64,000 nucleotides of DNA from Flavobacterium tistrianum (GTDB lineage: Bacteria > Bacteroidota > Bacteroidia > Flavobacteriales > Flavobacteriaceae): assembly GCF_003254545.1 (NCBI RefSeq), contig NZ_QJRH01000066.1:1-64000 (forward strand), written 5' to 3'. How positions within the stretch are numbered: position 1 is the stretch's first letter; each line of letters starts with the position of its first letter. The position numbers and the translations under genes are program-made. Shown one piece after another: positions 1 through 64,000 of this stretch. The notes under the pieces are model-generated. The model was not told the DNA's origin. It made no database searches and saw only the letters and a list, made by a program, of their open reading frames with translations.

Positions 1-2183
1 CCCGCTTTGAAGGTCTCGAAAGCGGCATCAAGTGCGGCCTGATCGGCATAAGCGCAGGCTGAGGCGCTGACAGCATCAGGCGCCACCGGAACTACGGCTG
101 ACGGAGCCGTGATCGTGAAAGTCGCAGAGCATGATTTCTGTAATCCGCAAGCATCAGTAACATTATAATTTACGGTTACGGTTCCTCCGCATAAAGCTGG
201 GGGAGTCAAATTCTCTAATCCTGTAATTGTTAAAGTTCCGTTACCACCTGAAGCTGTAAAGCCTTGTTTAAAGGTTTCAAAAGCGGCATTAACTGCAGCC
301 TGATCTGCATAAGCACAAGAACTTTTTATATTATCTCCAGGACAAGTGATATTAATAGGTGTTGGCGGAGTTGTTGTTACCACTACATCATCTGCCTTTT
401 TACATCCATTTATTGGATCTGTAACAGTTAATGTATAAGTCCCAGCCTTATCTACTGTTGGTGTCAGAGTTGTACCACCTGAAACAATGTTTCCGTTCAA
501 TGTACTCCATAAATATGTAGCATTAGGTGTACTTGACGAGCCAGACAGTTTTATTGACGTTATTAAACACGTTAGAGCTTTATCTTCTCCCGCATTAACA
601 TTTGGTGGTTCTTTATTTTCAAGAACTGTGACCGTTTTTTTAGCAAAACAGCCTTCTAAACTTGTATAAGCGTATACTGTATAAACTCCCTTAACAGATA
701 CAACTGGCGCATTTCCTGGTATAAAAGGTCCATCGGCTATACCATCAGGTGAAGGGCCATACCATTTTATAGTAGCATTTGCTGGAGTTGGTGTCGCCGT
801 TAAAGTAGCTGTTGGATTATTACAAGTTAATGGATTACTTACATTACCCACTACAGCTACATCCGTAATATTTCCGAATAAATAAGGTCCTGAAAAATCT
901 TTTAATTCTGCAGTGAATGAAGATGATGATCTCGTTTTTACTATCAGACTACCCAATAAATTTGAACAAGGTTCTTGGTTTACGTTTCGGCTATCCAGTC
1001 CTAAAGCAGTCAAATTAAGTCCGAACTCTGTAAACTGTAAAGCTTTATAATTATCTTGAAAAGAGGCTTGTGAACCTTCTAGAGTTCCCCAAGGCGGTCC
1101 TAATGTAGCAGCCGTTACATTAACAACTGCAAAAACATTTGTAAGTATACCTCCTCCTTTTGCTTTTATTTCAGCATATCCGTAAGGAGGCGCACCATTG
1201 CCTTGGTCAAAAACACCAGTAAGATCAAATGGTCTGTCTGGTTTTGAGTTAAAACTAGCGATATCAGCACTAGACATCCAAACTCTTACACTGCCTAGTG
1301 GTTTTGTACCACCATTTTCAAAATCTATCGCGACAAGTACATCACCAGGGACAAGTGTTTTTCCAGTGGCATCAAAAGTCCATGCTGTGTGCCCTGCTTG
1401 GCTACCTGTGCCAACTAGTGCGCCACCGCTAAAGGTTACTTCTGTTCTAAAAAATTCAAAATCAAAATGTGAATTTCCATCAGAAGAGATTTTAGATGCT
1501 CCTCCATATCCCCATAAAACTCCATTAGGATTAATTGCTAGTGCGGCTGGAGATAAATCTCTTCTTAAATAACCATACACATCAACAATATCATCCTTTT
1601 GAGGAATACTACCTGCACCTAAAGCCCAAGTGGTCGGGTTATCACCATTCTTGTTAGAATTTCCAGCAAAAGTATTAGAATCGTTATTACTTTGCGTTGA
1701 ATTTCCATCACGCCCATAAACAGCATCAATCCACAAAAAATTACCAACCATGGTATTTTTGGGTTTTGACATTCTTTTTTCGAATGTAAAATTATTATTA
1801 GCCTGAATTGATGTTTTTAGTCCCGCTGCATTAGTCTGCTCGATAACATTTTGACCGGCTCCATTAGCAAAAGCAGAGCTAAAAAACCAGTCATCATAAA
1901 TACCAGAAACTGTTGGAGGAACCAAAAATTGTTCTTTGTTTGCATAAACATCAGCATCAATACCAAAATTAGCTTGTACAGCTGCTCCAGATATAGCTTG
2001 TGAATGCAAGTAAGGTTGGAAAGCAAATAGCATAAAAAGTATCATCACATAAAATTGATACTTTTTGTGCACAATAATTTTCACCAAACTAAAATTTGGG
2101 AAAACTAAATCGATAAAAGAACAACGAAAGATTTTACAAAATTCATGTATAATCTTCATGCAATAAAGAATAGTTTTTTTCAT
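1..2183 (-). CDS. Large secreted repeat protein, N-terminal part (partial; T9SS/gliding-type adhesin)
   Basis: Open for 727 codons from the ATG at 2183 down to the window edge, so the C-terminus is missing. The leader is long: about 46 mostly basic or aromatic residues precede the hydrophobic core MILFMLFAFQPYLHSQA, so a start at 2045 is also possible. After a lectin- or adhesin-like N-terminal region come PKD-like segments and then HYR-like units that share the motif CAYADQAA(V/L)(N/D)AAFETFK, seen near 255-320 and again at 1-60. This architecture is usual in giant Bacteroidota surface proteins exported by the type IX secretion system; the sorting domain would lie outside the window. Function is probably surface adhesion or gliding, inferred from architecture only. 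Confidence 0.85.
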   Translation of the reverse strand, partial: MKKTILYCMKIIHEFCKIFRCSFIDLVFPNFSLVKIIVHKKYQFYVMILFMLFAFQPYLHSQAISGAAVQANFGIDADVYANKEQFLVPPTVSGIYDDWFFSSAFANGAGQNVIEQTNAAGLKTSIQANNNFTFEKRMSKPKNTMVGNFLWIDAVYGRDGNSTQSNNDSNTFAGNSNKNGDNPTTWALGAGSIPQKDDIVDVYGYLRRDLSPAALAINPNGVLWGYGGASKISSDGNSHFDFEFFRTEVTFSGGALVGTGSQAGHTAWTFDATGKTLVPGDVLVAIDFENGGTKPLGSVRVWMSSADIASFNSKPDRPFDLTGVFDQGNGAPPYGYAEIKAKGGGILTNVFAVVNVTAATLGPPWGTLEGSQASFQDNYKALQFTEFGLNLTALGLDSRNVNQEPCSNLLGSLIVKTRSSSSFTAELKDFSGPYLFGNITDVAVVGNVSNPLTCNNPTATLTATPTPANATIKWYGPSPDGIADGPFIPGNAPVVSVKGVYTVYAYTSLEGCFAKKTVTVLENKEPPNVNAGEDKALTCLITSIKLSGSSSTPNATYLWSTLNGNIVSGGTTLTPTVDKAGTYTLTVTDPINGCKKADDVVVTTTPPTPINITCPGDNIKSSCAYADQAAVNAAFETFKQGFTASGGNGTLTITGLENLTPPALCGGTVTVNYNVTDACGLQKSCSATFTITAPSAVVPVAPDAVSASACAYADQAALDAAFETFKA

Positions 2184-2489
2184 AATAATAGTATTTAGAA
2201 TACCATTACATTAGCAAAAAAACCAGATAGTTTGCAGATTTGGCAATTACATGTAAATAATAAACCATCTTCAAAAGTTATGAAGCACAAAATCTAAAAC
2301 TCTTATAAAAAAGACTTGACCCTCAGATATAAATCTGACACAATCGATCAGGGGGAAAAACATTTGTTAAAATTAGTTAATAACCTAAATGCTCTCAATT
2401 AAAAAGACATAAAATCGATATCATTCAAAAATAATCGATGAACGGAATACAATAAGAAAGAAAAGTAGTACGAGCGCTTTTTCAAATAA

Positions 2490-2530
2490 AAAAAAGACCT
2501 TTCATTTTTCAAAAACAAAAGGTCTTTTTT
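2490..2530 (-). terminator. Hairpin terminator after the esterase gene
   Basis: Inverted repeat with arms around AAAAGACCTTT and AAAGGTCTTTT, T-rich on both sides. It lies about 75 bp past the stop of the minus-strand esterase. The rest of 2184-2605 shows no gene; it is AT-rich and should hold the promoter of the adhesin gene near 2190-2300. Confidence 0.7.
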
Positions 2531-2605
2531 ATTAATTTCTTAAAAAACACATCTTCAAAATAAGACAATAATACATATGCTAATTAAAAAACGACAATTC
2601 TGCAA

Positions 2606-3466
2606 TTACTTCGTTTTGGTTTTAAGCAATATTTTACTAAAAAATAATGCATGATACGGAAGCGAGTTTTCCCAATAATCCCAAGTATGAGCTCCTGGAC
2701 GTTCTGTATAATCATGATCGACTTTATTGTAAACCAATCTTCTGTGTAACTCTCTATTGGGTTCAATTAAAAAATCATCTACACCGCAATCTATTATCAA
2801 AGGAAGCTTATTCGATTTTAATTTATCTGCCATTCTTAAAACAGAATTTTGCTCGTACAATTCAGTATTTCCGCTTTTGTCTCCAAAAACAGGCTGCATT
2901 AATTTGACAATTTGAGCAGACGAATCTCTGTTAAGCATTGTGCTCATATCTACCGCACCGCTCATACTTCCAGCTGCACAAAACAAATCGGGATGTCTGG
3001 CTGATAAATACAAAGCACCATGCCCCCCCATTGAAAGCCCCGTGATTACTCTTCCGCCTTTATTGGCAATTGTTCGGTACGTTTTATCTACTTTCTGAAT
3101 TACTTCCTGCGTAATAAATGTCTCAAACTGGCTTTCTTTATTTACAGGACTATCAATATAAAAACTAAACGTTTCACCTTCTGGCATTACAATAATCATA
3201 TTATATTGATCAGCAAGATTATGCACCAATTTTTTGTTTGGAGTATTCTTTAGCCAGTCGCTAAAATGCCCGTATGCACCATGCAATAAGTACATTACAG
3301 GAAAAGTCGATTTGCTTTTCACATACGAATTTGGCAGAACTACCGCTGCTTTATAGGTTTTTCCCATTGCGGTACTAGCAACTTGAAGTGTGTCTACTTT
3401 TGCAGCGTATGTCATGGTGGTAAGACAAAGCAAAAATGCAGACAATAGCATTTTAAATTTCTTCAT
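2606..3466 (-). CDS. Secreted alpha/beta-hydrolase esterase (esterase D / PF00756-like)
   Basis: 286 residues. Residues 1-21 form a signal peptide (MKKFKMLLSAFLLCLTTMTYA). The fold markers are in order: LLHGAYG near 60 (oxyanion region), the nucleophile elbow GLSMGG with Ser145, an acidic residue in DCGVDDF near 228, and His in PGAHTWDYW near 260. This matches the putative-esterase family that includes feruloyl esterases, acetyl xylan esterases and S-formylglutathione hydrolases. With a signal peptide, a role in de-esterifying polysaccharide or phenolic esters outside the cytoplasm is more likely than formaldehyde detoxification. The gene is monocistronic, between terminators. Substrate cannot be read from sequence. 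Confidence 0.9.
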   Translation of the reverse strand: MKKFKMLLSAFLLCLTTMTYAAKVDTLQVASTAMGKTYKAAVVLPNSYVKSKSTFPVMYLLHGAYGHFSDWLKNTPNKKLVHNLADQYNMIIVMPEGETFSFYIDSPVNKESQFETFITQEVIQKVDKTYRTIANKGGRVITGLSMGGHGALYLSARHPDLFCAAGSMSGAVDMSTMLNRDSSAQIVKLMQPVFGDKSGNTELYEQNSVLRMADKLKSNKLPLIIDCGVDDFLIEPNRELHRRLVYNKVDHDYTERPGAHTWDYWENSLPYHALFFSKILLKTKTK

Positions 3467-3557
3467 TTTGATATTTTTTTCTGATTAGGGTTTGTAAATA
3501 TAACCTTTTTCAGAATAAAATATATGAAAAATCTCACCTGCTTACATGAACAAAAAA

Positions 3558-3608
3558 TAGCCACGAATTCACGATTTTTTTTAATAGTAATTCGTGAATT
3601 CGTGGCTA
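3558..3608. repeat. 17-bp-arm inverted repeat, dispersed family; acts as terminator of the AraC gene
   Basis: Perfect arms TAGCCACGAATTCACGA and its complement around a T-rich loop, followed on the minus strand by a T-run. The same palindromic sequence recurs in larger form at 55689-55786 and as a fragment near 48250, so it is a dispersed intergenic element that also suits transcription termination. Confidence 0.75.
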
Positions 3609-3628
3609 AAAAAACTCCAGCTTAAACA

Positions 3629-4501
3629 CTAGCTGATTATAATCTTATGTTCGTGACGGTATTGCGAAGCGCTTTTACCTGTATATTGTTTAAACGATTT
3701 ACTGAAGTGGCTGAAATTATTAAAACCGCTTTCGTAACAAACTTCATTAATACTCATTGGCTGTTCTGCCAAAAGTTTAGACGCGTGTACCAAACGATAT
3801 TCATTTACAAACTCAGTAAATGTTTTGTTTGAAATCTTCTTGAAATAACGACAGAAAGATGGTGTAGTCATACTTACTAGACTTGAAACCTCATCTATAG
3901 AAATAGATTCCTGAAAATGATCTTTCACAAAATTGAAAACCACATTCATACGATCATTGTCTTGTGTTTGCAATTCCATCGAAAATCCGTCGGCGTTTAA
4001 AATGGTATATTCCTCAGCTGACTCCAATTCGTCTAAAACAGTCAACAGCGTCATAAGTCTCTGAAATGGCGGTTCGTTTTCCATCATTTCAATTTTCTTT
4101 CCAATACGTTTTTTCGTTTCGCCGCCAAAAGCGATTCCGCCTTTAGCTTGTTTTAATATATTCTGAACTTTTTTCATTTCGGGAGCAACAAAAAAATCGC
4201 TTCCTAAAAATTCAGGTTTTATATGAATAACAGTTTCATTTGTATTTCCTGTTTGTTCATTTGTGAATCCGCAATGTGGCAAATTAGCTCCTATTAAAAG
4301 TAAACTACCATTGGTATAATAAGAAACATGGCTTCCTATTTGTCTTTTTCCAGCCCCACCATTTATATAGACCAACTCAATTTCTGGATGATAGTGCCAT
4401 AAATGAGCTTTGCTATTGGTCTTTTCGGCGTGTTTAGTGTAGGTAAAAGAACTTCCGTATGAGTTAGTTATCACTTCTAGAGCTGGGGCAATAGTTTTCA
4501 T
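3629..4501 (-). CDS. AraC-family transcriptional regulator with cupin sensor domain
   Basis: 290 residues. The N-terminal half has the cupin-like pattern WHYHPEIELVYINGG near residues 36-50, expected to bind a small effector. The C-terminal 100 residues carry two helix-turn-helix motifs, with the typical second-HTH signature GFNNFSHFSKSFKQYTGKSA near 262-281. A TAAATTTG -7 box lies on the minus strand at 4526-4533. Just upstream of it is a diverged copy (4558-4595) of the box found before the three small secreted genes to the right, so this regulator is a reasonable candidate to control that array and itself. That link is inference from position. Confidence 0.92.
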   Translation of the reverse strand: MKTIAPALEVITNSYGSSFTYTKHAEKTNSKAHLWHYHPEIELVYINGGAGKRQIGSHVSYYTNGSLLLIGANLPHCGFTNEQTGNTNETVIHIKPEFLGSDFFVAPEMKKVQNILKQAKGGIAFGGETKKRIGKKIEMMENEPPFQRLMTLLTVLDELESAEEYTILNADGFSMELQTQDNDRMNVVFNFVKDHFQESISIDEVSSLVSMTTPSFCRYFKKISNKTFTEFVNEYRLVHASKLLAEQPMSINEVCYESGFNNFSHFSKSFKQYTGKSASQYRHEHKIIIS

Positions 4502-4525
4502 GATAATTTATTTAAAAAATAATAG

Positions 4526-4533
4526 CAAATTTA
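4526..4533 (-). promoter_or_regulatory. -7 promoter element of the AraC gene
   Basis: Reads TAAATTTG on the minus strand, matching the Bacteroidota TAnnTTTG consensus, 25 bp before the start codon. A TTG is present about 21 bp further upstream (4555). Confidence 0.55.
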
Positions 4534-4557
4534 ACAAAATCACCTAAAAAAATTCAA

Positions 4558-4595
4558 ATTTTAACCTACAACGGTTTCGTAAATGCGAATTTTAC
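4558..4595 (+). promoter_or_regulatory. Diverged copy of the shared upstream box, at the AraC promoter
   Basis: Contains AACGGTTTCGTAAATG, identical to the core of the three boxes at 4820, 5845 and 6749 and in the same orientation, but diverging after GAAT. It sits directly upstream of the araC-like -7/-33 region. The remaining gap to 4820 is AT-rich with no gene seen. Confidence 0.7.
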
Positions 4596-4819
4596 ATTAA
4601 AATAATATACTTAGCACTGAAAAATTTATATCAAAATCGGCTTTTTTTTAGGGTCTTATTTTTTTTCATCACTTTTTTTCTATTTATCCCATTTAAAACT
4701 TGATTTTATACAGATTTAGTAAAAATTGTAAGAAAGATGGAAAATTTAAGAAGTATTCAGTTTTTAAAAAACTTTGAATAAAAACAATCAAATTAACAAA
4801 AACACAACATTAAAGTCAA

Positions 4820-4877
4820 ATTTTAACATATAACGGTTTCGTAAATGAGAATATAGCATAGAAATTGGAAAATACAG
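4820..4877 (+). promoter_or_regulatory. Conserved 58-bp upstream box, copy 1
   Basis: Nearly identical to the boxes at 5845-5902 and 6749-6806. The core AACGGTTTCGTAAATGAGAA starts at 4832, exactly 72 bp before the -7 element at 4904. A fixed distance in three otherwise diverged spacers points to a regulator-binding site. Confidence 0.75.
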
Positions 4878-4903
4878 ATGTTAAAATACCACACATGCTG
4901 CTA

Positions 4904-4911
4904 TAACTTTG
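4904..4911 (+). promoter_or_regulatory. -7 promoter element, small secreted gene 1
   Basis: TAACTTTG, a full match to TAnnTTTG, 41 bp before the start codon at 4952. Confidence 0.65.
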
Positions 4912-4951
4912 CCTCAGAGAAATGAACGAAAAAAATTTAATACTATAGAAT

Positions 4952-5317
4952 ATGAAAAAGATAATGAAATTAAGTTTAGTATGTGCAGTACTTCTAACAG
5001 GAATGAGTACTTATGCAATTGATGGAAATGAAGTGTTAAATCTTCATGTATTAAAAGGAAATGGCAAGGTAATTGCATTTGGAATTAATCAATTACAAAA
5101 AGCAGTTATTAGTATATCTGATACAAATGGTAATGTAATCTATACAGAGAATGCTTCTGGTAAAGACGGAATATTAAGAACTTTCAGTTTGGAAGAATTT
5201 CCTCAAGGAAAATATATTTTAGAAGTTGCCGACAGCTTCAAAAAAGTAAAATACGATATTACTGTTAATGCAAACAGTTCTGTTTTGTCTTCAAAAGGAA
5301 CAGTTTCTCTTAACTAA
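4952..5317 (+). CDS. Small secreted protein, tandem family member 1 (DUF3244 / sorting-domain-like beta-sandwich)
   Basis: 121 residues. Signal peptide of about 22 residues ending STYA, followed by a mature domain of about 95 residues. The shared family pattern is IDGN..(L/F)NLHV.(K)(A/G)NGK(V/M/L)I(T/A)F, then an I.D..G.(V/L)IY(T/S)E strand, then ASGKDGILRTFSLE and FP.G.Y.LEV with a lysine-rich last strand. This resembles the short Ig-like DUF3244 proteins and also the stand-alone form of a T9SS C-terminal sorting domain; neither could be tested by search. First of four paralogs (4952, 5977, 6880, 7894). Function unknown. Confidence 0.85.
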   Translation: MKKIMKLSLVCAVLLTGMSTYAIDGNEVLNLHVLKGNGKVIAFGINQLQKAVISISDTNGNVIYTENASGKDGILRTFSLEEFPQGKYILEVADSFKKVKYDITVNANSSVLSSKGTVSLN

Positions 5318-5429
5318 GAAAATATTAAGGTTAAGTGCAATTCTTCACGGCACTTAAAACTTTATACTCTAATACAGTATAAAAAGTGAGGTTAGATAGT
5401 TAGTAAGTTAAAAACTTTCAAAAGTTTTA

Positions 5430-5466
5430 AAAACAGCTCTTTGTGGTTACTGAGCTGTTTTTTTTT
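5430..5466 (+). terminator. Terminator of small secreted gene 1
   Basis: AAACAGCTC / GAGCTGTTT hairpin followed by a T-run. The approximately 70 bp before it are almost identical to those before the terminator of gene 2, showing that the duplicated unit includes the 3' region. Confidence 0.85.
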
Positions 5467-5499
5467 GCTCTTTACTTTTTGAGTTATAAAATTTTACCG

Positions 5500-5700
5500 C
5501 AATTTTTTTACCGCAAAGTTCACAAAGTTTTTTTTTCTAAGGTGATGTATAAAATACAAAGTTCGCAAAGCTTTATCTTAATATAGCTTTGCAAACTTTT
5601 TTATTCGATAAAATTTACTCAAATAAACCTTTGTGTCCCAATAGCTATCGGGATTGCGTGACCTTTTTGTCTTTGCGCTACAATACACAATCTAAATAAA
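5500..5700. repeat. Dispersed intergenic repeat (AACCGCAAAG / GCAAAG type with CCGATAGCTATCGGG-like palindrome)
   Basis: Strings such as ACCGCAAAGTTCACAAAG, an inverted half around 5580-5600, and an imperfect copy of the palindrome CCCGATAGCTATCGGG near 5637. Related copies are at 7385-7590, 23200-23340, 23560-23690 and 24540-24640. No gene is seen in 5467-5844. Confidence 0.6.
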
Positions 5701-5844
5701 AACTTAGAATCTCAACATCTTAGAAACTTAGCATCTTCTCTTCCTACATTTTTAAAGAAATCTTTATATCAATGTAAATTAAAAATTACCAAAAAAGTTA
5801 AAAAATAATAACCTAATCAAGAAAAACGATAAAAAATAGATTAA

Positions 5845-5902
5845 ATTTTAACATATAACGGTTTCGTAAATGAGAATATAGCATCGAAATTAGCAAATAT
5901 AG
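5845..5902 (+). promoter_or_regulatory. Conserved 58-bp upstream box, copy 2
   Basis: Core AACGGTTTCGTAAATGAGAA begins at 5857, exactly 72 bp before the -7 element at 5929. Only the last third differs from copy 1. Confidence 0.75.
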
Positions 5903-5928
5903 TATTGATTTTTTACTTACAACTGAAG

Positions 5929-5936
5929 TAATTTAG
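5929..5936 (+). promoter_or_regulatory. -7 promoter element, small secreted gene 2
   Basis: TAATTTAG, one mismatch from TAnnTTTG, 41 bp before the start codon at 5977. The same sequence is present for gene 3 and for the L,D-transpeptidase at 16456. Confidence 0.55.
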
Positions 5937-5976
5937 CATTAGAGAATTAGAACTATTAATTTAAAAACTAAATACC

Positions 5977-6381
5977 ATGAAAAAGATTATTAGATTGAGT
6001 TTAGTAGCTGCGTTGCTTTTCACAGGAATTAGCACATATGCAATTGATGGAACAGCAGATTTTAATCTGCACGTTATTAAAGCTAATGGGAAAATGATCA
6101 CGTTTGGTCTTAACCAAACACAAAAAGCCTACTTAGCTATTTATGACAAAGACGGATCTCTAATTTATTCTGAAACTGCTTCAGGTAAAGATGGAATTTT
6201 AAGAACTTTCAGTCTAGAAGAATTTCCAGAAGGAACTTACTTCTTGGAAGTAGAAAACGATACAAAAAAAGCAAAATACGAAATCACAATAACTGACGAT
6301 TCTTCTGTTTTATCTAAAAATGCTGTCTCTTCAGTTTACAAAACAGGTTTTGCTAAAAATACAAGTGTGGCAACACGCTAA
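5977..6381 (+). CDS. Small secreted protein, tandem family member 2
   Basis: 134 residues, with signal peptide ending STYA. The mature domain is closest to member 3, sharing long identical stretches (YSETASGKDGILRTFSLE) and the same C-terminal tail pattern SSVYK.GFAKN.SVA.R, which member 1 lacks. No cysteine occurs in the mature part. It has its own box, promoter and terminator, so it is an independent transcription unit in a tandem array with a repeat step of about 0.9-1.0 kb. Function unknown; probably periplasmic or secreted. Confidence 0.85.
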   Translation: MKKIIRLSLVAALLFTGISTYAIDGTADFNLHVIKANGKMITFGLNQTQKAYLAIYDKDGSLIYSETASGKDGILRTFSLEEFPEGTYFLEVENDTKKAKYEITITDDSSVLSKNAVSSVYKTGFAKNTSVATR

Positions 6382-6454
6382 AAAAGTTTATGCTTTCATA
6401 AAGTATAAAGTGAGGTTAGATAGTTAGTAAGTTTAAAAACTTTCAAAAGTTTTA

Positions 6455-6490
6455 AAAACAGCTCTTTGTGGTTATTGAGCTGTTTTTTTT
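6455..6490 (+). terminator. Terminator of small secreted gene 2
   Basis: AAACAGCTC / GAGCTGTTT hairpin plus T-run, sequence-equivalent to the terminator at 5430. Confidence 0.85.
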
Positions 6491-6748
6491 GTTTTTTACT
6501 TAAGGTTCTGAGACGCTAAGATGCTTAGGCTCTAAAGTTTTTGAAAGATTTTGAGATTCTAAGCCTTTTTTGTCTGCAGTATATTATGGACCAATATTTA
6601 AACGTCAAGGATAAACTTAGAACCTTAGCATCTTAGTAGCTTAACATCTCTTTTTTGTAAACAAATTCTTAACCTATTGTAAATTCAAAATTAAGCAAAA
6701 CATTAAAAAATAATAACTGAATTAATACAAACACTGAAAATAATTCAC

Positions 6749-6806
6749 ATTTTAACCTATAACGGTTTCGTAAATGAGAATATAGCATAGAAATAGGAAA
6801 ATACAG
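6749..6806 (+). promoter_or_regulatory. Conserved 58-bp upstream box, copy 3
   Basis: Core AACGGTTTCGTAAATGAGAA begins at 6761, exactly 72 bp before the -7 element TAATTTAG at 6833-6840. The stretch 6491-6748 before it is an AT-rich spacer with GACGCTAAGATGC-like dispersed repeat fragments and no gene. Confidence 0.75.
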
Positions 6807-6879
6807 TTGCACTTTTTCATGCAATACATAAGTAATTTAGCATCAGAGAATTAGAACTAATAATTTAAAACTAAGTACC

Positions 6880-7281
6880 ATGAAAAAGATTGCAAAATTG
6901 AGTTTAGTAGCAGCGTTGCTTTTCACAGGAATAAGCACTTACGCAATTGATGGAAATGGAGAATTTAATCTTCATGTATTAAAAGCTAATGGAAAACTGA
7001 TCACTTTCGCACTTAACAAAGTACAGAAAGCTAATTTAGCTATTTATGACAATGATGGAACTTTAATCTATTCTGAAACTGCTTCAGGTAAAGATGGAAT
7101 TTTAAGAACTTTCAGTTTAGAGCAATTTCCTGAGGGAACTTATTACTTAGAAGTAGAAGACAATGTAAAAAAAGCAAAATACGAAATTACAATAGATGAT
7201 AATGCATCATTATCTAGAACTGCAATTTCTTCAGTTTACAAAGCTGGTTTTGCTAAAAATTCAAGTGTTGCTGCTCGCTAA
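6880..7281 (+). CDS. Small secreted protein, tandem family member 3
   Basis: 133 residues, with signal peptide ending STYA and mature part starting IDGNGEFNLHV. Very similar to member 2 through the whole length, including the tail ending SVAAR. The promoter element is TAATTTAG at 6833, 40 bp upstream of the start, and the terminator follows at 7344. The strong similarity of flanks as well as coding region indicates a recent tandem duplication. Function unknown. Confidence 0.85.
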   Translation: MKKIAKLSLVAALLFTGISTYAIDGNGEFNLHVLKANGKLITFALNKVQKANLAIYDNDGTLIYSETASGKDGILRTFSLEQFPEGTYYLEVEDNVKKAKYEITIDDNASLSRTAISSVYKAGFAKNSSVAAR

Positions 7282-7343
7282 GGATTTATACGCCCACAAA
7301 AGGTATAAATTGAGGTTAGAAAATTTAAAAATTACGTTTTAAG

Positions 7344-7379
7344 AAACAGCTCTTTGTGGTTATAGGAGCTGTTTTTTTT
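7344..7379 (+). terminator. Terminator of small secreted gene 3
   Basis: AAACAGCTC / GAGCTGTTT hairpin with T-run, third copy of this terminator. A half copy (GGAGCTGTTTTTTT) recurs at about 7614-7626. Confidence 0.8.
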
Positions 7380-7449
7380 GTTTTTACTGCAAAGATTTTT
7401 TTACCACAAAGACGCTAAGGTCACACAAAGTTCGCAAAGTTTTTTTTAT

Positions 7450-7509
7450 CTCGCAAAGTCGCTAAGACGCGAAGTTTTTAAATTCTTTGCGTCTTAGCGA
7501 CTTTGCGAG
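7450..7509. repeat. Palindromic dispersed repeat, 25-bp arms
   Basis: Arms CTCGCAAAGTCGCTAAGACG... and complement, near perfect, with a 10-nt loop. It is followed by a CCCGATAGCTATCGGG palindrome at 7552-7567. The 7380-7893 spacer holds only these repeats and the promoter of member 4 (TAGTTTTG near 7846). Confidence 0.7.
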
Positions 7510-7893
7510 CAATTTGCATCATTCTCAAAAAAACTTAGCGTGCTTTGCGTTCCCGATAGCTATCGGGATTGCGCACTTTGCGGTTAAATTTATATGGCAT
7601 TTTTGCTTATGGAGCTGTTTTTTTGTTTAAGATTTAGATCCAAATCTTGAAACAGATAAATTTTCTGAAAATTATTCTTATTAATTACAACTGTTTGATT
7701 TTTAAGCCTTAAAAAATATTCTGAAAAAACAATCCGTAAGCCCAGTAATTACGTACATAATTCAAACAAAATACAGAAATGATTACAATTCAACAACTTA
7801 AGCATTTAAAAATATCCATTTATTGCTAAAAATTAAATTTGTATTTGTAGTTTTGCGCGTTCCACATTTAGTAATTAACAATTTAAAAAAAAC

Positions 7894-8280
7894 ATGACAA
7901 AATTTACCAAAGCTGGTTTAGTTGCTGCCTTTTTTTTAGCGACTGTGTTTACCTACGCCATTGATGGAAAAGGTGATTACATTTTAAATATCAGAACAGG
8001 AAACGGAAAAGTAGTTAGCTTTACTTTAGACACTGTCGAAAATGCATCTTTCTCTATCTACGACGAGAATCACAATTTACTTTATGCGGGAGAATCTGCA
8101 GCAGACAAATTAGAGGTTTCTAAAACAATTAGTTTAGAAAGTTTTCCTGCTGGAACTTATGTTCTTGAAGTGAAAGCAAACGACAAAGTTGCAAAACACG
8201 AAATTAAAGTTGTTGCTAAAAAAGTAAAGGCAGTAAAAATGGACGAATCTGTTAATCATAGTCCATCTTTCCGTCGTTAA
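7894..8280 (+). CDS. Small secreted protein, diverged tandem family member 4
   Basis: 128 residues. Signal peptide ending TYA, then IDGKGDYILNIRTGNGKVV, so the family start is kept. The ASGKDGILRTF block is replaced by SAADKLEVSKTIS, and the C-terminus is lysine-rich. No copy of the 58-bp box is present upstream; the -7 element is TAGTTTTG instead. This suggests that member 4 is the oldest paralog and is not under the control shared by members 1-3. Its terminator differs too (8303-8336). Function unknown. Confidence 0.82.
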   Translation: MTKFTKAGLVAAFFLATVFTYAIDGKGDYILNIRTGNGKVVSFTLDTVENASFSIYDENHNLLYAGESAADKLEVSKTISLESFPAGTYVLEVKANDKVAKHEIKVVAKKVKAVKMDESVNHSPSFRR

Positions 8281-8302
8281 TTTTTTGCCCCCTAAGAAAT
8301 TA

Positions 8303-8336
8303 GAAAAGCAGCTCGTACCAGGAGCTGCTTTTTTTG
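8303..8336 (+). terminator. Terminator of small secreted gene 4
   Basis: AAAAGCAGCTC / GAGCTGCTTTT hairpin with T-run. Confidence 0.85.
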
Positions 8337-8460
8337 TTTTATTTCTCTATAAAATCTTATCTATACTCAAAACTTTCATAATCAATTGGTTCTAAAAGTG
8401 CAATACAACGGGTTTATTTAAAATACGTCGCCTAAAATCGATTCATGTTACTGATTTCCA

Positions 8461-8468
8461 TATATTTG
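8461..8468 (+). promoter_or_regulatory. -7 promoter element before the TPR gene
   Basis: TATATTTG, a full consensus match. The expected transcription start near 8474 lies at the first arm of the hairpin at 8471. Confidence 0.5.
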
Positions 8469-8470
8469 TA

Positions 8471-8541
8471 GCAAAAATTGCATTAAGCATATAATAAAAC
8501 CATTTTTTTTGAAGTTTATAATTGCTTAATGCAATTTTTGC
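8471..8541 (+). promoter_or_regulatory. 19-bp perfect inverted repeat in the 5' leader of the TPR gene
   Basis: Arms GCAAAAATTGCATTAAGCA (8471-8489) and its exact complement (8523-8541) with a 33-nt AT-rich loop. There is no T-run after it, so it is not a standard terminator. It would form a stable structure at the extreme 5' end of the mRNA, 65 nt before the ATG. Confidence 0.6.
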
Positions 8542-8605
8542 GTTGAAAAAGATTTTCAAAAACAATTCAAAATACGATTAAATACCACAACCAAAACTAA
8601 AACCT

Positions 8606-8992
8606 ATGCAGAGAAAACTAGTCCTTTTAGTACCGTTAATCGTATTTTCATTTCGTGCAGCTGCGCAAAATGAAACCTATTATAAAACCGAAAAAGTCGG
8701 CGAAAAATACGCTTATGTCGACGTTATAAAAACCTACGAAAAGGTTGCTGCAAAAGGCTACAAATCTGTAGACTTGTTTCAAAAACTAGGAAACTCATCT
8801 TATTCAAACTGCGAACTCGAAAAAGCAGCCGAATGGTACACCAAACTCTTTTCTCTTACCACAGATTTAGAGCCTGTATATTATTACCGCTACGCAGAAT
8901 CGTTACGTTTTATTTGTGAAAATGCAAAAGCCGATGCTATTATCGAAAAATTAAAACGTAAACCTAAAACAACGATAAAAAAGAAAGTTTAA
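8606..8992 (+). CDS. Small secreted TPR protein, like the N-terminus of OmpA/PD40 proteins
   Basis: 128 residues. Signal peptide ending AAAQ, then about 1.5-2 TPR-like repeats (GNSSYSNCELEKAAEWYTKL, then EPVYYYRYAESL) and a very basic C-terminal tail (KLKRKPKTTIKKK). The TPR segment matches in pattern the N-terminal repeats of the OmpA/PD40 protein at 60041-62179 (LADSYFYTNDLVKAQRYY, YYFRYAQTL). It therefore looks like the TPR module alone, without PD40 propeller or OmpA domain. It may be a free adaptor or a remnant. Its stop codon lies eight bases before the stop of the convergent gene at 9000. Confidence 0.75.
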   Translation: MQRKLVLLVPLIVFSFRAAAQNETYYKTEKVGEKYAYVDVIKTYEKVAAKGYKSVDLFQKLGNSSYSNCELEKAAEWYTKLFSLTTDLEPVYYYRYAESLRFICENAKADAIIEKLKRKPKTTIKKKV

Positions 8993-8999
8993 ATTTCTT

Positions 9000-9608
9000 T
9001 TATAAATTAAAATCAATCATATCTCGTAGAGGAAGACGACCATCATTCCATTCTAAGGTTATAAATTTAGAAGTATGCCCTTTCATTTCTTCAAAACCAT
9101 CAAATAAAATGGTAGATCCCCCATTCCTTACAGTTTCTTCTACTAGCTTAAACGTTAACAAAGCTCCATTAGAATCCAAACCCACTACATCAAACACAAT
9201 ATCTTTTGTTTTTGAAAACGTTTTATATAAACTTAACAGCTTTCGCTGAGTTCCTCCCAGTTTATTCATTCTAGTTTCTCGAGTAACATATTTGTCTTCA
9301 AACAATTTTACAAGAAAAGGATTTGTAAGATCTGCATCTTTTTTAAGAAATCTGTTAACGGTTGAAGGGAAAAAAATATCTCTAAATTTTGACTCTTTAA
9401 AAAAGTCAACAAAAGACATTTTTCTATTTATAGTAACATTTTCATGTTTTATAACCCCACAAAAAATATCTTTAAGATACATTTCGGTATCATAAAAATG
9501 TGCTCCGTTATATAAATACAAAACAATTATTTCGCCTTCATACAAAGTAAAAGGCGGTATATAATAAGTATCTGTCTTAATTCCTTTATTTTCTAATACT
9601 ATTTTCAA
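9000..9608 (-). CDS. Degenerate ABC-ATPase-like protein lacking Walker motifs
   Basis: 202 residues, no signal peptide. The layout follows an ABC nucleotide-binding domain of about 200 residues. There is an N-terminal beta-region with LYEGEIIVLYLYNGA where the Walker A loop should be; no GxxGxGK(S/T) is present. LGGTQRKLLSLYKTF sits where the LSGGQ signature would be, followed by DIVFDVVGLDSNG at the Walker B/D-loop position with no DE pair, and STILFDGFEEMKG.....FITLEWNDGRL at the H-loop and end. It probably cannot hydrolyse ATP. It is downstream of the XRE gene on the same strand, behind a terminator. Assignment is by pattern only; a wholly different fold is possible. Confidence 0.6.
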   Translation of the reverse strand: MKIVLENKGIKTDTYYIPPFTLYEGEIIVLYLYNGAHFYDTEMYLKDIFCGVIKHENVTINRKMSFVDFFKESKFRDIFFPSTVNRFLKKDADLTNPFLVKLFEDKYVTRETRMNKLGGTQRKLLSLYKTFSKTKDIVFDVVGLDSNGALLTFKLVEETVRNGGSTILFDGFEEMKGHTSKFITLEWNDGRLPLRDMIDFNL

Positions 9609-9632
9609 TAATTGGAAAGTTTTAAAAATGAG

Positions 9633-9660
9633 AAAAGCACCCGCCTTGGCAGATGCTTTT
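9633..9660 (-). terminator. Terminator between the XRE gene and the ABC-like gene
   Basis: 13-bp stem with two wobble pairs (AAAAGCATCTGCC / GGCGGGTGCTTTT on the minus strand) followed by a T-rich run. It separates the two minus-strand genes, so the ABC-like gene needs read-through or its own start. Confidence 0.7.
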
Positions 9661-9676
9661 TATTTCTATTCAATTA

Positions 9677-10090
9677 CTATTTCTCTTTTAGCAATTTTTG
9701 TAAATATTCAATCTTATCTTTTTCTGCCTGAAGCAAACGCTCATAAAGCTTTTTATTTTCTTCTACCGTTTCCATTAATTTATCTAATGGATTGAAAGTG
9801 CAAGTATTATAATGATTAAAATTATTCCCCGAAACAGCATCATTAAAAGTGTTGAAATAATTTATCATACCGTCTTCTGAAAAATTCTTAATTGCTTCCA
9901 CCGTTACACCAAGCGCTTTCGCTATTTCAGAAAGTCTATCTTCTTCTATAGTTTCGCTGTTTTCAATAGTAGATATTGTTTGCTGGCTTATTCCCAAAGC
10001 CTGCGCCAAAGCTTCCTGTTTCATGTCACGAAGTTCACGAATACGGCTTATTTTTCGCCCTATATGATTTGGTTTTGTTAGTGTGCTCAT
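9677..10090 (-). CDS. XRE-family regulator with C-terminal coiled coil
   Basis: 137 residues. A Cro/C1-type HTH occupies residues 10-65 (EALAQALGISQQTISTIEN). Then comes a linker rich in Asn and Phe, and a coiled coil (ETVEENKKLYERLLQAEKD) near 107-126 suggesting dimerisation. The -7 box TATCTTTG on the minus strand (10095-10102) ends only four bases before the ATG, so the mRNA is probably leaderless. Divergent from the small protein at 10276. A similar HTH/small-protein divergent pair is at 37.2-37.9 kb. Likely an autoregulator of the pair. Confidence 0.85.
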   Translation of the reverse strand: MSTLTKPNHIGRKISRIRELRDMKQEALAQALGISQQTISTIENSETIEEDRLSEIAKALGVTVEAIKNFSEDGMINYFNTFNDAVSGNNFNHYNTCTFNPLDKLMETVEENKKLYERLLQAEKDKIEYLQKLLKEK

Positions 10091-10094
10091 AATT

Positions 10095-10102
10095 CAAAGA
10101 TA
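10095..10102 (-). promoter_or_regulatory. -7 promoter element of the XRE gene (leaderless)
   Basis: TATCTTTG on the minus strand, four bases from the start codon. The predicted transcription start coincides with the ATG. Confidence 0.5.
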
Positions 10103-10275
10103 ATAATTAAGTATGAAAACTTCCACGGGTAACAAACTTATTTAGACAAGTATGATACCAGTAGAATCGGTTTGGTAAAATACAATCTATTTCTTCCTTC
10201 GCCGAATCAAACAAAAGTACAATTTTTCTTATACATTTTTATAAAAGTCAAATTGCAAATCAAAATATACGCCTT

Positions 10276-10590
10276 ATGGAAACGAACGAAACAGAAAAGC
10301 TACAAAAACTGCAAAAATTAACCGCTAAGTATTTTACAACGCTAAAACCAACCAATGAAGCCAATTCTTATACCGCACAATTCAAAGTGGTCAATTATTT
10401 AGAACTCGGCTGTCTTATTACCGATTTACTAAAATTATGTATTCTCGCACTTGACAATGATATGCATAACTTTTCCAAAAAAGATAATAGTTCTGCTATT
10501 AATGTTTCTCTAGTTTTAGAAACTATTCTGCATTTGTTCCCTATGGATGAAATGGAATTTTTGGGGTTTGTTGGGGAGATGGCTGAATAG
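10276..10590 (+). CDS. Small helical protein, paired with XRE gene (paralog at 37184)
   Basis: 104 residues, no signal peptide or membrane segment of full length. Predominantly helical pattern with the motif YTAQFKVVNYLELGCLITDLLK in the middle and an acidic end (LFPMDEMEFLGFVGEM). The protein at 37184-37519 shares its plan: a KLKP-N-SYT start, Y.EL..(L)(I/V)(T/S)DLLKA.I(L)AL, then LLPEDEMELLDDL. Both lie divergent to an HTH gene. No known family is recognised. A partner or regulator of the HTH protein is one possibility. Confidence 0.75.
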   Translation: METNETEKLQKLQKLTAKYFTTLKPTNEANSYTAQFKVVNYLELGCLITDLLKLCILALDNDMHNFSKKDNSSAINVSLVLETILHLFPMDEMEFLGFVGEMAE

Positions 10591-10616
10591 TTATATTTCA
10601 ACCCAATTAGCACACA

Positions 10617-10722
10617 ATCTTGTCATTTCGACGTAAGGAGAAATCTTCGCAAGTAGCTCCGCAACGAGAATCCAATCTTTGTAGAGTTTCTTACAAAGAT
10701 TTCCTTTCGCTGGCGCGAGCGG
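10617..10722. repeat. Dispersed palindromic repeat (TCATTTCGACG...GAGAAATC family)
   Basis: Starts TGTCATTTCGACGTAAGGAG and continues with GAGAAATCTTCGCAAGTAGC, then an inverted half with ACAAAGATTTC. A second copy is at 38612-38722 in fuller inverted form. It fills the space between the converging small-protein and reverse-transcriptase genes. Confidence 0.7.
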
Positions 10723-10738
10723 GGAATTATTATTTAAA

Positions 10739-12289
10739 CTATTTAAGTAGTTTGTCTATTTTGTTCCAATGTCTTTTAGTTTGGCTTTTTATTTTATTTG
10801 AAAATTTTATAGCACGTGCTTTATAGGCATATGACAAAAAATTCCCCCAATCAAAGTGTGTTGATATTTCAAAATATTTTTTTGCATGATTATAAATATA
10901 CTTTCTTCTTCGAGCAGCTCCCTTATAGGTAAATCTATTTAGCAATCTGCGTTTAAACAGTTCTCCTGGATATTTTGAACTGGAAGAGCTTGAAAAATGC
11001 TTTGCCCTTTTAATTGTTCGTTTCATTTTTCTATAAAATCCAGATAAACTAGCGGATTTTATTTTTACATCAGTGCCATCGAATTCTAGTCCTAAATAAA
11101 TAAAGTTTTTATCAAAATTAATTAACTTTTCAAATTCTTGACCACATTTTAAATGATTACCATCTCTATGAAAGTGAAATATCTGAGTTTTTTTATTTTG
11201 AATTTTTAAATCGATTTCTTGAATCTTTTTATCAAAAAGTGAAATGACTTCTTGTTTTTTATCTAACGGACATACTACAACCATATCATCAGAGTATCTC
11301 TTGTAAATACCGTCAATATCTTTAATGTACTCGTTAACTTCAAAATCAAAATCTAACATGTAAATATTTGCCAAAATTGAACTGATAGGTGATCCTTGCG
11401 GGATTCCAAAGTCTTTTATTCTAACTATACCATTTTCATCTCTAACATGTTTAGACTTTTTGACAAGTTTTTTATTTTTTAAAATAAATTCTTCTTTTGT
11501 ACAAAATGAAACAGCATCAGATTTCTTTAAATATTTAATTTTTGAGACCCTCTTTCTTGTTATAGCTTCTTTGTGATTTTTAGTTGTTTTAACAAAAATA
11601 TTATTTTGAAATTCTTTAAAAATATCAACCAAATCAATATAGCTAAATCTTGTTATATTCTTAAAAACATTGAAATGATCTTTTGGCATCGGATTTTCTA
11701 AATTACCAATAATTTCATTCCATTTTGTTCTTAGCTTTTGATGATTTAGATTATCGAAAAATCCAGTAATATCAAAGGCAATAACTATAAAATGATTTGG
11801 AGGATAATCTTTTATTGATTTAAAAACATCTACCGCAAAATCAATATTACATTTATTCTTCTTTGAATTTTCTTTAAATGGAATCTTCCTGTATGCAGTA
11901 ATTACCTGAGATAATTTTTTTTCCAAAATTACTTTCTCATAATTTTTGGTTAAGAGTTCCGCATAATAACTATAAATTAGAGAATCGAGATGTCCAGCAT
12001 AAAACAGTTCGCGCTCTTTAGTACTTGCAACACGAGTTTTTTTCTTTCCATTTACATCAGTATATTTTAGTATTCCAGTTTTTTTTGAATAAACCTTTCT
12101 GAATTTTCTGACTTTACTTTTTTTATGAATAAAAGGAAGAAAAGCATGTTGAGAAATTCTTTCAGGATTGGTAACATAATCTTCAATCCAAACAACACGA
12201 TCTTTAGCCTTTAAAGGAAAACCAATATGAGGATATCGTTTTAATTTGAACCAATCTTTGTTTTTTTCTACTGGTATATTTACAGCCAT
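10739..12289 (-). CDS. Reverse transcriptase (defence-associated/unknown-group type)
   Basis: 516 residues. RT motifs in order: FDITGFFDN at 172-180 (first catalytic Asp173), GIPQGSPISSILANIYM at 295-311, YSDD at 332-335 (Asp334, Asp335; Ser instead of the common Ala), and the grip FIYLGLEFDG at 396-405. A Lys/Arg-rich insertion of about 100 residues separates the first motif from GIPQG, and the C-terminal 110 residues are very basic, as in an RNA-binding thumb. It lacks the maturase or endonuclease domain of group II introns and the NAxxH/VTG features of retron RTs. It fits the stand-alone antiviral (DRT/UG) or Abi-type RTs; subgroup not assignable here. The start codon lies 12 nt after the closing stem of the structured element at 12302-12659. 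Confidence 0.88.
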   Translation of the reverse strand: MAVNIPVEKNKDWFKLKRYPHIGFPLKAKDRVVWIEDYVTNPERISQHAFLPFIHKKSKVRKFRKVYSKKTGILKYTDVNGKKKTRVASTKERELFYAGHLDSLIYSYYAELLTKNYEKVILEKKLSQVITAYRKIPFKENSKKNKCNIDFAVDVFKSIKDYPPNHFIVIAFDITGFFDNLNHQKLRTKWNEIIGNLENPMPKDHFNVFKNITRFSYIDLVDIFKEFQNNIFVKTTKNHKEAITRKRVSKIKYLKKSDAVSFCTKEEFILKNKKLVKKSKHVRDENGIVRIKDFGIPQGSPISSILANIYMLDFDFEVNEYIKDIDGIYKRYSDDMVVVCPLDKKQEVISLFDKKIQEIDLKIQNKKTQIFHFHRDGNHLKCGQEFEKLINFDKNFIYLGLEFDGTDVKIKSASLSGFYRKMKRTIKRAKHFSSSSSSKYPGELFKRRLLNRFTYKGAARRRKYIYNHAKKYFEISTHFDWGNFLSYAYKARAIKFSNKIKSQTKRHWNKIDKLLK

Positions 12290-12301
12290 ATTAATTTTTA
12301 A

Positions 12302-12659
12302 AGTGAAAAAAGAGAAGGTGACTACGAAGCATTGCTTTTACAAATTTTATTATGTGAAAAATACATGCGTTATTGATGTCAGAACATCGCTCCTTCAAGT
12401 CGGGTAATTATTGTTGTAACTTTACAAATTAAATTAAATCTAATTCTATGAAAGAACCAGTCATCTATAAGTACATTCCAGTCATATTATCCCTAAGCAA
12501 TCTGTTATTAACAGCGCTGGGAATAACAGATTGCTTAGGAGAAATTTATTCAATATTCTCTTGCATATCTGAAATTAGACCTCCTCAACAGCGTTTAATG
12601 TTGAGTTAGATTTACTCTATACCATAAAACGTATTTTTCGGCTCCTTCTCTTATTCACT
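12302..12659 (-). ncRNA. Candidate structured RNA partner of the reverse transcriptase
   Basis: The 358-bp interval upstream of the RT gene is bounded by complementary ends. On the minus strand AGTGAATAAGAGAAGG (12659-12644) pairs with CCTTCTCTTTTTTCACT (12318-12302): 6 + 8 bp around a small internal loop. Inside are an 18-bp perfect hairpin (12492-12509 with 12522-12539, 12-nt loop), a 7-bp hairpin (12584-12590 with 12599-12605) and a 5-bp hairpin (12375-12379 with 12384-12388). The octamer GCTCCTTC occurs at both 12389 and 12641. A closed, structured RNA directly before an RT start codon is the arrangement of retron and DRT non-coding RNAs. Exact ends and direction are inferred. Confidence 0.6.
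12448..12609 (+). CDS. Possible 53-residue hydrophobic peptide antisense to the RNA element
   Basis: ATG at 12448, stop TAG at 12607. The product begins MKEPVIYKYIPVILSLSNLL and has one hydrophobic stretch. A TAACTTTA -7-like sequence lies about 30 bp upstream. The ORF runs straight through the 18-bp hairpin, so its openness may be chance in a structured element. Low confidence. Confidence 0.2.
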   Translation: MKEPVIYKYIPVILSLSNLLLTALGITDCLGEIYSIFSCISEIRPPQQRLMLS

Positions 12660-12742
12660 ATTATTTATTCTAATTTTTCAAATTAATTAAATATTTTTCA
12701 AATTAAATTACGGTTTTCCTCATTTTGAAATATTTTTACATA

Positions 12743-12776
12743 CAAAAAAACCTCCCATTCACATGAGAGGTTTTTC
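12743..12776 (-). terminator. Terminator of icmF
   Basis: AAAAACCTC / GAGGTTTTT hairpin about 25 bp past the icmF stop, T-run on the minus strand. The region 12660-12742 upstream of the RT element is strongly AT-rich and should hold the promoter for the RNA/RT unit. Confidence 0.75.
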
Positions 12777-12800
12777 CATAAATCTATAAAAACATTAAGT

Positions 12801-15800
12801 TTACATATTCCTTCTATACTGCCCACCAACTTCAAACAACGCCGAAGTAATCTGGCCTAAAGAACAAACCTTTGTAGCTTCCATTAAATGGTCGAATAAG
12901 TTTTCGTTTTTAATAGCGGCTTGCTGTAACGTATTTAAATGCTCGTTTACTTTTGCTTCGTGGAAATTATGCAGATTATCCAACATCGTAATTTGATATT
13001 GTTTTTCTTCCTCAGTTGCGCGAATAACTTCTGCCGGAATTACCGTTGGAGAACCTTTTGAGCTCAAGAACGTATTTACACCCACAATTGGGAAATCTCC
13101 GTTGTGTTTTAAGGTTTCGTAATACAAACTTTCTTCCTGAATTTTAGAACGTTGGTACATGGTTTCCATTGCGCCAAGAACTCCGCCTCTTTCAGTAATT
13201 CTGTCGAATTCTTGTAAAACAGCTTCTTCAACCAAATCGGTTAATTCTTCGATGATGAACGAACCTTGAATTGGGTTTTCGTTTTTCGCTAAACCTAATT
13301 CTTTATTAATAATCAGCTGAATTGCCATGGCACGACGTACAGATTCTTCTGTTGGCGTTGTAATGGCTTCGTCGTAGGCATTTGTGTGAAGCGAATTACA
13401 GTTGTCATAAATCGCATATAAAGCCTGTAAAGTCGTTCTAATATCGTTAAAATCAATTTCTTGTGCGTGTAACGAACGTCCAGAAGTCTGAATATGATAT
13501 TTCAGCATTTGCGCTCTTTCGTTGGCTCCGTATTTGTTTTTCATGGCTTTTGCCCAAATTTTACGCGCCACACGACCAATTACCGAATATTCTGGATCTA
13601 CTCCGTTTGAGAAGAAGAATGATAAGTTTGGTCCAAAATCGTTGATGTTCATTCCGCGGCTCAAATAATATTCCACGTAAGTGAAACCATTTGAAAGCGT
13701 AAAGGCCAATTGCGTAATTGGGTTTGCTCCCGCCTCGGCAATATGATATCCTGAAATCGAAACGGAATAGAAATTACGAACGTTTTTAGTAATAAAATAT
13801 TCCTGAACGTCGCCCATTAATCGTAAAGCAAATTCGGTTGAGAAAATACAAGTATTCTGAGCTTGATCTTCTTTTAAAATATCAGCCTGAACCGTTCCAC
13901 GAACTTGAGCTAACGTTTTTACTTTGATTTCGTTATAAACATCCAAAGGCAAAACCTGATCTCCCGTAACACCCAAAAGCATCAATCCCAAACCGTTGTT
14001 TCCTGCTGGAAGTTCGCCTTGGTATTTCGGTCTTTCGATTCCTTTTTCTTTGTATAATTTGTTGATTTTAGCTTCAATCTCTTTTTCTAAATCATTTGCT
14101 TTGATGTAAATCTCACATTGCTGATCGATTGCGGCATTCATAAAGAAACCTAACAACATCGGCGCAGGCCCGTTGATCGTCATGCTTACCGAAGTCAAAG
14201 CATGAACCAAATCGAAACCTGAATATAGTTTTTTAGCATCGTCTAAACAGCAGATTGAAACTCCTGCATTTCCAATTTTACCGTAAATATCTGGACGTAA
14301 ATCTGGGTCGTTTCCGTATAAAGTAACGCTGTCAAAAGCTGTCGAAAGACGTTTTGCAGGCATTCCCGCACTTACGTAATGAAAACGTTTGTTGGTTCTT
14401 TCTGGTCCGCCCTCGCCTGCAAACATTCTTGATGGATCTTCCCCTTCACGTTTAAACGGATATAATCCCGAAGCAAACGGAAATTCTCCAGGAACATTTT
14501 CCTGTAAATTCCAACGCAAAATATCGCCCCAACCTTCATATTTAGGCAAAGCAATTTTCGGAATCTGTAAATGCGATAAACTTTCAGAATGCGTTGCAAT
14601 CTTGATTTCTTTATCACGCACTTTAAACGAGTAAACTGGATTTTTGTATTTGGCTACTTTATCAGCCCAATTCAGAATAATTTCCCAATTATAAGGATCT
14701 AAATCCATTTTTACTTTATCGAATTGATTCAGTAAAAGATTTAAAAAGATTCTGTTTTCGTCATGTTCTGCTATTCCACTTGGCAAAACAGAAGAATCGT
14801 CGATTCCTGCTTTTGTAATTTGAGGAACTTTTCCAGAAACCGATTCAATCGTTTTGAAAATTCCGTATAATTTTTGAGCAACTTTTTGCTGTGCAATTGC
14901 CGTTTCATCATAAGATCTGTTATTCTCAGCAATTTCAGATAAATAACGTGTTCTTCCTGGCGGAATCACGAATATTTTCTCGCTCATTTCTTTTGTGATT
15001 GTAAAAGTCGACTTTAAATCTGAAGCCGTTTTTTCAACCACTTTATCCATAATCGCTTTGTAAAGCGTGTTCATTCCTGGATCGTTAAACTGCGAAGCAA
15101 TTGTTCCAAAAACAGGCATTTCGTCTGGGCTTTTATCCCACAGATTATGGTTTCTTTGATATTGTTTTTTTACGTCGCGCAAAGCATCAAGCGCTCCACG
15201 TTTATCAAATTTATTTAAAGCCACTAAATCGGCAAAATCAAGCATGTCGATCTTTTCCAATTGTGTTGCAGCTCCAAATTCTGGTGTCATTACATATAAA
15301 GAAACGTCCGAATGATCCATAATCTCTGTATCAGACTGACCAATTCCTGAAGTTTCTAGAATAATCAAATCGTATTTTGCGGCTTTTAGAACCTGAATTG
15401 CTTCGGCTACATATTTAGACAAAGCCAAATTCGACTGACGTGTTGCCAGCGAACGCATATATACGCGAGGATTGTTAATCGCATTCATACGGATTCTATC
15501 TCCTAAAAGCGCTCCACCTGTTTTTCTCTTAGAAGGATCGACAGAAATTAATCCGATTGTTTTTTCTGGAAAATCAATTAAAAATCGACGAACCAATTCG
15601 TCAACCAAAGAAGATTTTCCTGCTCCTCCTGTTCCTGTAATTCCTAAAACTGGAATTTTAGAAGTGGCATTGTTTTCGTGGATTTTATCAAAAACTGGTT
15701 TTGCAATTTCTGGAAAATTTTCTGCAGCCGAAATTAAACGTGCAATTGCGGTTGGAATTTTATTTTCGATATGATCGATTTCTCCGTTTAGTTTATCCCC

Positions 15801-16241
15801 AATCGGAAAATCGGCACGCTGGACCAAATCATTAATCATTCCTTGCAAACCAAGAGAACGTCCATCGTCAGGAGAATAAATTCTTGTAATACCATATTCA
15901 TGCAATTCAGAAATTTCGCTTGGAAGAATTACACCGCCTCCGCCTCCGAAGATTTTAATGTGCCCTGCTCCTTTTTCGCGAAGCAAATCATACATATATT
16001 TAAAGTATTCGTTGTGCCCGCCTTGGTAAGAAGTCATCGCAATAGCATTTGCATCTTCTTGAATGGCGGTATTCACCACTTCTTCAACACTTCTATCGTG
16101 ACCCAAATGTATTACCTCAACACCTGTAGACTGGATAATGCGTCGCATGATATTTATGGCTGCATCATGTCCGTCAAAAAGCGAAGCAGCAGTAACAATT
16201 CTTACTTTATTTTTAGGAATATATGGTATTTGTTGTTCCAT
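12801..16241 (-). CDS. icmF: Fused isobutyryl-CoA mutase with G-protein chaperone
   Basis: 1146 residues. Domain order is diagnostic of IcmF: an N-terminal cobalamin-binding domain (residues 10-145) with DGHDAA at 23-28 (His25 is the cobalt ligand) and TSYQGGH near 70; a MeaI-type GTPase with Walker [10 protein letters not shown] at 203-211 and an NKFD near 340; then the acyl-CoA mutase barrel from about 530, with the [19 protein letters not shown] region. It interconverts isobutyryl-CoA and n-butyryl-CoA using adenosylcobalamin, with its G-domain protecting and reloading the cofactor. It would serve branched-chain and short-chain acyl-CoA metabolism. Single gene with its own terminator; length is normal for the family. 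Confidence 0.95.
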
Positions 16242-16455
16242 TTTATGAATATGATAATTTTATGCGACCAATGTACAAAATATTTTAATATTTGATTGTG
16301 ACAATAGCTTTATGTTAACAAAAATAAATCGATTTCGTGACTTCAAAGGGTAACAAATCCTCTAAGTAGTTGATATAGTTAAAGAAAGCTTAAAGACATG
16401 GCAATTTCGCAACATTTAAATAAAATCTGGAAACATGTTTTGAGTACTCCGATAG

Positions 16456-16463
16456 TAATTTAG
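16456..16463 (+). promoter_or_regulatory. -7-like element of the L,D-transpeptidase gene
   Basis: TAATTTAG in the context AGTAATTTAGCAG, the same form as at 5929 and 6833. It gives a leader of about 65 nt. Confidence 0.45.
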
Positions 16464-16533
16464 CAGTGTAGAAAAGCCCCAAATTTTTACCTAAAAACTT
16501 ACGTAGAAAAGTAATAACGTAAAAATTAAAAAA

Positions 16534-18114
16534 ATGAGAACATTTTATTCATTCACCGTAATTTTAGGTTTGAGTTTTTTTGTATTTTCTTTTAACAGAA
16601 TTGAAAAAAGTAATTTTACATATAAGAATACAAAAGCTTCAAATCATTTAACCGTTTACAATAATTCAGATGATGTAAACGAAATTTCAAACGACTTCTT
16701 TAAAAGATATTCAGATTTGAAAAAATACAAATCAGATGTCATGTCGTTGTACAAAACTAGAACACTTGGAACTATTTGGTTTGACGAGGACGAAATCAAT
16801 GAGTTTGGTTCTGTTTTGTATGAAAAAGCAAAAAAAACAAATGATCTGATTATACCTTATCAAAAAGAAATAGATCTATTATTTAGTGCTTCATCAGACA
16901 AAAGCACGATTTCTAAAACTGATGCAGACATGCTTTTAAGTTCATTATATGTATTATACACTAAAAAAAGTAATGCTGACAAAAAAAGAATTGCTTACGA
17001 TGCTACACTTAAAGATTTCTTAAACTACAGTACATTAGAAGAGCAAGAAACAACAGCGGTTGCAACAAATGAAAAAGTTGAGTTTGATCAATATTATAAA
17101 TTGCAAGACGCTCTAAAAAAATACAAAAGATTAGAGAAATCAAGCAAATACAAACCAATTGTTCCGGAAGAATCTCCATACAAAGAGTTGCGCCCAGATG
17201 CGGTTTCTAGCACTATTGCACAAGTTAGAACTCGTTTGTATTTATTAGGCGATTTAAAAACCGATTCTAAAAGCAATGTTTATGATCGTGAACTGATGGA
17301 TGCCGTGATGAAATATAAAGTCCGTAACGGATTTAAACCTAATTATATCTTGGCTCAAGAACATATTGATGAAATGAATATTCCGCTTGAAGATAAAGTG
17401 GCAACTTTAAAACTTAACATGGAGAGATGTCGTGAAATTTCGGCTAAAATTGCTGCCAGCGACGAATATGTTTTGGTTAACGTTCCTTCTTACGAATTGT
17501 TTTATGTGAAAAACGGAAAAGTAGTTTTGACCTCTCCAGTATTTGTTGGAGCGCCTTTGACTAAAACTACCATTTTTAATGGAGAAATTGACCGAATCGT
17601 TTTTAGTCCATATTGGACAGTTCCACAAAGTATTGTACAAAACGAACTAAAATCTAAAATGGCTGCAGATCCTAATTATCTTGCAGAAAAAAATATGGAA
17701 ATGGTTAACGGCCAAGTAAGACAAAAACCAGGACCAGACAATTCTTTAGGATTGGTGAAATTTATGTTTCCAAATTCTGATGATATCTATATGCACGATA
17801 CGCCATCTAAAACTTTGTTCGATTTTGAAAAAAGAACTTTCAGCCACGGATGCATTAATGTGAAAATGGCCAAAGAATTAGCCGTTGCCATGTTGAAAGA
17901 TTATCCAGAATGGACTCAGGCAAAAATAGACAAAGCTATGGAGGGTAAAACAGAAAACACTTTTAAGCTGTCTAAAAAAGTGCCCATTTTCATTACCTAT
18001 TTTACTTCATTGGTAAATGACAAAGGCGAAATTGGATTCTTTCAAGATGTTTACGAGAAAGATTCCAATCTAAATGACGAAACGCTTCCCAGCACTACAA
18101 TTGTAAATCAATAA
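16534..18114 (+). CDS. L,D-transpeptidase (YkuD domain), YcbB-like
   Basis: 526 residues. N-terminal signal or membrane anchor (FTVILGLSFFVFSF). A long helical region follows, then a peptidoglycan-binding-like segment (SSTIAQVRTRLYLLGDL ... YKVRNGFKPN) near 225-270, and the YkuD catalytic domain from about 305 to 480. The active-site pattern is complete: MHDTPSK.LFDFEKRTF followed by SHGCIN, with catalytic Cys440 and His438. It makes 3-3 cross-links in peptidoglycan or anchors proteins to it, in the periplasm. Monocistronic with a strong terminator. Confidence 0.92.
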   Translation: MRTFYSFTVILGLSFFVFSFNRIEKSNFTYKNTKASNHLTVYNNSDDVNEISNDFFKRYSDLKKYKSDVMSLYKTRTLGTIWFDEDEINEFGSVLYEKAKKTNDLIIPYQKEIDLLFSASSDKSTISKTDADMLLSSLYVLYTKKSNADKKRIAYDATLKDFLNYSTLEEQETTAVATNEKVEFDQYYKLQDALKKYKRLEKSSKYKPIVPEESPYKELRPDAVSSTIAQVRTRLYLLGDLKTDSKSNVYDRELMDAVMKYKVRNGFKPNYILAQEHIDEMNIPLEDKVATLKLNMERCREISAKIAASDEYVLVNVPSYELFYVKNGKVVLTSPVFVGAPLTKTTIFNGEIDRIVFSPYWTVPQSIVQNELKSKMAADPNYLAEKNMEMVNGQVRQKPGPDNSLGLVKFMFPNSDDIYMHDTPSKTLFDFEKRTFSHGCINVKMAKELAVAMLKDYPEWTQAKIDKAMEGKTENTFKLSKKVPIFITYFTSLVNDKGEIGFFQDVYEKDSNLNDETLPSTTIVNQ

Positions 18115-18131
18115 TTTACGCCAATAATTTT

Positions 18132-18176
18132 AAGAGAGGATTTATCAAACCAAATTTGATAAATCCTCTCTTTTTA
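18132..18176 (+). terminator. Terminator of the L,D-transpeptidase gene
   Basis: 18-bp perfect stem AAGAGAGGATTTATCAAA with complement, 5-nt loop, T-run. Confidence 0.9.
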
Positions 18177-18312
18177 TTTTTATAACCAATAACAAAAAAA
18201 CCTTAAAATGCTATTTTTAAAGCTTTTAAAGGTAATTATAGTTTGAGATTCGCCTTTATTTTGCAGTAGAATTAAGCCCCATTTTTTTTATAAATGTTTA
18301 AACTAAACTATT

Positions 18313-18660
18313 ATGAAAACAAATAATACAGAAGGTCTTACAATGTTTGAAATAAACGTTTTAATTCAACAAGGAGGAAAGTTTATAATGTTTCCTCTCA
18401 TTATTTCTGAAATGGTAAAAAGGATTAAGGAACCCAATATCTATTTTATACGCCCAAATGAAGGCACATTCAAATATGCCTTGAAACACTTTTTTCTGAA
18501 TTTATCTCTTAGCTGGCGTATTTTCCCTTTTGCCCCAATTTATATTGCCAAATCATTATTTTATCTAATGAAAGGTGGAAAAGATTATACTGAAACTATA
18601 TTAAAAGATTTAGATATCAACACACCCGTTTATACGCCACAATTAAAACTATCATATTGA
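18313..18660 (+). CDS. Conserved hypothetical protein with hydrophobic patches
   Basis: 115 residues, no signal peptide. FEINVLIQQGGKFIMFPLIIS near 12-32 and LSWRIFPFAPIYIAKSLFYLM near 71-91 are two amphipathic or membrane-associated segments with a GG turn. I associate this type with uncharacterised short flavobacterial proteins, but no function is known to me. Its own terminator at 18691 makes it a single unit. Confidence 0.75.
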   Translation: MKTNNTEGLTMFEINVLIQQGGKFIMFPLIISEMVKRIKEPNIYFIRPNEGTFKYALKHFFLNLSLSWRIFPFAPIYIAKSLFYLMKGGKDYTETILKDLDINTPVYTPQLKLSY

Positions 18661-18690
18661 TATAGCATATAGTTTCAAAATCTTTTCCTA

Positions 18691-18727
18691 AAAATCATCT
18701 TATACTTTTATAAGGTGATTTTTTTGT
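18691..18727 (+). terminator. Terminator after the 115-residue hypothetical
   Basis: AAATCATCTTATA / TATAAGGTGATTT hairpin (one wobble) with T-run. A near-identical hairpin follows the next gene at 19708. Confidence 0.85.
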
Positions 18728-18814
18728 CTTAATCTATCATTTTAAAAGCCTCTTGAGACTATTTTCATTATGTGTTAAAAAGAGATTTGCAAATCTTTTT
18801 TAAACAAGAAACTA

Positions 18815-19687
18815 ATGATGAAAAAATACATTTTAATTCTTAATATTATTATCTCAATTCTCCTTATTTCATGCAATAATTTTAGATCGCAAAGTCCAAT
18901 TAACTCTAACGGTATCAGTAAACCGAAAGCTCCAAAAGCAATTGGACCACCTCGGGTATTATTTGTAGGAAATAATCAGACAGAATATTTTGTGAGCGCT
19001 CCTACATTATTTCAAGAATTATGCAATGCAAATAACAAGAATGTAAATGTTCAGCAGCTAATTACAATGGGAGTTCCGCTTGATAAAGTTTATTATACAA
19101 ATAAGACAGAAGCAAACCAGAATTTTTCTAATATCGATAAAGATGGAAACTACTATGATTTTGTAATCCTTCAGGAGTCTCCACAAATTGCATTAACCAA
19201 TCTTGAAAAGTATAGATCAAATCTAAAACTATTTGCAGAAAAAATACACAAAAACAGTCCCGATGCTGTAATTTATGTATACCAAAATATGACTCCACTC
19301 ACTTATACAGATCCAGAGTATAATAACTATTATAAAGAATTACGAAAAAATACAATTTTAGCAACGGCTTTTATAAAAAATGCAGGGGTATTGAAAATTG
19401 GCGATGCTGTTAAAGATGCTTATAGTGGTAAAAATGGCTACAACTATTTAAAAAACAGCACAGATAATCTTTGTTATGGTCAAAATACGCCGCATTTTTT
19501 AAATGATGGCGGATTTTTACAGGCTGTTTTATTGTACGCTACGATTTTTGAAAAAAAACCAATTATCCCTAAAAAGCTAATTTTAAGCACAGGGACTGGC
19601 GACAACGACAATATGAGAAAACAGGAGATCTCAAAAGCCATAAGTAATCCTATAGCATTAGAAGAAATTGCTTTTAGTAATCGCTAA
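18815..19687 (+). CDS. SGNH/DUF4886-like lipoprotein with altered catalytic serine
   Basis: 290 residues. Lipoprotein leader with lipobox ILLISC at Cys20. The mature part has the SGNH-hydrolase plan: VLFVGNNQTEYF near 49-60 stands where family members have an (I/L)GNS block, ILQESPQIAL is the third block, and a HFLNDGGFL block near the C-terminus takes the place of the usual catalytic Asp-His region. Asn replaces the nucleophilic Ser (G52-N53-N54), so the protein may be catalytically dead or use another residue. Probably an outer-membrane lipoprotein; role unknown. Confidence 0.7.
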   Translation: MMKKYILILNIIISILLISCNNFRSQSPINSNGISKPKAPKAIGPPRVLFVGNNQTEYFVSAPTLFQELCNANNKNVNVQQLITMGVPLDKVYYTNKTEANQNFSNIDKDGNYYDFVILQESPQIALTNLEKYRSNLKLFAEKIHKNSPDAVIYVYQNMTPLTYTDPEYNNYYKELRKNTILATAFIKNAGVLKIGDAVKDAYSGKNGYNYLKNSTDNLCYGQNTPHFLNDGGFLQAVLLYATIFEKKPIIPKKLILSTGTGDNDNMRKQEISKAISNPIALEEIAFSNR

Positions 19688-19707
19688 ATTTTAAATAATA
19701 ACAATCT

Positions 19708-19748
19708 AAAAAATCATCTTATAAAATTTCATAAGGTGATTTTTTTTA
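19708..19748 (+). terminator. Terminator after the SGNH-like lipoprotein gene
   Basis: AAATCATCTTAT / ATAAGGTGATTT hairpin with T-run; sequence relative of the terminator at 18691. Confidence 0.85.
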
Positions 19749-19830
19749 TACCAAACCAACAGTATTATCTTTTTTAATGTCAACATTTTAAGCAAACAAA
19801 TACATTATAAACAAGAATTTATCCTTACTT

Positions 19831-19838
19831 TAGCTTTG
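19831..19838 (+). promoter_or_regulatory. -7 promoter element deciding the start of the Coa1-like gene
   Basis: TAGCTTTG, full consensus. Because transcription should begin near 19845, the upstream TTG (19836) cannot be the start and the ATG at 19863 is preferred. Confidence 0.55.
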
Positions 19839-19862
19839 TCATTTCGCTCAAAAACTCAACAT

Positions 19863-20285
19863 ATGGAAGATTCAAACGAGTTAATACAACAAAAAAGCTG
19901 GCTCAACCGAAACTGGAAATGGCTTATTCCCAGCGGATGCCTAACTCTTATCATATTAGCGGCTTTATTTATTGGCGGAATTTTCTATGAAGTTACTTCT
20001 GTATTAAAAGATTCCGAAGCTTATAAAGAATCTATGTTAGCTGTAGAAAATAATAAGCTCGTAGTAGAAAAACTTGGATCTCCTGTAGAAACAGACGGAA
20101 TGGTTTCTGGAACTGTTACTTCAAACAATAATGTACGCACTTGCGATGTACAAGTACCACTAAAAGGTCCAAAAGGCAAAGGAACTTTATTTATTGTTGG
20201 CGAAAAAAGAGGCAAATGGAAATACAGCGAAATGTCTGTTTATATTGAGAATACAAATGAAAAAATAGACTTATTACAGAAATAA
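19863..20285 (+). CDS. Coa1-family membrane protein
   Basis: 140 residues from the ATG chosen by the promoter at 19831. One transmembrane segment near 25-45 (PSGCLTLIILAALFIGGIFYEV) is followed by a periplasmic domain with the Coa1/Tim21-like pattern: E..V..KLGSPVETDGMVSG, C-containing strand, VPLKGPKGKGTLFIVGEKRGKWKYSEM. The cytochrome-c-oxidase assembly factor Coa1 family is common as an uncharacterised protein in Bacteroidota; a role in oxidase assembly here is not shown. The next gene follows after 28 bp and is probably co-transcribed. Confidence 0.8.
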   Translation: MEDSNELIQQKSWLNRNWKWLIPSGCLTLIILAALFIGGIFYEVTSVLKDSEAYKESMLAVENNKLVVEKLGSPVETDGMVSGTVTSNNNVRTCDVQVPLKGPKGKGTLFIVGEKRGKWKYSEMSVYIENTNEKIDLLQK

Positions 20286-20313
20286 AATCCATTTCCAAAA
20301 CAAAAATTATAAA

Positions 20314-20877
20314 ATGAAATCTTTTATCAGTCTATTCTTTGGACTTTTTCTATGTGTCTCTTCTTTTGCACAATCTGCCAAAAATTATCAAGTTTACGCC
20401 AATCAAATTAAAAAGTTCTCAAAACCTGCAAGGATATTACGCAATGATATTAATGCGCAGGGAAATGGCTTTATTGAATTTACAAATACTAAAAACCAAA
20501 TACTGCGTTTTAGATTGCAAAAAAATAAGCTTCAATTAGGATCTTGCAGGATTGCTTTTGAAATATATTATTATGAAAATAATTATTTGAGAAGAATTGA
20601 ATCGCTTGACAGCAACGGAAATCTAATTGAATGTAATTTAAAATTAAACGGAGAAGCCGTTACTGAATATATTGTTGAAAAACCTTCCTTGTACCTCCAA
20701 AAAAAGAAATTGATTGATGATGCTGAAGGAAATATTGACATGAAAGATGATTCTAAAGAAAAAATCATTCGCGTTCGATATTTTGATGCCAATAATACCC
20801 CAATAGCACGGTCTGAACCCACTTATATTTCTAGCAAATCTTATTGGGAATATAATATCCGAATGGCTTGGCCATAA
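20314..20877 (+). CDS. Secreted hypothetical protein
   Basis: 187 residues. Signal peptide MKSFISLFFGLFLCVSSFAQ, then a beta-rich mature domain with many aromatic residues and two cysteines (LGSC, IECN). No family recognised. It follows the Coa1-like gene by 28 bp in the same direction, likely one operon. Localisation is periplasm or outside. Confidence 0.75.
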   Translation: MKSFISLFFGLFLCVSSFAQSAKNYQVYANQIKKFSKPARILRNDINAQGNGFIEFTNTKNQILRFRLQKNKLQLGSCRIAFEIYYYENNYLRRIESLDSNGNLIECNLKLNGEAVTEYIVEKPSLYLQKKKLIDDAEGNIDMKDDSKEKIIRVRYFDANNTPIARSEPTYISSKSYWEYNIRMAWP

Positions 20878-21019
20878 ATTAAAATGCTAAAAAAATGAGG
20901 TTCGAAGTTACTAATTTCTCTTATGTTAAGATTACAACAAAATGTTAGTTTGCTTAAAATAAAATTGTGGCGTTATTTTTGAATAAGTAGTATTTTTGAA
21001 ACTTAAATAACCCCAAATA

Positions 21020-21739
21020 ATGAAAAAGATTTTACTATTAGCCGTTACATTTTCGCTTACTTCTTGCGCAGAGGTACAACAGACTTTAAATCAATTGCCT
21101 CAAATCGCATCTCAGATTCCAAGTACGGGAACTGTCGACATTGCTTCTGGATTAAAAGAAGCTTTAAATAAAGGAATTACACAACAAGTAAGTAAATTAA
21201 CCGCTGTAGATGGTTTTTATAAAAACGAAGCTGTAAAAATTTTAATGCCCGAAGAATTGCAGAAAGTAGATGCAACACTTCGTAAAGTAGGATTAAGTTC
21301 TCTTGCAGATGAAGGAATCAAGATGCTGAACCGCGCTGCAGAAGATGCTGTAAAAGAAGCAACTCCGATTTTTGTTACAGCAGTAAAAAATATGACTTTT
21401 ACAGATGCTAAAAACATTCTTTTAGGAAGTGATAATGCTGCAACAAATTATTTGCAAGGCAGCACCACAACTGCATTATACGCCAAATTTAATCCTGTAA
21501 TTAAAAGTTCTTTCGAAAAAGTAGGCGCTGATGCTGTTTGGACAAAGATTATAACCAAATACAACACTATTCCATTAGTAAAAAAAGTAAATCCAGATTT
21601 GACTGATTATACTACCAATCAAGCTTTGTCTGGTGTTTTTAAAATGATTGCTGTTGAAGAAAAAGATATCAGAAATAACATCTCTGCAAGAACAACGCCT
21701 TTGTTGCAAAAGGTTTTTGCAATGCAGGATGGAAAATAG
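21020..21739 (+). CDS. DUF4197 lipoprotein
   Basis: 239 residues. Lipoprotein leader with lipobox LTSC at Cys16. The mature part is the helical DUF4197 domain: ASGLKEALNKGITQQVSKL near 43-61, ILMPEEL, a long helix pair with AAEDAVKEATPIF, and the closing PDLTDYTTNQALSGVFKM...E..IR.N.SART. Function of the family is unknown; it is an envelope lipoprotein. Two TATTTTTG -7 candidates lie at 20974 and 20991. Confidence 0.9.
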   Translation: MKKILLLAVTFSLTSCAEVQQTLNQLPQIASQIPSTGTVDIASGLKEALNKGITQQVSKLTAVDGFYKNEAVKILMPEELQKVDATLRKVGLSSLADEGIKMLNRAAEDAVKEATPIFVTAVKNMTFTDAKNILLGSDNAATNYLQGSTTTALYAKFNPVIKSSFEKVGADAVWTKIITKYNTIPLVKKVNPDLTDYTTNQALSGVFKMIAVEEKDIRNNISARTTPLLQKVFAMQDGK

Positions 21740-21744
21740 TTTTT

Positions 21745-21845
21745 CTTGTAAGGTTCAAAAGGGACAGAGTTACAAAGGGACAAAGCTTCCTCTGCAACTT
21801 TTGAGCCTTTGAAACTTTGCAACTAACCAAAAACCAAAAGACCAA
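21745..21845. repeat. Dispersed repeat (GGGACAAAG/ACAAAGG type)
   Basis: GTTCAAAAGGGACAGAGTTA followed by an inverted half with TTTGAGCCTTTGAAACTTTG. Related copies lie at 32441-32470, 32545-32580 and about 45800-45835. Confidence 0.55.
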
Positions 21846-21847
21846 AA

Positions 21848-22702
21848 ATGCAAAAAATTACCATACTCATTCACTGTAAAGACCAAAAGGGAATTATTGC
21901 CGCTGTGACTACTTTTATTGCTAAAGTAGAAGGAAACATTACTTATATTGACCAACATGTTGATGTAGAACAGAATGTGTTTTTTATGCGTTTAGAATGT
22001 GAATTTAGCAATCAAGGCAGTAACATTGAAAATATAAAAGAAGAATTCAGCAAAACTATTGCCGCGGACTTCAATATGTCTTGGGATTTGTACAATCAGG
22101 AGCAAAAACCTAAAATGGCTTTGTTTGTTTCTAAATATGATCACTGCTTATTTGATATTTTAGGACGTTACAGCGCCGATGAATTGGGTGTGGAAATTCC
22201 GATGATTATAAGCAATCATAACGATTTACGTTCAATTGCAGAACGTTTTGATATTCCGTTTCACTATGTTCCTTTCACAAAAGACAACAAAGAAGAAGGT
22301 GAAGCAAGGCAAATTGAGCTTTTAAAAAGATACCAGATCAATTTTATCGTTTTGGCGCGTTATATGCAGATTGTGACTCCAAAAGTGATTTCGCTTTATG
22401 AAAATAAAATCATCAATATCCACCATTCGTTTTTACCTGCTTTTCCAGGTGCAAAACCGTATCATTCGGCTTTTAAACGCGGTGTAAAAATTATCGGAGC
22501 TACTAGCCATTACGTAACAGAAGAATTAGACGAAGGTCCGATCATTGAACAAGATATTGCAAGAGTTTCTCATATTCATTCTGTAGAAGATTTCATCATG
22601 AAAGGACGTGATTTGGAACGTATCGTTTTAGCTAGAGCTATTAAACTGCACGCTGAAAGAAAAACGATGGTTTATAGTAATAAGACGGTTGTGTTTTCTT
22701 AA
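21848..22702 (+). CDS. purU: Formyltetrahydrofolate deformylase
   Basis: 284 residues, normal length. N-terminal ACT domain (residues 1-80, starting ITILIHCKDQKGIIAAVTTF) and C-terminal formyl-transferase fold with IISNHNDL near 120, NIHHSFLPAFPGAKPYHSAF near 196-215 and the active-site region SHYVTEELDEGPIIEQD near 222-238. It hydrolyses 10-formyl-THF to formate and THF, balancing one-carbon units and supplying formate for purine synthesis. Single gene, terminator at 22758. Confidence 0.96.
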   Translation: MQKITILIHCKDQKGIIAAVTTFIAKVEGNITYIDQHVDVEQNVFFMRLECEFSNQGSNIENIKEEFSKTIAADFNMSWDLYNQEQKPKMALFVSKYDHCLFDILGRYSADELGVEIPMIISNHNDLRSIAERFDIPFHYVPFTKDNKEEGEARQIELLKRYQINFIVLARYMQIVTPKVISLYENKIINIHHSFLPAFPGAKPYHSAFKRGVKIIGATSHYVTEELDEGPIIEQDIARVSHIHSVEDFIMKGRDLERIVLARAIKLHAERKTMVYSNKTVVFS

Positions 22703-22757
22703 ACAGCAGAGGTTCAGAGAAACAAAGAGAAACGTTTTCCAAAATGGTTTTATGAAA

Positions 22758-22795
22758 TTAAACCCGACAGGTTTTACAATCTGTCGGGTTTTATC
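22758..22795 (+). terminator. Terminator of purU
   Basis: AAACCCGACAG / CTGTCGGGTTT hairpin with a 10-nt loop and T-rich tail. Confidence 0.85.
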
Positions 22796-23057
22796 ATTAT
22801 TGCTGTTTTGATCACTTGAAACGGGAGTTTATGTTTGCAGTTGTTAATTTTCTGTCTAGTTTGACAATCCTGATTTTTAACACTTTACCAACCATACAAA
22901 CTTATCTTTATCACATTCATAAACAAAACTGATTGTTATTATATTTTAATAATCAAACACTATTTAAGACTGCAGAAAGCTCAAAACGGCCATTTTTCAA
23001 ATCTTAACTTATGACCAACAAAGTAATAACAAAACCTTAACAGCATAAAATTGATAT

Positions 23058-23117
23058 ATGTCGGACATTTGTAATGTAATAAACTGGTTATTTATTATTT
23101 TGGTTTTGGTTAGTTAA
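23058..23117 (+). CDS. 19-residue hydrophobic membrane peptide, copy 1
   Basis: ATG TCG ... AGT TAA encodes MSDICNVINWLFIILVLVS, a short polar start followed by one uninterrupted hydrophobic stretch long enough to enter a membrane. Copy 2 at 23403 encodes the same peptide with Thr for Asn6 and one synonymous change (GAC/GAT). Size and composition recall small membrane toxins such as Ibs and other type I toxins, which also occur as tandem copies; this is an analogy. It ends three bases before the terminator stem. Confidence 0.5.
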   Translation: MSDICNVINWLFIILVLVS

Positions 23118-23118
23118 A

Positions 23119-23156
23119 TGATGCCGGCTTCTTCGAGATGCCGGCATTCTTTTTTG
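23119..23156 (+). terminator. Terminator of peptide unit 1
   Basis: GC-rich stem ATGCCGGC / GCCGGCAT, loop TTCTTCGAGAT, then T-run: unusually strong for this AT-rich context. Confidence 0.9.
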
Positions 23157-23189
23157 GTAGAATTTTAGTTTCACGTTGTTTTACTTTGA

Positions 23190-23345
23190 ACATAATTTTA
23201 CTGCAAAGAGTGCAAAGTTTTTTTCTCAAGAAGTTTTGTATAAAACGTAAAGTTCGCAAAGCTTTGTGTAAAAAACTTTTGAGAAACCTTGCGTTCCCGA
23301 TAGCCATCGGGATTACGCTCTTTGCGGTTAAAAAAAATCTTTCGA
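23190..23345. repeat. Dispersed GCAAAG-type repeat between the two peptide units
   Basis: Contains TTTTACTGCAAAGAGTGCAA, GTTCGCAAAGC, a CCCGATAGCCATCGGG palindrome at 23296-23311 and GCTCTTTGCGGTTAAA. It belongs to the same family as 5500-5700 and 24540-24640. Confidence 0.65.
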
Positions 23346-23402
23346 ACATTAACTTATATCCAACAAAGTAATAACAAGACCTTAACAGCATAAGATTGAT
23401 AT

Positions 23403-23462
23403 ATGTCGGATATTTGTACTGTAATAAACTGGTTATTTATTATTTTGGTTTTGGTTAGTTAA
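23403..23462 (+). CDS. 19-residue hydrophobic membrane peptide, copy 2
   Basis: Encodes MSDICTVINWLFIILVLVS. The substitution pattern against copy 1 (one silent, one conservative, no frame change) is compatible with a translated product, though two differences are too few to prove it. Like copy 1 there is no clear Shine-Dalgarno sequence, which is normal for Bacteroidota. Confidence 0.5.
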   Translation: MSDICTVINWLFIILVLVS

Positions 23463-23463
23463 A

Positions 23464-23501
23464 TAATGCCGGCGTCTTCGAGATGCCGGCATTTTTTTTT
23501 A
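23464..23501 (+). terminator. Terminator of peptide unit 2
   Basis: Same ATGCCGGC / GCCGGCAT stem as at 23119, followed by a run of ten T. The span 23502-23716 holds another GCAAAG-type repeat and no gene. Confidence 0.9.
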
Positions 23502-23716
23502 TAGTCTTTTGTTTCAGGTTTCAAGTTTTTTTGTTTCAAGTTGCTTTCTTTTGAACATAATTTTATCGCAAAGAGCGCAAAGTTTTTTATCTAAGGGTTT
23601 TACACAAAACGCAAAGTCCGCAAAGCTTTGTCTAAAAAACTTTGCGAACTTTGTGTCTAACTTAGCGTCCCTTGCGATTAAACTTTCAACAACTTGAAAC
23701 CTGAAACAAAATAAAA

Positions 23717-24517
23717 TTAATTCTTCAATCTTTCGTGCAGTAATTTAAAATACGGAAATGCCTTTAATAATCTGCTGCCGTGCCAAGAAAACATTTCGCC
23801 ATCAACAAAAATAGTTTTAGCGTGATGCGTAAACCTTCCAATTTCGAAAGCATCTTCTTCTTTGAAAGGATAAGGTTCAGAAGAAAGAAAAACAAGATCA
23901 GGATCACCTTCTAAACGTATTTTCTTTAATTCGATTTCAGGATAACGCCCTTTATCTTCGTAGATATTTTTAAAATGATTGAGTTTTAACAATTCGTTTA
24001 TATACGTATCTTTTCCGGCCACCATATATGGATTTTTCCAAATAAAATAAGCTGCTTTCTTTTCCTTTATATCTTTTATATAATTTTTAAAATCGCTTAA
24101 AGCGAAAGCCAATTTGTCGCTCCATTTTTGAGCTTCGGTTCTGCAATTGAATAATTGTCCGAAATCTGAAATCATCTGGAAATTATCTTCAATAGAAACA
24201 ATATTCGTAACCCAAACTGGACAAATTGCACTTAACTGTTCGACAATCTCAAGGGTGTTTTCTTCTTTGTTGCAGATTATAATATCTGGTTCTAAAAGCT
24301 TTATTTTTTCGAAGTGAATTTTCTTCGTTCCACCAACAATCTTTTTGGTAGATTTAAAATGAAAAGGATGCACACAAAACTTCGTTATTCCGATAATTTT
24401 TTCTTCTAAACCTAAATCATACAATAATTCAGTTTGCGAAGGAACAAGCGAAATGATACGTTTTGGAGCTGTTTCGAAAGTATGAACTTTGCCAAGCTGG
24501 TCGATTAATTGTTTCAT
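23717..24517 (-). CDS. BtuF-like helical-backbone metal/cobalamin receptor domain, no signal peptide
   Basis: 266 residues. Periplasmic-binding-protein type 2 fold (PF01497): RIISLVPSQTELLYDLGLEEKIIGIT at 20-45, VGGTKKIHFEKIKLLEPDIIIC at 61-82, and a C-terminal domain with YFIWKNPYMVAGKDTYINEL and PDLVFLSSEPYPF. This is the BtuF/FecB-type fold, but no signal peptide or lipobox precedes it and no permease genes adjoin it. It may be cytoplasmic or need a different export start; none is found upstream. Cofactor unknown. Separated from pyrF by a GCAAAG-type repeat. Confidence 0.82.
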   Translation of the reverse strand: MKQLIDQLGKVHTFETAPKRIISLVPSQTELLYDLGLEEKIIGITKFCVHPFHFKSTKKIVGGTKKIHFEKIKLLEPDIIICNKEENTLEIVEQLSAICPVWVTNIVSIEDNFQMISDFGQLFNCRTEAQKWSDKLAFALSDFKNYIKDIKEKKAAYFIWKNPYMVAGKDTYINELLKLNHFKNIYEDKGRYPEIELKKIRLEGDPDLVFLSSEPYPFKEEDAFEIGRFTHHAKTIFVDGEMFSWHGSRLLKAFPYFKLLHERLKN

Positions 24518-24539
24518 TTACTTAGATTGTATTTTTTAA

Positions 24540-24640
24540 CCGCAAAGTTCGCAAAGATTTACGCTAAGAACACAAAATTAATTCCTTTGCGAACCTTGCG
24601 AAAAACCTTAGCGAACTTTGCGGTTAAATCTGTTTTCTAT
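24540..24640. repeat. Dispersed GCAAAG-type palindromic repeat
   Basis: AACCGCAAAGTTCGCAAAG on one side and GCGAACTTTGCGGTTAAA on the other form a long imperfect inverted repeat between pyrF and the BtuF-like gene. Confidence 0.7.
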
Positions 24641-24644
24641 TTAA

Positions 24645-25466
24645 TTAAAATCTGCTATCAATAATAGATGCCATTTCTTTTTGAACTAATAACGCTTCTT
24701 CTCTAGCTTTTTCAGCAAAGTCTGTTCCTTTTGAAGCGTAGATAATCGCTCTTGCAGAATTTACTAAAAGACCAACTTTATCATTCATTCCGTATTTGCA
24801 AACTTCAGATAAGCTTCCACCTTGAGCACCAATTCCTGGAACTAATAAGAAACTGTCTGGAACAATTTTTCTAATTTCTGTAAAATATTCTGCTTTGGTT
24901 GCTCCAACAACATACATCAAGTTTTCGCTATTTTTCCAAGTTTTAGAAGTTTCTAGAACTTGTTTGTACAATTCCTTTCCATTTGTATTTAAAGTCTGAA
25001 AATCGAAAGCTCCTTCATTTGAAGTTAGAGCCAACATAATGGTATGTTTATTTTCGAAAGCCAAGAAAGGCTCAACAGAATCTTTTCCCATATAAGGTGC
25101 AACAGTTACACTATCAAAATTTAGATCTTCAAAAAAAGCTTTTGCATACATGCTCGAAGTATTCCCAATATCACCGCGTTTTGCATCTGCAATTGTAAAA
25201 ATATCAGGATAATTTTCGTTGATATAGTTAATTGTTTTTTGCAAAGATACCCATCCTTTTATTCCGTACGCCTCAAAAAAAGCTGTGTTTGGTTTGTATC
25301 CAACAGTCAAATCATGAGTGGCATCAATAATTGCTTTATTAAATTCGAAAATAGGATCTTCGGTTTCTAATAAATGCTGTGGAATTTTAGTCAGATCTGG
25401 ATCTAATCCAACGCATAAAAATGTTTTTTTTTGAAGAATTTGTTCGTGTAGTTGTTGTGTTGTCAT
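24645..25466 (-). CDS. pyrF: Orotidine-5'-phosphate decarboxylase
   Basis: 273 residues, the longer (type 2) form common in Bacteroidota. The catalytic block DAKRGD is at residues 94-99, with FLCVGLDPD near 16-24 for the start of the barrel and [10 protein letters not shown] near 201-210 for phosphate binding. Last step of de novo UMP synthesis, cytoplasmic. A lone gene here; the plus-strand stress cassette begins about 260 bp beyond its start, and prfA lies beyond that. Confidence 0.96.
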
Positions 25467-25726
25467 ATTCTTTTTTACTTGTGCGGCAAAATTACAAATT
25501 ATAATGGTTAATTGTTGATGGTTTGTGGTTGATTGTTTATTGTTGGTGGCTAATTGTTGTTGGTGATTGTCAAGCTGAGCGGAGTCGAAGCCCTTTGTAC
25601 CCTTAGACTCCTCAACGTGACATTTATTTATGCCAACATTGAATTCTATAACATCTATAGAAAATTGTGTAATAGAAAAATTGGAATCAAAAGTAATTTT
25701 GAAAATAAACCATTAAAGAGACAATT

Positions 25727-26200
25727 ATGAGCCCAAATATTGGAATATCGCCAAAGAACTTAAAGAAAAGCGCTTCTATACTAGCTACGATTTTATCAAA
25801 TGAAATGACTTTGTACGTAAAAACAAGAAAATTTCATTGGAACATTTCCGGAAACAGTTTTATGGAACTGCACAAATTGTTTGAAGAACAGTACCGTGTT
25901 CTTGAAGCCCAAATTGATGAAATTGCAGAACGCATTAATCAACTGGGAGAAAAAACAATTGGAACGATGAAAGAGTTTATTGATAATTCAACCTTGAAAG
26001 AATCTCCTAAAGAATATGCTTCTCAAAAAGACATGCTATCTGAACTTTTAGAAAATCACGAACAGCTGGTAACAGAATTTAGAGATTATATTCCGGTTTT
26101 TGAAAACGAAACTAACGATGCTGGTTCTGCCGATTTTGTAACAGGATTGCTGCAGGAGCACGAAAAGATGGCTTGGATTCTTAGAAGATACCAAGTTTAG
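25727..26200 (+). CDS. dps: Dps-family ferritin-like DNA-protection protein
   Basis: 157 residues. Four-helix Dps fold: LATILSNEMTLYVKTRKFHWNISGNSFMELHKLFEEQY at 20-57 supplies the His and acidic residues of the intersubunit ferroxidase site (HWN, ELHKLFEEQY), and LLQEHEKMAWILRRY closes the last helix. Stores iron, removes peroxide and may coat DNA. First gene of a run of plus-strand stress genes up to 32.4 kb. The approximately 260 bp before it contain a short TG-rich repeat and a GCTGAGCGGAGTCGAAG-type dispersed repeat. Confidence 0.92.
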   Translation: MSPNIGISPKNLKKSASILATILSNEMTLYVKTRKFHWNISGNSFMELHKLFEEQYRVLEAQIDEIAERINQLGEKTIGTMKEFIDNSTLKESPKEYASQKDMLSELLENHEQLVTEFRDYIPVFENETNDAGSADFVTGLLQEHEKMAWILRRYQV

Positions 26201-26234
26201 TTATGAGTTATGAGTTATGAGTTATGAGTTATGA
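26200..26234 (+). repeat. Tandem heptamer repeat (GTTATGA) x5
   Basis: Five exact heptamers directly after the Dps stop codon. Copy number could vary between strains. Confidence 0.85.
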
Positions 26235-26356
26235 ATTTTTAATTTTTAAATCGAAAATGAAAATGAAAATTATGCAACAGTCAGAAAAATAAATGTAACA
26301 TGATGCTGACTTAAAATTTGCAATTTTACAATACATAAAAGCCTAAAAAAGATATT

Positions 26357-26542
26357 ATGAATACGACCGAGATAAAAGGAAACTGGAACGAGTTGAAAGG
26401 AAAACTAAAGCAAAAATATGCTGAGTTAACAGATGACGATTTGATGTTTGCTGAAGGAAAAGAAGACGAAATGTACGGAAAACTTCAGCAGAAACTGGGA
26501 AAAACAAAAGAGGAATTTCATCAAATCCTGTCAGAATTGTAA
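26357..26542 (+). CDS. CsbD-family stress protein
   Basis: 61 residues, highly charged, starting [20 protein letters not shown], the CsbD signature, with [20 protein letters not shown] following. Small soluble stress-induced protein of unknown mechanism, general-stress regulated in other bacteria. Ends before a strong hairpin at 26565. Confidence 0.9.
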
Positions 26543-26564
26543 AACCTTGCAACTCAATCAGGGA

Positions 26565-26603
26565 AATACCGTCTAGTAAAAAATATTAGACGGTATTTTT
26601 TTG
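26565..26603 (+). terminator. Terminator of the csbD-like gene
   Basis: AATACCGTCTA / TAGACGGTATT stem with an A/T loop and T-run. Confidence 0.85.
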
Positions 26604-26700
26604 AAAATTTTATTTTAAAATCGTATTTTGACGTAATTCTATATCAATTAAAAGCAAAAACACCAAATAAAATAAGTATCTTTAACCAAATTTCTATAAA

Positions 26701-27252
26701 ATGAAACTATTTATAAAGTTCGACATTAATACTATTTGCTCTCTTTATTTAAAACAAAATCTGGAACAAAACAATGTAAATTTTACAACTCTAGGATTTG
26801 GAGAAATTGAGATTGAAGACAATCTTGATGCCGAAGCGCTGGAGAATTTAAAAAGCAAATTGGCTCCATGCGGTTTTGAAGTAGTTGAAAATCAAAAAAG
26901 TGTTTTAGTCCAAAAAATAAAAGATGCTATTATCGAGCTTGTATTTATGGATGATAACAATAATTACAAAAGTTCTGTGTTTTTGGCAGAAAAGCTAAAC
27001 CACAGTTACGGATATTTGTCTAATGTTTTCTCAGAAGTAACCTATTCTTCTATTGAAAACTTTATTATTTTACAGAAAATTGAAAGGGCAAAACAGCTGA
27101 TAATCATCAATGAAATGAGTCTGACAGAAATTGCTTTTTTACTCAATTATTCGAGTGTTGCGCATTTGAGTACTCAGTTTAAAAACACAACTGGAATTAC
27201 TCCATCTGCTTTTCAGAGAATTATTAAGAAACGAAGAGAAAATTTAAAATAA
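26701..27252 (+). CDS. Short AraC-type regulator with HMA-like N-terminal domain
   Basis: 183 residues. Residues 1-70 have the beta-alpha-beta pattern of a heavy-metal-associated fold but only one Cys (TICSLYLKQ), so the metal-binding CxxC pair is absent. Residues 100-180 are the AraC HTH pair, ending FLLNYSSVAHLSTQFKNTTGITPSAF. This short AraC architecture is frequent in Bacteroidota. It is 21 bp ahead of the response regulator and likely co-transcribed, so it may control this stress and two-component group. Confidence 0.85.
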   Translation: MKLFIKFDINTICSLYLKQNLEQNNVNFTTLGFGEIEIEDNLDAEALENLKSKLAPCGFEVVENQKSVLVQKIKDAIIELVFMDDNNNYKSSVFLAEKLNHSYGYLSNVFSEVTYSSIENFIILQKIERAKQLIIINEMSLTEIAFLLNYSSVAHLSTQFKNTTGITPSAFQRIIKKRRENLK

Positions 27253-27273
27253 AAACCCAAATACCACATTAAA

Positions 27274-27723
27274 ATGCAAAAAAACGCATTACACATTTTA
27301 TTGGCCGATGACGATGAAGATGACCGTCTTTTCTTTAAAGATGCTTTTGAAGAAATAAAAATTCAAACTAATGTAAGTTTTGTTCATGACGGTATGCAGC
27401 TTATGGATCATTTAATGAACAAAGACAATAAACTTCCTGATATTTTGTTTCTAGATTTAAACATGCCTAAGAAAACAGGTAAAGAATGTTTGATTGAAAT
27501 CAAAAAAACGGATCATTTAAAAGATATAATTATTGCCATTTACTCCACCTCTTCTTCTGAAGAAGATATTGAAGATACCTTTATCCAGGGCGCCAATATT
27601 TACATCAAAAAGCCAAGCGATTTCAATACGCTCAAAAAAATAATTAATGAAGTCGTGACTGTAAATTGGCATTATCATACTTCAGGTTTAAACCGTGATA
27701 ATTTTTTGCTGCGACTAAAATAA
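27274..27723 (+). CDS. Single-domain response regulator
   Basis: 149 residues, receiver domain only. ADDDEDD near 12-18 forms the acidic pocket, Asp61 in FLDLNMP is the phosphorylation site, YSTSS carries the switch Ser/Thr, and KKPSD the conserved Lys. No output domain, so it works by protein contact. Followed after 9 bp by the histidine kinase. Confidence 0.93.
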   Translation: MQKNALHILLADDDEDDRLFFKDAFEEIKIQTNVSFVHDGMQLMDHLMNKDNKLPDILFLDLNMPKKTGKECLIEIKKTDHLKDIIIAIYSTSSSEEDIEDTFIQGANIYIKKPSDFNTLKKIINEVVTVNWHYHTSGLNRDNFLLRLK

Positions 27724-27732
27724 AGGATACCA

Positions 27733-29520
27733 ATGAAGTGGATACCAAATTTTAATTCTTCAAACTCTTTGAGAGTTATTTTTGTAATCGCAGTTTTCAT
27801 TCTGTTATTTCTTTCTTCAATTGCTTACAAACATAACCAGGACTTGAATGAATCGAGCAAATTGGTTATGCACACATACGAGATCAACATCCAGCTCGAA
27901 CGATTAATGTCGGCGATTAAAGATGCAGAAACGGGTCAGCGAGGATATATTATCACGCGAAATGCCCGTTTTTTGACTCCGTATATTTATTCCCGAGACA
28001 AGGTAAATACTTCTTTTATTACCTTAAAAAAACTAACCGCTGATAATCCGATACAGCAAAAAAACCTTCAAAAACTTTTCAAGCTCATTACCCTACGTTT
28101 TGTTTCTTTCGAAAATTGCCTAAAATACAGTGATCCAAAAACATACGACAAAAGAAAATTGGACAATCATATGTTTGGCGGGCGTATTTTAATGGAAAAC
28201 ATCCGATTTAAGGTAGACGAAATGAATGATATTGAGAAAGATTTCTTAAAGAAAAGACTTAAAATTTATGATTCTGAAATCTCTTTAAGTCCGCTGTTTT
28301 CGATTTCATTGTTCTTGGTGGCTTTGAGTTTTATTTTATTGGCTTATCGTCAAATTAGCCGTGATTTTGAGCGTTTGAAAGTATTCAATAAAAGACTTCT
28401 TATTTCTAGCGGTTTAATTTCTGAATCTGAAAATATTGGAAAATTTAGCACTTGGCAATGGGATTTGGATTCTGATAAAATTGATTTTTCAGACAACCAA
28501 TTCCGATTATTAGGTCTTGAGCCAAAATCTTTTGCTCCTAATAAAGCCACACTTATCAAATATGTTCACCCAGACGACAAAGAATCTGTTGCCAAAGCAA
28601 TAGACGGAATTGTAGAAAAGAAACATCTTCCGTTTGTGTATTACAAAATTGTGCGTCCTGATTTTGAAGTCCGTTATTTTAAAACAACAGGTAAATTGGT
28701 AACAGATCAGCAAGGCAGTAAAATTTTGCTGGGAATCAATTTTGATATTACAGACGAACATCTTCTAAATATCGAACTTCAGGAACGAAATAAAGAACTG
28801 GAGAAAAGCAATAAAGAATTGGCTTCTTTTAACCATGTAGCTAGTCACGATTTGCAGGAACCTCTCAGAAAAATACAGACTTTTATTTCGAGAGTTTCAA
28901 GTGCAGATAAAGAAGTGATGTCTGAAAGTGGAAAAAATTATATTACCAAAATCGAAAGTTCGGCTAAAAGAATGCGTGTTTTAATAGACGATCTTCTTTT
29001 GTTTTCACGAACCAATACAACCAAGAAGGAATTCATTAAAATGAATCTTAATGAACTTTTGGACAACGCAGAATCTGAATTGGGCGAAGTAATTGAAGAA
29101 AAGAAAGCCGTAATTCAGCGCATTGGCAAACTTCCGAAGCTTTCTGTAATTCCGTATCAGATTGAACAACTATTTATCAATTTAATTGGAAATTCATTAA
29201 AGTATAGTCAGCCCGATGTAAATCCTGAAATTTCTATTTCGAGCGAAAAAGTAAGTTCTGCCGATTATCCAGAAATATTAGAACAGTCTATAAAGAAGTA
29301 TCACAAAATTACTTTTACAGACAACGGAATGGGATTTGACCCGCAGTTTAAAGAAACAATTTTTATTCTTTTTCAGCGTCTGCATTCCAAAACAGATTAC
29401 CCGGGAACCGGAATCGGATTAGCGATCTGTAAGAAGATTGTAGAGAATCATAAAGGATATATTACAGCCGATAGCACTTTAGGAAAAGGCTCAGTATTTA
29501 CGGTATTTCTGCCAGACTAA
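27733..29520 (+). CDS. Hybrid-free sensor histidine kinase: CHASE3, PAS, HisKA, HATPase
   Basis: 595 residues. TM1 at 14-32, periplasmic CHASE3-type helical sensor 35-175 (SAIKDAETGQRGYIITRN is the hallmark), TM2 near 180-205 (LFSISLFLVALSFILLAY), PAS/PAC domain 225-340, HisKA with His372 in ASHDLQEPLRKIQTF, then HATPase with N box NLIGNSLKYS, G1 box FTDNGMGFDP and G2 GTGIGLAICKKI. Phosphodonor for the response regulator 9 bp upstream. Terminated by the hairpin at 29543. Confidence 0.95.
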   Translation: MKWIPNFNSSNSLRVIFVIAVFILLFLSSIAYKHNQDLNESSKLVMHTYEINIQLERLMSAIKDAETGQRGYIITRNARFLTPYIYSRDKVNTSFITLKKLTADNPIQQKNLQKLFKLITLRFVSFENCLKYSDPKTYDKRKLDNHMFGGRILMENIRFKVDEMNDIEKDFLKKRLKIYDSEISLSPLFSISLFLVALSFILLAYRQISRDFERLKVFNKRLLISSGLISESENIGKFSTWQWDLDSDKIDFSDNQFRLLGLEPKSFAPNKATLIKYVHPDDKESVAKAIDGIVEKKHLPFVYYKIVRPDFEVRYFKTTGKLVTDQQGSKILLGINFDITDEHLLNIELQERNKELEKSNKELASFNHVASHDLQEPLRKIQTFISRVSSADKEVMSESGKNYITKIESSAKRMRVLIDDLLLFSRTNTTKKEFIKMNLNELLDNAESELGEVIEEKKAVIQRIGKLPKLSVIPYQIEQLFINLIGNSLKYSQPDVNPEISISSEKVSSADYPEILEQSIKKYHKITFTDNGMGFDPQFKETIFILFQRLHSKTDYPGTGIGLAICKKIVENHKGYITADSTLGKGSVFTVFLPD

Positions 29521-29542
29521 ACTTCATTAAAAAACCACATAA

Positions 29543-29592
29543 AAAACGTTATATAAACCTGCTATGGGAATTATATAACGTTTCTTTTTTAT
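29543..29592 (+). terminator. Terminator of the two-component operon
   Basis: AACGTTATATAA / TTATATAACGTT stem with a 13-nt loop, then T-rich sequence. Confidence 0.8.
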
Positions 29593-29654
29593 GCTGTAAA
29601 GTAAAATCTTTCATTCGTTAGCATCTTTGTAATGTAATACTTTAGGAAGTAATA

Positions 29655-30224
29655 ATGAAAGCAATTCCCCCTTTGAAGGCTACATATTTTAGAGTCTTTT
29701 TCTTATTCGTATTAGTATTCTGTGCGACGTCTTGCAGAAAAATTAATCCGATTGAAAACACTTTAAAGAATCAAGCTTTTGCAAAAAATGACAGAGAAGA
29801 AACAGAAGTCTTTTTTTTTATTTCAACGGCGAATATTAGCAAATCTATTATTTCAAAAAGTCAAATTGCACAACAAAAAAGTTCAGATATAATTGTTCAG
29901 GAATTAAGCAAAAGAATAGAAATTCAAGAAAATCAATTGCTGGAAGCGATAACCAAGATGGCAACATCAAAGCTCATTGTCATTACTGAAATAAATGCCA
30001 CGCACAAAAGAGACCTGTACAACCTCATTGATGCAAGTAATAACAATTTTAATATTATCTATTTAGATGCAGTGACAGACGCAATCTGCAACCAGATTGA
30101 GTTACTCGAGACAATTTCTAGAGAAACAAATGATAAAGAAATTCTCGAACTGGTTCTAAGATTTTTGCCCGAACAATATAAACTCTTAAGAGAGACTGAA
30201 CGAATAAAAAAACAAAATCAATAA
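29655..30224 (+). CDS. DUF4142-like lipoprotein
   Basis: 189 residues. Lipoprotein leader with CATSC (Cys27). Helical mature domain like the ferritin-like DUF4142 family: FFISTANISKSIISKSQIAQQKSSD, IVQELSKRIEIQENQLLEAI, then DLYNLIDA and YLDAVTDAICNQIELLETISRET. Members are typically found in envelope-stress gene groups of Bacteroidota. Opens the second half of the cassette and is followed after 36 bp by a beta-barrel gene. Confidence 0.78.
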   Translation: MKAIPPLKATYFRVFFLFVLVFCATSCRKINPIENTLKNQAFAKNDREETEVFFFISTANISKSIISKSQIAQQKSSDIIVQELSKRIEIQENQLLEAITKMATSKLIVITEINATHKRDLYNLIDASNNNFNIIYLDAVTDAICNQIELLETISRETNDKEILELVLRFLPEQYKLLRETERIKKQNQ

Positions 30225-30260
30225 ACGCCTATTATCTATCTATTAACTAAAATTTTTACT

Positions 30261-30908
30261 ATGAAATTACAAGCCAAATTTTTATCCGCCTTAACACTTT
30301 TTTTAACAGCATCATTCGGAATGCTGCACGCTCAAAACAATAATGTAGATACCGAATTCGGTGTAAAAGGAGGATTCAACATGTCTAACCTATATGGTAG
30401 CGGAGACGATGTAGATGACAACAATATTTTATACGGGTTTAATGCTGGGGTTTACGCCACACTTCCTATTTCAGATTTCGTTGCCATTCAGCCAGAGCTT
30501 TTGTTTACCACAAAAGGTTCAAAATTAGAGTACAACAGCGCTTTTGCAAGTGGGGATGCAAAATTTAGACTGAACTATATTGAGCTTCCGCTTTTAGTGA
30601 GAGTTAATGTTACTAAAAACTTTAACATTCACGCCGGTGGTTATGCTTCCTATCTAGTAAGTTCTAAAGTAAGCGGAAACGGTACGGTTGATTTTGACCA
30701 AGATATTGACACAGATGATTTAAACAAATTTGACGCAGGTATTTCTGCAGGTGTTGGAGTAGATTTTAATCCAATCAGCATAGGATTGCGTTACAATTAT
30801 GGTTTGACGACTGTAGGTAAAGAAAGAACTGTTGCGGGAACTACATACACGTTTCCTGATGCAAAAAATAGCAACCTGACATTATATCTTTCTTACAAGT
30901 TAAACTAA
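30261..30908 (+). CDS. Outer-membrane beta-barrel protein (porin family, PF13568-like)
   Basis: 215 residues. Signal peptide ending MLHAQ, then eight or so amphipathic beta-strands: FGVKGGFNMSNLYG, YGFNAGVYATLPIS, VAIQPELLFTTKG, LNYIELPLLVRVN, FNIHAGGYASYLVS, DAGISAGVGVDF, ISIGLRYNYGLT, and a final strand ending SYKLN with aromatic or aliphatic closing residues. Small barrel of the OmpW/OprF-like type. Part of the stress run; ligand unknown. Confidence 0.9.
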   Translation: MKLQAKFLSALTLFLTASFGMLHAQNNNVDTEFGVKGGFNMSNLYGSGDDVDDNNILYGFNAGVYATLPISDFVAIQPELLFTTKGSKLEYNSAFASGDAKFRLNYIELPLLVRVNVTKNFNIHAGGYASYLVSSKVSGNGTVDFDQDIDTDDLNKFDAGISAGVGVDFNPISIGLRYNYGLTTVGKERTVAGTTYTFPDAKNSNLTLYLSYKLN

Positions 30909-30943
30909 ACAAGAATTGATTATTAACCGCTAAAATAAAAACC

Positions 30944-31096
30944 ATGTCAAACTTATTATATACCATCGCAGTGATTCTGGTAATACTTTGGGCTCTTGGG
31001 TTCTTTGTTTACAGTTTCGGAAGCATTATCCATATTCTGCTCGTAATTGCCATTATTGCCGTATTGCTTCGACTAATTAAAGGGCGAGAAGTTTAA
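30944..31096 (+). CDS. lmo0937-type small membrane protein
   Basis: 50 residues, starting MSNLLYTIAVILVILWALGF and ending RLIKGREV, with two transmembrane helices. This matches the lmo0937/DUF5670 family of tiny membrane proteins found with stress genes. Spacing 35 bp from the barrel gene and 60 bp to the YtxH gene supports one transcript. Function unknown. Confidence 0.85.
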   Translation: MSNLLYTIAVILVILWALGFFVYSFGSIIHILLVIAIIAVLLRLIKGREV

Positions 31097-31156
31097 AAAT
31101 CACAATTTATTAAATCAACAAATTATTAAATATTAATCCATTTAAAATTTATTATT

Positions 31157-31441
31157 ATGAAAACTAGCACAACAATTTTAGGAATTTTAGGAGCCGCAGC
31201 GGCGGGAGCAGCAATAGGTGTTTTATTTGCACCAGACAAAGGGTCAAACACAAGAAAAAAAATCAAAGATAAATCAAAAGATTACGGAGATAACTTGAAA
31301 ACAAAATTTGATGGCATCGTAAACACAATCACTTCAAACGGTAAAGAAATTATCGAAGAAGGAAAATCTAAACTTAACCAAGTTAAAGAAGATTACAACA
31401 CGCTGAAAGACGATGTTAAAACAGTAAAATCAAACTATTAA
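31157..31441 (+). CDS. YtxH-domain protein
   Basis: 94 residues. GILGAAAAGAAIGVLFAPDKGSNTRKKI at the N-terminus is the YtxH hallmark: a glycine/alanine-rich membrane segment followed by APxxGxxTR. The rest is a lysine-rich amphipathic helix (KSKLNQVKEDYNTLKDDVKT). Membrane-associated, general-stress type. Confidence 0.92.
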   Translation: MKTSTTILGILGAAAAGAAIGVLFAPDKGSNTRKKIKDKSKDYGDNLKTKFDGIVNTITSNGKEIIEEGKSKLNQVKEDYNTLKDDVKTVKSNY

Positions 31442-31492
31442 TAGCACGAAAGTATTAATTAGTGAAATTTTCAAACCATAAAACCCTATATC

Positions 31493-31852
31493 ATGGAACC
31501 AAATGCAACAACAAACGAGAATTTAAATCTTTATGAAAAAGCAGAAAACTATGCTAAAACAAGTTTAGAATTACTAAAACTAAAAACAGTGTGTTCTGTT
31601 GCCGATGGTGCTTCATCATTAGCTTCAAAGATAGCGATTGGTATTGTTGTTGCATTTTTCACTTTGTTCCTAAATATCGGGATTAGTTTATGGATTGGTA
31701 AAGAACTTGGAGAGTATTACTACGGCTTTTTTATCATGGCGCTATTTTATCTTATTCTAGTGATTGTTGTGGTAAAATCACATCATAAATTGATAAAAAC
31801 TCCAATTGGAAATACAATTATCTCCAGTATTTTAAAAGAAACAAAAAACTGA
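31493..31852 (+). CDS. Holin-X/DUF1469-like membrane protein
   Basis: 119 residues, with two transmembrane helices (ASKIAIGIVVAFFTLFLNIGISLWIGK and YYGFFIMALFYLILVIVVVK) between charged ends. Pattern of the Actinobacterial-holin-X / YqjE-like family that accompanies YtxH and YqjD in stress clusters. Not evidence for a prophage; no phage genes are nearby. Confidence 0.8.
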   Translation: MEPNATTNENLNLYEKAENYAKTSLELLKLKTVCSVADGASSLASKIAIGIVVAFFTLFLNIGISLWIGKELGEYYYGFFIMALFYLILVIVVVKSHHKLIKTPIGNTIISSILKETKN

Positions 31853-31880
31853 TTTAACTCATTAATAAACATAAAAGACT

Positions 31881-32252
31881 ATGGAAGCCATTTACAATAT
31901 TGATCAGTTAAATCGAAAAATTGAGGAATTAGAAGTTCGCCAAGATACAGAATGGTGCGCGATAAAAGACCATATCGACGAAATTAAAGATAATCTAAAG
32001 CCGATAAACCTGATACGCAATACGGTTGAAGAAATCAACGAAACGGTTGGTTTTAAAAGCCATATCGCTCAATCGGCAATCAGTATCGGAATTGGCTATC
32101 TGGCCAAAAGATTTATTGTCGGAAAAGGCGATTCGATGTTCAAAGGAATCCTTGGTTCTATCGTTCAGCTTATTGTAACCAATCTAGTTTCGAAACCTCA
32201 TCATGAATCTTCTGAAGATGAATCATCACAATATGAACCGTCTAGAGAGTAA
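31881..32252 (+). CDS. Hypothetical protein of the stress cassette, partner of the holin-like protein
   Basis: 123 residues. N-terminal coiled coil (DQLNRKIEELEVRQDTEW, IKDHIDEIKDNLKPINLIR), then a glycine-rich hydrophobic segment (AISIGIGYLAKRFIVGKG and FKGILGSIVQLIVTNLV) and an acidic tail. YqjK/phage-holin-associated style; 28 bp behind the holin-like gene. Exact function unknown. Confidence 0.78.
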   Translation: MEAIYNIDQLNRKIEELEVRQDTEWCAIKDHIDEIKDNLKPINLIRNTVEEINETVGFKSHIAQSAISIGIGYLAKRFIVGKGDSMFKGILGSIVQLIVTNLVSKPHHESSEDESSQYEPSRE

Positions 32253-32276
32253 TTTGTCTAACTTAATTTAATTATT

Positions 32277-32375
32277 ATGGAAAAGCTTAGCGAAATAGTA
32301 ATAAAAAATGGTGTATACGTTTACTCGAATCTATATAAATGTTTGGAATATACTAGAGTATTTTTAGGCGTCTAA
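32277..32375 (+). CDS. Possible 32-residue peptide at the end of the stress cassette
   Basis: ATG at 32277 opens 32 codons, beginning MEKLSEIVIKNGVYVYSNLY. It starts 24 bp after the previous stop with the same TTATTATG-like context as other starts in the cassette. No homology known; could be chance. Confidence 0.3.
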   Translation: MEKLSEIVIKNGVYVYSNLYKCLEYTRVFLGV

Positions 32376-32440
32376 TCTCATCATACGTTTTTGGGGAAAC
32401 GGTTGATGGGAGTAAGACCTTCACTATATATTTTTTTAAG

Positions 32441-32580
32441 GGACAAAGCGACAGAGGTACAAAGGCTCTTTCCTTTGGCTCTAAAACTAAATAAAAAAGC
32501 TGAACTTTTAGTTCAGCTTTTTTATTTTATAACGCCAGAGGGAAAAACCTCTGCCCCTTTGTTACTTTGTCTCTTTGAAC
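32441..32580. repeat. Inverted dispersed repeat with bidirectional terminator
   Basis: GGGACAAAGCGACAGAGG... on the left and CCTCTGCCCCTTTGTTACTT on the right are an inverted pair of the ACAAAG family. Between them lies the hairpin at 32493-32528. Confidence 0.7.
32493..32528. terminator. Bidirectional terminator between the stress cassette and prfA
   Basis: AAAAAAGCTGAACT / AGTTCAGCTTTTTT stem, 3-nt loop. A-run and T-run on both sides suit the two converging genes. Confidence 0.88.
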
Positions 32581-32595
32581 CTAAGAAGTTTACGT

Positions 32596-33672
32596 TTAGT
32601 AAACTTCAGAAGCCTCTTTCAATTTCTCCATGTTATTAACCAACTGAAGCTCAGAAACGATTTTCTGAATATCACCATTCATGATGTTTCCTAAATCGTA
32701 AAGCGTTAAACCAATACGGTGATCGGTTACACGACCTTGCGCGTAGTTGTACGTACGGATTTTAGCCGAACGGTCTCCAGAACTTACCTGAGAACTACGT
32801 TTTTTAGCATCCTCTTCCTGCTTTTTGGCCAATTCCATTTCGTACAAACGAGAACGCAATACCATTAAAGCTTTATCTTTATTCTTGTGCTGCGATTTTT
32901 CATCCTGACATTGCGCCACCAAACCTGTTGGAATGTGCGTTAAACGTACAGCCGATTTCGTTGTATTTACCGATTGTCCTCCAGGTCCAGACGAACAGAA
33001 GAAATCTACACGAACATCGTTCATATCTACCTGAACATCAAACTCCTCTGCTTCTGGCAAAACCATAACCGTTGCAGCCGATGTATGCACACGACCTTGA
33101 GTTTCTGTCTGCGGAACACGCTGTACACGGTGAACACCCGCCTCAAACTTCAAAGTTCCGTATACATCTTCTCCAGTAACCTCAAAAATAACCTCTTTGA
33201 AACCTCCAGAAGTACCTTCGTTCATATCTACTACAGATGATCTCCATCCCATAGATTCGCAATATTTCGTGTACATTCTGAATAAGTCACCTGCAAAAAT
33301 ACTCGCTTCGTCCCCACCCGTTCCGGCGCGAATCTCCACCATAACGTTTTTCGCGTCTTCAGGATCTTTAGGAATAAGCATAAATTTGATTTCCTCCTCC
33401 AATTCTGGCAGACGTTCTTTTGCTTCATCCAATTGCATTTTGGCCATTTCCACCATTTCAGCATCACTTCCGTCAGCAATAATTTCGTTTGCTTCGTCGA
33501 TGTTTGCTAAAATTATGATGTACTCTTCTCTCTTTTCAACAAGCGCTTTTATCCCTTTATATTCTTGGTTAAGCTGCTTATAACGTTTTTGATCAGAAAT
33601 AACATCCGGCTGAATAATCAAATCCGAAATCTCATCGAAACGCTGCTTTACATATTGAAGTCTATCTAACAT
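32596..33672 (-). CDS. prfA: Peptide chain release factor 1
   Basis: 358 residues, standard length. The GGQ loop is in [20 protein letters not shown] near 230-250. The codon-recognition motif PxT is present as PQT within [20 protein letters not shown] near 183-203, so it is RF1 (UAA/UAG) and not RF2. Cytoplasmic, releases peptides at stop codons. Minus strand, converging with the stress cassette. Confidence 0.97.
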
Positions 33673-33800
33673 TTTCTAATTCCTTTTATTGGACGGCAAA
33701 ATTACAAAATTTTTATCGAAAATTCTAGTGTTCATTTTTTAGGGAATTTAAGTTGAATATTTGGTGGAATTGTAATGATTTTCTAGGAGCTAATTCCCGT

Positions 33801-33853
33801 CCCGATAGCTATCGGGATTACAATCTTTTGTGCCGAACCCCGGCACAAAAGGA
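33801..33853. repeat. Two adjacent palindromes (CCCGATAGCTATCGGG and CTTTTGTGCCG...CGGCACAAAAG)
   Basis: A perfect 16-bp palindrome at 33801-33816 and a second hairpin at 33825-33853. The first is shared with 7552 and, with changes, 5637 and 23296. The rest of 33673-34115 shows no gene; a TATGTTTG -7 box at 34079 serves the next gene. Confidence 0.75.
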
Positions 33854-34115
33854 TTTCCACTCTATCAGGGCTAAGAGTTTAAATGTTCAAAAGAAACACT
33901 ACTTTTTTCTATAAAATTATTGCGGCAAAGAAAGTCAATCTCACCTATTCGAATTAGTTAGTCATAACTTAAAATAAAATCCACCATTTTTTCTTTCCAA
34001 AATCTAAATAGCAATCACATTTTTAGTGTTTTTTATAAAAAAATCGTAATCTTTTTCCTAAAATTTAAAAATAAAGTTTATGTTTGTGAGAATTAAACTA
34101 TTTAACCAATTTGTT

Positions 34116-35467
34116 ATGAAAAAAATTATAAGCCTTATAAAGGGCAGTATGCTTCTAGCATGCGTCCTTTTAATTAAAACTGCGCTTCTGAAGATTACAG
34201 CAGTAATCTGAACGTCCAACTAACTGCAGAAGCAAAAAGCTGGTTCAATAACCACGAATCAGAATACAATAATTCCATTTTGCAATATATTGGCAATTTG
34301 CAATGGGAAAATGCCATAGTATCAGAAGGCAAGGATGGAGAGGTAATTGAAGTGCCTTTTATACTCAAAGAAAACTTAAGCACTTCAGATGAAAATGGAA
34401 CATTATACAATGATCATCACCGTTTAGTGTTTATAAAAAATGAACCTAATAATTTTAAAATGTACTATGTTCAAGCATTTACAGAAAGTGAGAGTGCCGA
34501 TATCTCAGATAAAAACTATAGTTATTACTCTATAAAAGATAATTTTAACGGTCATATATTTATACAAGACTTAAGTACGAACAAAAGCAATGCTTTTCAA
34601 TTTAAGAATGGTCAAAAAACTCAGCCGTCATTAACTGCAAAATGGCGCGAAGAGTATTACGATTGTACTTTTATAGGTTATTGGAGCGAAGGAGGTACTT
34701 TTACACCGATAAAATTGTTATATTGTGATGGCGGAAGTGGCTCTGGTGATGGACCAACTTATGGCGGTGGACCAGTTTCTGGCGGTGGCAGTACTGGAAG
34801 TACCCCTCAACCAACTGAAATACGGATTATTGATAATCTTACAGGAAAAGCAAAATGCATAAATAGTTTATTGAGTAGTGGGGGGAATGATTTTGTCAAA
34901 TATATATTTAATCAGTTTGCCGGGAAATCAGAATTTAATATTGAGATTATTTCACTACCTAATGTTTATACACCGACCAACCAAGAAGTAAATGGAACAA
35001 CACGGTTTAACAAAGTGAATAGTCTTATGACTATAGAAATAAGCACAAGTAGATTAGATGGAATTGCAGCTTTGGAATCTGCTAGAATAATCTTGCACGA
35101 ATATATACACGCAGATATATATCGAAAGTTAAATACAGCAAATTCAAATGATATTGATGCTAGTGATTTTAAAAAGGTTTTTGAAACATATGAAACTCAG
35201 CACAACGCAATGGCGCAAGTCTATCTTAACAGTATGGCGGGTGCTTTAAAGGAATTTCATAAAACAGTATTAAGTAGCGATTATATCAACTATACGAATT
35301 ATTATGGCGAAGCCCCAAGTGATGAATTCTATGAGGCTATGGCGTGGGGAGGTTTAAAAGATAGTAATGTAAAAGCTTGGACAGATTTGCCTGCAGATAA
35401 AAAAGCATCTATTAATTCATTGGCAAGCAGAGTTCCTATTTTAGGTAAAACTGCTCCTTGCCCATAA
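34116..35467 (+). pseudogene. HExxH metalloprotease-like lipoprotein, frameshifted after the leader
   Basis: The ATG at 34116 opens a lipoprotein leader (MKKIISLIKGSMLLACVLLI) that runs into stop. The long mature frame begins at 34178 directly after a stop in its own frame (34175) and continues to 35467. Both frames join at the run AAAA (34176-34179): with two A fewer the product reads ...LLINCASEDYSSN, a lipobox. The mature protein has a Gly/Ser/Pro linker (residues CDGGSGSGDGPTYGGG region near 34730-34820) and a C-terminal domain with HEYIH at 35096-35110 (HExxH zinc motif) and a later DEFYEAMAWG as possible third ligand region. Either a real pseudogene, a slippage switch or an assembly error. 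Confidence 0.7.
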
Positions 35468-35536
35468 AAGATATTACTAATAATACTTTTTGTATATTCG
35501 ATACACAATTCAATTACCTGTTTTTAAAATTAAATT

Positions 35537-35932
35537 ATGAAAAAACATATATATGTATTAGTTATATTCTTATTGGGTTTCAATTTACACGCTCAAGAAA
35601 AATTAAATGGCACATTCTTTTTTAAATTAGATGATTCGTACGTTATCGAATCCAAAACTAAACCCAATACGTTTTTGATAAAAGATAAAAATGAGGATGA
35701 GGAATTTTATTTTAAAGGAGTTGAAGTTGTAAATGATTTACAACCTAATGAAGTACTGTGTCTGAAAGATTTTGTAAGGACTTCAAAATATTATAATAAA
35801 AACAAAAAGAATAAATTAAACAATGGTGAATTGGTAAACTTTTTTAGTAACGCTACGGTTTATTTAGTTAGAAAAAAGAATAATAAAACCGAATTCATCA
35901 AAGTAAATCCAATCGTTGAAATTTATGATTAA
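35537..35932 (+). CDS. Small secreted protein next to the HExxH lipoprotein, array member 1
   Basis: 131 residues. Signal peptide ending LHAQ, then EKLNGTFFFKLDDSYVIESK and a lysine-rich beta domain. The N-terminal part after the signal (QEKLNGTFFFKLD.SY) is shared with two following truncated copies at 36049 and 36282 (QEKVKDTLFFAYDSNY, QKKVKDTLFFKIDN). Placed 69 bp after the metalloprotease-like gene, it could be an inhibitor or partner; this is a guess from position. Confidence 0.75.
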   Translation: MKKHIYVLVIFLLGFNLHAQEKLNGTFFFKLDDSYVIESKTKPNTFLIKDKNEDEEFYFKGVEVVNDLQPNEVLCLKDFVRTSKYYNKNKKNKLNNGELVNFFSNATVYLVRKKNNKTEFIKVNPIVEIYD

Positions 35933-36048
35933 TTTAAAAATCCCCCGCTCCCCAAGGTCTTCAACTGAAAAACTGCGCAAATGTCTAAGACTTTGCGCTT
36001 TTCTTTTATATCAATACTTCAAAGAAACCGCTATTAAAAAATCTAAAT

Positions 36049-36270
36049 ATGAAAAGTAAGTTTAAAAATATCTTTTTAAAAACCAATATTAATCTTTTAT
36101 TGGTGGCTATGATTTCAATAAATCTTCAAGCTCAGGAAAAAGTAAAAGACACACTTTTTTTTGCTTATGATAGTAATTATATTACTAAAGATTACACTAT
36201 TGTTTTAGTTAAAAGTAACAATGGTAAGAAGAGTTATTTTCAAGTAAAATCAAATTTTGAAATTGAGTAA
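36049..36270 (+). CDS. Small secreted protein, array member 2 (probably shortened)
   Basis: 73 residues. Signal peptide ending LQAQ, mature part 45 residues, about half the length of member 1, ending FQVKSNFEIE. It appears truncated at the C-terminus relative to member 1. Its first 85-90 bp are almost identical to those of the third copy at 36282. Confidence 0.6.
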   Translation: MKSKFKNIFLKTNINLLLVAMISINLQAQEKVKDTLFFAYDSNYITKDYTIVLVKSNNGKKSYFQVKSNFEIE

Positions 36271-36281
36271 AAAATCAAAGC

Positions 36282-36416
36282 ATGAAAAGTAAGTTTAAAA
36301 ATATCTTTTTAAAAACCAATATTAGTCTTTTATTGGTGGCTATGATTTCAATAAATCTTCAAGCTCAAAAAAAAGTAAAAGATACATTATTTTTTAAAAT
36401 AGATAATACCCGATAG
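36282..36416 (+). pseudogene. Array member 3, cut short by a dispersed repeat
   Basis: 44 codons from ATG at 36282: the same leader as member 2 (one Asn/Ser change) through QKKVKDTLFFKIDN, then the reading frame enters the repeat at about 36405 and stops at TAG inside CCCGATAGCG. A remnant produced by insertion or recombination of the repeat. Confidence 0.65.
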
Positions 36417-36535
36417 CGTGGATTTGTAATCCATGCCCGCAATAGTGAGACACAATAAAAATATTTTAAAAAAGCCAACCTTTGTGGGCACGAATTACAG
36501 ATCCGCGCTATCATAGTGCTATCATAGTTTGTTAG
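36405..36535. repeat. Dispersed inverted repeat interrupting array member 3
   Basis: Starts CCCGATAGCGTGGATTTGTA and ends with the inverted counterpart around ACAGATCCGCGCTATCA (36500-36520), about 110 bp, plus CCATGCCCGC / GTGGGCACGA halves. Looks like a non-coding REP/MITE-like element; no coding capacity. Confidence 0.7.
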
Positions 36536-36602
36536 ACCTGTATTAAAACATGATTAACAACTTTATTTATATATTTGAAAATAAAAAGAGTTTTTGCCTT
36601 TA

Positions 36603-37106
36603 ATGAAAAATAAATTTATTCGCCGTTACCAATTAACCAAGTGGAATATTATCACTATTTGTACTTATTTATTGCTTTCTATTTTCTTATTCAGTTATGG
36701 TGCAGTAAACAAAATTCATTTAAAAGAAATATTATTTTACTACGGATTCGGAACTCAATTTTTTATTTATGGATTTGAATATCGGGCTCTTCGTAATTTC
36801 AATTATTTTTTAATTTGGACAGTAATTGGAATAATTCATTTTAGCATTTTTCTTTCTATCAAAGATTCATCAGAATTAGCATTCGTCAATGGTCATGCAT
36901 CTCTTGGCTTAAGAAGTACATTAATTACATTATTACTTTTTCAATTCTTAAGATACTTAAGTTTAAAAATTCAAGGAAAGGAATTAGTTGTTCCTGCAAA
37001 ATATGGCAAAACTGACCTTCTAGACGAGCGAAAAATTACTGTAGTTGATACAATCTTTTTTTTCATTTTTATAGGTGCAACCTTGTTTTTTCTTGTAACA
37101 GAGTAA
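36603..37106 (+). CDS. Hypothetical membrane protein
   Basis: 167 residues from the ATG at 36603; a -7 box TATATTTG lies near 36570. Four predicted transmembrane helices (IITICTYLLLSIFLFSYGA, ILFYYGFGTQFFIYGF, YFLIWTVIGIIHFSIFLSI, TIFFFIFIGATLFFLV). No family recognised. Isolated between the truncated array and the second small-protein/HTH pair. Confidence 0.7.
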   Translation: MKNKFIRRYQLTKWNIITICTYLLLSIFLFSYGAVNKIHLKEILFYYGFGTQFFIYGFEYRALRNFNYFLIWTVIGIIHFSIFLSIKDSSELAFVNGHASLGLRSTLITLLLFQFLRYLSLKIQGKELVVPAKYGKTDLLDERKITVVDTIFFFIFIGATLFFLVTE

Positions 37107-37183
37107 AATTCAAAAAAAACACCACTCTTCGAAGAGTTCATTCTAAAACGTACGCAAATGTCTTCGACTTTGCACTTTTTTCA

Positions 37184-37519
37184 TCAATATTCTAAATGAA
37201 ATTTACACAAATCATCCAACAACTCCATTTCATCTTCTGGCAATAACTGCAAGGCAATTTCAAGCAAAGTCATTACATTGACATTATTGTCTTTTGTAAA
37301 ACTCGACAAACCATTTGCATCTGGATTAAGCAAAATAATGCTTGCTTTTAGCAAATCTGAAACCATTAGATTTAATTCGTTATAAGAAGATACTTTTAGC
37401 GGTATTGTATACGAGTTAATTTCTTTAGGTTCTGGTTTTAGTTTGCTGAAGTAGCTTCCTTTATTTATTAATTCTAACAATTCTTCGGCTCTTTCTTTAT
37501 TTTGCATTTCTATTTTCAT
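37184..37519 (-). CDS. Small helical protein, paired with HTH gene (paralog of 10276)
   Basis: 111 residues, no signal peptide. Begins MKIEMQNKERAEELLELI and shares with the 10276 protein the sequence plan KLKP.....NSYT...KV..Y.EL..(L/M)(I/V)(T/S)DLLKA.I..L, then L.I.L.L.P.DEMEL. A -7 box TATATTTG on the minus strand lies at 37546-37553. Divergent from the HTH gene at 37626. Function unknown; see the paired locus at 9.7-10.6 kb. Confidence 0.78.
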   Translation of the reverse strand: MKIEMQNKERAEELLELINKGSYFSKLKPEPKEINSYTIPLKVSSYNELNLMVSDLLKASIILLNPDANGLSSFTKDNNVNVMTLLEIALQLLPEDEMELLDDLCKFHLEY

Positions 37520-37625
37520 ATAAGATTTGTTTTACAATTTTAAACAAATATATAAAATTTCGGTTGAAAACAATCGATTTTTAACAATCATATCAAAACA
37601 ATCCATTACTTGTAATTTCATTTCT

Positions 37626-37862
37626 ATGAAAAGAGAAAGAAAAAGCGAAATTCCAGAAGTTGTAAAAGAACTAGGAATTAAGATAAAAGATGTGATTGAC
37701 ACTAATAATTTAAAACCAAGAGAAGTTGCTCATGATGCTGAAATGGATGTAGAAAATTTAAGAAAATACATTAAAGGCTCGCAAGAAATGAAAGTAAGTA
37801 CTTTGTTTAAAATTGCGCAAGCTTTAAAAATTCATCCAAGCGAATTGATTAAGGATTTGTAG
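37626..37862 (+). CDS. Small XRE-type HTH protein, divergent partner of 37184
   Basis: 78 residues from the ATG at 37626; a longer reading from 37527 would need a TTG start within the divergent promoter region. HTH of Cro/C1 type: NNLKPREVAHDAEMDVENLRKYIKG...MKVSTLFKIAQALKIHPSEL. No other domain. Likely an autoregulator of the divergent pair. Confidence 0.85.
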   Translation: MKRERKSEIPEVVKELGIKIKDVIDTNNLKPREVAHDAEMDVENLRKYIKGSQEMKVSTLFKIAQALKIHPSELIKDL

Positions 37863-37928
37863 ATTTTACCCTCTATTTCTGCAACAGTTATCATAAAGCA
37901 ATAAATATAACCCTTCTAATAATTAACA

Positions 37929-38558
37929 ATGAAAAAACTTCTATTACTATCAATACTTATAGTATTTACTTCATTTAAAACTTTTACTACCGATCAGGTT
38001 TTAAATTTTGAATACGAATTAAAATATATGATTAATAAAAAGGAACATTCTGTTTTTGTATCTAAATCTAATCCAAATGATTACTTAATACATTATAAAG
38101 AAAATAATTTTTATGCCCTTTTTTATAATAATCAGCTATTCGACATAAGTTTTTCTGATTCTGGTGAAATTAATTATCAAAGATCAAGCGCACAGAACAC
38201 AATTCCTAAAGAAAAATTGAATTTATTGACGGAAACTAAAGAGACAAAAATGATTAACAATTTACTTTGCCATAAGTACGTCGCAAATTTATCTCAATTT
38301 AAATCTCGTCAAATTGAAGTATTTATTTCTAAAAACAATAAAATCAACAATGTTAACTTCTTACAGATGTATGGTTTAAAAAACAACATCAATACTAAAG
38401 GATTAGTTATGGAAATGGTGCCAAGCGAGTTTTTTACATTGATCGAAACAAAACCCGTTAAAAAAGCTTTAAAAATCGATGTAAATAAATTAAAAAGTTT
38501 GGTTGAAAAAAGAGATCATAATAGTACAAACGAGGTTCAAACAACGGTTGACAATTAA
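37929..38558 (+). CDS. GLPGLI/DUF4412-like secreted protein
   Basis: 209 residues. Signal peptide (LLLLSILIVFTSFKTFT), then a beta-rich domain with the pattern typical of GLPGLI proteins: LLTETKETKMINNLLCHKYVA (the ti.GykCkka strand), RQIEVFISKN, and MYGLKNNINTKGLVMEM at the position of the GLPG.I.E. block. The GLPG sequence itself is not conserved. Periplasmic or outer-surface protein of unknown role. Confidence 0.65.
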   Translation: MKKLLLLSILIVFTSFKTFTTDQVLNFEYELKYMINKKEHSVFVSKSNPNDYLIHYKENNFYALFYNNQLFDISFSDSGEINYQRSSAQNTIPKEKLNLLTETKETKMINNLLCHKYVANLSQFKSRQIEVFISKNNKINNVNFLQMYGLKNNINTKGLVMEMVPSEFFTLIETKPVKKALKIDVNKLKSLVEKRDHNSTNEVQTTVDN

Positions 38559-38611
38559 CTTTCTATTGTGCTAGTAGAGGAAGCCTATCTCCTCATTATA
38601 TTTTCATCTAA

Positions 38612-38722
38612 TTCTGTCATTTCGAGGAACGAGAAATCTTCGCGAGTAGCTCCGCAATCAAAATCGCCAATCTTTGTAGAGCTACTTGCGAAGATTTCTC
38701 CTTGCGTCGAAATGACAATATT
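38612..38722. repeat. Dispersed palindromic repeat, second copy of the TCATTTCGACG family
   Basis: TCTGTCATTTCGAGGAACGA ... GAGAAATCTTCGCGAGTAGC and the complementary right half GCTACTTGCGAAGATTTCTC ... GTCGAAATGACAA. Arms of about 45 bp; related to 10617-10722. Confidence 0.75.
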
Positions 38723-38845
38723 GTGCAGAGAAACTGGCGAGAAACAAACTGCAAAAAACCAACCCTCATTAAATCAGTATTTTAGTAAGAAATTTATATA
38801 TTTGGTTATACCAAAAACAAATTTACTATCTAAAAACCACTATTA

Positions 38846-39661
38846 ATGAAAGGACTTATCAAAATCGGCCGTTTATTTTACGGTATCGGCATTATTGCTC
38901 TGGGAGTACATCAGCTTATTATCAAAGATTTTCGATCTGAGATTTTATCACCTTTTCCCGCTTGGGCGCATCAATATCCTATTTTTTCTATCCTTACCGG
39001 AATCGTTTTAATATTGACCGGAATTATTATTTCGGAAATCGTTACACTTAAATTTATCGACACCAAAAAAATCTGTCTTTATTTAGGTTTTGCTTTTCTT
39101 GCTGCTTTTGTTGTTTCTCATCTTCCGTTTATTTTCATTTTTAATACCGATAAAACCAACGCCACACAAATCTGGATCAACGCTATTGAGGAACTCACGT
39201 ATAGCGGCGGAGCGTTTGTATTGGCGGGTTCTTATAGTGCGAACAAAAGCGAAAGTAAATTCGACACATTTCTAGAAAAACTTATTCCAGTTGGGCGAAT
39301 TTTCTATTCACTTTTAATGCTTTTGTTTGGTTTAAGCCATTTTCTTTTTGCTGAGTTTGTTTCTACAATGGTTCCGAAATGGCTGCCAGGAACTATGTTT
39401 TGGACTTATTTTGTAGGTGTTGCACTTATTTGTTCGGGCATTTCGATTATTTTCAAACTTTGGATAAAACCTATTTCGCTTCTTCTTGCTTTAATGCTTT
39501 TACTTTTTGTACTTTTCTTCCATATTCAAGATGCTGTTGCAAACCCAACTGTAGGTGGCGGAAATGAAATTGTACGCGCGATTATTGCTTTACTTTTCTG
39601 CGGAATCGCATTGGTAATTGCCCTAACAAATGATTCTAAAAAACAGGTTTTAGCGAGCTGA
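38846..39661 (+). CDS. DoxX-like membrane protein with internal duplication
   Basis: 271 residues, about eight transmembrane helices in two similar halves: GRLFYGIGIIALGVHQLIIKDFRSEI at 8-33 and GRIFYSLLMLLFGLSHFLFAEFVSTM near 151-176, each followed by P.W.....F and further helices. DoxX/DUF4267-type proteins are four-helix membrane proteins; here two units are fused. Role unknown. Confidence 0.8.
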   Translation: MKGLIKIGRLFYGIGIIALGVHQLIIKDFRSEILSPFPAWAHQYPIFSILTGIVLILTGIIISEIVTLKFIDTKKICLYLGFAFLAAFVVSHLPFIFIFNTDKTNATQIWINAIEELTYSGGAFVLAGSYSANKSESKFDTFLEKLIPVGRIFYSLLMLLFGLSHFLFAEFVSTMVPKWLPGTMFWTYFVGVALICSGISIIFKLWIKPISLLLALMLLLFVLFFHIQDAVANPTVGGGNEIVRAIIALLFCGIALVIALTNDSKKQVLAS

Positions 39662-39706
39662 AATATTTAGAAAATCGAAACTGTGCTTTAGCATGTCATT
39701 ACAATT

Positions 39707-40231
39707 ATGAAAAAAAATATCGAGGAAGAAATAAAAAAACTAACAGCACAATTACTTGAGTTGGTGAATCTGTATTGCTGGAATGATATTTCGAATAACT
39801 TTATGTTTATTATTTCCGATATTTCAGAAGTAAAAGGAGAAAACTTTTTTATTCAAAACCAAAATAAAAGTAAACTAAACAAAAATAAAATACCCAAAAC
39901 TTCTAAAGAGGCTGTTGCAGAACTTAACGAATTTTACGATTTAATTTATGATGTAAATTTATATGTTTATAAAGCTGAAAAGGATCAAACTATTATCGAC
40001 ATTAGATACTTTCTGAAAACTAATCTTGATTCAGATTTTCTTAAAACAGTTTGTAATAATCCGCCAATGCTGCATTGTAAAATTACAAAACCTCCCTATT
40101 TAAAAAACGAAAATGATAAATTTGATGTTAATTGGGAATTGGGTGGTATGCGACATAAATGGAATATGCTTTGTTGGAAAACAAACCATAAATGGGATAA
40201 AATGAATCGCAACTTTACAAAATTCAAATAA
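39707..40231 (+). CDS. Hypothetical soluble protein
   Basis: 174 residues, no signal peptide. Charged N-terminal helix (MKKNIEEEIKKLTAQLLELV), tryptophans near the end (VNWELGGMRHKWNMLCWKTN). No family recognised. It is followed after 12 bp by the SRPBCC gene, and that by 40744 after 5 bp: a probable three-gene operon. Confidence 0.7.
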   Translation: MKKNIEEEIKKLTAQLLELVNLYCWNDISNNFMFIISDISEVKGENFFIQNQNKSKLNKNKIPKTSKEAVAELNEFYDLIYDVNLYVYKAEKDQTIIDIRYFLKTNLDSDFLKTVCNNPPMLHCKITKPPYLKNENDKFDVNWELGGMRHKWNMLCWKTNHKWDKMNRNFTKFK

Positions 40232-40243
40232 GAAAACCAAACC

Positions 40244-40738
40244 ATGGAAAACTTCGACTGGACTTCTTTCTCAAAAAAAATAGCTATTAAAGCTCCGCTC
40301 AGCGACATTTACAATGCTTGGACAATTGCAAACGAACTGGAAAAATGGTTTCTAGAAAAAGTATCTTTTTTTGATTCCAATGAAGAACCAATCAGCAAAG
40401 ACCAAAATGTTTCGGGAGGAAATAGTTATGAATGGCTTTGGTATTTGTATGATGATGCCATGAAAGGAAAAATCACTTCTGCCAACGAAAAAGACCAATT
40501 GCAGTTTACCTTTGAAGGAGCGTGTCTGGTAGATATAAAATTGAGCGAAACGAATGGTTACACAATTGTAGAACTTCGCCATCATAACATTCCGACAGAT
40601 GATCATTCGAAACAATATATCAGACTAGGCTGTTCCAACGGCTGGCATTTTTATTTGACCAATCTGAAATCGGTTTACGAAGGCGGATTGGATTTGAGAA
40701 ATAAAGATGAGAATCTGAATCCTATGATAAATAATTAA
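40244..40738 (+). CDS. SRPBCC/AHSA1-like domain protein
   Basis: 164 residues. START/AHSA1 pattern: KKIAIKAPLSDIYNAWTIANELEKWFLEKV at 10-39, then YEWLWY, LQFTFEGACLVDIKLSETNGYTIVELRHHNIP and the closing helix GCSNGWHFYLTNLKSVYEGGLDLR. Binds hydrophobic ligands in other members; ligand unknown. Middle gene of a tight plus-strand group. Confidence 0.9.
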   Translation: MENFDWTSFSKKIAIKAPLSDIYNAWTIANELEKWFLEKVSFFDSNEEPISKDQNVSGGNSYEWLWYLYDDAMKGKITSANEKDQLQFTFEGACLVDIKLSETNGYTIVELRHHNIPTDDHSKQYIRLGCSNGWHFYLTNLKSVYEGGLDLRNKDENLNPMINN

Positions 40739-40743
40739 AAGAA

Positions 40744-41223
40744 ATGATATCAAAAATCGGTATTGAAGAATTCAGAACTAGACTGAAAACAAATACTAAA
40801 TTAGGTAATCCAAAAATTAGCGGAAGTCCATTGCACGCATTCAATATGATTGGAGAAAAAGATAAAATGTTTTATGGCATAATAAATCATAATGACTTTA
40901 AAATAACCAAAAATGCAATATTGCATCCCATTCCTTTCGTTTTGAAAGGAAAAATTAAATCTAAAAATTTAAACCAAACCGAAATATCATACGAAATAAT
41001 TCCAATTCGATTTGGATATTATTGGATTCGCTTTTTACCTTTTATTGCTTTTGCTTTGTTTAATATTATTTTTATTATTGAAAATCCACCGATAGTAGTT
41101 TGGATAATATTCAATTCGTTTAACATCCTATTTGGTTTTATTTCTAATATAAGAATGAATTATCAAAGAAAAAATTTTGAGAAAAATTTTATAAAATTCT
41201 TTGAAATAGCAGATAAGGAGTAA
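40744..41223 (+). CDS. Hypothetical membrane protein
   Basis: 159 residues. A soluble N-terminal part (starting MISKIGIEEFRTRLKTNTKL), then two adjacent transmembrane helices near 100-140 (YYWIRFLPFIAFALFNIIFI and VVWIIFNSFNILFGFIS). No family recognised. Follows the SRPBCC gene by 5 bp. Confidence 0.72.
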   Translation: MISKIGIEEFRTRLKTNTKLGNPKISGSPLHAFNMIGEKDKMFYGIINHNDFKITKNAILHPIPFVLKGKIKSKNLNQTEISYEIIPIRFGYYWIRFLPFIAFALFNIIFIIENPPIVVWIIFNSFNILFGFISNIRMNYQRKNFEKNFIKFFEIADKE

Positions 41224-41260
41224 AATGAAAAATATTAACCTCTTCTACTCTTTTCCAAAA

Positions 41261-42052
41261 TCACGCCACAACACATTCCATATTTTTTTCTTCCATAATC
41301 TGCATGTCTATTATTTTTTGAGCAACGGTTCCTCTTTCAAACAAACGAATGAATTTGAAAACGGCGCTCACAAAATATCCCGGATTCGAAACCAATCGGG
41401 CAATTTCGGTTATTCTCTGATCTCTTAATTGCGTGCAGGCTTCTCTTTCGTTTTCTGGAACAGCTACAAATTCGTTGGCAAATTTCCATGCGCCATTTCT
41501 TGCGGTTTCCATGCTGAAATCTATAAAGAAATTGTCTACTTTGCCCGCAAATTTTAATATCCACGTAAGTGTCGGCCAAATTTTGATCAAGCATTTTTCG
41601 ACACCGCCAACGAGATTGCTCAAAATGAAGTTTATTTTATCAAAATCTGCTTTTAAATCTTCTATATCTTCTGCTGTAGAGACTTCTGCTGAAGCAATTC
41701 CTAAATCGAGATTAATGTGAGCGTTGATTCCGAGAAGCAAATGCTGTAATACTATTGGCCAGAAATTTTCGGCTTGTTCAAAAGCAAATGCCCAACATTC
41801 AGATGGTTTTTCTTTGGCTTGATATTGATAATATGCTTTCAAGTATCTGTTAGCAAAAATAACATCGAGTTTTTCCATTCGCTTTCCGTTCTGAAAAGAA
41901 CCAGCCAAAATACCTTCTTTTACTCTTACCGTAACTTCGCGATATAGAATAGCAAACAAACCTAAATTGCTTTGGTCTATCTTAGATTTTTCTATTATCT
42001 GATCTAACAATAGAATAACTTCGTCTATAGTTTCAGCTTGTTTCATACTCAT
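41261..42052 (-). CDS. DUF5995 family protein
   Basis: 263 residues, soluble and mostly helical. Characteristic blocks: GLFAILYREVTVRVKEGILAGSFQNGKRMEKLDVIFANRYLKAYY at 30-75, and HLLLGINAHINLDLGIA near 104-120 with conserved His/Asn/Asp. Family of unknown function in Bacteroidota and Actinobacteria. Converges with 40744 with a 37-bp gap. Confidence 0.85.
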   Translation of the reverse strand: MSMKQAETIDEVILLLDQIIEKSKIDQSNLGLFAILYREVTVRVKEGILAGSFQNGKRMEKLDVIFANRYLKAYYQYQAKEKPSECWAFAFEQAENFWPIVLQHLLLGINAHINLDLGIASAEVSTAEDIEDLKADFDKINFILSNLVGGVEKCLIKIWPTLTWILKFAGKVDNFFIDFSMETARNGAWKFANEFVAVPENEREACTQLRDQRITEIARLVSNPGYFVSAVFKFIRLFERGTVAQKIIDMQIMEEKNMECVVA

Positions 42053-42159
42053 TTATAATTGGTTATAATTAAATTGAGAAGAACGAATTTAATTATTTTA
42101 AGCTTTCAATGAACGATTTTGAAGCAATTCTCTTATTATTTCCTCTCCATTATTTCATC

Positions 42160-42194
42160 AAAAAAATCCCAAAAGAAAACTCTTCTGGGATTGT
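42160..42194 (-). terminator. Terminator of the Gre-type gene
   Basis: AATCCCA / TGGGATT hairpin with an A/T loop, followed on the minus strand by a run of T. Confidence 0.75.
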
Positions 42195-42228
42195 TACTGA
42201 CTTTAAAACGAAAACGAATAATATTATA

Positions 42229-42600
42229 TTACTCTTCTACTTTTAGAATTTCTAACTTAAGATTTCCTTTTTTAGCAGGCCATTCAATAATATCGCCTTC
42301 TTTGTAGCCCACCATTGCAATTGCTTCATCTGAAAGAACCGAAATTTTATTTTTGCTCGCTTTTGCTTTATCTGGACCAACGATAAGAATTGTCTTTTCT
42401 TCGTTATTAATATGGTCTTTATAAGTAACTTTTCGATCTATCGAAACTACATCTTCAGGTAGATTTTTTCGCAATACCTGCGTGGCATGTTTTAGTTCGC
42501 CCAATAAAAGCTCTTCTTCTTGAGCGGTTACTTTTTTTCTTCTTACGTGATCTTTAATTAAATCGTATGTTCCTGTTGTTAAAATTATATGTTGTGACAT
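42229..42600 (-). CDS. GreA/GreB-type C-terminal domain protein (Rnk-like)
   Basis: 123 residues. Short helical N-terminus (no full coiled coil) and the Gre C-terminal FKBP-like domain: VVSIDRKVTYKDHINNEEKTILIVGPDKA and ISVLSDEAIAMVGYKEGDIIEW. Without the long coiled-coil tip carrying the two acidic residues it should not stimulate RNA cleavage like GreA; it resembles Rnk-type RNA-polymerase-binding factors. Confidence 0.85.
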   Translation of the reverse strand: MSQHIILTTGTYDLIKDHVRRKKVTAQEEELLLGELKHATQVLRKNLPEDVVSIDRKVTYKDHINNEEKTILIVGPDKAKASKNKISVLSDEAIAMVGYKEGDIIEWPAKKGNLKLEILKVEE

Positions 42601-43029
42601 GACTTTCTTGTATGTTTCATTTTTTCATAAACATGACACAACTCTAAAGATGAGCGCGCGCGCAAAAACGTACTATTCACCGATATCATATCCTGAATAA
42701 AAATGAGATTAAATAAATAAAAACTAAATATAAAAGAATCCCCTGTCTAGAGTTGTGACAGGGCTAAAGGAATAAACTCTTTTGAGCTTTTTAAGAAAGT
42801 ATCGTCATGCAAATACAACAATGCGCTTATTAAGCACATCAGACAGCTGTTTATTAAGTAAAAATTTGCAGTGATCATTATTGTATTTATTCTAATGTTT
42901 TGGCAATATACGCCTTTTTCCTACTATAAAAAAATTATAAAATTTGCTAATACGGTTTTACGTAAGGATTTTGGTTTTAAACGATTTATTTTTGATGAAA
43001 CTCTTAAAACTATACGAAAAATAAAACCA

Positions 43030-43455
43030 ATGAAGCTAACAATAACGGCATTACTTTTAATTTTAAGCTTGAATTTATTGGCACAATCCAATCAGTTTGT
43101 TGGCGATTATACGCGTTCTCTTTCTAGTGAAAATCATAAAATTGAATATAAACTGACTTTAAATCCAGACGGAACATTTGAGTTTCATTCTTATTCTAAT
43201 ATACAAGGCGGAAACCCAGAAGAAGGAAACTTATATGGAAAAGGAAAATGGAGTGAAAAAAACAATCTGATTACTTTTTCTGTTGATAAAAAAACAGACT
43301 TAGACCAAAAATATACTTTAGATTTTACAAATTCTACAGCGAGATTTATCGCTAAAAATCCGAGAGACAAAAGCGATAAAATAGTGAAAACCAAACTTCA
43401 GTTTTTAGAATCGGAAATCTTCTGGATGCGAAGAATTGATATTTTTAAAGTATAA
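43030..43455 (+). CDS. Secreted hypothetical, lipocalin-like repeat
   Basis: 141 residues from the ATG at 43030. Upstream in-frame codons exist, but the -7 box TATTTTTG at 42987-42994 favours this start, which also gives a clean signal peptide (LTITALLLILSLNLLAQ). The mature part FVGDYTRSLSSENHKIEYKL, LNPDGTFEFHSY, GKGKWSEKNNLITF follows the copper-resistance/lipocalin-like beta pattern of many flavobacterial proteins. Function unknown. The span 42601-43029 holds nothing else recognisable. Confidence 0.75.
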   Translation: MKLTITALLLILSLNLLAQSNQFVGDYTRSLSSENHKIEYKLTLNPDGTFEFHSYSNIQGGNPEEGNLYGKGKWSEKNNLITFSVDKKTDLDQKYTLDFTNSTARFIAKNPRDKSDKIVKTKLQFLESEIFWMRRIDIFKV

Positions 43456-43460
43456 ATGAA

Positions 43461-43875
43461 ATGAAAAAAAATATTTGTTTTGATTTTTCTTCTTCTATCA
43501 ATTGTTACATTTTCACAAACCAAAAAAGAGAATCCAATTGATGTTTTAGAATCAAAATGTCTTAATAAAGACAATATTTCTAATACCGACATGTGCAATT
43601 GCACGATACAAGCTCGTGAATCTTGGGACAAAGAATTGAACAAATATTACAATTTATTGAAAGTGAAACTCCCAAAAGAAGCTTTTGAAACTTTGAAGGA
43701 ATCTCAAAAACAATGGCTTGTTTATCGAGATAAAGAATATACTTTTATTTCTAAATACTTTTATGAAATAAAGCAAGGAACCATGTGGTATGCTGTTGCC
43801 GAAAATAAAAAGAAAGAAATTGTAAAAGCAAGAGCGCGGGAGCTGGAAGAATATTTTAAAATGTTTGAATATTAA
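43461..43875 (+). pseudogene. LprI-family (DUF1311) lysozyme-inhibitor-like gene, frameshifted in an A8 run
   Basis: As written, ATG at 43461 is out of frame with the main ORF. Removing one A from the run at 43464-43471 gives MKKIFVLIFLLLSIVTFSQ, a perfect signal peptide, continuing into the mature domain. That domain is the LprI pattern: C....(D)MC.C, ARESWDKELNKYYNLLKVKLP, ALKESQKQWLVYRDKE-like block (here TLKESQKQWLVYRDKEYTF) and KKKEIVKARARELEEY. Four N-terminal cysteines are partly kept (CLNK, MCNC). Intact otherwise, so slippage, a recent mutation or a sequencing error are all possible. Confidence 0.75.
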
Positions 43876-43927
43876 AAACTGAATTTAATGGAAATTGTAT
43901 TTTAGAAATATAAGCTAAAATTCAATA

Positions 43928-43966
43928 CTAAAACGTCTCCTATTCGGAGACGTTTTGCTTTTATTT
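43928..43966. terminator. Bidirectional terminator
   Basis: AAAACGTCTCC / GGAGACGTTTT hairpin with 5-nt loop, between converging genes. Confidence 0.88.
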
Positions 43967-43973
43967 ACTTATT

Positions 43974-45602
43974 CTATTTTGCAGTAGTTTCTAAAATGCA
44001 AGTATTAGGGCATTGATTTAAGGAAATTATTTGTTTATCAAAAACCTCAAGAAACAAAGCTCCTCCATTAGTTTTGTATTCTTTTACTGGCGCACTAAAA
44101 TTATTTTTTTCAAAAACACTGATACGTCCATCACCTGGAACTGCAAAATAAATACGATTGTCTGAAGTAATTTTAGCATCTGCCAAATTAAGAGTCGACG
44201 AGTAACTTTTGGTTGTAACCTCCGTAAAATTTTCATAATCAACATCTGATTGAAAACCAAAATTAGTGCTTACAAAGAAACTTTTATCTTCTGACAAAGC
44301 AAATAATCTACTGTCGGCAACAGATTCATTCCAAAGTAAATCTGTAGTGACTTGATCTCCGTTTATATTCAGTCTTCTAATTGCCGACGAACTTCCATAT
44401 TCACGTCCATCACTATCTAAAATGAAAAAGTAATTATCTTTTCCATAAAATAATTTTGCATTTGAAGCAGCGCCAAAAGAACCATTTCTATTTAAAACCT
44501 TATCATTTCCAACATTATAAACAAAAAGACCTCCAATGTCTGCATAAGGGTGTTTCTCTATAAACAAGATGTGTTCATTTATTGGAATTGCAGTTAAGAT
44601 ATTGTAATCTGTCTTAAGATTTATAGTTTTCTTAATCTGATGTGTTTTTAAATCTACTAAAAAGACATTTCCATTTATACTTGGAACATATAAGTCTTTC
44701 ACTCCATTATACTCACCAATAGAGCAAAAGAATATGTAGCCATTTGTTGAAATCTTAGTACTGGTAAGGGAATTTATATCATAAAACACAATTTCTCCTT
44801 CCTTATTAATAATGATCATCTCATTTTCAACGTATGGATTTTTAAATGTTTGCCCAGGTCTAAATTTCAAACTTCTAGGATTATCTATCAATCCTAAATT
44901 TTTGCTCCAAATTGTTTTTCCATTTATAACTTTAGACACGGCATAATATACTATTTGATCTGTATATTGAGCAGTATCAGAAATACTATTTTCGTTTTGA
45001 ATAGTAATACTCTTAAGTTTATTTTTATTATTCATAACATCTTCATGAGATAAAAACGGACTACTCAAGGCATAAACTGTATAGCTTTCAAAACCAGCAT
45101 TAGAGTCTCTATCCCAGGTTACTTTCAGACTCCCATCTGCTGACTTTTCTACAGATGTAATTGTAAATGATAAATCCTTATTTTCGAAAGATAAATGGTT
45201 TTTACTTACTACAGCTATAACATTCTTTTCTTCATTCAAGTATTCTGTAACAACAGCATACATTACAAAAGAATTATAGGGCACTTTTGTATCGATAAAA
45301 CTTGTAGTCCTATTATTTGTAGCTTCAAATACAAGCTCTCCCAAACCTACAACTCCTTCTGGTCTAAAAGATTCATTATTATAAGTATCAAATCGATAGA
45401 CTTTATAACTCTTAAATTTTTCTATGAAAACAGGTTTCCAATGTACCTCTAACTGGTTTTGATTTCCTTCTAAACTTATTAATTCGGTTTGTGGCTCGAA
45501 TACTGCATTTTCGGGAATTGGATCTTCGTCATTGGAGCAATTAATAAATAATAATAAAATAAAAAAACAATAAAAGTGCTTTTTAAACTGATTGATATTC
45601 AT
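43974..45602 (-). CDS. Surface lipoprotein: two fibronectin-type domains and a beta-propeller
   Basis: 542 residues. Lipoprotein leader FFILLLFINCSND (Cys22). Two FN3-like domains follow (LEVHWKPVFIEKFKSYKVYR near 50-70 and LKVTWDRDSNAGFESYTVYA near 160-180). The rest, about 250-540, has repeated short strands like a WD/PQQ-type propeller (MIIINKEGEIVFYDINSL, LYVPSINGNVFLVDLKTHQI, FVYNVGNDKVLN). Likely outer-membrane surface lipoprotein. No substrate or partner genes adjacent. Confidence 0.82.
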   Translation of the reverse strand: MNINQFKKHFYCFFILLLFINCSNDEDPIPENAVFEPQTELISLEGNQNQLEVHWKPVFIEKFKSYKVYRFDTYNNESFRPEGVVGLGELVFEATNNRTTSFIDTKVPYNSFVMYAVVTEYLNEEKNVIAVVSKNHLSFENKDLSFTITSVEKSADGSLKVTWDRDSNAGFESYTVYALSSPFLSHEDVMNNKNKLKSITIQNENSISDTAQYTDQIVYYAVSKVINGKTIWSKNLGLIDNPRSLKFRPGQTFKNPYVENEMIIINKEGEIVFYDINSLTSTKISTNGYIFFCSIGEYNGVKDLYVPSINGNVFLVDLKTHQIKKTINLKTDYNILTAIPINEHILFIEKHPYADIGGLFVYNVGNDKVLNRNGSFGAASNAKLFYGKDNYFFILDSDGREYGSSSAIRRLNINGDQVTTDLLWNESVADSRLFALSEDKSFFVSTNFGFQSDVDYENFTEVTTKSYSSTLNLADAKITSDNRIYFAVPGDGRISVFEKNNFSAPVKEYKTNGGALFLEVFDKQIISLNQCPNTCILETTAK

Positions 45603-45879
45603 ATTTCTTATTGGTTGTGGTATTAGTATAGTAGGATCGAATTAAGCGCCGAAGTTATAAAATTTATCCTCTTACTTCTTTTCTTATTATTAAATATTTT
45701 CATTCAAAAAAATATCCTTGTTCTCTTGCCCAATTGAAGCAAAAAAGAATGCATTAGATCAACTTCAATTCTTATAAATAAAAGAGGATGATAAAATGTC
45801 TTTGTCTCTTTGTTGCTAACAACCTTTGCCCCTTTCTTCAAAATTCCCTACTTTCGCCTATTAATCAAGAAAGGAGAAA

Positions 45880-48189
45880 ATGAAGGTCTGTATTGCCGAA
45901 AAACCAAGTGTAGCACGCGAAATCGCATCTGTATTAGGTGCCAATACCAAGCACGATGGCTATTACGAAGGCAACGGTTATGCGGTGACTTACACTTTCG
46001 GGCATTTATGTACTTTAAAAGAACCTAACGATTACAAACCGCACTGGAAAAGCTGGGATTTGAACAATCTGCCGATGCTTCCAGAAAAATTTGAAACCAA
46101 AGTGGTTCAGAATTCGGGAATCCAAAAACAGTTTAAAATCATTAAAAGTCTTTTTGAAAAAGCCGAAGTGGTGATAAACTGCGGGGATGCTGGACAAGAA
46201 GGAGAACTGATTCAGCGTTGGGTAATGAACGAAGCGCATTATAAAGGCGAAATTCAGCGTTTATGGATTTCTTCTCTTACTACTGAAGCGATCAAAGAAG
46301 GTTTTGAAAACTTAAAACCCTCTTCTAATTACGATAATTTATATTATGCTGGATTTTCTAGAGCCATTGGAGATTGGCTTTTAGGAATGAATGCAACACG
46401 TTTGTACACGGTAAAACATGGCGGTTACAAACAAGTCTTGTCTATCGGGCGCGTTCAAACGCCAACATTGGCAATGGTTGTTGAGCGTTTTAGAGAAATC
46501 GAAAACTTTAAACCTCAGCCTTATTGGGAATTGCAGACTTTATATCGAGAAACGCTTTTCAGTTATGAAGAAGGCCGTTTTCTAAACAAAGAAGACGGAG
46601 AAATTATAGTGGCAAAAGTTAAAGAAAGTGATTTCGAAATTGTTTCTGTGGATAAAAAGAACGGAAACGAATATGCTCCAAAGCTTTTCGATTTGACTGG
46701 TTTACAGGTTTATTGCAATCAGAAATTTGGATTTTCTGCAGAAGAAACATTGAAAATTGCACAGACTCTGTACGAGCAAAAAGTAATCACATATCCCAGA
46801 GTTGATACGACTTTTTTACCAGGAGACATTTACCCAAAAGTGCCTGGAATTCTGCAAAAATTAACCAATTATGCCGAATTGACTCAGCCTATTTTGGAGA
46901 AAAAAATAAAGAAATCGCCAAAGGTTTTCAACGACAAAAAAGTAACAGATCACCACGCGATTATCCCAACGGGAGTTCAGAACAATTTGCCGTTTAATCA
47001 GCAGCAGGTTTACGATATCATTACAAGACGTTTTATTGCTGTATTTTATGATGATTGTCTCGTTGCCAACACAACAGTTATTGGAAAAGCTGCCGATGTG
47101 ACTTTTAAAGCGACAGGAAAAGAAATCTTAAAGAAAGGTTTCCGCGTTGTTTTTGAAGATCCAAATGCCAAGGAAAAAGAACCCGATTTATTGCCGAGTT
47201 TTACTGTAGGTGAAAAAGGGCCGCATGAACCTTCTTTCCTTCAAAAAGAAACCAAACCACCCAATCAGTTTACCGAAGCGACTTTACTGCGCGCCATGGA
47301 GACCGCGGGAAAACAGGTTGACGATGAAGATTTGCGAGAATTGATGAAAGAAAACGGAATCGGACGTCCGTCAACTCGTGCGAATATTATTGAAACGCTT
47401 TTCAAACGCCAGTATATTGTTCGTAATAAAAAACAGGTTTTACCTACTTTAACCGGAATTCAATTGATTGATACGATTCAGAATGAATTGGTAAAATCGG
47501 CGGAACTTACAGGAACTTGGGAAAAGCAATTGAAAGACATCGAAAAAGGAACTTTCACTGCTGCAGCATTTATTAGAAACATGAAACGCATGGTCGAAGC
47601 TTTGGTTTACGAAGTGCGAAGCGAAACCAAACATGCCAATATTTCGCATGCAGCAACTATTCAGAAACCAGCTGTAAAAGCAGAAAAAGAGAAAAAGAAA
47701 GCCTCTGGAATTTCGGCAGAAACTTGTCCGAAATGCCAAAAAGGAAATATACTGAAAGGAAAATCGGCTTTTGGATGTAGCGAATATAAATCCGGCTGTG
47801 ATTTTGTATTGCCTTTTGTTTTTCACGATAAAAAAATTACAGAAAGCCAGTATTTAAGATTGGTTCAGAAAGGTTCTACAGTAAATATAAAAGGATTTAA
47901 AACCGATTCTGGAACTGTTGAAGGTTTAATTCGTTTTGAGGAAAATTACAAGCTGAAATTAGAACCAAAGAAAACAGATAAAAAAACAGAAGCAAAAGAA
48001 AGTTCGGATGCTTTAGTTTGTCCTAAATGCAAAAAAGGAACCATCTTAAAAGGCAAAACAGCTTATGGCTGTGCCGAATATAAATCGGGCTGTGATTTTA
48101 AAGTTACTTTTGAAGAAGTTCGAGCAAAATTAAAAGACCAAAAACCTACTAAGGAATTGGTTTATTCTATTTTGAGTGAAAGCGTTTGA
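45880..48189 (+). CDS. topB: DNA topoisomerase III (type IA), TopB-like
   Basis: 769 residues. N-terminal Toprim MKVCIAEKPSVAREIASVLG with GDAGQEGEL near 103-111 (acidic metal site), then the topoisomerase core with catalytic Tyr305 in VITYPRVDTTF and DHHAIIPTG near 362-370. Two C-terminal zinc-ribbon repeats are nearly identical: CPKC.KG.ILKGK(S/T)A(F/Y)GC(S/A)EYKSGCDF near 612 and 712. It removes single-strand catenation and decatenates DNA. SD-like AAGGAG precedes the ATG. TopB of this sort also occurs on mobile elements, but no mobility genes are nearby. Confidence 0.94.
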   Translation: MKVCIAEKPSVAREIASVLGANTKHDGYYEGNGYAVTYTFGHLCTLKEPNDYKPHWKSWDLNNLPMLPEKFETKVVQNSGIQKQFKIIKSLFEKAEVVINCGDAGQEGELIQRWVMNEAHYKGEIQRLWISSLTTEAIKEGFENLKPSSNYDNLYYAGFSRAIGDWLLGMNATRLYTVKHGGYKQVLSIGRVQTPTLAMVVERFREIENFKPQPYWELQTLYRETLFSYEEGRFLNKEDGEIIVAKVKESDFEIVSVDKKNGNEYAPKLFDLTGLQVYCNQKFGFSAEETLKIAQTLYEQKVITYPRVDTTFLPGDIYPKVPGILQKLTNYAELTQPILEKKIKKSPKVFNDKKVTDHHAIIPTGVQNNLPFNQQQVYDIITRRFIAVFYDDCLVANTTVIGKAADVTFKATGKEILKKGFRVVFEDPNAKEKEPDLLPSFTVGEKGPHEPSFLQKETKPPNQFTEATLLRAMETAGKQVDDEDLRELMKENGIGRPSTRANIIETLFKRQYIVRNKKQVLPTLTGIQLIDTIQNELVKSAELTGTWEKQLKDIEKGTFTAAAFIRNMKRMVEALVYEVRSETKHANISHAATIQKPAVKAEKEKKKASGISAETCPKCQKGNILKGKSAFGCSEYKSGCDFVLPFVFHDKKITESQYLRLVQKGSTVNIKGFKTDSGTVEGLIRFEENYKLKLEPKKTDKKTEAKESSDALVCPKCKKGTILKGKTAYGCAEYKSGCDFKVTFEEVRAKLKDQKPTKELVYSILSESV

Positions 48190-48194
48190 TTTTT

Positions 48195-48430
48195 TTTGCC
48201 ACAGATTAAAAGGATTTACACAGATTTCTTTTTGCCACTAATTACACAAATTGCCACGAATTTTTTGCTCGCAGATTCTACAGATTTAGCAGATTTTTAT
48301 AATGCAGAGTACAAAATAAATCTGCTGAATCTGCTAAATCTGCTTGAGACAAAATCATTTTAATCCCTTTAATCTGTGGCTAAAAACAATTTTAGTCTTC
48401 AAAAAATTCGTGCAATTCGTGGCAAACATT
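48195..48430. repeat. Dispersed repeats (ACAGATT/GCAGATT and GCCACGAATT types)
   Basis: TTTGCCACAGATTAAAAGGA, then GCAGATTCTACAGATTTAGC with an inverted half CTGAATCTGCTAAATCTGCT, and AATTCGTGCAATTCGTGGCA. A typical intergenic repeat of this genome; it extends to just before the next gene. Confidence 0.65.
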
Positions 48431-48468
48431 TTTTTCATACATTAGTACTCTATCAAAAACCTATAAAT

Positions 48469-48945
48469 ATGTTTCAGAAAATTACTCTTTTAGCACTTGT
48501 ATTAGCCGCAGTTTCCTGCCAGAAAAAAGAAACGGTTGAAAAAGATAAAATCAAAAAAGCCGACTGGTTAATCGGGAATTGGGAAAATAAATCTCCTGAA
48601 GGCGTTTTGTCTGAAAACTGGCAAAAGCTAAACGACAGTACTTTCAGCGCTTCTTCTTATTTCATTAAAGGAAAAGACACTTTACATTTTGAAACTATTA
48701 TTTTAGCTCAGTTAGGCGAAACGCTTACTTACAAAGCAACTGTAAAAGGGCAAAACGATGACAAACCAGTTTTTTTCCCTTCTACTTCTGAATCAGATAA
48801 ACAATTGGTTTTCGAGAATCCGAAACACGATTATCCTCAAAAAATCACGTATACAAAAGGTGCAAATAATACTTTGACAGCTGAAATTTCTGGAAATATG
48901 AATGGTAAACCGAGTTCGGAGAAGTTTGTGATGACGAAGAAATAA
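48469..48945 (+). CDS. DUF6265-like lipoprotein
   Basis: 158 residues from the ATG at 48469; longer readings start inside the repeat. Lipoprotein leader ITLLALVLAAVSC (Cys17). Lipocalin-like mature domain: DWLIGNWENKSPEGVLSENWQKLNDSTFSASSYF near 32-66, HFETIILAQLGETLTYKA, LVFENPKHDYPQKITYTK. The pattern W(L/I)xGxWE...ExW is typical of DUF6265. Envelope protein; ligand unknown. Confidence 0.8.
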   Translation: MFQKITLLALVLAAVSCQKKETVEKDKIKKADWLIGNWENKSPEGVLSENWQKLNDSTFSASSYFIKGKDTLHFETIILAQLGETLTYKATVKGQNDDKPVFFPSTSESDKQLVFENPKHDYPQKITYTKGANNTLTAEISGNMNGKPSSEKFVMTKK

Positions 48946-48975
48946 ACTAAAATCTATCTCACAAAACATTTTTGA

Positions 48976-49410
48976 ATGGAAAATATTGCGGTACTCTTAA
49001 ATGGTTTTGAAGGTTTTGATGGAATTGTAGATAAAATATCAATTGGATATAATTCTAAAAATATCCAATTAGCTATTAAACAGTGGAGTTATGATGAAAC
49101 ACACAATCTTTCACTTTTAAATTTTAAAGGAGTTGTTTTTCAAAGTTTACCAGACATTTCATCTTTTAATCTTATTAATAAAATAATCAAAAATGATAAT
49201 ACTGCTTCTGTTTTAAAACAATTTGACGAATATTTAAATAATAATCCGAAATTATCAATACCGAATACCAAAGAAAACATTGCGAATGATATCAAAAAGG
49301 AGAAATATCTAGAATCTTATCTTTTAGTTTCTGGCTATTGCAAAGATTGGTTAATTATTTGTCAAGAAATGACTTTAAACGAGCTTGAAAATTTACCAAA
49401 TAATCCTTAA
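48976..49410 (+). CDS. Hypothetical soluble protein
   Basis: 144 residues, starting MENIAVLLNGFEGFDGIVDK, no signal peptide. Asn-rich with a central IINKIIKNDN-type helix and two cysteines near the end (GYCKDWLIICQE). No family recognised. It lies 30 bp after the DUF6265-like gene and may share its transcript. The gap 49411-49487 carries a short CTTAG-type repeat. Confidence 0.7.
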   Translation: MENIAVLLNGFEGFDGIVDKISIGYNSKNIQLAIKQWSYDETHNLSLLNFKGVVFQSLPDISSFNLINKIIKNDNTASVLKQFDEYLNNNPKLSIPNTKENIANDIKKEKYLESYLLVSGYCKDWLIICQEMTLNELENLPNNP

Positions 49411-49487
49411 TTATATTTTCAAAATAAAAAAACTCAGTAAAAGAAAAGCTTAGAACCTCAGCACCTTAGTATCTTAGCATCTTTAAG

Positions 49488-50648
49488 TTACTCATTATCC
49501 CCGATCTTATTCACCATAAAAATCATAAGAATACCTAAAAGCGCCATAATAAGAAACGCCCATTTCATGCTTAAATATTCAGAAATAAAACCAACCATTG
49601 GCGGAACCAATAAAAATCCGAGATAGCCAATTGTAGATATTGAAGTTAAAGCAGAACCGCTGCTTAAATTTGACGATCTTCCTGCAATGCTAAACACTAA
49701 CGGAACTACACAAGAAACCCCAAATCCGATTAAGACATAGCCAAAAATTGTTGGGTAAGCATACGGCAGGATAAAACAAAGTCCGAAACCAGCAGTTATT
49801 AAGATTCCGCTGTAAAGCAGGATTTTTTTAGTTCCAAATTTCATTACACCATAATCGCCAAAAATACGACCTAGAGTTACAGCAGAAGCAAAAAACACAA
49901 ATGCGGCGCTCGTTAATTTTGGAGAAGCTTTTAAGATATTTTCGAAATAAATTCCGCTCCAATCGTACATTGTATTTTCGCACGCCATCGAAACAAAACA
50001 AATTAGAGAAAACTTTACCAGATTTTTTTCTGGCATTGAGAAAAACTTCTTTTTAACCGGAACAGGTTCGTTGTGAATACTCATTGGGTAAAAACAAGCC
50101 GTCAGCGCTAGCATAAAAATACTTACTCCCAATAAATGATGCGAAGGCGCAATTTTCTGCGTTACCATTACATAACCTAATCCTGCGCCAGAGAATACTG
50201 CTATACTCCAAACCGCATGAAAACGTGTAATGATCGATTTTGGATATAGTTTCTGCACTTCAAGAGATTGCGCATTTATGGATAAATTGAAAATATTTCG
50301 AGAAGCTCCGAAGAATAAAAGTATAATAACCAGCTGCCAAACAAAAGCTGCTAAACCTGGTAAAGAAAGTGCCACATTGAACATAACTGCTCCAAGCAAC
50401 ATGATATAACGGCTGCTGTATTTGTTTAACAGTTTTCCTGTAAAAGGCATTGTCAACATTAAACCTATTGGAAAAGCAAATAAAACAGCTCCAAATTCGG
50501 CTTCAGAAAGTTTTAATTGGGCTTGTATATGTGGGATTCTTGAAACCCAAGAAGAATAACCAAAACCTGAAAGAAAGAAAAAAACAGTATTGGCAATGCG
50601 ATATCCTCGAGGCGTATTTTGAATCTTTTTAAAGAATGGTAAAATCAT
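49488..50648 (-). CDS. MFS transporter, YbjJ-like
   Basis: 386 residues, twelve predicted transmembrane helices. First helix RIANTVFFFLSGFGYSSWVSRIPHIQAQL, then the loop LSEAEFGAVLFAFPIGLMLTMPFTGKLLNKYSSR holds the A-like motif. GRIFGDYGVMKFGTKK near 262-277 is the equivalent loop in the second half. YbjJ-like proteins are putative effluxers or sugar-type transporters; substrate not predictable. Isolated minus-strand gene. Confidence 0.88.
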   Translation of the reverse strand: MILPFFKKIQNTPRGYRIANTVFFFLSGFGYSSWVSRIPHIQAQLKLSEAEFGAVLFAFPIGLMLTMPFTGKLLNKYSSRYIMLLGAVMFNVALSLPGLAAFVWQLVIILLFFGASRNIFNLSINAQSLEVQKLYPKSIITRFHAVWSIAVFSGAGLGYVMVTQKIAPSHHLLGVSIFMLALTACFYPMSIHNEPVPVKKKFFSMPEKNLVKFSLICFVSMACENTMYDWSGIYFENILKASPKLTSAAFVFFASAVTLGRIFGDYGVMKFGTKKILLYSGILITAGFGLCFILPYAYPTIFGYVLIGFGVSCVVPLVFSIAGRSSNLSSGSALTSISTIGYLGFLLVPPMVGFISEYLSMKWAFLIMALLGILMIFMVNKIGDNE

Positions 50649-50917
50649 GAAGTCGTTTTTCAGATCGCAAAATTAAACCTTTTTAAAATTTATCGCACTA
50701 CAACTTCTAACAAGAATTTCGATTAAACGCTCTAAAATCAACATTTAACAATTTCAACAATAAATGATAAAAATGAAAAGTGCTCCTTATAATCTGTTCC
50801 CTAGTTTTATTGGTCACAATAATAAAAAAAGCACTCTTAGTTTTTTTTATTTTTAATTATTCTAAATAAAACTTATGTTTGTAAAAAATATTATTCTAAT
50901 AATTTAAACTTGATCTT

Positions 50918-51643
50918 ATGAAATCAAATACTTTAAAAACAATAAGCTTTTTATTTTTAATGCTTTTTGCTGCACCTCAACTTTTTGCTCATGCTCTTTG
51001 GATCGAAACGAAAGCAACAGGAACAAAAGGAAAAGCTCAAGAAATCTCTGTTTACTTTGGAGAGTTCTCTGATAATGACATTACAAAAGCAGATAAATGG
51101 TTTTCTGATTTAAAGGATTTCTCTTTAGTTGTAATTTCTCCTTCAAAAAAAGAAATTAAATTAACTTCTAAAGCTTTAGATAATAAATATCAAGCTTTCT
51201 TTACACCAGACGAAGATGGCGTTTACACCGTTGTAATGCACCACACAGTAAAAGATGTTTACGGAACTATGAAACTAGATTACAATTCTAGTGCAACTGT
51301 TGTGGTTGGAAATAAAACTGCTGGAAACAATATTGCTTCTAACACGAATAAAATTGCTGTTTTCTCAGAAAGCGCAGATGTTGCTAAAAAAGATACGAAA
51401 ATTTCCGGTGTTGCTTCTTATGAAGGAGCTATCGCAAAAGAAGCTAAGATCAAAGTTATTGCGCCAAATGGTTGGGAAAAAGAATTGTGGACAAACGATA
51501 AAGGAGAATTCTCATTTACACCTATCTGGTCTGGAAATTATATGGTAGAATATGCTCACACGGACAAATCATCTGGTGAACATAACGGAAAAAAATATGA
51601 TGAAATCTGGAAAATGGCTACATACCATATTACAGTAAAATAA
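50918..51643 (+). CDS. DUF4198 periplasmic protein (metal-uptake associated)
   Basis: 241 residues. Signal peptide ending LFAHA, immediately followed by HALWIETKATG: His close to the mature N-terminus is typical of DUF4198 proteins, which often accompany TonB-dependent metal receptors. C-terminal region is a carboxypeptidase-regulatory-like beta-sandwich (VASYEGAIAKEAKIKVIAPNGWEKELWTNDKGEFSF). Upstream -7 box TATGTTTG near 50876. Followed after 230 bp by the TonB receptor; probable functional pair. Confidence 0.85.
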   Translation: MKSNTLKTISFLFLMLFAAPQLFAHALWIETKATGTKGKAQEISVYFGEFSDNDITKADKWFSDLKDFSLVVISPSKKEIKLTSKALDNKYQAFFTPDEDGVYTVVMHHTVKDVYGTMKLDYNSSATVVVGNKTAGNNIASNTNKIAVFSESADVAKKDTKISGVASYEGAIAKEAKIKVIAPNGWEKELWTNDKGEFSFTPIWSGNYMVEYAHTDKSSGEHNGKKYDEIWKMATYHITVK

Positions 51644-51876
51644 TATACAAAGTTTTATTCTTAGGAGTTTAATTTCGATTTAAAACCTTGCTCAACGGCA
51701 AGGTTTTTTTTGTTGCTATTTATACTAAATTAAAATAATATTGAAAAATTCTTAAGTAAATCTTAAGAAAAAAATAAGTAAGTTTTAAGTAAGAAATCGT
51801 CCTATAAATTTCATTAACATATTCTTAGCATTGTATATTTGCGCCGATCTATTTTTATTGAATCTAAATAAATACC

Positions 51877-54189
51877 ATGAAATATAATTTACTATTTGCA
51901 ATAGGTTTATTAAGTTTTGCTTCTTACGCGCAGGACTATTCAAGCACCGAATCTACTTCTTCAGTAAACGATACAGTTAAGAACAAAAAGGGTGAAATTT
52001 TAAATGAAGTAGTTGTTACTAAAACAAAAGAACCTAAACCAGTAACAGCAGTTCGTTCTGGATTAAAGCCAATGGATAATCCGCAAACAATACAAGTAAT
52101 CGGATCTGAAGTTATCGAACAGCAGCAAGCAATCAGATTAAGCGAAGTTCTTAAAAATGCTAATGGTGTTTATGTAAGTTCAGCTCGTGGTGGTGCACAA
52201 GAATCTTTTTTCTCAAGAGGTTATGACATGTCGGCAAATAACATGTTTAAAAATGGATTCCGCTACAATTCAGGATCAATTCCTGATGTTTCAGGTTTAG
52301 AGAAAGTAGAATTCCTTAAAGGTGGTTCTGCCCTATTATTTGGAAACGTTGCACCAGGAGGTATTGTAAACTTAGTAACCAAAACGCCTCAATTTAAAAG
52401 CGGTGGAGAAATCTCAATGCAAATGGGAAGTTACGCTTATTATAAACCAGCATTTGATTTTTACGGAGGTCTAAATAAATCAATCGCCTTTAGAATTAAT
52501 GGTTCTTACGAGAATTCTGAAAGCTTTAGAGATGTGGTAAAAAACAAACGTTTTTACATTAACCCATCTTTACTTTTTATTATTAATCCAAAAACTCAAA
52601 TTACAGTTCAGGGAGATTATTTAAGTGCAGATTGGACGCCAGATTTCGGAACTGGAATTATCGGAAAAGAAATTTTAGACTTACCTCGCAATGCTTTCTA
52701 CGGAGCGCTTTGGTCAAATGGTACGACAAAATCTTCTAGTGCATCTGTATTATTAAATCACGATTTCAATAAAAACTGGAAACTAAACTTCAATAGTTCT
52801 TATCAAACATACGATAGAACACAAAAATCTACAGCTCAACTATCAAATTTAGATGACACTAAAACATATCCAATTCCAGGTTACTGGAACAGAGGACTAA
52901 CTCAAGGGCAAAACTTAGAGCAAATTTTAGGAGATCAATTAAGTCTTCAGGGGAACTTTAATACTGGTTCTGTAAAACATCAAATTTTTACTGGTGTAGA
53001 CTGGGAAAATTCGTTTGCAACTGCTTATACTTATGCTTTTAATGAGAAATATTTAGTAACTAGCAGAAATCCTGATGGTACTCCAAAAACATACGATCCA
53101 AGTATTTATGATACTATTTATCTTTATGATTTTGATCCGTCAACACAACGAAATGACATTCCGAATGCAAGAGCTACTCAAATCACAAAAACAGATACAA
53201 ATCGTTTTGGAGTATACTTTCAAGATTTCATTTCAATTACAGATAAATTCAAAGTATTGGCAGGTTTAAGATGGTCTTGGCAAGAAGCTGAAGTTAGTAC
53301 ATACAAAGAAACTAAAACTGGCGCTGGAAATCCTCAAGATGCACTTCCAACAGTTACACCAAAACGTTTGGATAATGCATTTTCTCCAAAAGCTGGATTA
53401 GTGTATCAGCCAACAAAAGACGTTTCGATATTCGGAAGCTACTCTACTTCTTTCACTCCAAATACAGGAACAACTGTTGATTTGCAACCTATCGAAGCTT
53501 CTATTATTGATCAATATGAAGTTGGTGTAAAAACAGATTTCTTTAAAGGTTTATTGAGCACAAATGTTACTGTTTACCAAATTACAAATAGCAATTTGGC
53601 ACAGATGGCTCCAACAAAAGCTGATGGAAGCGACAACTTTGACGCAAACATTAAAATGTTAAGTGGAGAAACTAAAAGTAAAGGTGTTGAAGTTGATGTT
53701 ACAGCACGACCAGTAGATGGTTTAAATATTATTGCAGGATACAGCTACAATGACATGCGTTACACCAAAACTTCAGGATTAAATGGAAGTTTTGTTGAAG
53801 GTGACCGTGTAGCAAGAACTCCATTAAATACAGCCAACTTAAGTTTCTTTTATACTTTACAGTCGGGATTCTTTAAAAATGTTTCTTTTGGTGCAATCGG
53901 AAACTATGTTGGTGATCGTTTAGGTGGATGGAATGATGATTATGTTTGGACAGAGAACAAACCTTCAACTAATCCAAAAACATACACGGTAACAATCAGA
54001 GATCGCGATATTCCGTTAGAAGGTTACATTACAATTGATGCATCTGTTGGATATACTTGGCAAAAATTCTCGATTCTTTGCAAATTATCAAACATTACAA
54101 ACACATTAAATTATACAGTTCATGAGAACTATAGTGTGAACCCAATCGCTCCTCGTCAGGTTATGACAAGCTTGCGTTATAAGTTCTAA
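51877..54189 (+). CDS. TonB-dependent siderophore-type receptor
   Basis: 770 residues. Signal peptide ending SYAQ, TonB box region EVVVTK near 45-50, plug domain with NPQTIQVIGSEVIEQQQAIRLSEVLKNANGV and the FSRGYDMS...NG pattern, VEFLKGGSALLFGNVAPGGIVNLVTK (siderophore-receptor hallmark) near 146-171, then a 22-strand barrel. Ends RQVMTSLRYKF with terminal Phe. It lacks the carboxypeptidase-like N-terminal extension of SusC proteins, so iron or metal chelate uptake is more likely than glycan uptake. -7 box TATATTTG near 51835. Confidence 0.93.
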   Translation: MKYNLLFAIGLLSFASYAQDYSSTESTSSVNDTVKNKKGEILNEVVVTKTKEPKPVTAVRSGLKPMDNPQTIQVIGSEVIEQQQAIRLSEVLKNANGVYVSSARGGAQESFFSRGYDMSANNMFKNGFRYNSGSIPDVSGLEKVEFLKGGSALLFGNVAPGGIVNLVTKTPQFKSGGEISMQMGSYAYYKPAFDFYGGLNKSIAFRINGSYENSESFRDVVKNKRFYINPSLLFIINPKTQITVQGDYLSADWTPDFGTGIIGKEILDLPRNAFYGALWSNGTTKSSSASVLLNHDFNKNWKLNFNSSYQTYDRTQKSTAQLSNLDDTKTYPIPGYWNRGLTQGQNLEQILGDQLSLQGNFNTGSVKHQIFTGVDWENSFATAYTYAFNEKYLVTSRNPDGTPKTYDPSIYDTIYLYDFDPSTQRNDIPNARATQITKTDTNRFGVYFQDFISITDKFKVLAGLRWSWQEAEVSTYKETKTGAGNPQDALPTVTPKRLDNAFSPKAGLVYQPTKDVSIFGSYSTSFTPNTGTTVDLQPIEASIIDQYEVGVKTDFFKGLLSTNVTVYQITNSNLAQMAPTKADGSDNFDANIKMLSGETKSKGVEVDVTARPVDGLNIIAGYSYNDMRYTKTSGLNGSFVEGDRVARTPLNTANLSFFYTLQSGFFKNVSFGAIGNYVGDRLGGWNDDYVWTENKPSTNPKTYTVTIRDRDIPLEGYITIDASVGYTWQKFSILCKLSNITNTLNYTVHENYSVNPIAPRQVMTSLRYKF

Positions 54190-54216
54190 AAATATTGAAT
54201 TAGATGTTTTTTTTAT

Positions 54217-54266
54217 CCCAAGATTTTCTGTCTCTTTAAAACAGAAAATCTTGGGATTTTTATTTT
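54217..54266 (+). terminator. Terminator of the TonB receptor gene
   Basis: 16-bp stem TCCCAAGATTTTCTGT with complement and 9-nt loop, T-run after. Confidence 0.9.
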
Positions 54267-54338
54267 AATTAAAAAGTAATATAAAACTTACTTTTATTTT
54301 ATTTTTTGATAAAATGCACTATTTTTGCATTTAATAAT

Positions 54339-54965
54339 ATGAAACATGAATTACAACTTATCATTTCAGGAAAGAGCGAAGTTAAGCATGGAACAATTAT
54401 CCAAGCAGCAGCCAGTTACCTTAGAAGAAGCCAAAGCTCAAGTACAGTGGCTAAAGAATTCAAGCATTTCAAAAAACAAGAAAAAGAGACCTTAGAAAGG
54501 TTTATAGAATTAAATAGTCTTTGGATTTTAGATCTCAATCTCGATAATTATGTTTCTGAAGGAGCAGAACAAAAAGTCTATTTAAAAGACGGAAAACATG
54601 TAATCAAACTTAACGATTCTATTTATTATAGCTCTTGGATAGATTATTTCAATAATTTATTATTAAACAACTTCTTTTTTCCAGATACAGCTTACAATTT
54701 ATTAGGTTTCTTTAAAAATGAAGATATCTTATATGCAGTTGTGGAACAGCCTTTTGTAAAAGCAACTGAAACAACAGACTTAGAGCTTGTAAAGAAGTTT
54801 ATGCTTGTAAACGGCTTTCAAAATACCAAAAATAACGATTATTACAATCCTGATTTAGGAATTATTCTTGAAGATCTTCATGACGAGAATGTACTAACAG
54901 AAAATGGTATACTTCAATTTATAGACACAGTTTTCTATATTAAAGATAATTTCTACGAAAATTAA
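54339..54965 (+). CDS. Polyvalent-protein-kinase-like protein
   Basis: 208 residues from the ATG at 54339; a -7 box TATTTTTG at about 54320-54327 excludes earlier starts. N-terminal helical part (IIQAAASYLRRSQSSSTV). From residue 75 a kinase-like pattern: SEGAEQKVYLKDGKHVIKL (lysine in a beta-strand), then DLGIILEDLHDENVLTENG and LQFIDTVFYI, which reads like HxDLHxxN...DxxF of small kinase folds. This pattern is that of the putative polyvalent protein kinase domain seen in phage and plasmid polyproteins. Here it is stand-alone. Confidence 0.65.
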   Translation: MKHELQLIISGKSEVKHGTIIQAAASYLRRSQSSSTVAKEFKHFKKQEKETLERFIELNSLWILDLNLDNYVSEGAEQKVYLKDGKHVIKLNDSIYYSSWIDYFNNLLLNNFFFPDTAYNLLGFFKNEDILYAVVEQPFVKATETTDLELVKKFMLVNGFQNTKNNDYYNPDLGIILEDLHDENVLTENGILQFIDTVFYIKDNFYEN

Positions 54966-55053
54966 GAAACTAATTTCGCAAAAAAACACAATTTCTGCTG
55001 ACATACCGTTGTCACTTTCTGTTATTTAATTTGCATTATAAAACACAAAAAAG

Positions 55054-55677
55054 ATGAGCAAATTAGATTTAACTAAAACAGACAAAACTTATTATAATGC
55101 CAAAACTACTCCTGAAATTGTTTATATAGAAAAAGCGAATTATATATCGCTTACAGGTCAAGGTGATCCTTCTGGAAAAGATTTTTCAGACAAAATTCAA
55201 GCATTGTACACTACGGCGTATGTTATTAAATTTATGCAGAAAGCATTGGACAATGATTTTGTTGTTCCAAAACTAGAAGCATTGTGGAGTTTTGATAATG
55301 AAAAATACGCATCAATCTCAATGGATGAAGCTCCGCTGAAAATACCTCGTTCTGAATGGAATTACAGAATCATGATTAGAATGCCCAATTTCGTTACGAA
55401 AGAACAGACTGAAGAAGCTATTGCCATAGCGGTCAACAAAAAACAAAATGAATTAGCCAAAACAATTGAATTCTTTGAAATGGAAGAAGGTAAAGTAATC
55501 CAGGTTCTTCATATTGGCCCTTTTGATGCAGAACCGCAAACACTAAAAAAAATTCTAGAATTTAGTACTGAAAACAATCTGCAACAGAACGGGTTGCATC
55601 ATGAAATTTATCTTTCAGACTTTCGTAAAACAGCTCCCGAGAAATTAAAAACAATACTGAGAGAACCTGTAAAATAG
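55054..55677 (+). CDS. GyrI-like small-molecule-binding domain protein
   Basis: 207 residues. Pattern of the GyrI-like/SHS2 family: TPEIVYIEKANYISLTGQGDPSGKDFSDKIQALYTTAYVIKF at 19-60, LEALWSF, SEWNYRIMIRMPNFVT and the C-terminal VIQVLHIGPFDAEPQTLKKILEF with ...HHEIYLSDFRKTAPEKLKTILREPV. Often annotated as effector-binding or cyclopropanase-type. Soluble, cytoplasmic, monocistronic. Confidence 0.9.
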   Translation: MSKLDLTKTDKTYYNAKTTPEIVYIEKANYISLTGQGDPSGKDFSDKIQALYTTAYVIKFMQKALDNDFVVPKLEALWSFDNEKYASISMDEAPLKIPRSEWNYRIMIRMPNFVTKEQTEEAIAIAVNKKQNELAKTIEFFEMEEGKVIQVLHIGPFDAEPQTLKKILEFSTENNLQQNGLHHEIYLSDFRKTAPEKLKTILREPVK

Positions 55678-55688
55678 CTCTTTTTATT

Positions 55689-55786
55689 AGCCACGAATTC
55701 ACGAATTATTTTTCTAATCGTTGAGTAAAGCAATAATTTGCGAATTATTCACGAATAGATTTTAAAATAATTCGTGAATTCGTGGC
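55689..55786. repeat. Large palindromic dispersed repeat (GCCACGAATTCACGAATTA family)
   Basis: Arms of about 23 bp at 55690-55712 and 55764-55786, exact complements apart from the ends, with a 50-nt centre. Same family as 3558-3608 and the fragment near 48250. Confidence 0.8.
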
Positions 55787-55834
55787 GAAAAAAAAAAAAA
55801 AAGGACCTAACAGGTTTTTAAAACCTGTTAGGTC
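55787..55834 (-). terminator. Terminator of valS with long T-run
   Basis: 13-bp stem ACCTAACAGGTTT with complement, 3-nt loop. On the minus strand it is followed by about 15 T (the A-run at 55788-55802). Confidence 0.9.
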
Positions 55835-55855
55835 TGCTTATAAAAGAAATATTTC

Positions 55856-58489
55856 TCATTTCAAACCAGCCAAACTCTGCTCGATTGTAGCAATTTTTGC
55901 TAAAGCATCGGCTTGTTTTTGTTTTTCTAAATTAAGAACTTTCTCTGGAGCTCCGTTTACGAATTTCTCGTTTGAAAGTTTTGCTTCAACCGATTTCAAG
56001 AAACCTTTTGTGTAATTTAATTCTTCTGTCAGTTTAGCAATTTCTGCCTCAACATCGATATTTCCTGTAATTGGAATGAAATATTCATTTGATTTTACAC
56101 GGAAAGAAAGTGCGCCATCAACTTTTTCAGAAACATATTCGAAAGCAGAAACATTTCCTAATTTCGTGATAATTGAATCAAAATAAGTAGAAACATTTTC
56201 GCTGTTGATTCCTTTTAATTCGATTGCATCTTTAAACGGAATATTTTTGTCTTTTCTGATAGTTCTAATTCCAGAAATTACTTCAATTGAATTTTCGAAA
56301 TCAGCAATTAATTTTGCGTCAAACGGTTTTACTTCTGGCCAAGTCGAAACAATTAAAGCTTCTTCTGGAGTTCTTTCCGTAATTAACTGCCAAATTTCTT
56401 CTGTTAAGAAAGGCATAAATGGATGCAATAACTTCAAGTTGTTTTCTAACATTTCGATCGCTTTCGCGAAAGTTACGCTATCAATTGGCTGTTGGTATGC
56501 AGGCTTGATCATTTCTAAGAACCAAGAACAGAAGTCATCCCAAACCAATTTATAAATTGCCATAAGAGAATCTGAAATTCTATATTTCTCAAAATTATCT
56601 TCAATGTCAACTAAAGTCTGCTGTAATTTAGCTTCGTACCATTCGATTGCTACTTTTGATGATTCTGGCTGCGCGATAGTTTCTGAAACTTCCCAACCTT
56701 TAATCAATTTGAAAGCATTCCAAATTTTGTTTGAGAACGCTTTTCCTTGAAGACATAACTCTTCGTCAAACATGATATCGTTTCCTGCCGAAGCACTTAA
56801 AAGCAATCCTACACGAACACCGTCTGCACCAAATTTTTCAATTAAATCTAAAGGATCAGGAGAATTCCCTAATGATTTAGACATTTTACGACGTTGTTTA
56901 TCTCGAACTAATCCGGTCAAATATACATTAGTAAATGGTTTTTCTCCTGCATATTCGTAACCTGCAATGATCATTCTAGCAACCCAGAAAAATAAAATAT
57001 CTGGCCCCGTTACCAAGTCGTTTGTTGGATAATAATATTTAAAATCTGGACTTTCTGGATCCATAATTCCGCCAAAAACTGACATTGGCCATAACCAAGA
57101 AGAAAACCAAGTATCTAACGCGTCAACATCCTGAATTAAATTGTTAATGGTTAATTGTGAATTGTTAGTTTTTTCCTGTGCTAACTTTAATGCATCTTCG
57201 ATATTTTCTGCAACTACGAAATCTTCTTTTCCGTCGCCGTAATAGTACGCTGGAATTTGCTGTCCCCACCATAACTGACGAGAAATGTTCCAATCACGAA
57301 TATTGTTTAACCAATGCGCATAAGTGTTTTCGAAACGTTTTGGGTGTAATTTAATATCTCCCGTTTCTAAAACCGACTTAATTGCTGGTTTTACTAAATC
57401 ATCCATTTTCAAGAACCATTGGTCAGATAATCTTGGTTCGATTACCGCTTTTGTTCTTTCAGAAGTTCCTACTTTATTTAAGTGTGTTTCTGTTTTTGCT
57501 AAAGCTCCAATTTCTTCAAGTTCTTTCTCGATCTCTTTACGAACTACAAAACGGTCTTTTCCTTGATAATGTAATCCGAAACTATTTAAAGTTGCATCTT
57601 CATTAAAAATATCAACGATTTCAAGATTGTGTTTTTCTCCTAACGTTTTATCGTTCATATCGTGAGCAGGCGTTACTTTCAAACATCCTGTTCCGAATTC
57701 TACATCTACATATTCGTCTTCGATAATTGGAATTACTCTTCCGCAAATTGGAACAATTGCTTTTTTACCTTTTAAATGTGTAAAACGCTCATCGTTCGGG
57801 TTGATACAGATGGCAGTATCTCCAAAAATAGTTTCCGGACGAGTTGTAGCAATGGTTAAGAAATCTTCTGAACCTTCAATTTTATATTTTAAGAAAAATA
57901 GTTTTCCTTGCTGTTCTTCGTAAATTACTTCTTCGTCAGACAAAGTAGTTTTTGCTTCAGGATCCCAGTTAACCATACGGTATCCTCTGTAGATTAAACC
58001 TTTGTTATATAAATCAACAAACGATTTAATTACAGATGCAGACATATCTGGATCCATAGTAAATTTGGTGCGTTCCCAATCGCAAGAAGCACCTAACTTC
58101 TTAAGTTGTTCTAAGATTGTTCCGCCATATTTATCAGTCCATTCCCAAGCATGTTTTAGGAATTCTTCGCGGGTCAAATCGTTTTTATTGATTCCTTCTG
58201 CTTTTAATTTTGCCACAACTTTTGCTTCAGTTGCAATAGAAGCGTGGTCTGTTCCAGGAACCCAACAAGCGTTGAATCCTTTAAGACGTGCTCTACGAAT
58301 TAAAACATCCTGAATCGTATTATTCAACATATGTCCCATGTGAAGGACTCCAGTGACGTTTGGCGGCGGGATTACAATGGTGTACGGCGTTCTATGATCT
58401 GGTTCTGAATGAAAATAATTGTTTTTCATCCAGTAATCATACCATTTACTCTCAATCGTCTTAGCGTCAAATTGTGCTGGAATTGTCAT
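55856..58489 (-). CDS. valS: Valine--tRNA ligase
   Basis: 877 residues, usual length. Class I synthetase: PPPNVTGVLHMGHMLNNT near 39-56 contains the HIGH-equivalent HMGH, KMSKSLGNSPDPLDL near 535-550 is the KMSKS loop, the editing domain sits between (TTRPETIFGDTAI), and a C-terminal coiled coil is present (DVEAEIAKLTEELNYTKGFLKSVEAKLSNEKFV). Attaches valine to tRNA-Val, cytoplasmic. Monocistronic, minus strand. Confidence 0.97.
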   Translation of the reverse strand: MTIPAQFDAKTIESKWYDYWMKNNYFHSEPDHRTPYTIVIPPPNVTGVLHMGHMLNNTIQDVLIRRARLKGFNACWVPGTDHASIATEAKVVAKLKAEGINKNDLTREEFLKHAWEWTDKYGGTILEQLKKLGASCDWERTKFTMDPDMSASVIKSFVDLYNKGLIYRGYRMVNWDPEAKTTLSDEEVIYEEQQGKLFFLKYKIEGSEDFLTIATTRPETIFGDTAICINPNDERFTHLKGKKAIVPICGRVIPIIEDEYVDVEFGTGCLKVTPAHDMNDKTLGEKHNLEIVDIFNEDATLNSFGLHYQGKDRFVVRKEIEKELEEIGALAKTETHLNKVGTSERTKAVIEPRLSDQWFLKMDDLVKPAIKSVLETGDIKLHPKRFENTYAHWLNNIRDWNISRQLWWGQQIPAYYYGDGKEDFVVAENIEDALKLAQEKTNNSQLTINNLIQDVDALDTWFSSWLWPMSVFGGIMDPESPDFKYYYPTNDLVTGPDILFFWVARMIIAGYEYAGEKPFTNVYLTGLVRDKQRRKMSKSLGNSPDPLDLIEKFGADGVRVGLLLSASAGNDIMFDEELCLQGKAFSNKIWNAFKLIKGWEVSETIAQPESSKVAIEWYEAKLQQTLVDIEDNFEKYRISDSLMAIYKLVWDDFCSWFLEMIKPAYQQPIDSVTFAKAIEMLENNLKLLHPFMPFLTEEIWQLITERTPEEALIVSTWPEVKPFDAKLIADFENSIEVISGIRTIRKDKNIPFKDAIELKGINSENVSTYFDSIITKLGNVSAFEYVSEKVDGALSFRVKSNEYFIPITGNIDVEAEIAKLTEELNYTKGFLKSVEAKLSNEKFVNGAPEKVLNLEKQKQADALAKIATIEQSLAGLK

Positions 58490-58499
58490 TTATATATGT

Positions 58500-58645
58500 T
58501 TAATCGTTTATTTGTTTAACCGTTTAATCGGTTTTGATCATTGGACTTAAATTAATTCATTTTCTTGTTTTCTGTTTTCAAAAAGATCATTTATAATTCA
58601 ATCTCAACGATTAAACAAATAAACGCTTAAACAGTTAAACAAAAA
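58500..58645. repeat. Inverted repeat pair upstream of valS (TTAATCGTTTATTTGTTTAA type)
   Basis: TTTAATCGTTTATTTGTTTA at about 58499-58518 and its inverted counterpart CGATTAAACAAATAAACGCT near 58608-58627, about 90 bp apart. Part of the dispersed palindrome population; it lies in the valS leader/promoter side. Confidence 0.6.
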
Positions 58646-58775
58646 AATGGTTCAATTTTTGTATTTATAACTGACAGCAAAAGTAAATAATTAAGTAGAC
58701 TATAAAAAGAGAAATAATAATTTGTGTGTTAATTAAAAGAATGTATATTTACTTACAATTAAAAAAAGATTTCAT

Positions 58776-59156
58776 ATGAAAAATGCAGCCTCTTTTATTG
58801 CAGTCTTATTGTTTAGTGCAATAAGTTATGCGCAAAATGGCCCAAAAATTGAATTTGATGCTCCTGATAATACAATTGATTATGGAAAAATTTCTAAAGG
58901 TGACAATGGACTTCGCTCCTTTGAATTTACAAACACCGGAGATGCTCCTTTATTGATTACTGGTGCCGAATCTACAGTAAGTTCAATCATTGTAACAAAA
59001 CCTGCGGCAGCAATTTTGCCAGGCAAAAAAGGAAAAATAGATGTAAAATATAATATGGTCGCAGGACCTATCCGTAAAACGATTACTGTTGAAACAAATG
59101 CGGTAAACTATCCTGACGGAAGAGTAGCTCTTAAAATTAAGGGTGAAGTTCAATAA
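58776..59156 (+). CDS. DUF1573 secreted protein
   Basis: 126 residues. Signal peptide ending SYAQ, then one Ig-like DUF1573 domain: FDAPDNTIDYGKISKGDNGLRSFEFTNTGDAPLLITGAESTVSSI..KP and LPGKKGKIDVKYNMVAGPIRKTITVETNA. ASH/MSP-like fold, very common in flavobacteria with unknown function. Followed by terminator 59181. Confidence 0.93.
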   Translation: MKNAASFIAVLLFSAISYAQNGPKIEFDAPDNTIDYGKISKGDNGLRSFEFTNTGDAPLLITGAESTVSSIIVTKPAAAILPGKKGKIDVKYNMVAGPIRKTITVETNAVNYPDGRVALKIKGEVQ

Positions 59157-59180
59157 GAATTAAATAATCTTAAAATAACA

Positions 59181-59215
59181 AAAATAGCTGTCTCGAATAG
59201 ACGGCTATTTTTTTT
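59181..59215 (+). terminator. Terminator of the DUF1573 gene
   Basis: AAATAGCTGTCT / AGACGGCTATTT hairpin (wobble at one pair) with T-run. Confidence 0.85.
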
Positions 59216-59258
59216 AAAAAAACTTCAGAGAAGCGAAATATTTAATAAATGTTTACAA

Positions 59259-59326
59259 TATAAAGCTCCAGAAGAGCGACATATTTTAAGTCTACGGAAA
59301 AATATGTCGCTCCTCTGGAGCTTTAT
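59259..59326. repeat. Palindromic dispersed repeat (AAAGCTCCAGAAGAGCGACA)
   Basis: Arms ATAAAGCTCCAGAAGAGCGA... and complement with two mismatches, 12-nt centre. Next to it CCCCGCTGGGG near 59361. The 59216-59488 spacer holds this and a small ACTGTC/GACAGT hairpin near 59418-59440 that may end the minus-strand lipoprotein gene. Confidence 0.75.
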
Positions 59327-59488
59327 CCATTTTTGACATTATCAATTCTATAAATATTTCACCCCGCTGGGGTTTTTACAGATCAAAAAAATGTTATAAA
59401 TATTTCTGTCCAATAAAAAAACTGTCCTTTTGAGACAGCTTCGTTTTATTTTTGTAAAAAAACATCTTGCCTCTCAAATCTTTCTTCT

Positions 59489-59986
59489 CTATTTCTTCTC
59501 AGCGCATTCAGCTGTATCAAACTTATACTTTACGCTTTCAAAATCAATTGGTTTGTCTTTTACTAAATAAGTAACTCCCATCGTTGTCTGCATAGTTCCG
59601 TTTCCTAAAATAAGCTGATTATTACGTTTTAAAAGTGCCATCGGATTTTTGAAAGTTTTTTCTCCGTTTACATTGTCTTTAAAAGTATAATCTACAAACA
59701 GCGTATCACCATGAAACTCCCCTGCAACTTCTCCTGTTCTAACAGTTGAAGGCGCAACTTTCATAATCATATCTCCAGTTAGTTTTCCGTTTTTTAAAGT
59801 ATTCAATTTTAAATCTATTGTATCCTTTTCATAAATTGCTTTGTAGCATGCAGTGCTTACTACTGTTTCACCTTCCGCTTTTGCAGCTTCAGCGGCTTTT
59901 TGTTTTTCTTCATTTTTACAGCTTTGCAATCCGATGAAGGATACAAGTAAACAAGATAAGGTTAGATTTCTCATAATATTTTTCAT
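59489..59986 (-). CDS. Conserved lipoprotein
   Basis: 165 residues. Lipoprotein leader SFIGLQSCKNEE (Cys23), an Ala/Glu/Lys-rich linker (KQKAAEAAKAEGE), then a beta-rich domain (CYKAIYEKDTIDLKLNTLKNGKLTGDMIMK, VAGEFHGDTLFVDYTFKD). NlpE-like layout in a broad sense, but the CxxC of NlpE is absent. Function unknown. It is 54 bp downstream of the OmpA/PD40 gene and could be in the same transcript. Confidence 0.78.
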   Translation of the reverse strand: MKNIMRNLTLSCLLVSFIGLQSCKNEEKQKAAEAAKAEGETVVSTACYKAIYEKDTIDLKLNTLKNGKLTGDMIMKVAPSTVRTGEVAGEFHGDTLFVDYTFKDNVNGEKTFKNPMALLKRNNQLILGNGTMQTTMGVTYLVKDKPIDFESVKYKFDTAECAEKK

Positions 59987-60040
59987 TTTATTGATATCAC
60001 TATAAAATTAAAGAAAAAAGAGTTTCTTCTTACTATAATT

Positions 60041-62179
60041 TTACAAATTTTTGATTACAAATTCAGATCTTCTGTTCAATTCATGTTCTTCTTCAGAACA
60101 AGATTCATCGGTTTTGCATTTTATAATTGGCACTGATTCGCCATAGCCTTTTGCAGAAATTCTTTTGGCTTCGATTCCAGATTGAATGATAAACTCTCTA
60201 GTGGAGTTGGCTCTTTTCTGAGATAATTCAGCATTGTATTTTTCGTTTCCTCTTGAATCGGTATGCGATCCAATTTCGATTACCATTTCAGGATATTTTT
60301 TCATTAATTCTACAACTCTGCCTAAAATCACTTTGGATTCTTTACGAATGTACCACAAATCATAATCAAAGTAAATCGGATCTGTTTTAATGATCAAGCG
60401 GTCTTTGTCTTTTACGACATCTTTTTCTTTCGCTAAAATGTCTTTTACTTTTTCCTGCTTTTTAACTTCAGCTGCAACAATTGCGGCTTCTTTGGCTTTT
60501 TTTTCTTTTTCTTTTAACTCAACTGCCACCAAAGCTTCTCTTTTCTTATTTTCTTCTTCAATAATAATTTCCTGCTTTCTCTTGTTTTCTGCAATTTGTT
60601 TTTCTTCTTTTTTAATAGCGTCTAAAGATCTCAAAGCCAAAGAACCATCATTAACTTTGTCTCTCGTTTTATCTAAAGTCAGTATTTTAGAAGCATTAGT
60701 ATAATTTTCTTTGAAAGCACTAATTTTATACGAAGTCTCACAGGCTACCGTAAAACTAAATTTTCCGTCAGCCGAAGTTGTAATTGTATTTAAAGTTTTA
60801 TTATCTGAATCCTGCAATAAAACCGTTGCATTTTCTAAAGCCAATTGCGTATCAATATCTGTAATCGTTCCAGCAATAAACTGTTTGCAATCTTCAACAA
60901 TCAAATCTTTGATTTCTTTGAATTGATAAATATCGTCGCTTCCCTTTCCTCCTTCTCTATTCGAAGCAAAAAAACCTTCTTTAGTATCAGAATCAATATT
61001 AAAGGCAAAATCGTCTAAATTAGAATTTAACGGAAGTCCAACATTTACTGGTTTTGAATATTCATTTCCGTTTATTTCAGAAACAAAAACATCAAATGAC
61101 CCATATCCTAAATGTCCGTCTGATGAGAAATATAATTTTTTATCTGCCGAAGCAAAAGGAAACTGCTCTCTCTTATTGGTATTGATTTGCGGTCCTAAAT
61201 TCTTCGGAGTATCAAATGCTCCTTTATTTATGTTTACCGAATAAATATCAAACGAACCTAAAGACCCCGGCATGTCAGAAGCAAAATACAATACTTTTTC
61301 ATCAGCACTCAAAGCAGGATGTTCTACAGAATAATTCGGACTGTTGAACGGAAGCGATGTAACGTTTGTCCACTTTCCTTCTACCAATTCTGCTTTAAAA
61401 ATCTGAAGGTTTGAGATTTTCTTATCGTCTTTTTTCTTCTTGCCATTTTTAGAATTGTTTCTGGTAAAATACATGGTTTTGCCATCTTTTGTAAAAACAG
61501 CATTCGATTCGTGCATTCCTGTTTTCAATTCTTTAGCAAAATAATGAACAATAGAATCTGCCGAATTGATGTTTTTTAACGGAATTGAAACCAAATTTAA
61601 ATAGGTTTCATTATCCCATTTGTATTTTTTATCAAATAAACCAGGTTTCAATTTAACTCCTGCAAAAACTAGATTTTCTTTGTATTTCACTGCTCCAAAT
61701 TCAGAATTTGGCGTATTTATCGCAAGGTTTTTAATTTCAAAACGTTTGCCAATTGCGGTCACATTTTCTAAAGTTTTAAGCTCTTTTTCAAAATTGACAA
61801 TATCTTCTGAATTCGCAGATTTAGAATAATATTCCTTTAAATTGGCATTTGCATCATCGTTGCTATTTGTTGCTTTTAAAGTTTGTGCGTATCTGAAATA
61901 GTATTCTCTATCTAAATTATTGCTGTAACTCGAAATCAAAAGACGGTAATAGCGCTGCGCTTTAACCAAATCATTGGTATAGAAATAAGAATCAGCCAAG
62001 TTTTTAATGACTTCTTGCGAAGGTCTTTCGTCAGCTAATTTTTGGTATAAAATAATGGCTTCACTGTAATACGTTTTATCAAAAAAACGTTTTGCTCTAA
62101 TCAATTCCTGATCCTGTGCATTTATAAACTGTATTGAAAATACGAATATAATAACGAGTAGTTTTTTCATATTTTTCAT
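60041..62179 (-). CDS. OmpA-family protein with TPR, PD40 propeller and CarboxypepD-reg domains (adhesin/T9SS partner)
   Basis: 712 residues. Signal peptide ending FINAQ; TPR repeats 25-130; PD40/WD-like propeller 150-420 with repeats such as HPALSADEKVLYFASDMPGSLGSFDIY and KLYFSSDGHLGYGSFDVFVSE; a carboxypeptidase-regulatory-like beta-domain 430-515; a charged coiled coil (EKQIAENKRKQEIIIEEENK) 520-590; and a C-terminal OmpA peptidoglycan-binding domain (IEIGSHTDSRGNEKYNAELSQKRANSTREFII) 640-680. The N-terminal part is the TPR module also found alone at 8606. It begins 1 bp after the PorP/SprF-like stop, so the three genes form one operon. Probably anchors the adhesin/export complex to peptidoglycan. 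Confidence 0.92.
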   Translation of the reverse strand: MKNMKKLLVIIFVFSIQFINAQDQELIRAKRFFDKTYYSEAIILYQKLADERPSQEVIKNLADSYFYTNDLVKAQRYYRLLISSYSNNLDREYYFRYAQTLKATNSNDDANANLKEYYSKSANSEDIVNFEKELKTLENVTAIGKRFEIKNLAINTPNSEFGAVKYKENLVFAGVKLKPGLFDKKYKWDNETYLNLVSIPLKNINSADSIVHYFAKELKTGMHESNAVFTKDGKTMYFTRNNSKNGKKKKDDKKISNLQIFKAELVEGKWTNVTSLPFNSPNYSVEHPALSADEKVLYFASDMPGSLGSFDIYSVNINKGAFDTPKNLGPQINTNKREQFPFASADKKLYFSSDGHLGYGSFDVFVSEINGNEYSKPVNVGLPLNSNLDDFAFNIDSDTKEGFFASNREGGKGSDDIYQFKEIKDLIVEDCKQFIAGTITDIDTQLALENATVLLQDSDNKTLNTITTSADGKFSFTVACETSYKISAFKENYTNASKILTLDKTRDKVNDGSLALRSLDAIKKEEKQIAENKRKQEIIIEEENKKREALVAVELKEKEKKAKEAAIVAAEVKKQEKVKDILAKEKDVVKDKDRLIIKTDPIYFDYDLWYIRKESKVILGRVVELMKKYPEMVIEIGSHTDSRGNEKYNAELSQKRANSTREFIIQSGIEAKRISAKGYGESVPIIKCKTDESCSEEEHELNRRSEFVIKNL

Positions 62180-62180
62180 T

Positions 62181-63107
62181 TTAGAAGAATCTTGGTGATT
62201 TATCGAATCCTTTCCCTAACAAGTCCAAATCGAACAGCAACATGATTTCGTGTGTTCCAGAATTAAACTGACCAAAATTTGTGAGCGTATAATCATAGGC
62301 GTAACCTACTATCAAAGTTGGCGTTACATTAATATTGAACAAAGCACTTACCGAATCATCAATTCTGTAGGCAGCTCCAAATTCAAACTTTTCATTATAC
62401 AAAACATTAGCTGTAACATCTAAAGTAATTGGCGCTCCTTTTACAAACTTTGACATAAATGCTGGTTTCAACTTCACCTTATCGCTAACTTGAAAAACAT
62501 AACCAGCCGTTAAAAAAGTGTGTATTTCTTCAGAACCAAAAGCATTGATTCCTGATTTTTCTTCAATGTATTTTGATTTTAGCAAATTCGGTGCAGATAA
62601 TCCAACATACAAATTGTCCCTAAAATAATAGGCTCCAACTCCAATATTTGGTTTTGTTGCGTTTATATTTTCTGAAAAAGCAAAATCAGTCTGTGGATCT
62701 GTAAAACGAAATCCATTAAAATTGGTTTGCATGGATGAAAATCCCGCTTTTAAGCCCAACGATAATTTATTTTTTCCGCCTAATTTTAAAACATAGGCAA
62801 AATCAGCATAAACATTATTTTCTTTTTTGGCGCCGTCTCCAATATCATCTGAAATAAAAGAGATTCCCGCTTCTATTTTATCATTGATTGCTGTATGTCC
62901 AAAAAACGTAAATGTTTTTGGAGCTCCATAAGCGCCAACCCATTGCGTTCTATACAATCCGCCAAAATTCATCATGGCAGGCACTCCTGTCGCATAAGCA
63001 GGATTGACTACGCTCATATTGTACATATAATGCGTATATTCAGGATCTTGCTGTGCAGAAATGGATAAACAGAAAAGGAAATTTATAAGGAGTATTATTT
63101 TTTTCAT
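62181..63107 (-). CDS. PorP/SprF-family type IX secretion membrane protein
   Basis: 308 residues. Signal peptide ending ISAQ, then QQDPEYTHYMYNMSVVNPAYATG, the PorP/SprF start block, followed by a beta-barrel of about 14 strands (e.g. TQWVGAYGAPKTFTFFGHT, LSLGLKAGFSSMQTNFNGF, PNIGVGAYYFRDNLYVGLSAPNLL) ending KGFDKSPRFF. SprF-type proteins are needed to export the adhesin encoded next to them. It lies 31 bp after the adhesin stop, so it should export that adhesin. Confidence 0.93.
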   Translation of the reverse strand: MKKIILLINFLFCLSISAQQDPEYTHYMYNMSVVNPAYATGVPAMMNFGGLYRTQWVGAYGAPKTFTFFGHTAINDKIEAGISFISDDIGDGAKKENNVYADFAYVLKLGGKNKLSLGLKAGFSSMQTNFNGFRFTDPQTDFAFSENINATKPNIGVGAYYFRDNLYVGLSAPNLLKSKYIEEKSGINAFGSEEIHTFLTAGYVFQVSDKVKLKPAFMSKFVKGAPITLDVTANVLYNEKFEFGAAYRIDDSVSALFNINVTPTLIVGYAYDYTLTNFGQFNSGTHEIMLLFDLDLLGKGFDKSPRFF

Positions 63108-63138
63108 TTGAAAATTATATTAAAATGTAAAAAGAGAT

Positions 63139-64000
63139 TTAGCGATTTAAATAAAGACGGCCTTGTTTGGGCGGTTTATTGTCTTTATTAAAATGCAGTA
63201 CATAAAAATAAACTCCGTTAGGTGCTACGCCACTTGCGATGCCGCTCCTTTCATAATTTTTGCCATCCCAAGCTGGTTTACTATTATCTCCTTTATACAT
63301 TCCGTTTCCGTATCTATTATAAATTTCAAGTGTATAATTTGGATATAAAAATTCAATATCTTTTATCACAAACGAGTCGTTTACCCCATCTCCGTTTGGT
63401 GAAAATCCGTCTGGAATAAAGAAATCGTACTGAGCCACTTCACAGTCTTGCAATGAGACTTTTACTTCTCTATAACTTTCAGATAAGCATCTTGTTACTT
63501 CATTTAAATCATATCCATAATAAGTTGCATTATGGACTAATAATGTGGTTGAAGACAATAAATTTCCGTCCACAGCATCATACCAAGCAACGGTTGTGGG
63601 AACATTTGTTTTATTAGAAAGATCACTTATTTTCGGATTTGCCAATCCACAAAAATCTGGTGTTTCTGTCATTTCCGGAGCTGGCGTATCGTATATAATT
63701 ACTGAAACTTTGGCCGGTTCTGAAGTGCAACCTGCTGCCGAAGTTTCTCTAACGAAATAATCTTCTGTTTTTAAAACATAATCAGTCGCGAGCGGTGTCA
63801 TTGCTGTTGCAGAATTATACCATTTATATTGTACCCCTTTTGGTTCTAAATTGGCTATTACCGCTTCATCCACTTTACAAAACTGCTGATCTGCAACAAT
63901 CGGTGCTGGCGGAATTGGATTTATTACAAAATCATCTGTAACGTTGATTAAATTAACATCGCAATTTGTTACTGTATTAGTTAAATTTAGCAATGTAATC
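63139..64000 (-). CDS. Gliding-motility-associated / T9SS type B adhesin, C-terminal part (partial)
   Basis: The reading frame is open to the right window edge, so the N-terminus is missing; at least 287 codons are present. Ig-like repeats (PAPIVADQQFCKVDEAVIANLEPKG, PAKVSVIIYDTPAPEMTETPDFCGLANPKISDLS) precede the gliding-motility C-terminal domain: QYDFFIPDGFSPNGDGVNDSFVIKDIEFLYPNYTLEIYNRYGN.....DNSKPAWDGK, then ASGVAPNGVYFYVLHFN ending GRLYLNR. This is the CHU_C/type B sorting domain recognised by T9SS. Export partner is the PorP/SprF protein immediately downstream. Confidence 0.93.
   Translation of the reverse strand, partial: ITLLNLTNTVTNCDVNLINVTDDFVINPIPPAPIVADQQFCKVDEAVIANLEPKGVQYKWYNSATAMTPLATDYVLKTEDYFVRETSAAGCTSEPAKVSVIIYDTPAPEMTETPDFCGLANPKISDLSNKTNVPTTVAWYDAVDGNLLSSTTLLVHNATYYGYDLNEVTRCLSESYREVKVSLQDCEVAQYDFFIPDGFSPNGDGVNDSFVIKDIEFLYPNYTLEIYNRYGNGMYKGDNSKPAWDGKNYERSGIASGVAPNGVYFYVLHFNKDNKPPKQGRLYLNR

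What the first reader, a model, noticed from the sequence alone, without database searches (positions are those of the whole stretch)
10739..12659. Reverse transcriptase with a closed-stem, hairpin-rich RNA element directly upstream: candidate RT/ncRNA defence system
Seen: a 516-residue RT with complete catalytic motifs (Asp173, YSDD 332-335) and no endonuclease, maturase or integrase domain. Its start codon is 12 nt after a 358-bp element whose ends pair (6 + 8 bp), and which contains an 18-bp perfect hairpin plus two smaller ones. The trinucleotide AGC directly follows the 5' arm, and the octamer GAAGGAGC (minus strand) occurs twice, 252 bp apart. Known: retrons and some DRT systems (DRT2, DRT9) have a structured RNA just before the RT gene that the enzyme copies. 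Inference: this is a two-part RNA + RT antiviral system of a type I cannot match exactly, since the retron NAxxH/VTG features are absent.
Basis: partly seen in the sequence, partly recalled or inferred. Interest (0 to 1): 0.88.

Follow-up and report, generated by a model that had tools for sequence, protein, structure and literature searches.

The report
DRT2 defence system, template frame broken
This is a bacterial anti-phage system of a known type, in which an enzyme is thought to copy a structured RNA over and over to write a hidden toxic gene; its relatives carry the hidden gene with their own phylum's kind of promoter, and this particular copy looks knocked out of frame by a five-base duplication.

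Summary
In detail: the RT and the closed-stem RNA element are there, and the element folds far better than shuffles (z -5.7). The RT is Drt2 (PADLOC 455 bits, next other family 72; best Foldseek hit KpnDRT2 9c0i, E 5e-36).

New is how the published DRT2 logic appears in this Bacteroidota clade. In 27 of 33 relatives, a template jump between two matching 4-7-nt motifs joins TTG and TAnnTTT[G/A] at exactly 20 bp, like the flavobacterial -33/-7 promoter, on the strand antisense to the ncRNA. All 29 such units are multiples of 3 with a stop-free frame; none is out of frame. Two loci fetched later both fit. A Photobacterium control gave TTGACA-N17-TATAAT; two other non-Bacteroidota controls were unclear.

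The window has the same jump and promoter, but a 5-bp tandem duplication makes its unit 167 nt. Its predicted Neo stops after 56 residues, so this copy is probably crippled although the RT is intact.

Verdict: a DRT2 variant with a phylum-specific promoter.

The parts
10739..12289 (-). Drt2 reverse transcriptase, 516 aa
12302..12659 (-). ncRNA element (5' end at the high coordinate); ends set by the closing stem and conservation, no transcript data
12644..12659 (-). 5' arm of the closing stem
12302..12318 (-). 3' arm of the closing stem
12629..12639 (-). 5' arm of a second long-range helix (GAAAAATACGT), pairs with about 12356-12370
   Evidence: both-side changes in four of its pairs, (columns 29-39 with 329-340)
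12356..12370 (-). 3' arm of the second long-range helix
12584..12605 (-). hairpin CTCAACA..TGTTGAG, the likely 5' handle
12573..12577 (-). jump motif 1 (TAATT), 5' end of the template
12406..12410 (-). jump motif 2 (TAATT), just 3' of the template
12411..12577 (+). predicted repeat unit in neo sense, 167 nt in the window (162 in L031)
12560..12563 (+). -33 element (CTTG), upstream of the -7 element only after the jump
   Evidence: placed from the unit printed
12417..12424 (+). -7 element (TAACTTTA), 20 bp from the -33 element across the junction
12435..12439 (+). 5-bp tandem duplication absent from five close relatives; exact placement within the repeat is arbitrary
12448..12577 (+). predicted Neo from its ATG to the junction (43 codons); continues 13 codons into the next repeat, then a stop
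12492..12539 (-). 18-bp perfect hairpin inside the template
12302..12405 (-). 3' scaffold

Best explanation
A DRT2 (UG2) defence system of a Bacteroidota clade. Inferred mechanism, from published KpnDRT2 work plus the anatomy here: the RT binds the upstream ncRNA, copies the template between the 5' handle and the 3' scaffold, and at the template's 5' end jumps back to an identical short motif at its 3' end, making tandem cDNA. Each junction puts a -33 element from one repeat 20 bp upstream of a -7 element in the next, which makes a promoter for the Bacteroidota primary sigma factor. After second-strand synthesis a repetitive mRNA, antisense to the ncRNA, is transcribed and translated into the hydrophobic, stop-less protein Neo, which arrests the infected cell. 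Shown by sequence: RT family, conserved and covarying RNA, matching jump motifs, 20-bp spacing, multiple-of-3 units and a stop-free frame across relatives. Inferred: ncRNA transcription, cDNA synthesis, promoter use, toxicity, defence. [quoted passage not shown] the promoter is kept, but Neo is predicted to end after 56 residues, so this copy is probably weak or inactive.
For: Drt2 by profile, PDB sequence, fold and tree. In 33 relatives spacing 20 has 29 in-frame and 0 out-of-frame solutions, in 27 loci and 13 of 19 RT clusters; no other spacing from 5 to 35 exceeds 10 loci or 5 clusters. Rule found on 18 loci (17 at spacing 20); of 15 loci fetched later 10 fit unchanged; of two more, both fit. 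A promoter-blind column scan picks the same pair: 17 of 22 loci, 0 out of frame. Register control. Positive control in Photobacterium. -33/-7 consensus TTTG/TANNTTTG from PMC6847099, passages. Window duplication.
Against: Codon-level selection on Neo is weak: pN 0.145, pS 0.190, differences at codon positions 121/100/126 over 15 non-independent pairs. Neo hydrophobicity (0.88) is no higher than a codon-position-shuffled control (0.97). L085 has no solution, L066 and L003 fit poorly, L083 only with a 3-nt motif. In the L020 group a longer match, CAATTTC, gives another in-frame unit without the promoter spacing. The spacing rule shows no spike in clade B. Psychrobacter gave no clean control solution and Desulfovibrio an ambiguous one. 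PMC6847099 notes that the -33 motif is much less evident than the -7. In the window the frame is broken, so its own neo fails the rule. No expression or phage data.
Confidence: 0.78

Rival explanations
1. DRT2 by RT, but the Bacteroidota template makes a product that acts as DNA or RNA rather than as a protein; the open antisense frame comes from composition and hairpins.
For: Weak codon-level selection; hydrophobicity equal to a shuffled control; 13 of 96 sense frames of the units are also stop-free.
Against: All 29 units at spacing 20 are multiples of 3 and stop-free; about 2.9 of 32 units would be stop-free by Markov resampling; promoter and frame lie on the same strand in each.
Confidence: 0.12
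2. The window's copy is fully active: the 5-bp duplication is an assembly error, or the RT uses a junction other than the one predicted.
For: Draft assembly in 73 contigs; intact RT differing from L031 at 19 of 516 residues; one genome per species, so no second strain was seen.
Against: No in-frame stop-free jump at spacings 17-23 in the window with motifs of 3 nt or more; the five close relatives lack the duplication.
Confidence: 0.25
3. Not DRT2 but a retron, DRT9-like system or group II intron derivative.
For: Shared RT core only.
Against: Families other than Drt2 score at most 72 bits against 455; group II model 75 against a cut-off of 300; best DRT9 structure E 1.5e-10 against 5e-36 for DRT2.
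Confidence: 0.02

Closest known systems
KpnDRT2 (Klebsiella pneumoniae DRT2/UG2; PMC12039810, PMC11100668; PDB 9c0i)
   Same: RT family and fold; ncRNA directly upstream; variable template between a 5' handle and a 3' scaffold; two matching jump motifs; multiple-of-3 unit; stop-less antisense frame; promoter completed at the junction (the last two features are read from relatives for the frame, and from the window and relatives for the promoter).
   Different: Bacteroidota -33/-7 promoter at 20 bp instead of TTGACA-N17-TATAAT; jump motif varies by lineage (ATACC, ATTC, TATTTC, AATT) instead of ACA; units mostly 129-162 nt instead of 120; RT 516 aa instead of 425; RNA about 358 nt with 5'-3' long-range helices instead of 280 nt. 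The window's own unit is 167 nt and out of frame.
DRT9 and DRT10 (PMC12483538, start of abstract in a search listing; PMC12632851, passages)
   Same: RT plus ncRNA template, repetitive cDNA.
   Different: DRT9 makes poly-dA, DRT10 short tandem repeats, protein-primed; the DRT9 fold is much further from the window RT.
Retrons
   Same: RT with a structured upstream RNA.
   Different: Lineage differs; no sign of an msDNA-type product was sought or seen.

Membership tests
DRT2 (UG2), by lineage and architecture | RT belongs to the Drt2 family by profile, fold and tree | tested here: met
   PADLOC 455 and 318 bits; 9c0i E 5e-36, TM-score by target length 0.84; Drt2 rows apart from 10 other RTs, 92/90, with long-branch warnings
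DRT2 (UG2), by lineage and architecture | Catalytic Asp and YxDD; RT domain only | tested here: met
DRT2 (UG2), by lineage and architecture | Conserved structured ncRNA directly upstream | tested here: met
DRT2 (UG2), by lineage and architecture | Pseudoknotted 3' domain and covalent ncRNA-primed start | not tested
   no pseudoknot search or primer mapping done
NCBIfam NF041746 Drt2 label | Score above the curated cut-off (390 bits); a naming threshold, not a biological feature | tested here: not met
   357.9 bits
Neo-synthesising DRT2 (functional definition) | Two matching motifs flank the template | tested here: met
   TAATT/TAATT in the window
Neo-synthesising DRT2 (functional definition) | Promoter completed across the junction | tested here: met
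   CTTG-N20-TAACTTTA in the window; activity not tested
Neo-synthesising DRT2 (functional definition) | Unit length a multiple of 3 with a stop-free antisense frame | tested here: not met
   window unit 167 nt, stop after 56 residues; met in 27 of 33 relatives at spacing 20 and in 2 of 2 later loci
Neo-synthesising DRT2 (functional definition) | Phage-triggered cDNA, Neo toxicity, defence | not testable with these tools
   needs experiments
Retron | RT of a retron lineage | tested here: not met
   best retron model 49 bits against Drt2 455
Group II intron maturase | RT/maturase score above cut-off | tested here: not met
   TIGR04416 75 against 300 bits

The most novel reading that the evidence does not exclude
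Gene synthesis by template jumping has been re-tuned to a phylum. Bacteroidota DRT2s build neo genes under the phylum's own primary-sigma promoter, whose two halves lie in the wrong order at the locus and meet only when the RT joins one repeat to the next at 20 bp. The jump motif can change between lineages (ATACC, ATTC, TATTTC, AATT; in two further clades GTA(A) and ATTTA) provided that both copies change together. The window is a natural loss-of-frame variant that keeps enzyme, RNA and promoter.
Probability: 0.72. Interest if true: 0.65.

Novelty: new variant of a known kind. Interest (0 to 1): 0.57.

Why it matters
Tang et al. (PMC11100668, section read) found Neo annotation more challenging in divergent DRT2 clades and left alternative mechanisms open; Wilkinson et al. 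analysed the 42 homologs nearest KpnDRT2 (PMC12039810, methods section read). The rule here gives concrete, falsifiable junctions and Neo sequences for a Bacteroidota clade, suggests that E. coli assays could miss them because the promoter differs (inference), and offers the window as a natural frame mutant. In the held library no paper holds both DRT2 and Bacteroidetes or Bacteroidota; one review holds DRT2 and Flavobacterium once each (listing only). Papers outside that library were not searched.

Tried and rejected
GAAGGAGC as the jump repeat: no stop-free antisense frame over 252 nt, 5' copy not conserved. TAATTT at 141 nt as the jump in the closest group: frame open, but the -7 element then falls outside the unit. 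CAATTTC (147/141 nt) in the L020 group: longer match and in frame, but no 20-bp promoter except one accidental case (L047); it stays a possible second register. Viral contigs: 5 pattern matches, no relative. Rfam: nothing at gathering thresholds in the window; best match in the element E 0.89, nos_TCE. Codon-selection test weak; hydrophobicity not above its control. 20-bp rule in clade B: no spike. Clades B and C by column scan: in-frame units found, but several loci also have out-of-frame matches within a few nt. Covariance model of the 3' scaffold: low sensitivity, see full report. Rows dropped before counts: duplicates or non-Drt2 loci L001, L002, L004-L015 and L046. The window was left out of the 33-locus tally as the case under test; it would add two out-of-frame solutions at spacing 20 (167 and 137 nt).

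Full report
WHAT IS THERE. The minus strand carries a 516-residue RT (10739-12289) preceded, 12 nt away, by a 358-nt element (12302-12659) whose ends pair and which holds an 18-bp perfect hairpin. The element folds at -93.6 kcal/mol against -67.1 (sd 4.67) for shuffles, z -5.67, 0 of 100 as good. The octamer repeat exists, but I found no role for it.

THE RT IS DRT2. PADLOC Drt2 455 bits, the next family other than Drt2 72. NCBIfam Drt2 358 bits, under its cut-off of 390. phmmer against PDB sequences: KpnDRT2 183 bits. An AlphaFold2 model (pLDDT 88, pTM 0.85) has KpnDRT2 9c0i as best Foldseek hit (E 5e-36, TM-score by target length 0.84); DRT9 follows at 1.5e-10. In a 58-row tree the window groups with L031, L028 and L027 (100/100), and the 48 Drt2 rows lie apart from ten other flavobacterial RTs (92/90, below the tool's starred level, with long-branch warnings); my clade A is not one side of a branch there (2 changes). 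Drt2 was found in 41 of 398 genus genomes searched.

THE RNA IS CONSERVED. Upstream sequences of five relatives at 67.5-96% RT identity align throughout the element, and more distant relatives keep its parts. Closing stem: native arms pair at -19.3 kcal/mol against -12.2 (sd 3.7) for swapped arms; 9 of 16 cluster representatives beat every swap, 4 are beaten by one, 3 by three to five, with misplaced or shifted arm windows in L027, L083, L021, L025 and L084. In one sub-clade a position of this stem reads T-A, C-G, A-T and G-C in different species; this is by eye, where L022's arm is shifted by one column. RNAalifold's outer helix is in a different register and is not counted as support. A second long-range helix (four pairs with both-side changes) and the 5' handle hairpin (three) are supported there. 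A covariance model of the 3' scaffold, built on 10 loci and searched over 38 sources (window in the model), finds the right place in 6 of 22 clade-A loci outside the model, with weak E-values (0.035-0.64), misses 16, gives one wrong place (0.87), and has no hit in 15 other sources.

THE TEMPLATE AND THE JUMP. Published KpnDRT2 copies a 120-nt template, jumps between two ACA motifs, and makes antisense, in-frame, stop-less repeats whose junction forms a sigma-70 promoter (PMC12039810, main text and discussion read; PMC11100668, three result sections and most legends read). I searched for the same logic without fixing the motif. In relatives, a short match between a site after the 5' handle and a site before the 3' scaffold gives a stop-free antisense frame and joins NTTG to TAnnTTT[G/A] at 20 bp. 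The Bacteroidota primary-sigma promoter is TTTG/TANNTTTG, with the -33 motif much the weaker in F. johnsoniae (PMC6847099, passages).

TESTS OF THE RULE. Discovery: 17 of 18 clade-A loci besides the window at spacing 20, L003 at 19. Loci fetched afterwards: 10 of 15 fit unchanged. Of the other five, L060 and L069 fit at 20 bp with TATATTGT and TATATTGC, which match an alternative flavobacterial motif TAnnTTGY (spacing counted by eye; motif from PMC9723704, passages); L083 fits with a 3-nt motif, L066 poorly, L085 not at all. Two more fresh loci both fit. Over 33 loci and spacings 5-35, spacing 20 gives 29 in-frame and 0 out-of-frame solutions, in 27 loci and 13 of 19 RT clusters; no other spacing exceeds 10 loci or 5 clusters. 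A promoter-blind column scan on 22 of these loci picks the same pair (17 in frame, 0 out). Sliding the register by 1-6 nt leaves at most 2 of 13 matches of 4 nt or more, against 13 of 13 unslid; the 13 were chosen for having a match, so only the contrast counts. Swapping motif ends between clusters still gives such matches in 51 of 156, since lineages share motifs by descent. Markov resampling expects 2.9 of 32 stop-free units. Positive control: the sigma-70 version of the scan on a Photobacterium drt2 returns TTGACA-N17-TATAAT, 111 nt, in frame, as its best solution; Psychrobacter gave nothing clean and Desulfovibrio two equal solutions, one out of frame.

LIMITS. Codon-level selection on Neo is weak, and its hydrophobicity is what codon-position composition gives. 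What is conserved is the frame and the absence of stops, more than the protein. Clades B and C give in-frame stop-free units with other motifs (mostly GTA(A), 11 of 14 loci, 183-192 nt; mostly ATTTA, 8 of 9 loci, 135-150 nt). Clade B shows no 20-bp spike, and clade C has no consistent 20-bp solution; clade D is unsolved. Priming, pseudoknot, trigger and toxicity were not tested.

THE WINDOW'S OWN COPY. It has the same jump motif (TAATT) and the same 20-bp spacing, but a 5-bp tandem duplication (about 12435-12439), absent from the five close relatives, makes the unit 167 nt. The predicted Neo starts at 12448, runs 43 codons to the junction and stops after 13 more. No other jump at spacings 17-23 gives an in-frame stop-free unit. 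The RT differs from L031's at 19 of 516 residues and is open. I read this as a recent loss of frame; an assembly error cannot be excluded.

SURROUNDINGS. The locus lies just past the 3' end of icmF. In relatives the place next to icmF holds other cargo: a clade-B Drt2 in the opposite orientation (G015), a PD-T7-1-like defence gene (G004, 345 bits), T6SS Hcp/VgrG/Tle1-like genes (G006) and a tyrosine integrase (G008). That fits a variable slot that often carries conflict genes; I looked at 8 relatives besides G086, which has the same Drt2 as the window.

VERDICT. A known kind (DRT2) in a variant whose template, promoter and RNA architecture suit Bacteroidota, with a window copy that is probably out of frame.

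Noticed in passing
window 9600-12800; L111-L114: The slot next to the icmF 3' end holds different cargo in relatives: clade-B Drt2 (G015), PD-T7-1-like gene (G004), T6SS Hcp/VgrG/Tle1-like genes (G006), integrase (G008).
   Followed up: partly
window 4500-8300: Tandem array of similar small ORFs (4952-5317, 5977-6381, 6880-7281, 7894-8280); two that were scanned carry T9SS sorting-type domains, and the array is self-similar in comparison with relatives.
   Followed up: no
L060 and L069, upstream of the RT: Their predicted -7 elements (TATATTGT, TATATTGC) match the alternative flavobacterial motif TAnnTTGY reported in PMC9723704, so some neo genes may answer to another sigma factor.
   Followed up: partly
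L023-L041 and L071-L082 (clade B); L045, L050-L057 (clade C): Two further flavobacterial Drt2 clades have different RNAs and jump motifs but also in-frame, stop-free antisense units.
   Followed up: partly
G262 contig 1, 2008785-2010289: A Drt2 gene split into two overlapping matches with stops, apparently broken.
   Followed up: no
CP103976.1, MT837010.1, MT839204.1: Drt2-like RTs (30-32% identity) in three phage records without annotation.
   Followed up: no
window 12492-12539: The 18-bp hairpin lies inside the template, so the predicted Neo is partly encoded by an inverted repeat; L029 and L035 keep a hairpin with changed sequence, more distant relatives lack it.
   Followed up: no
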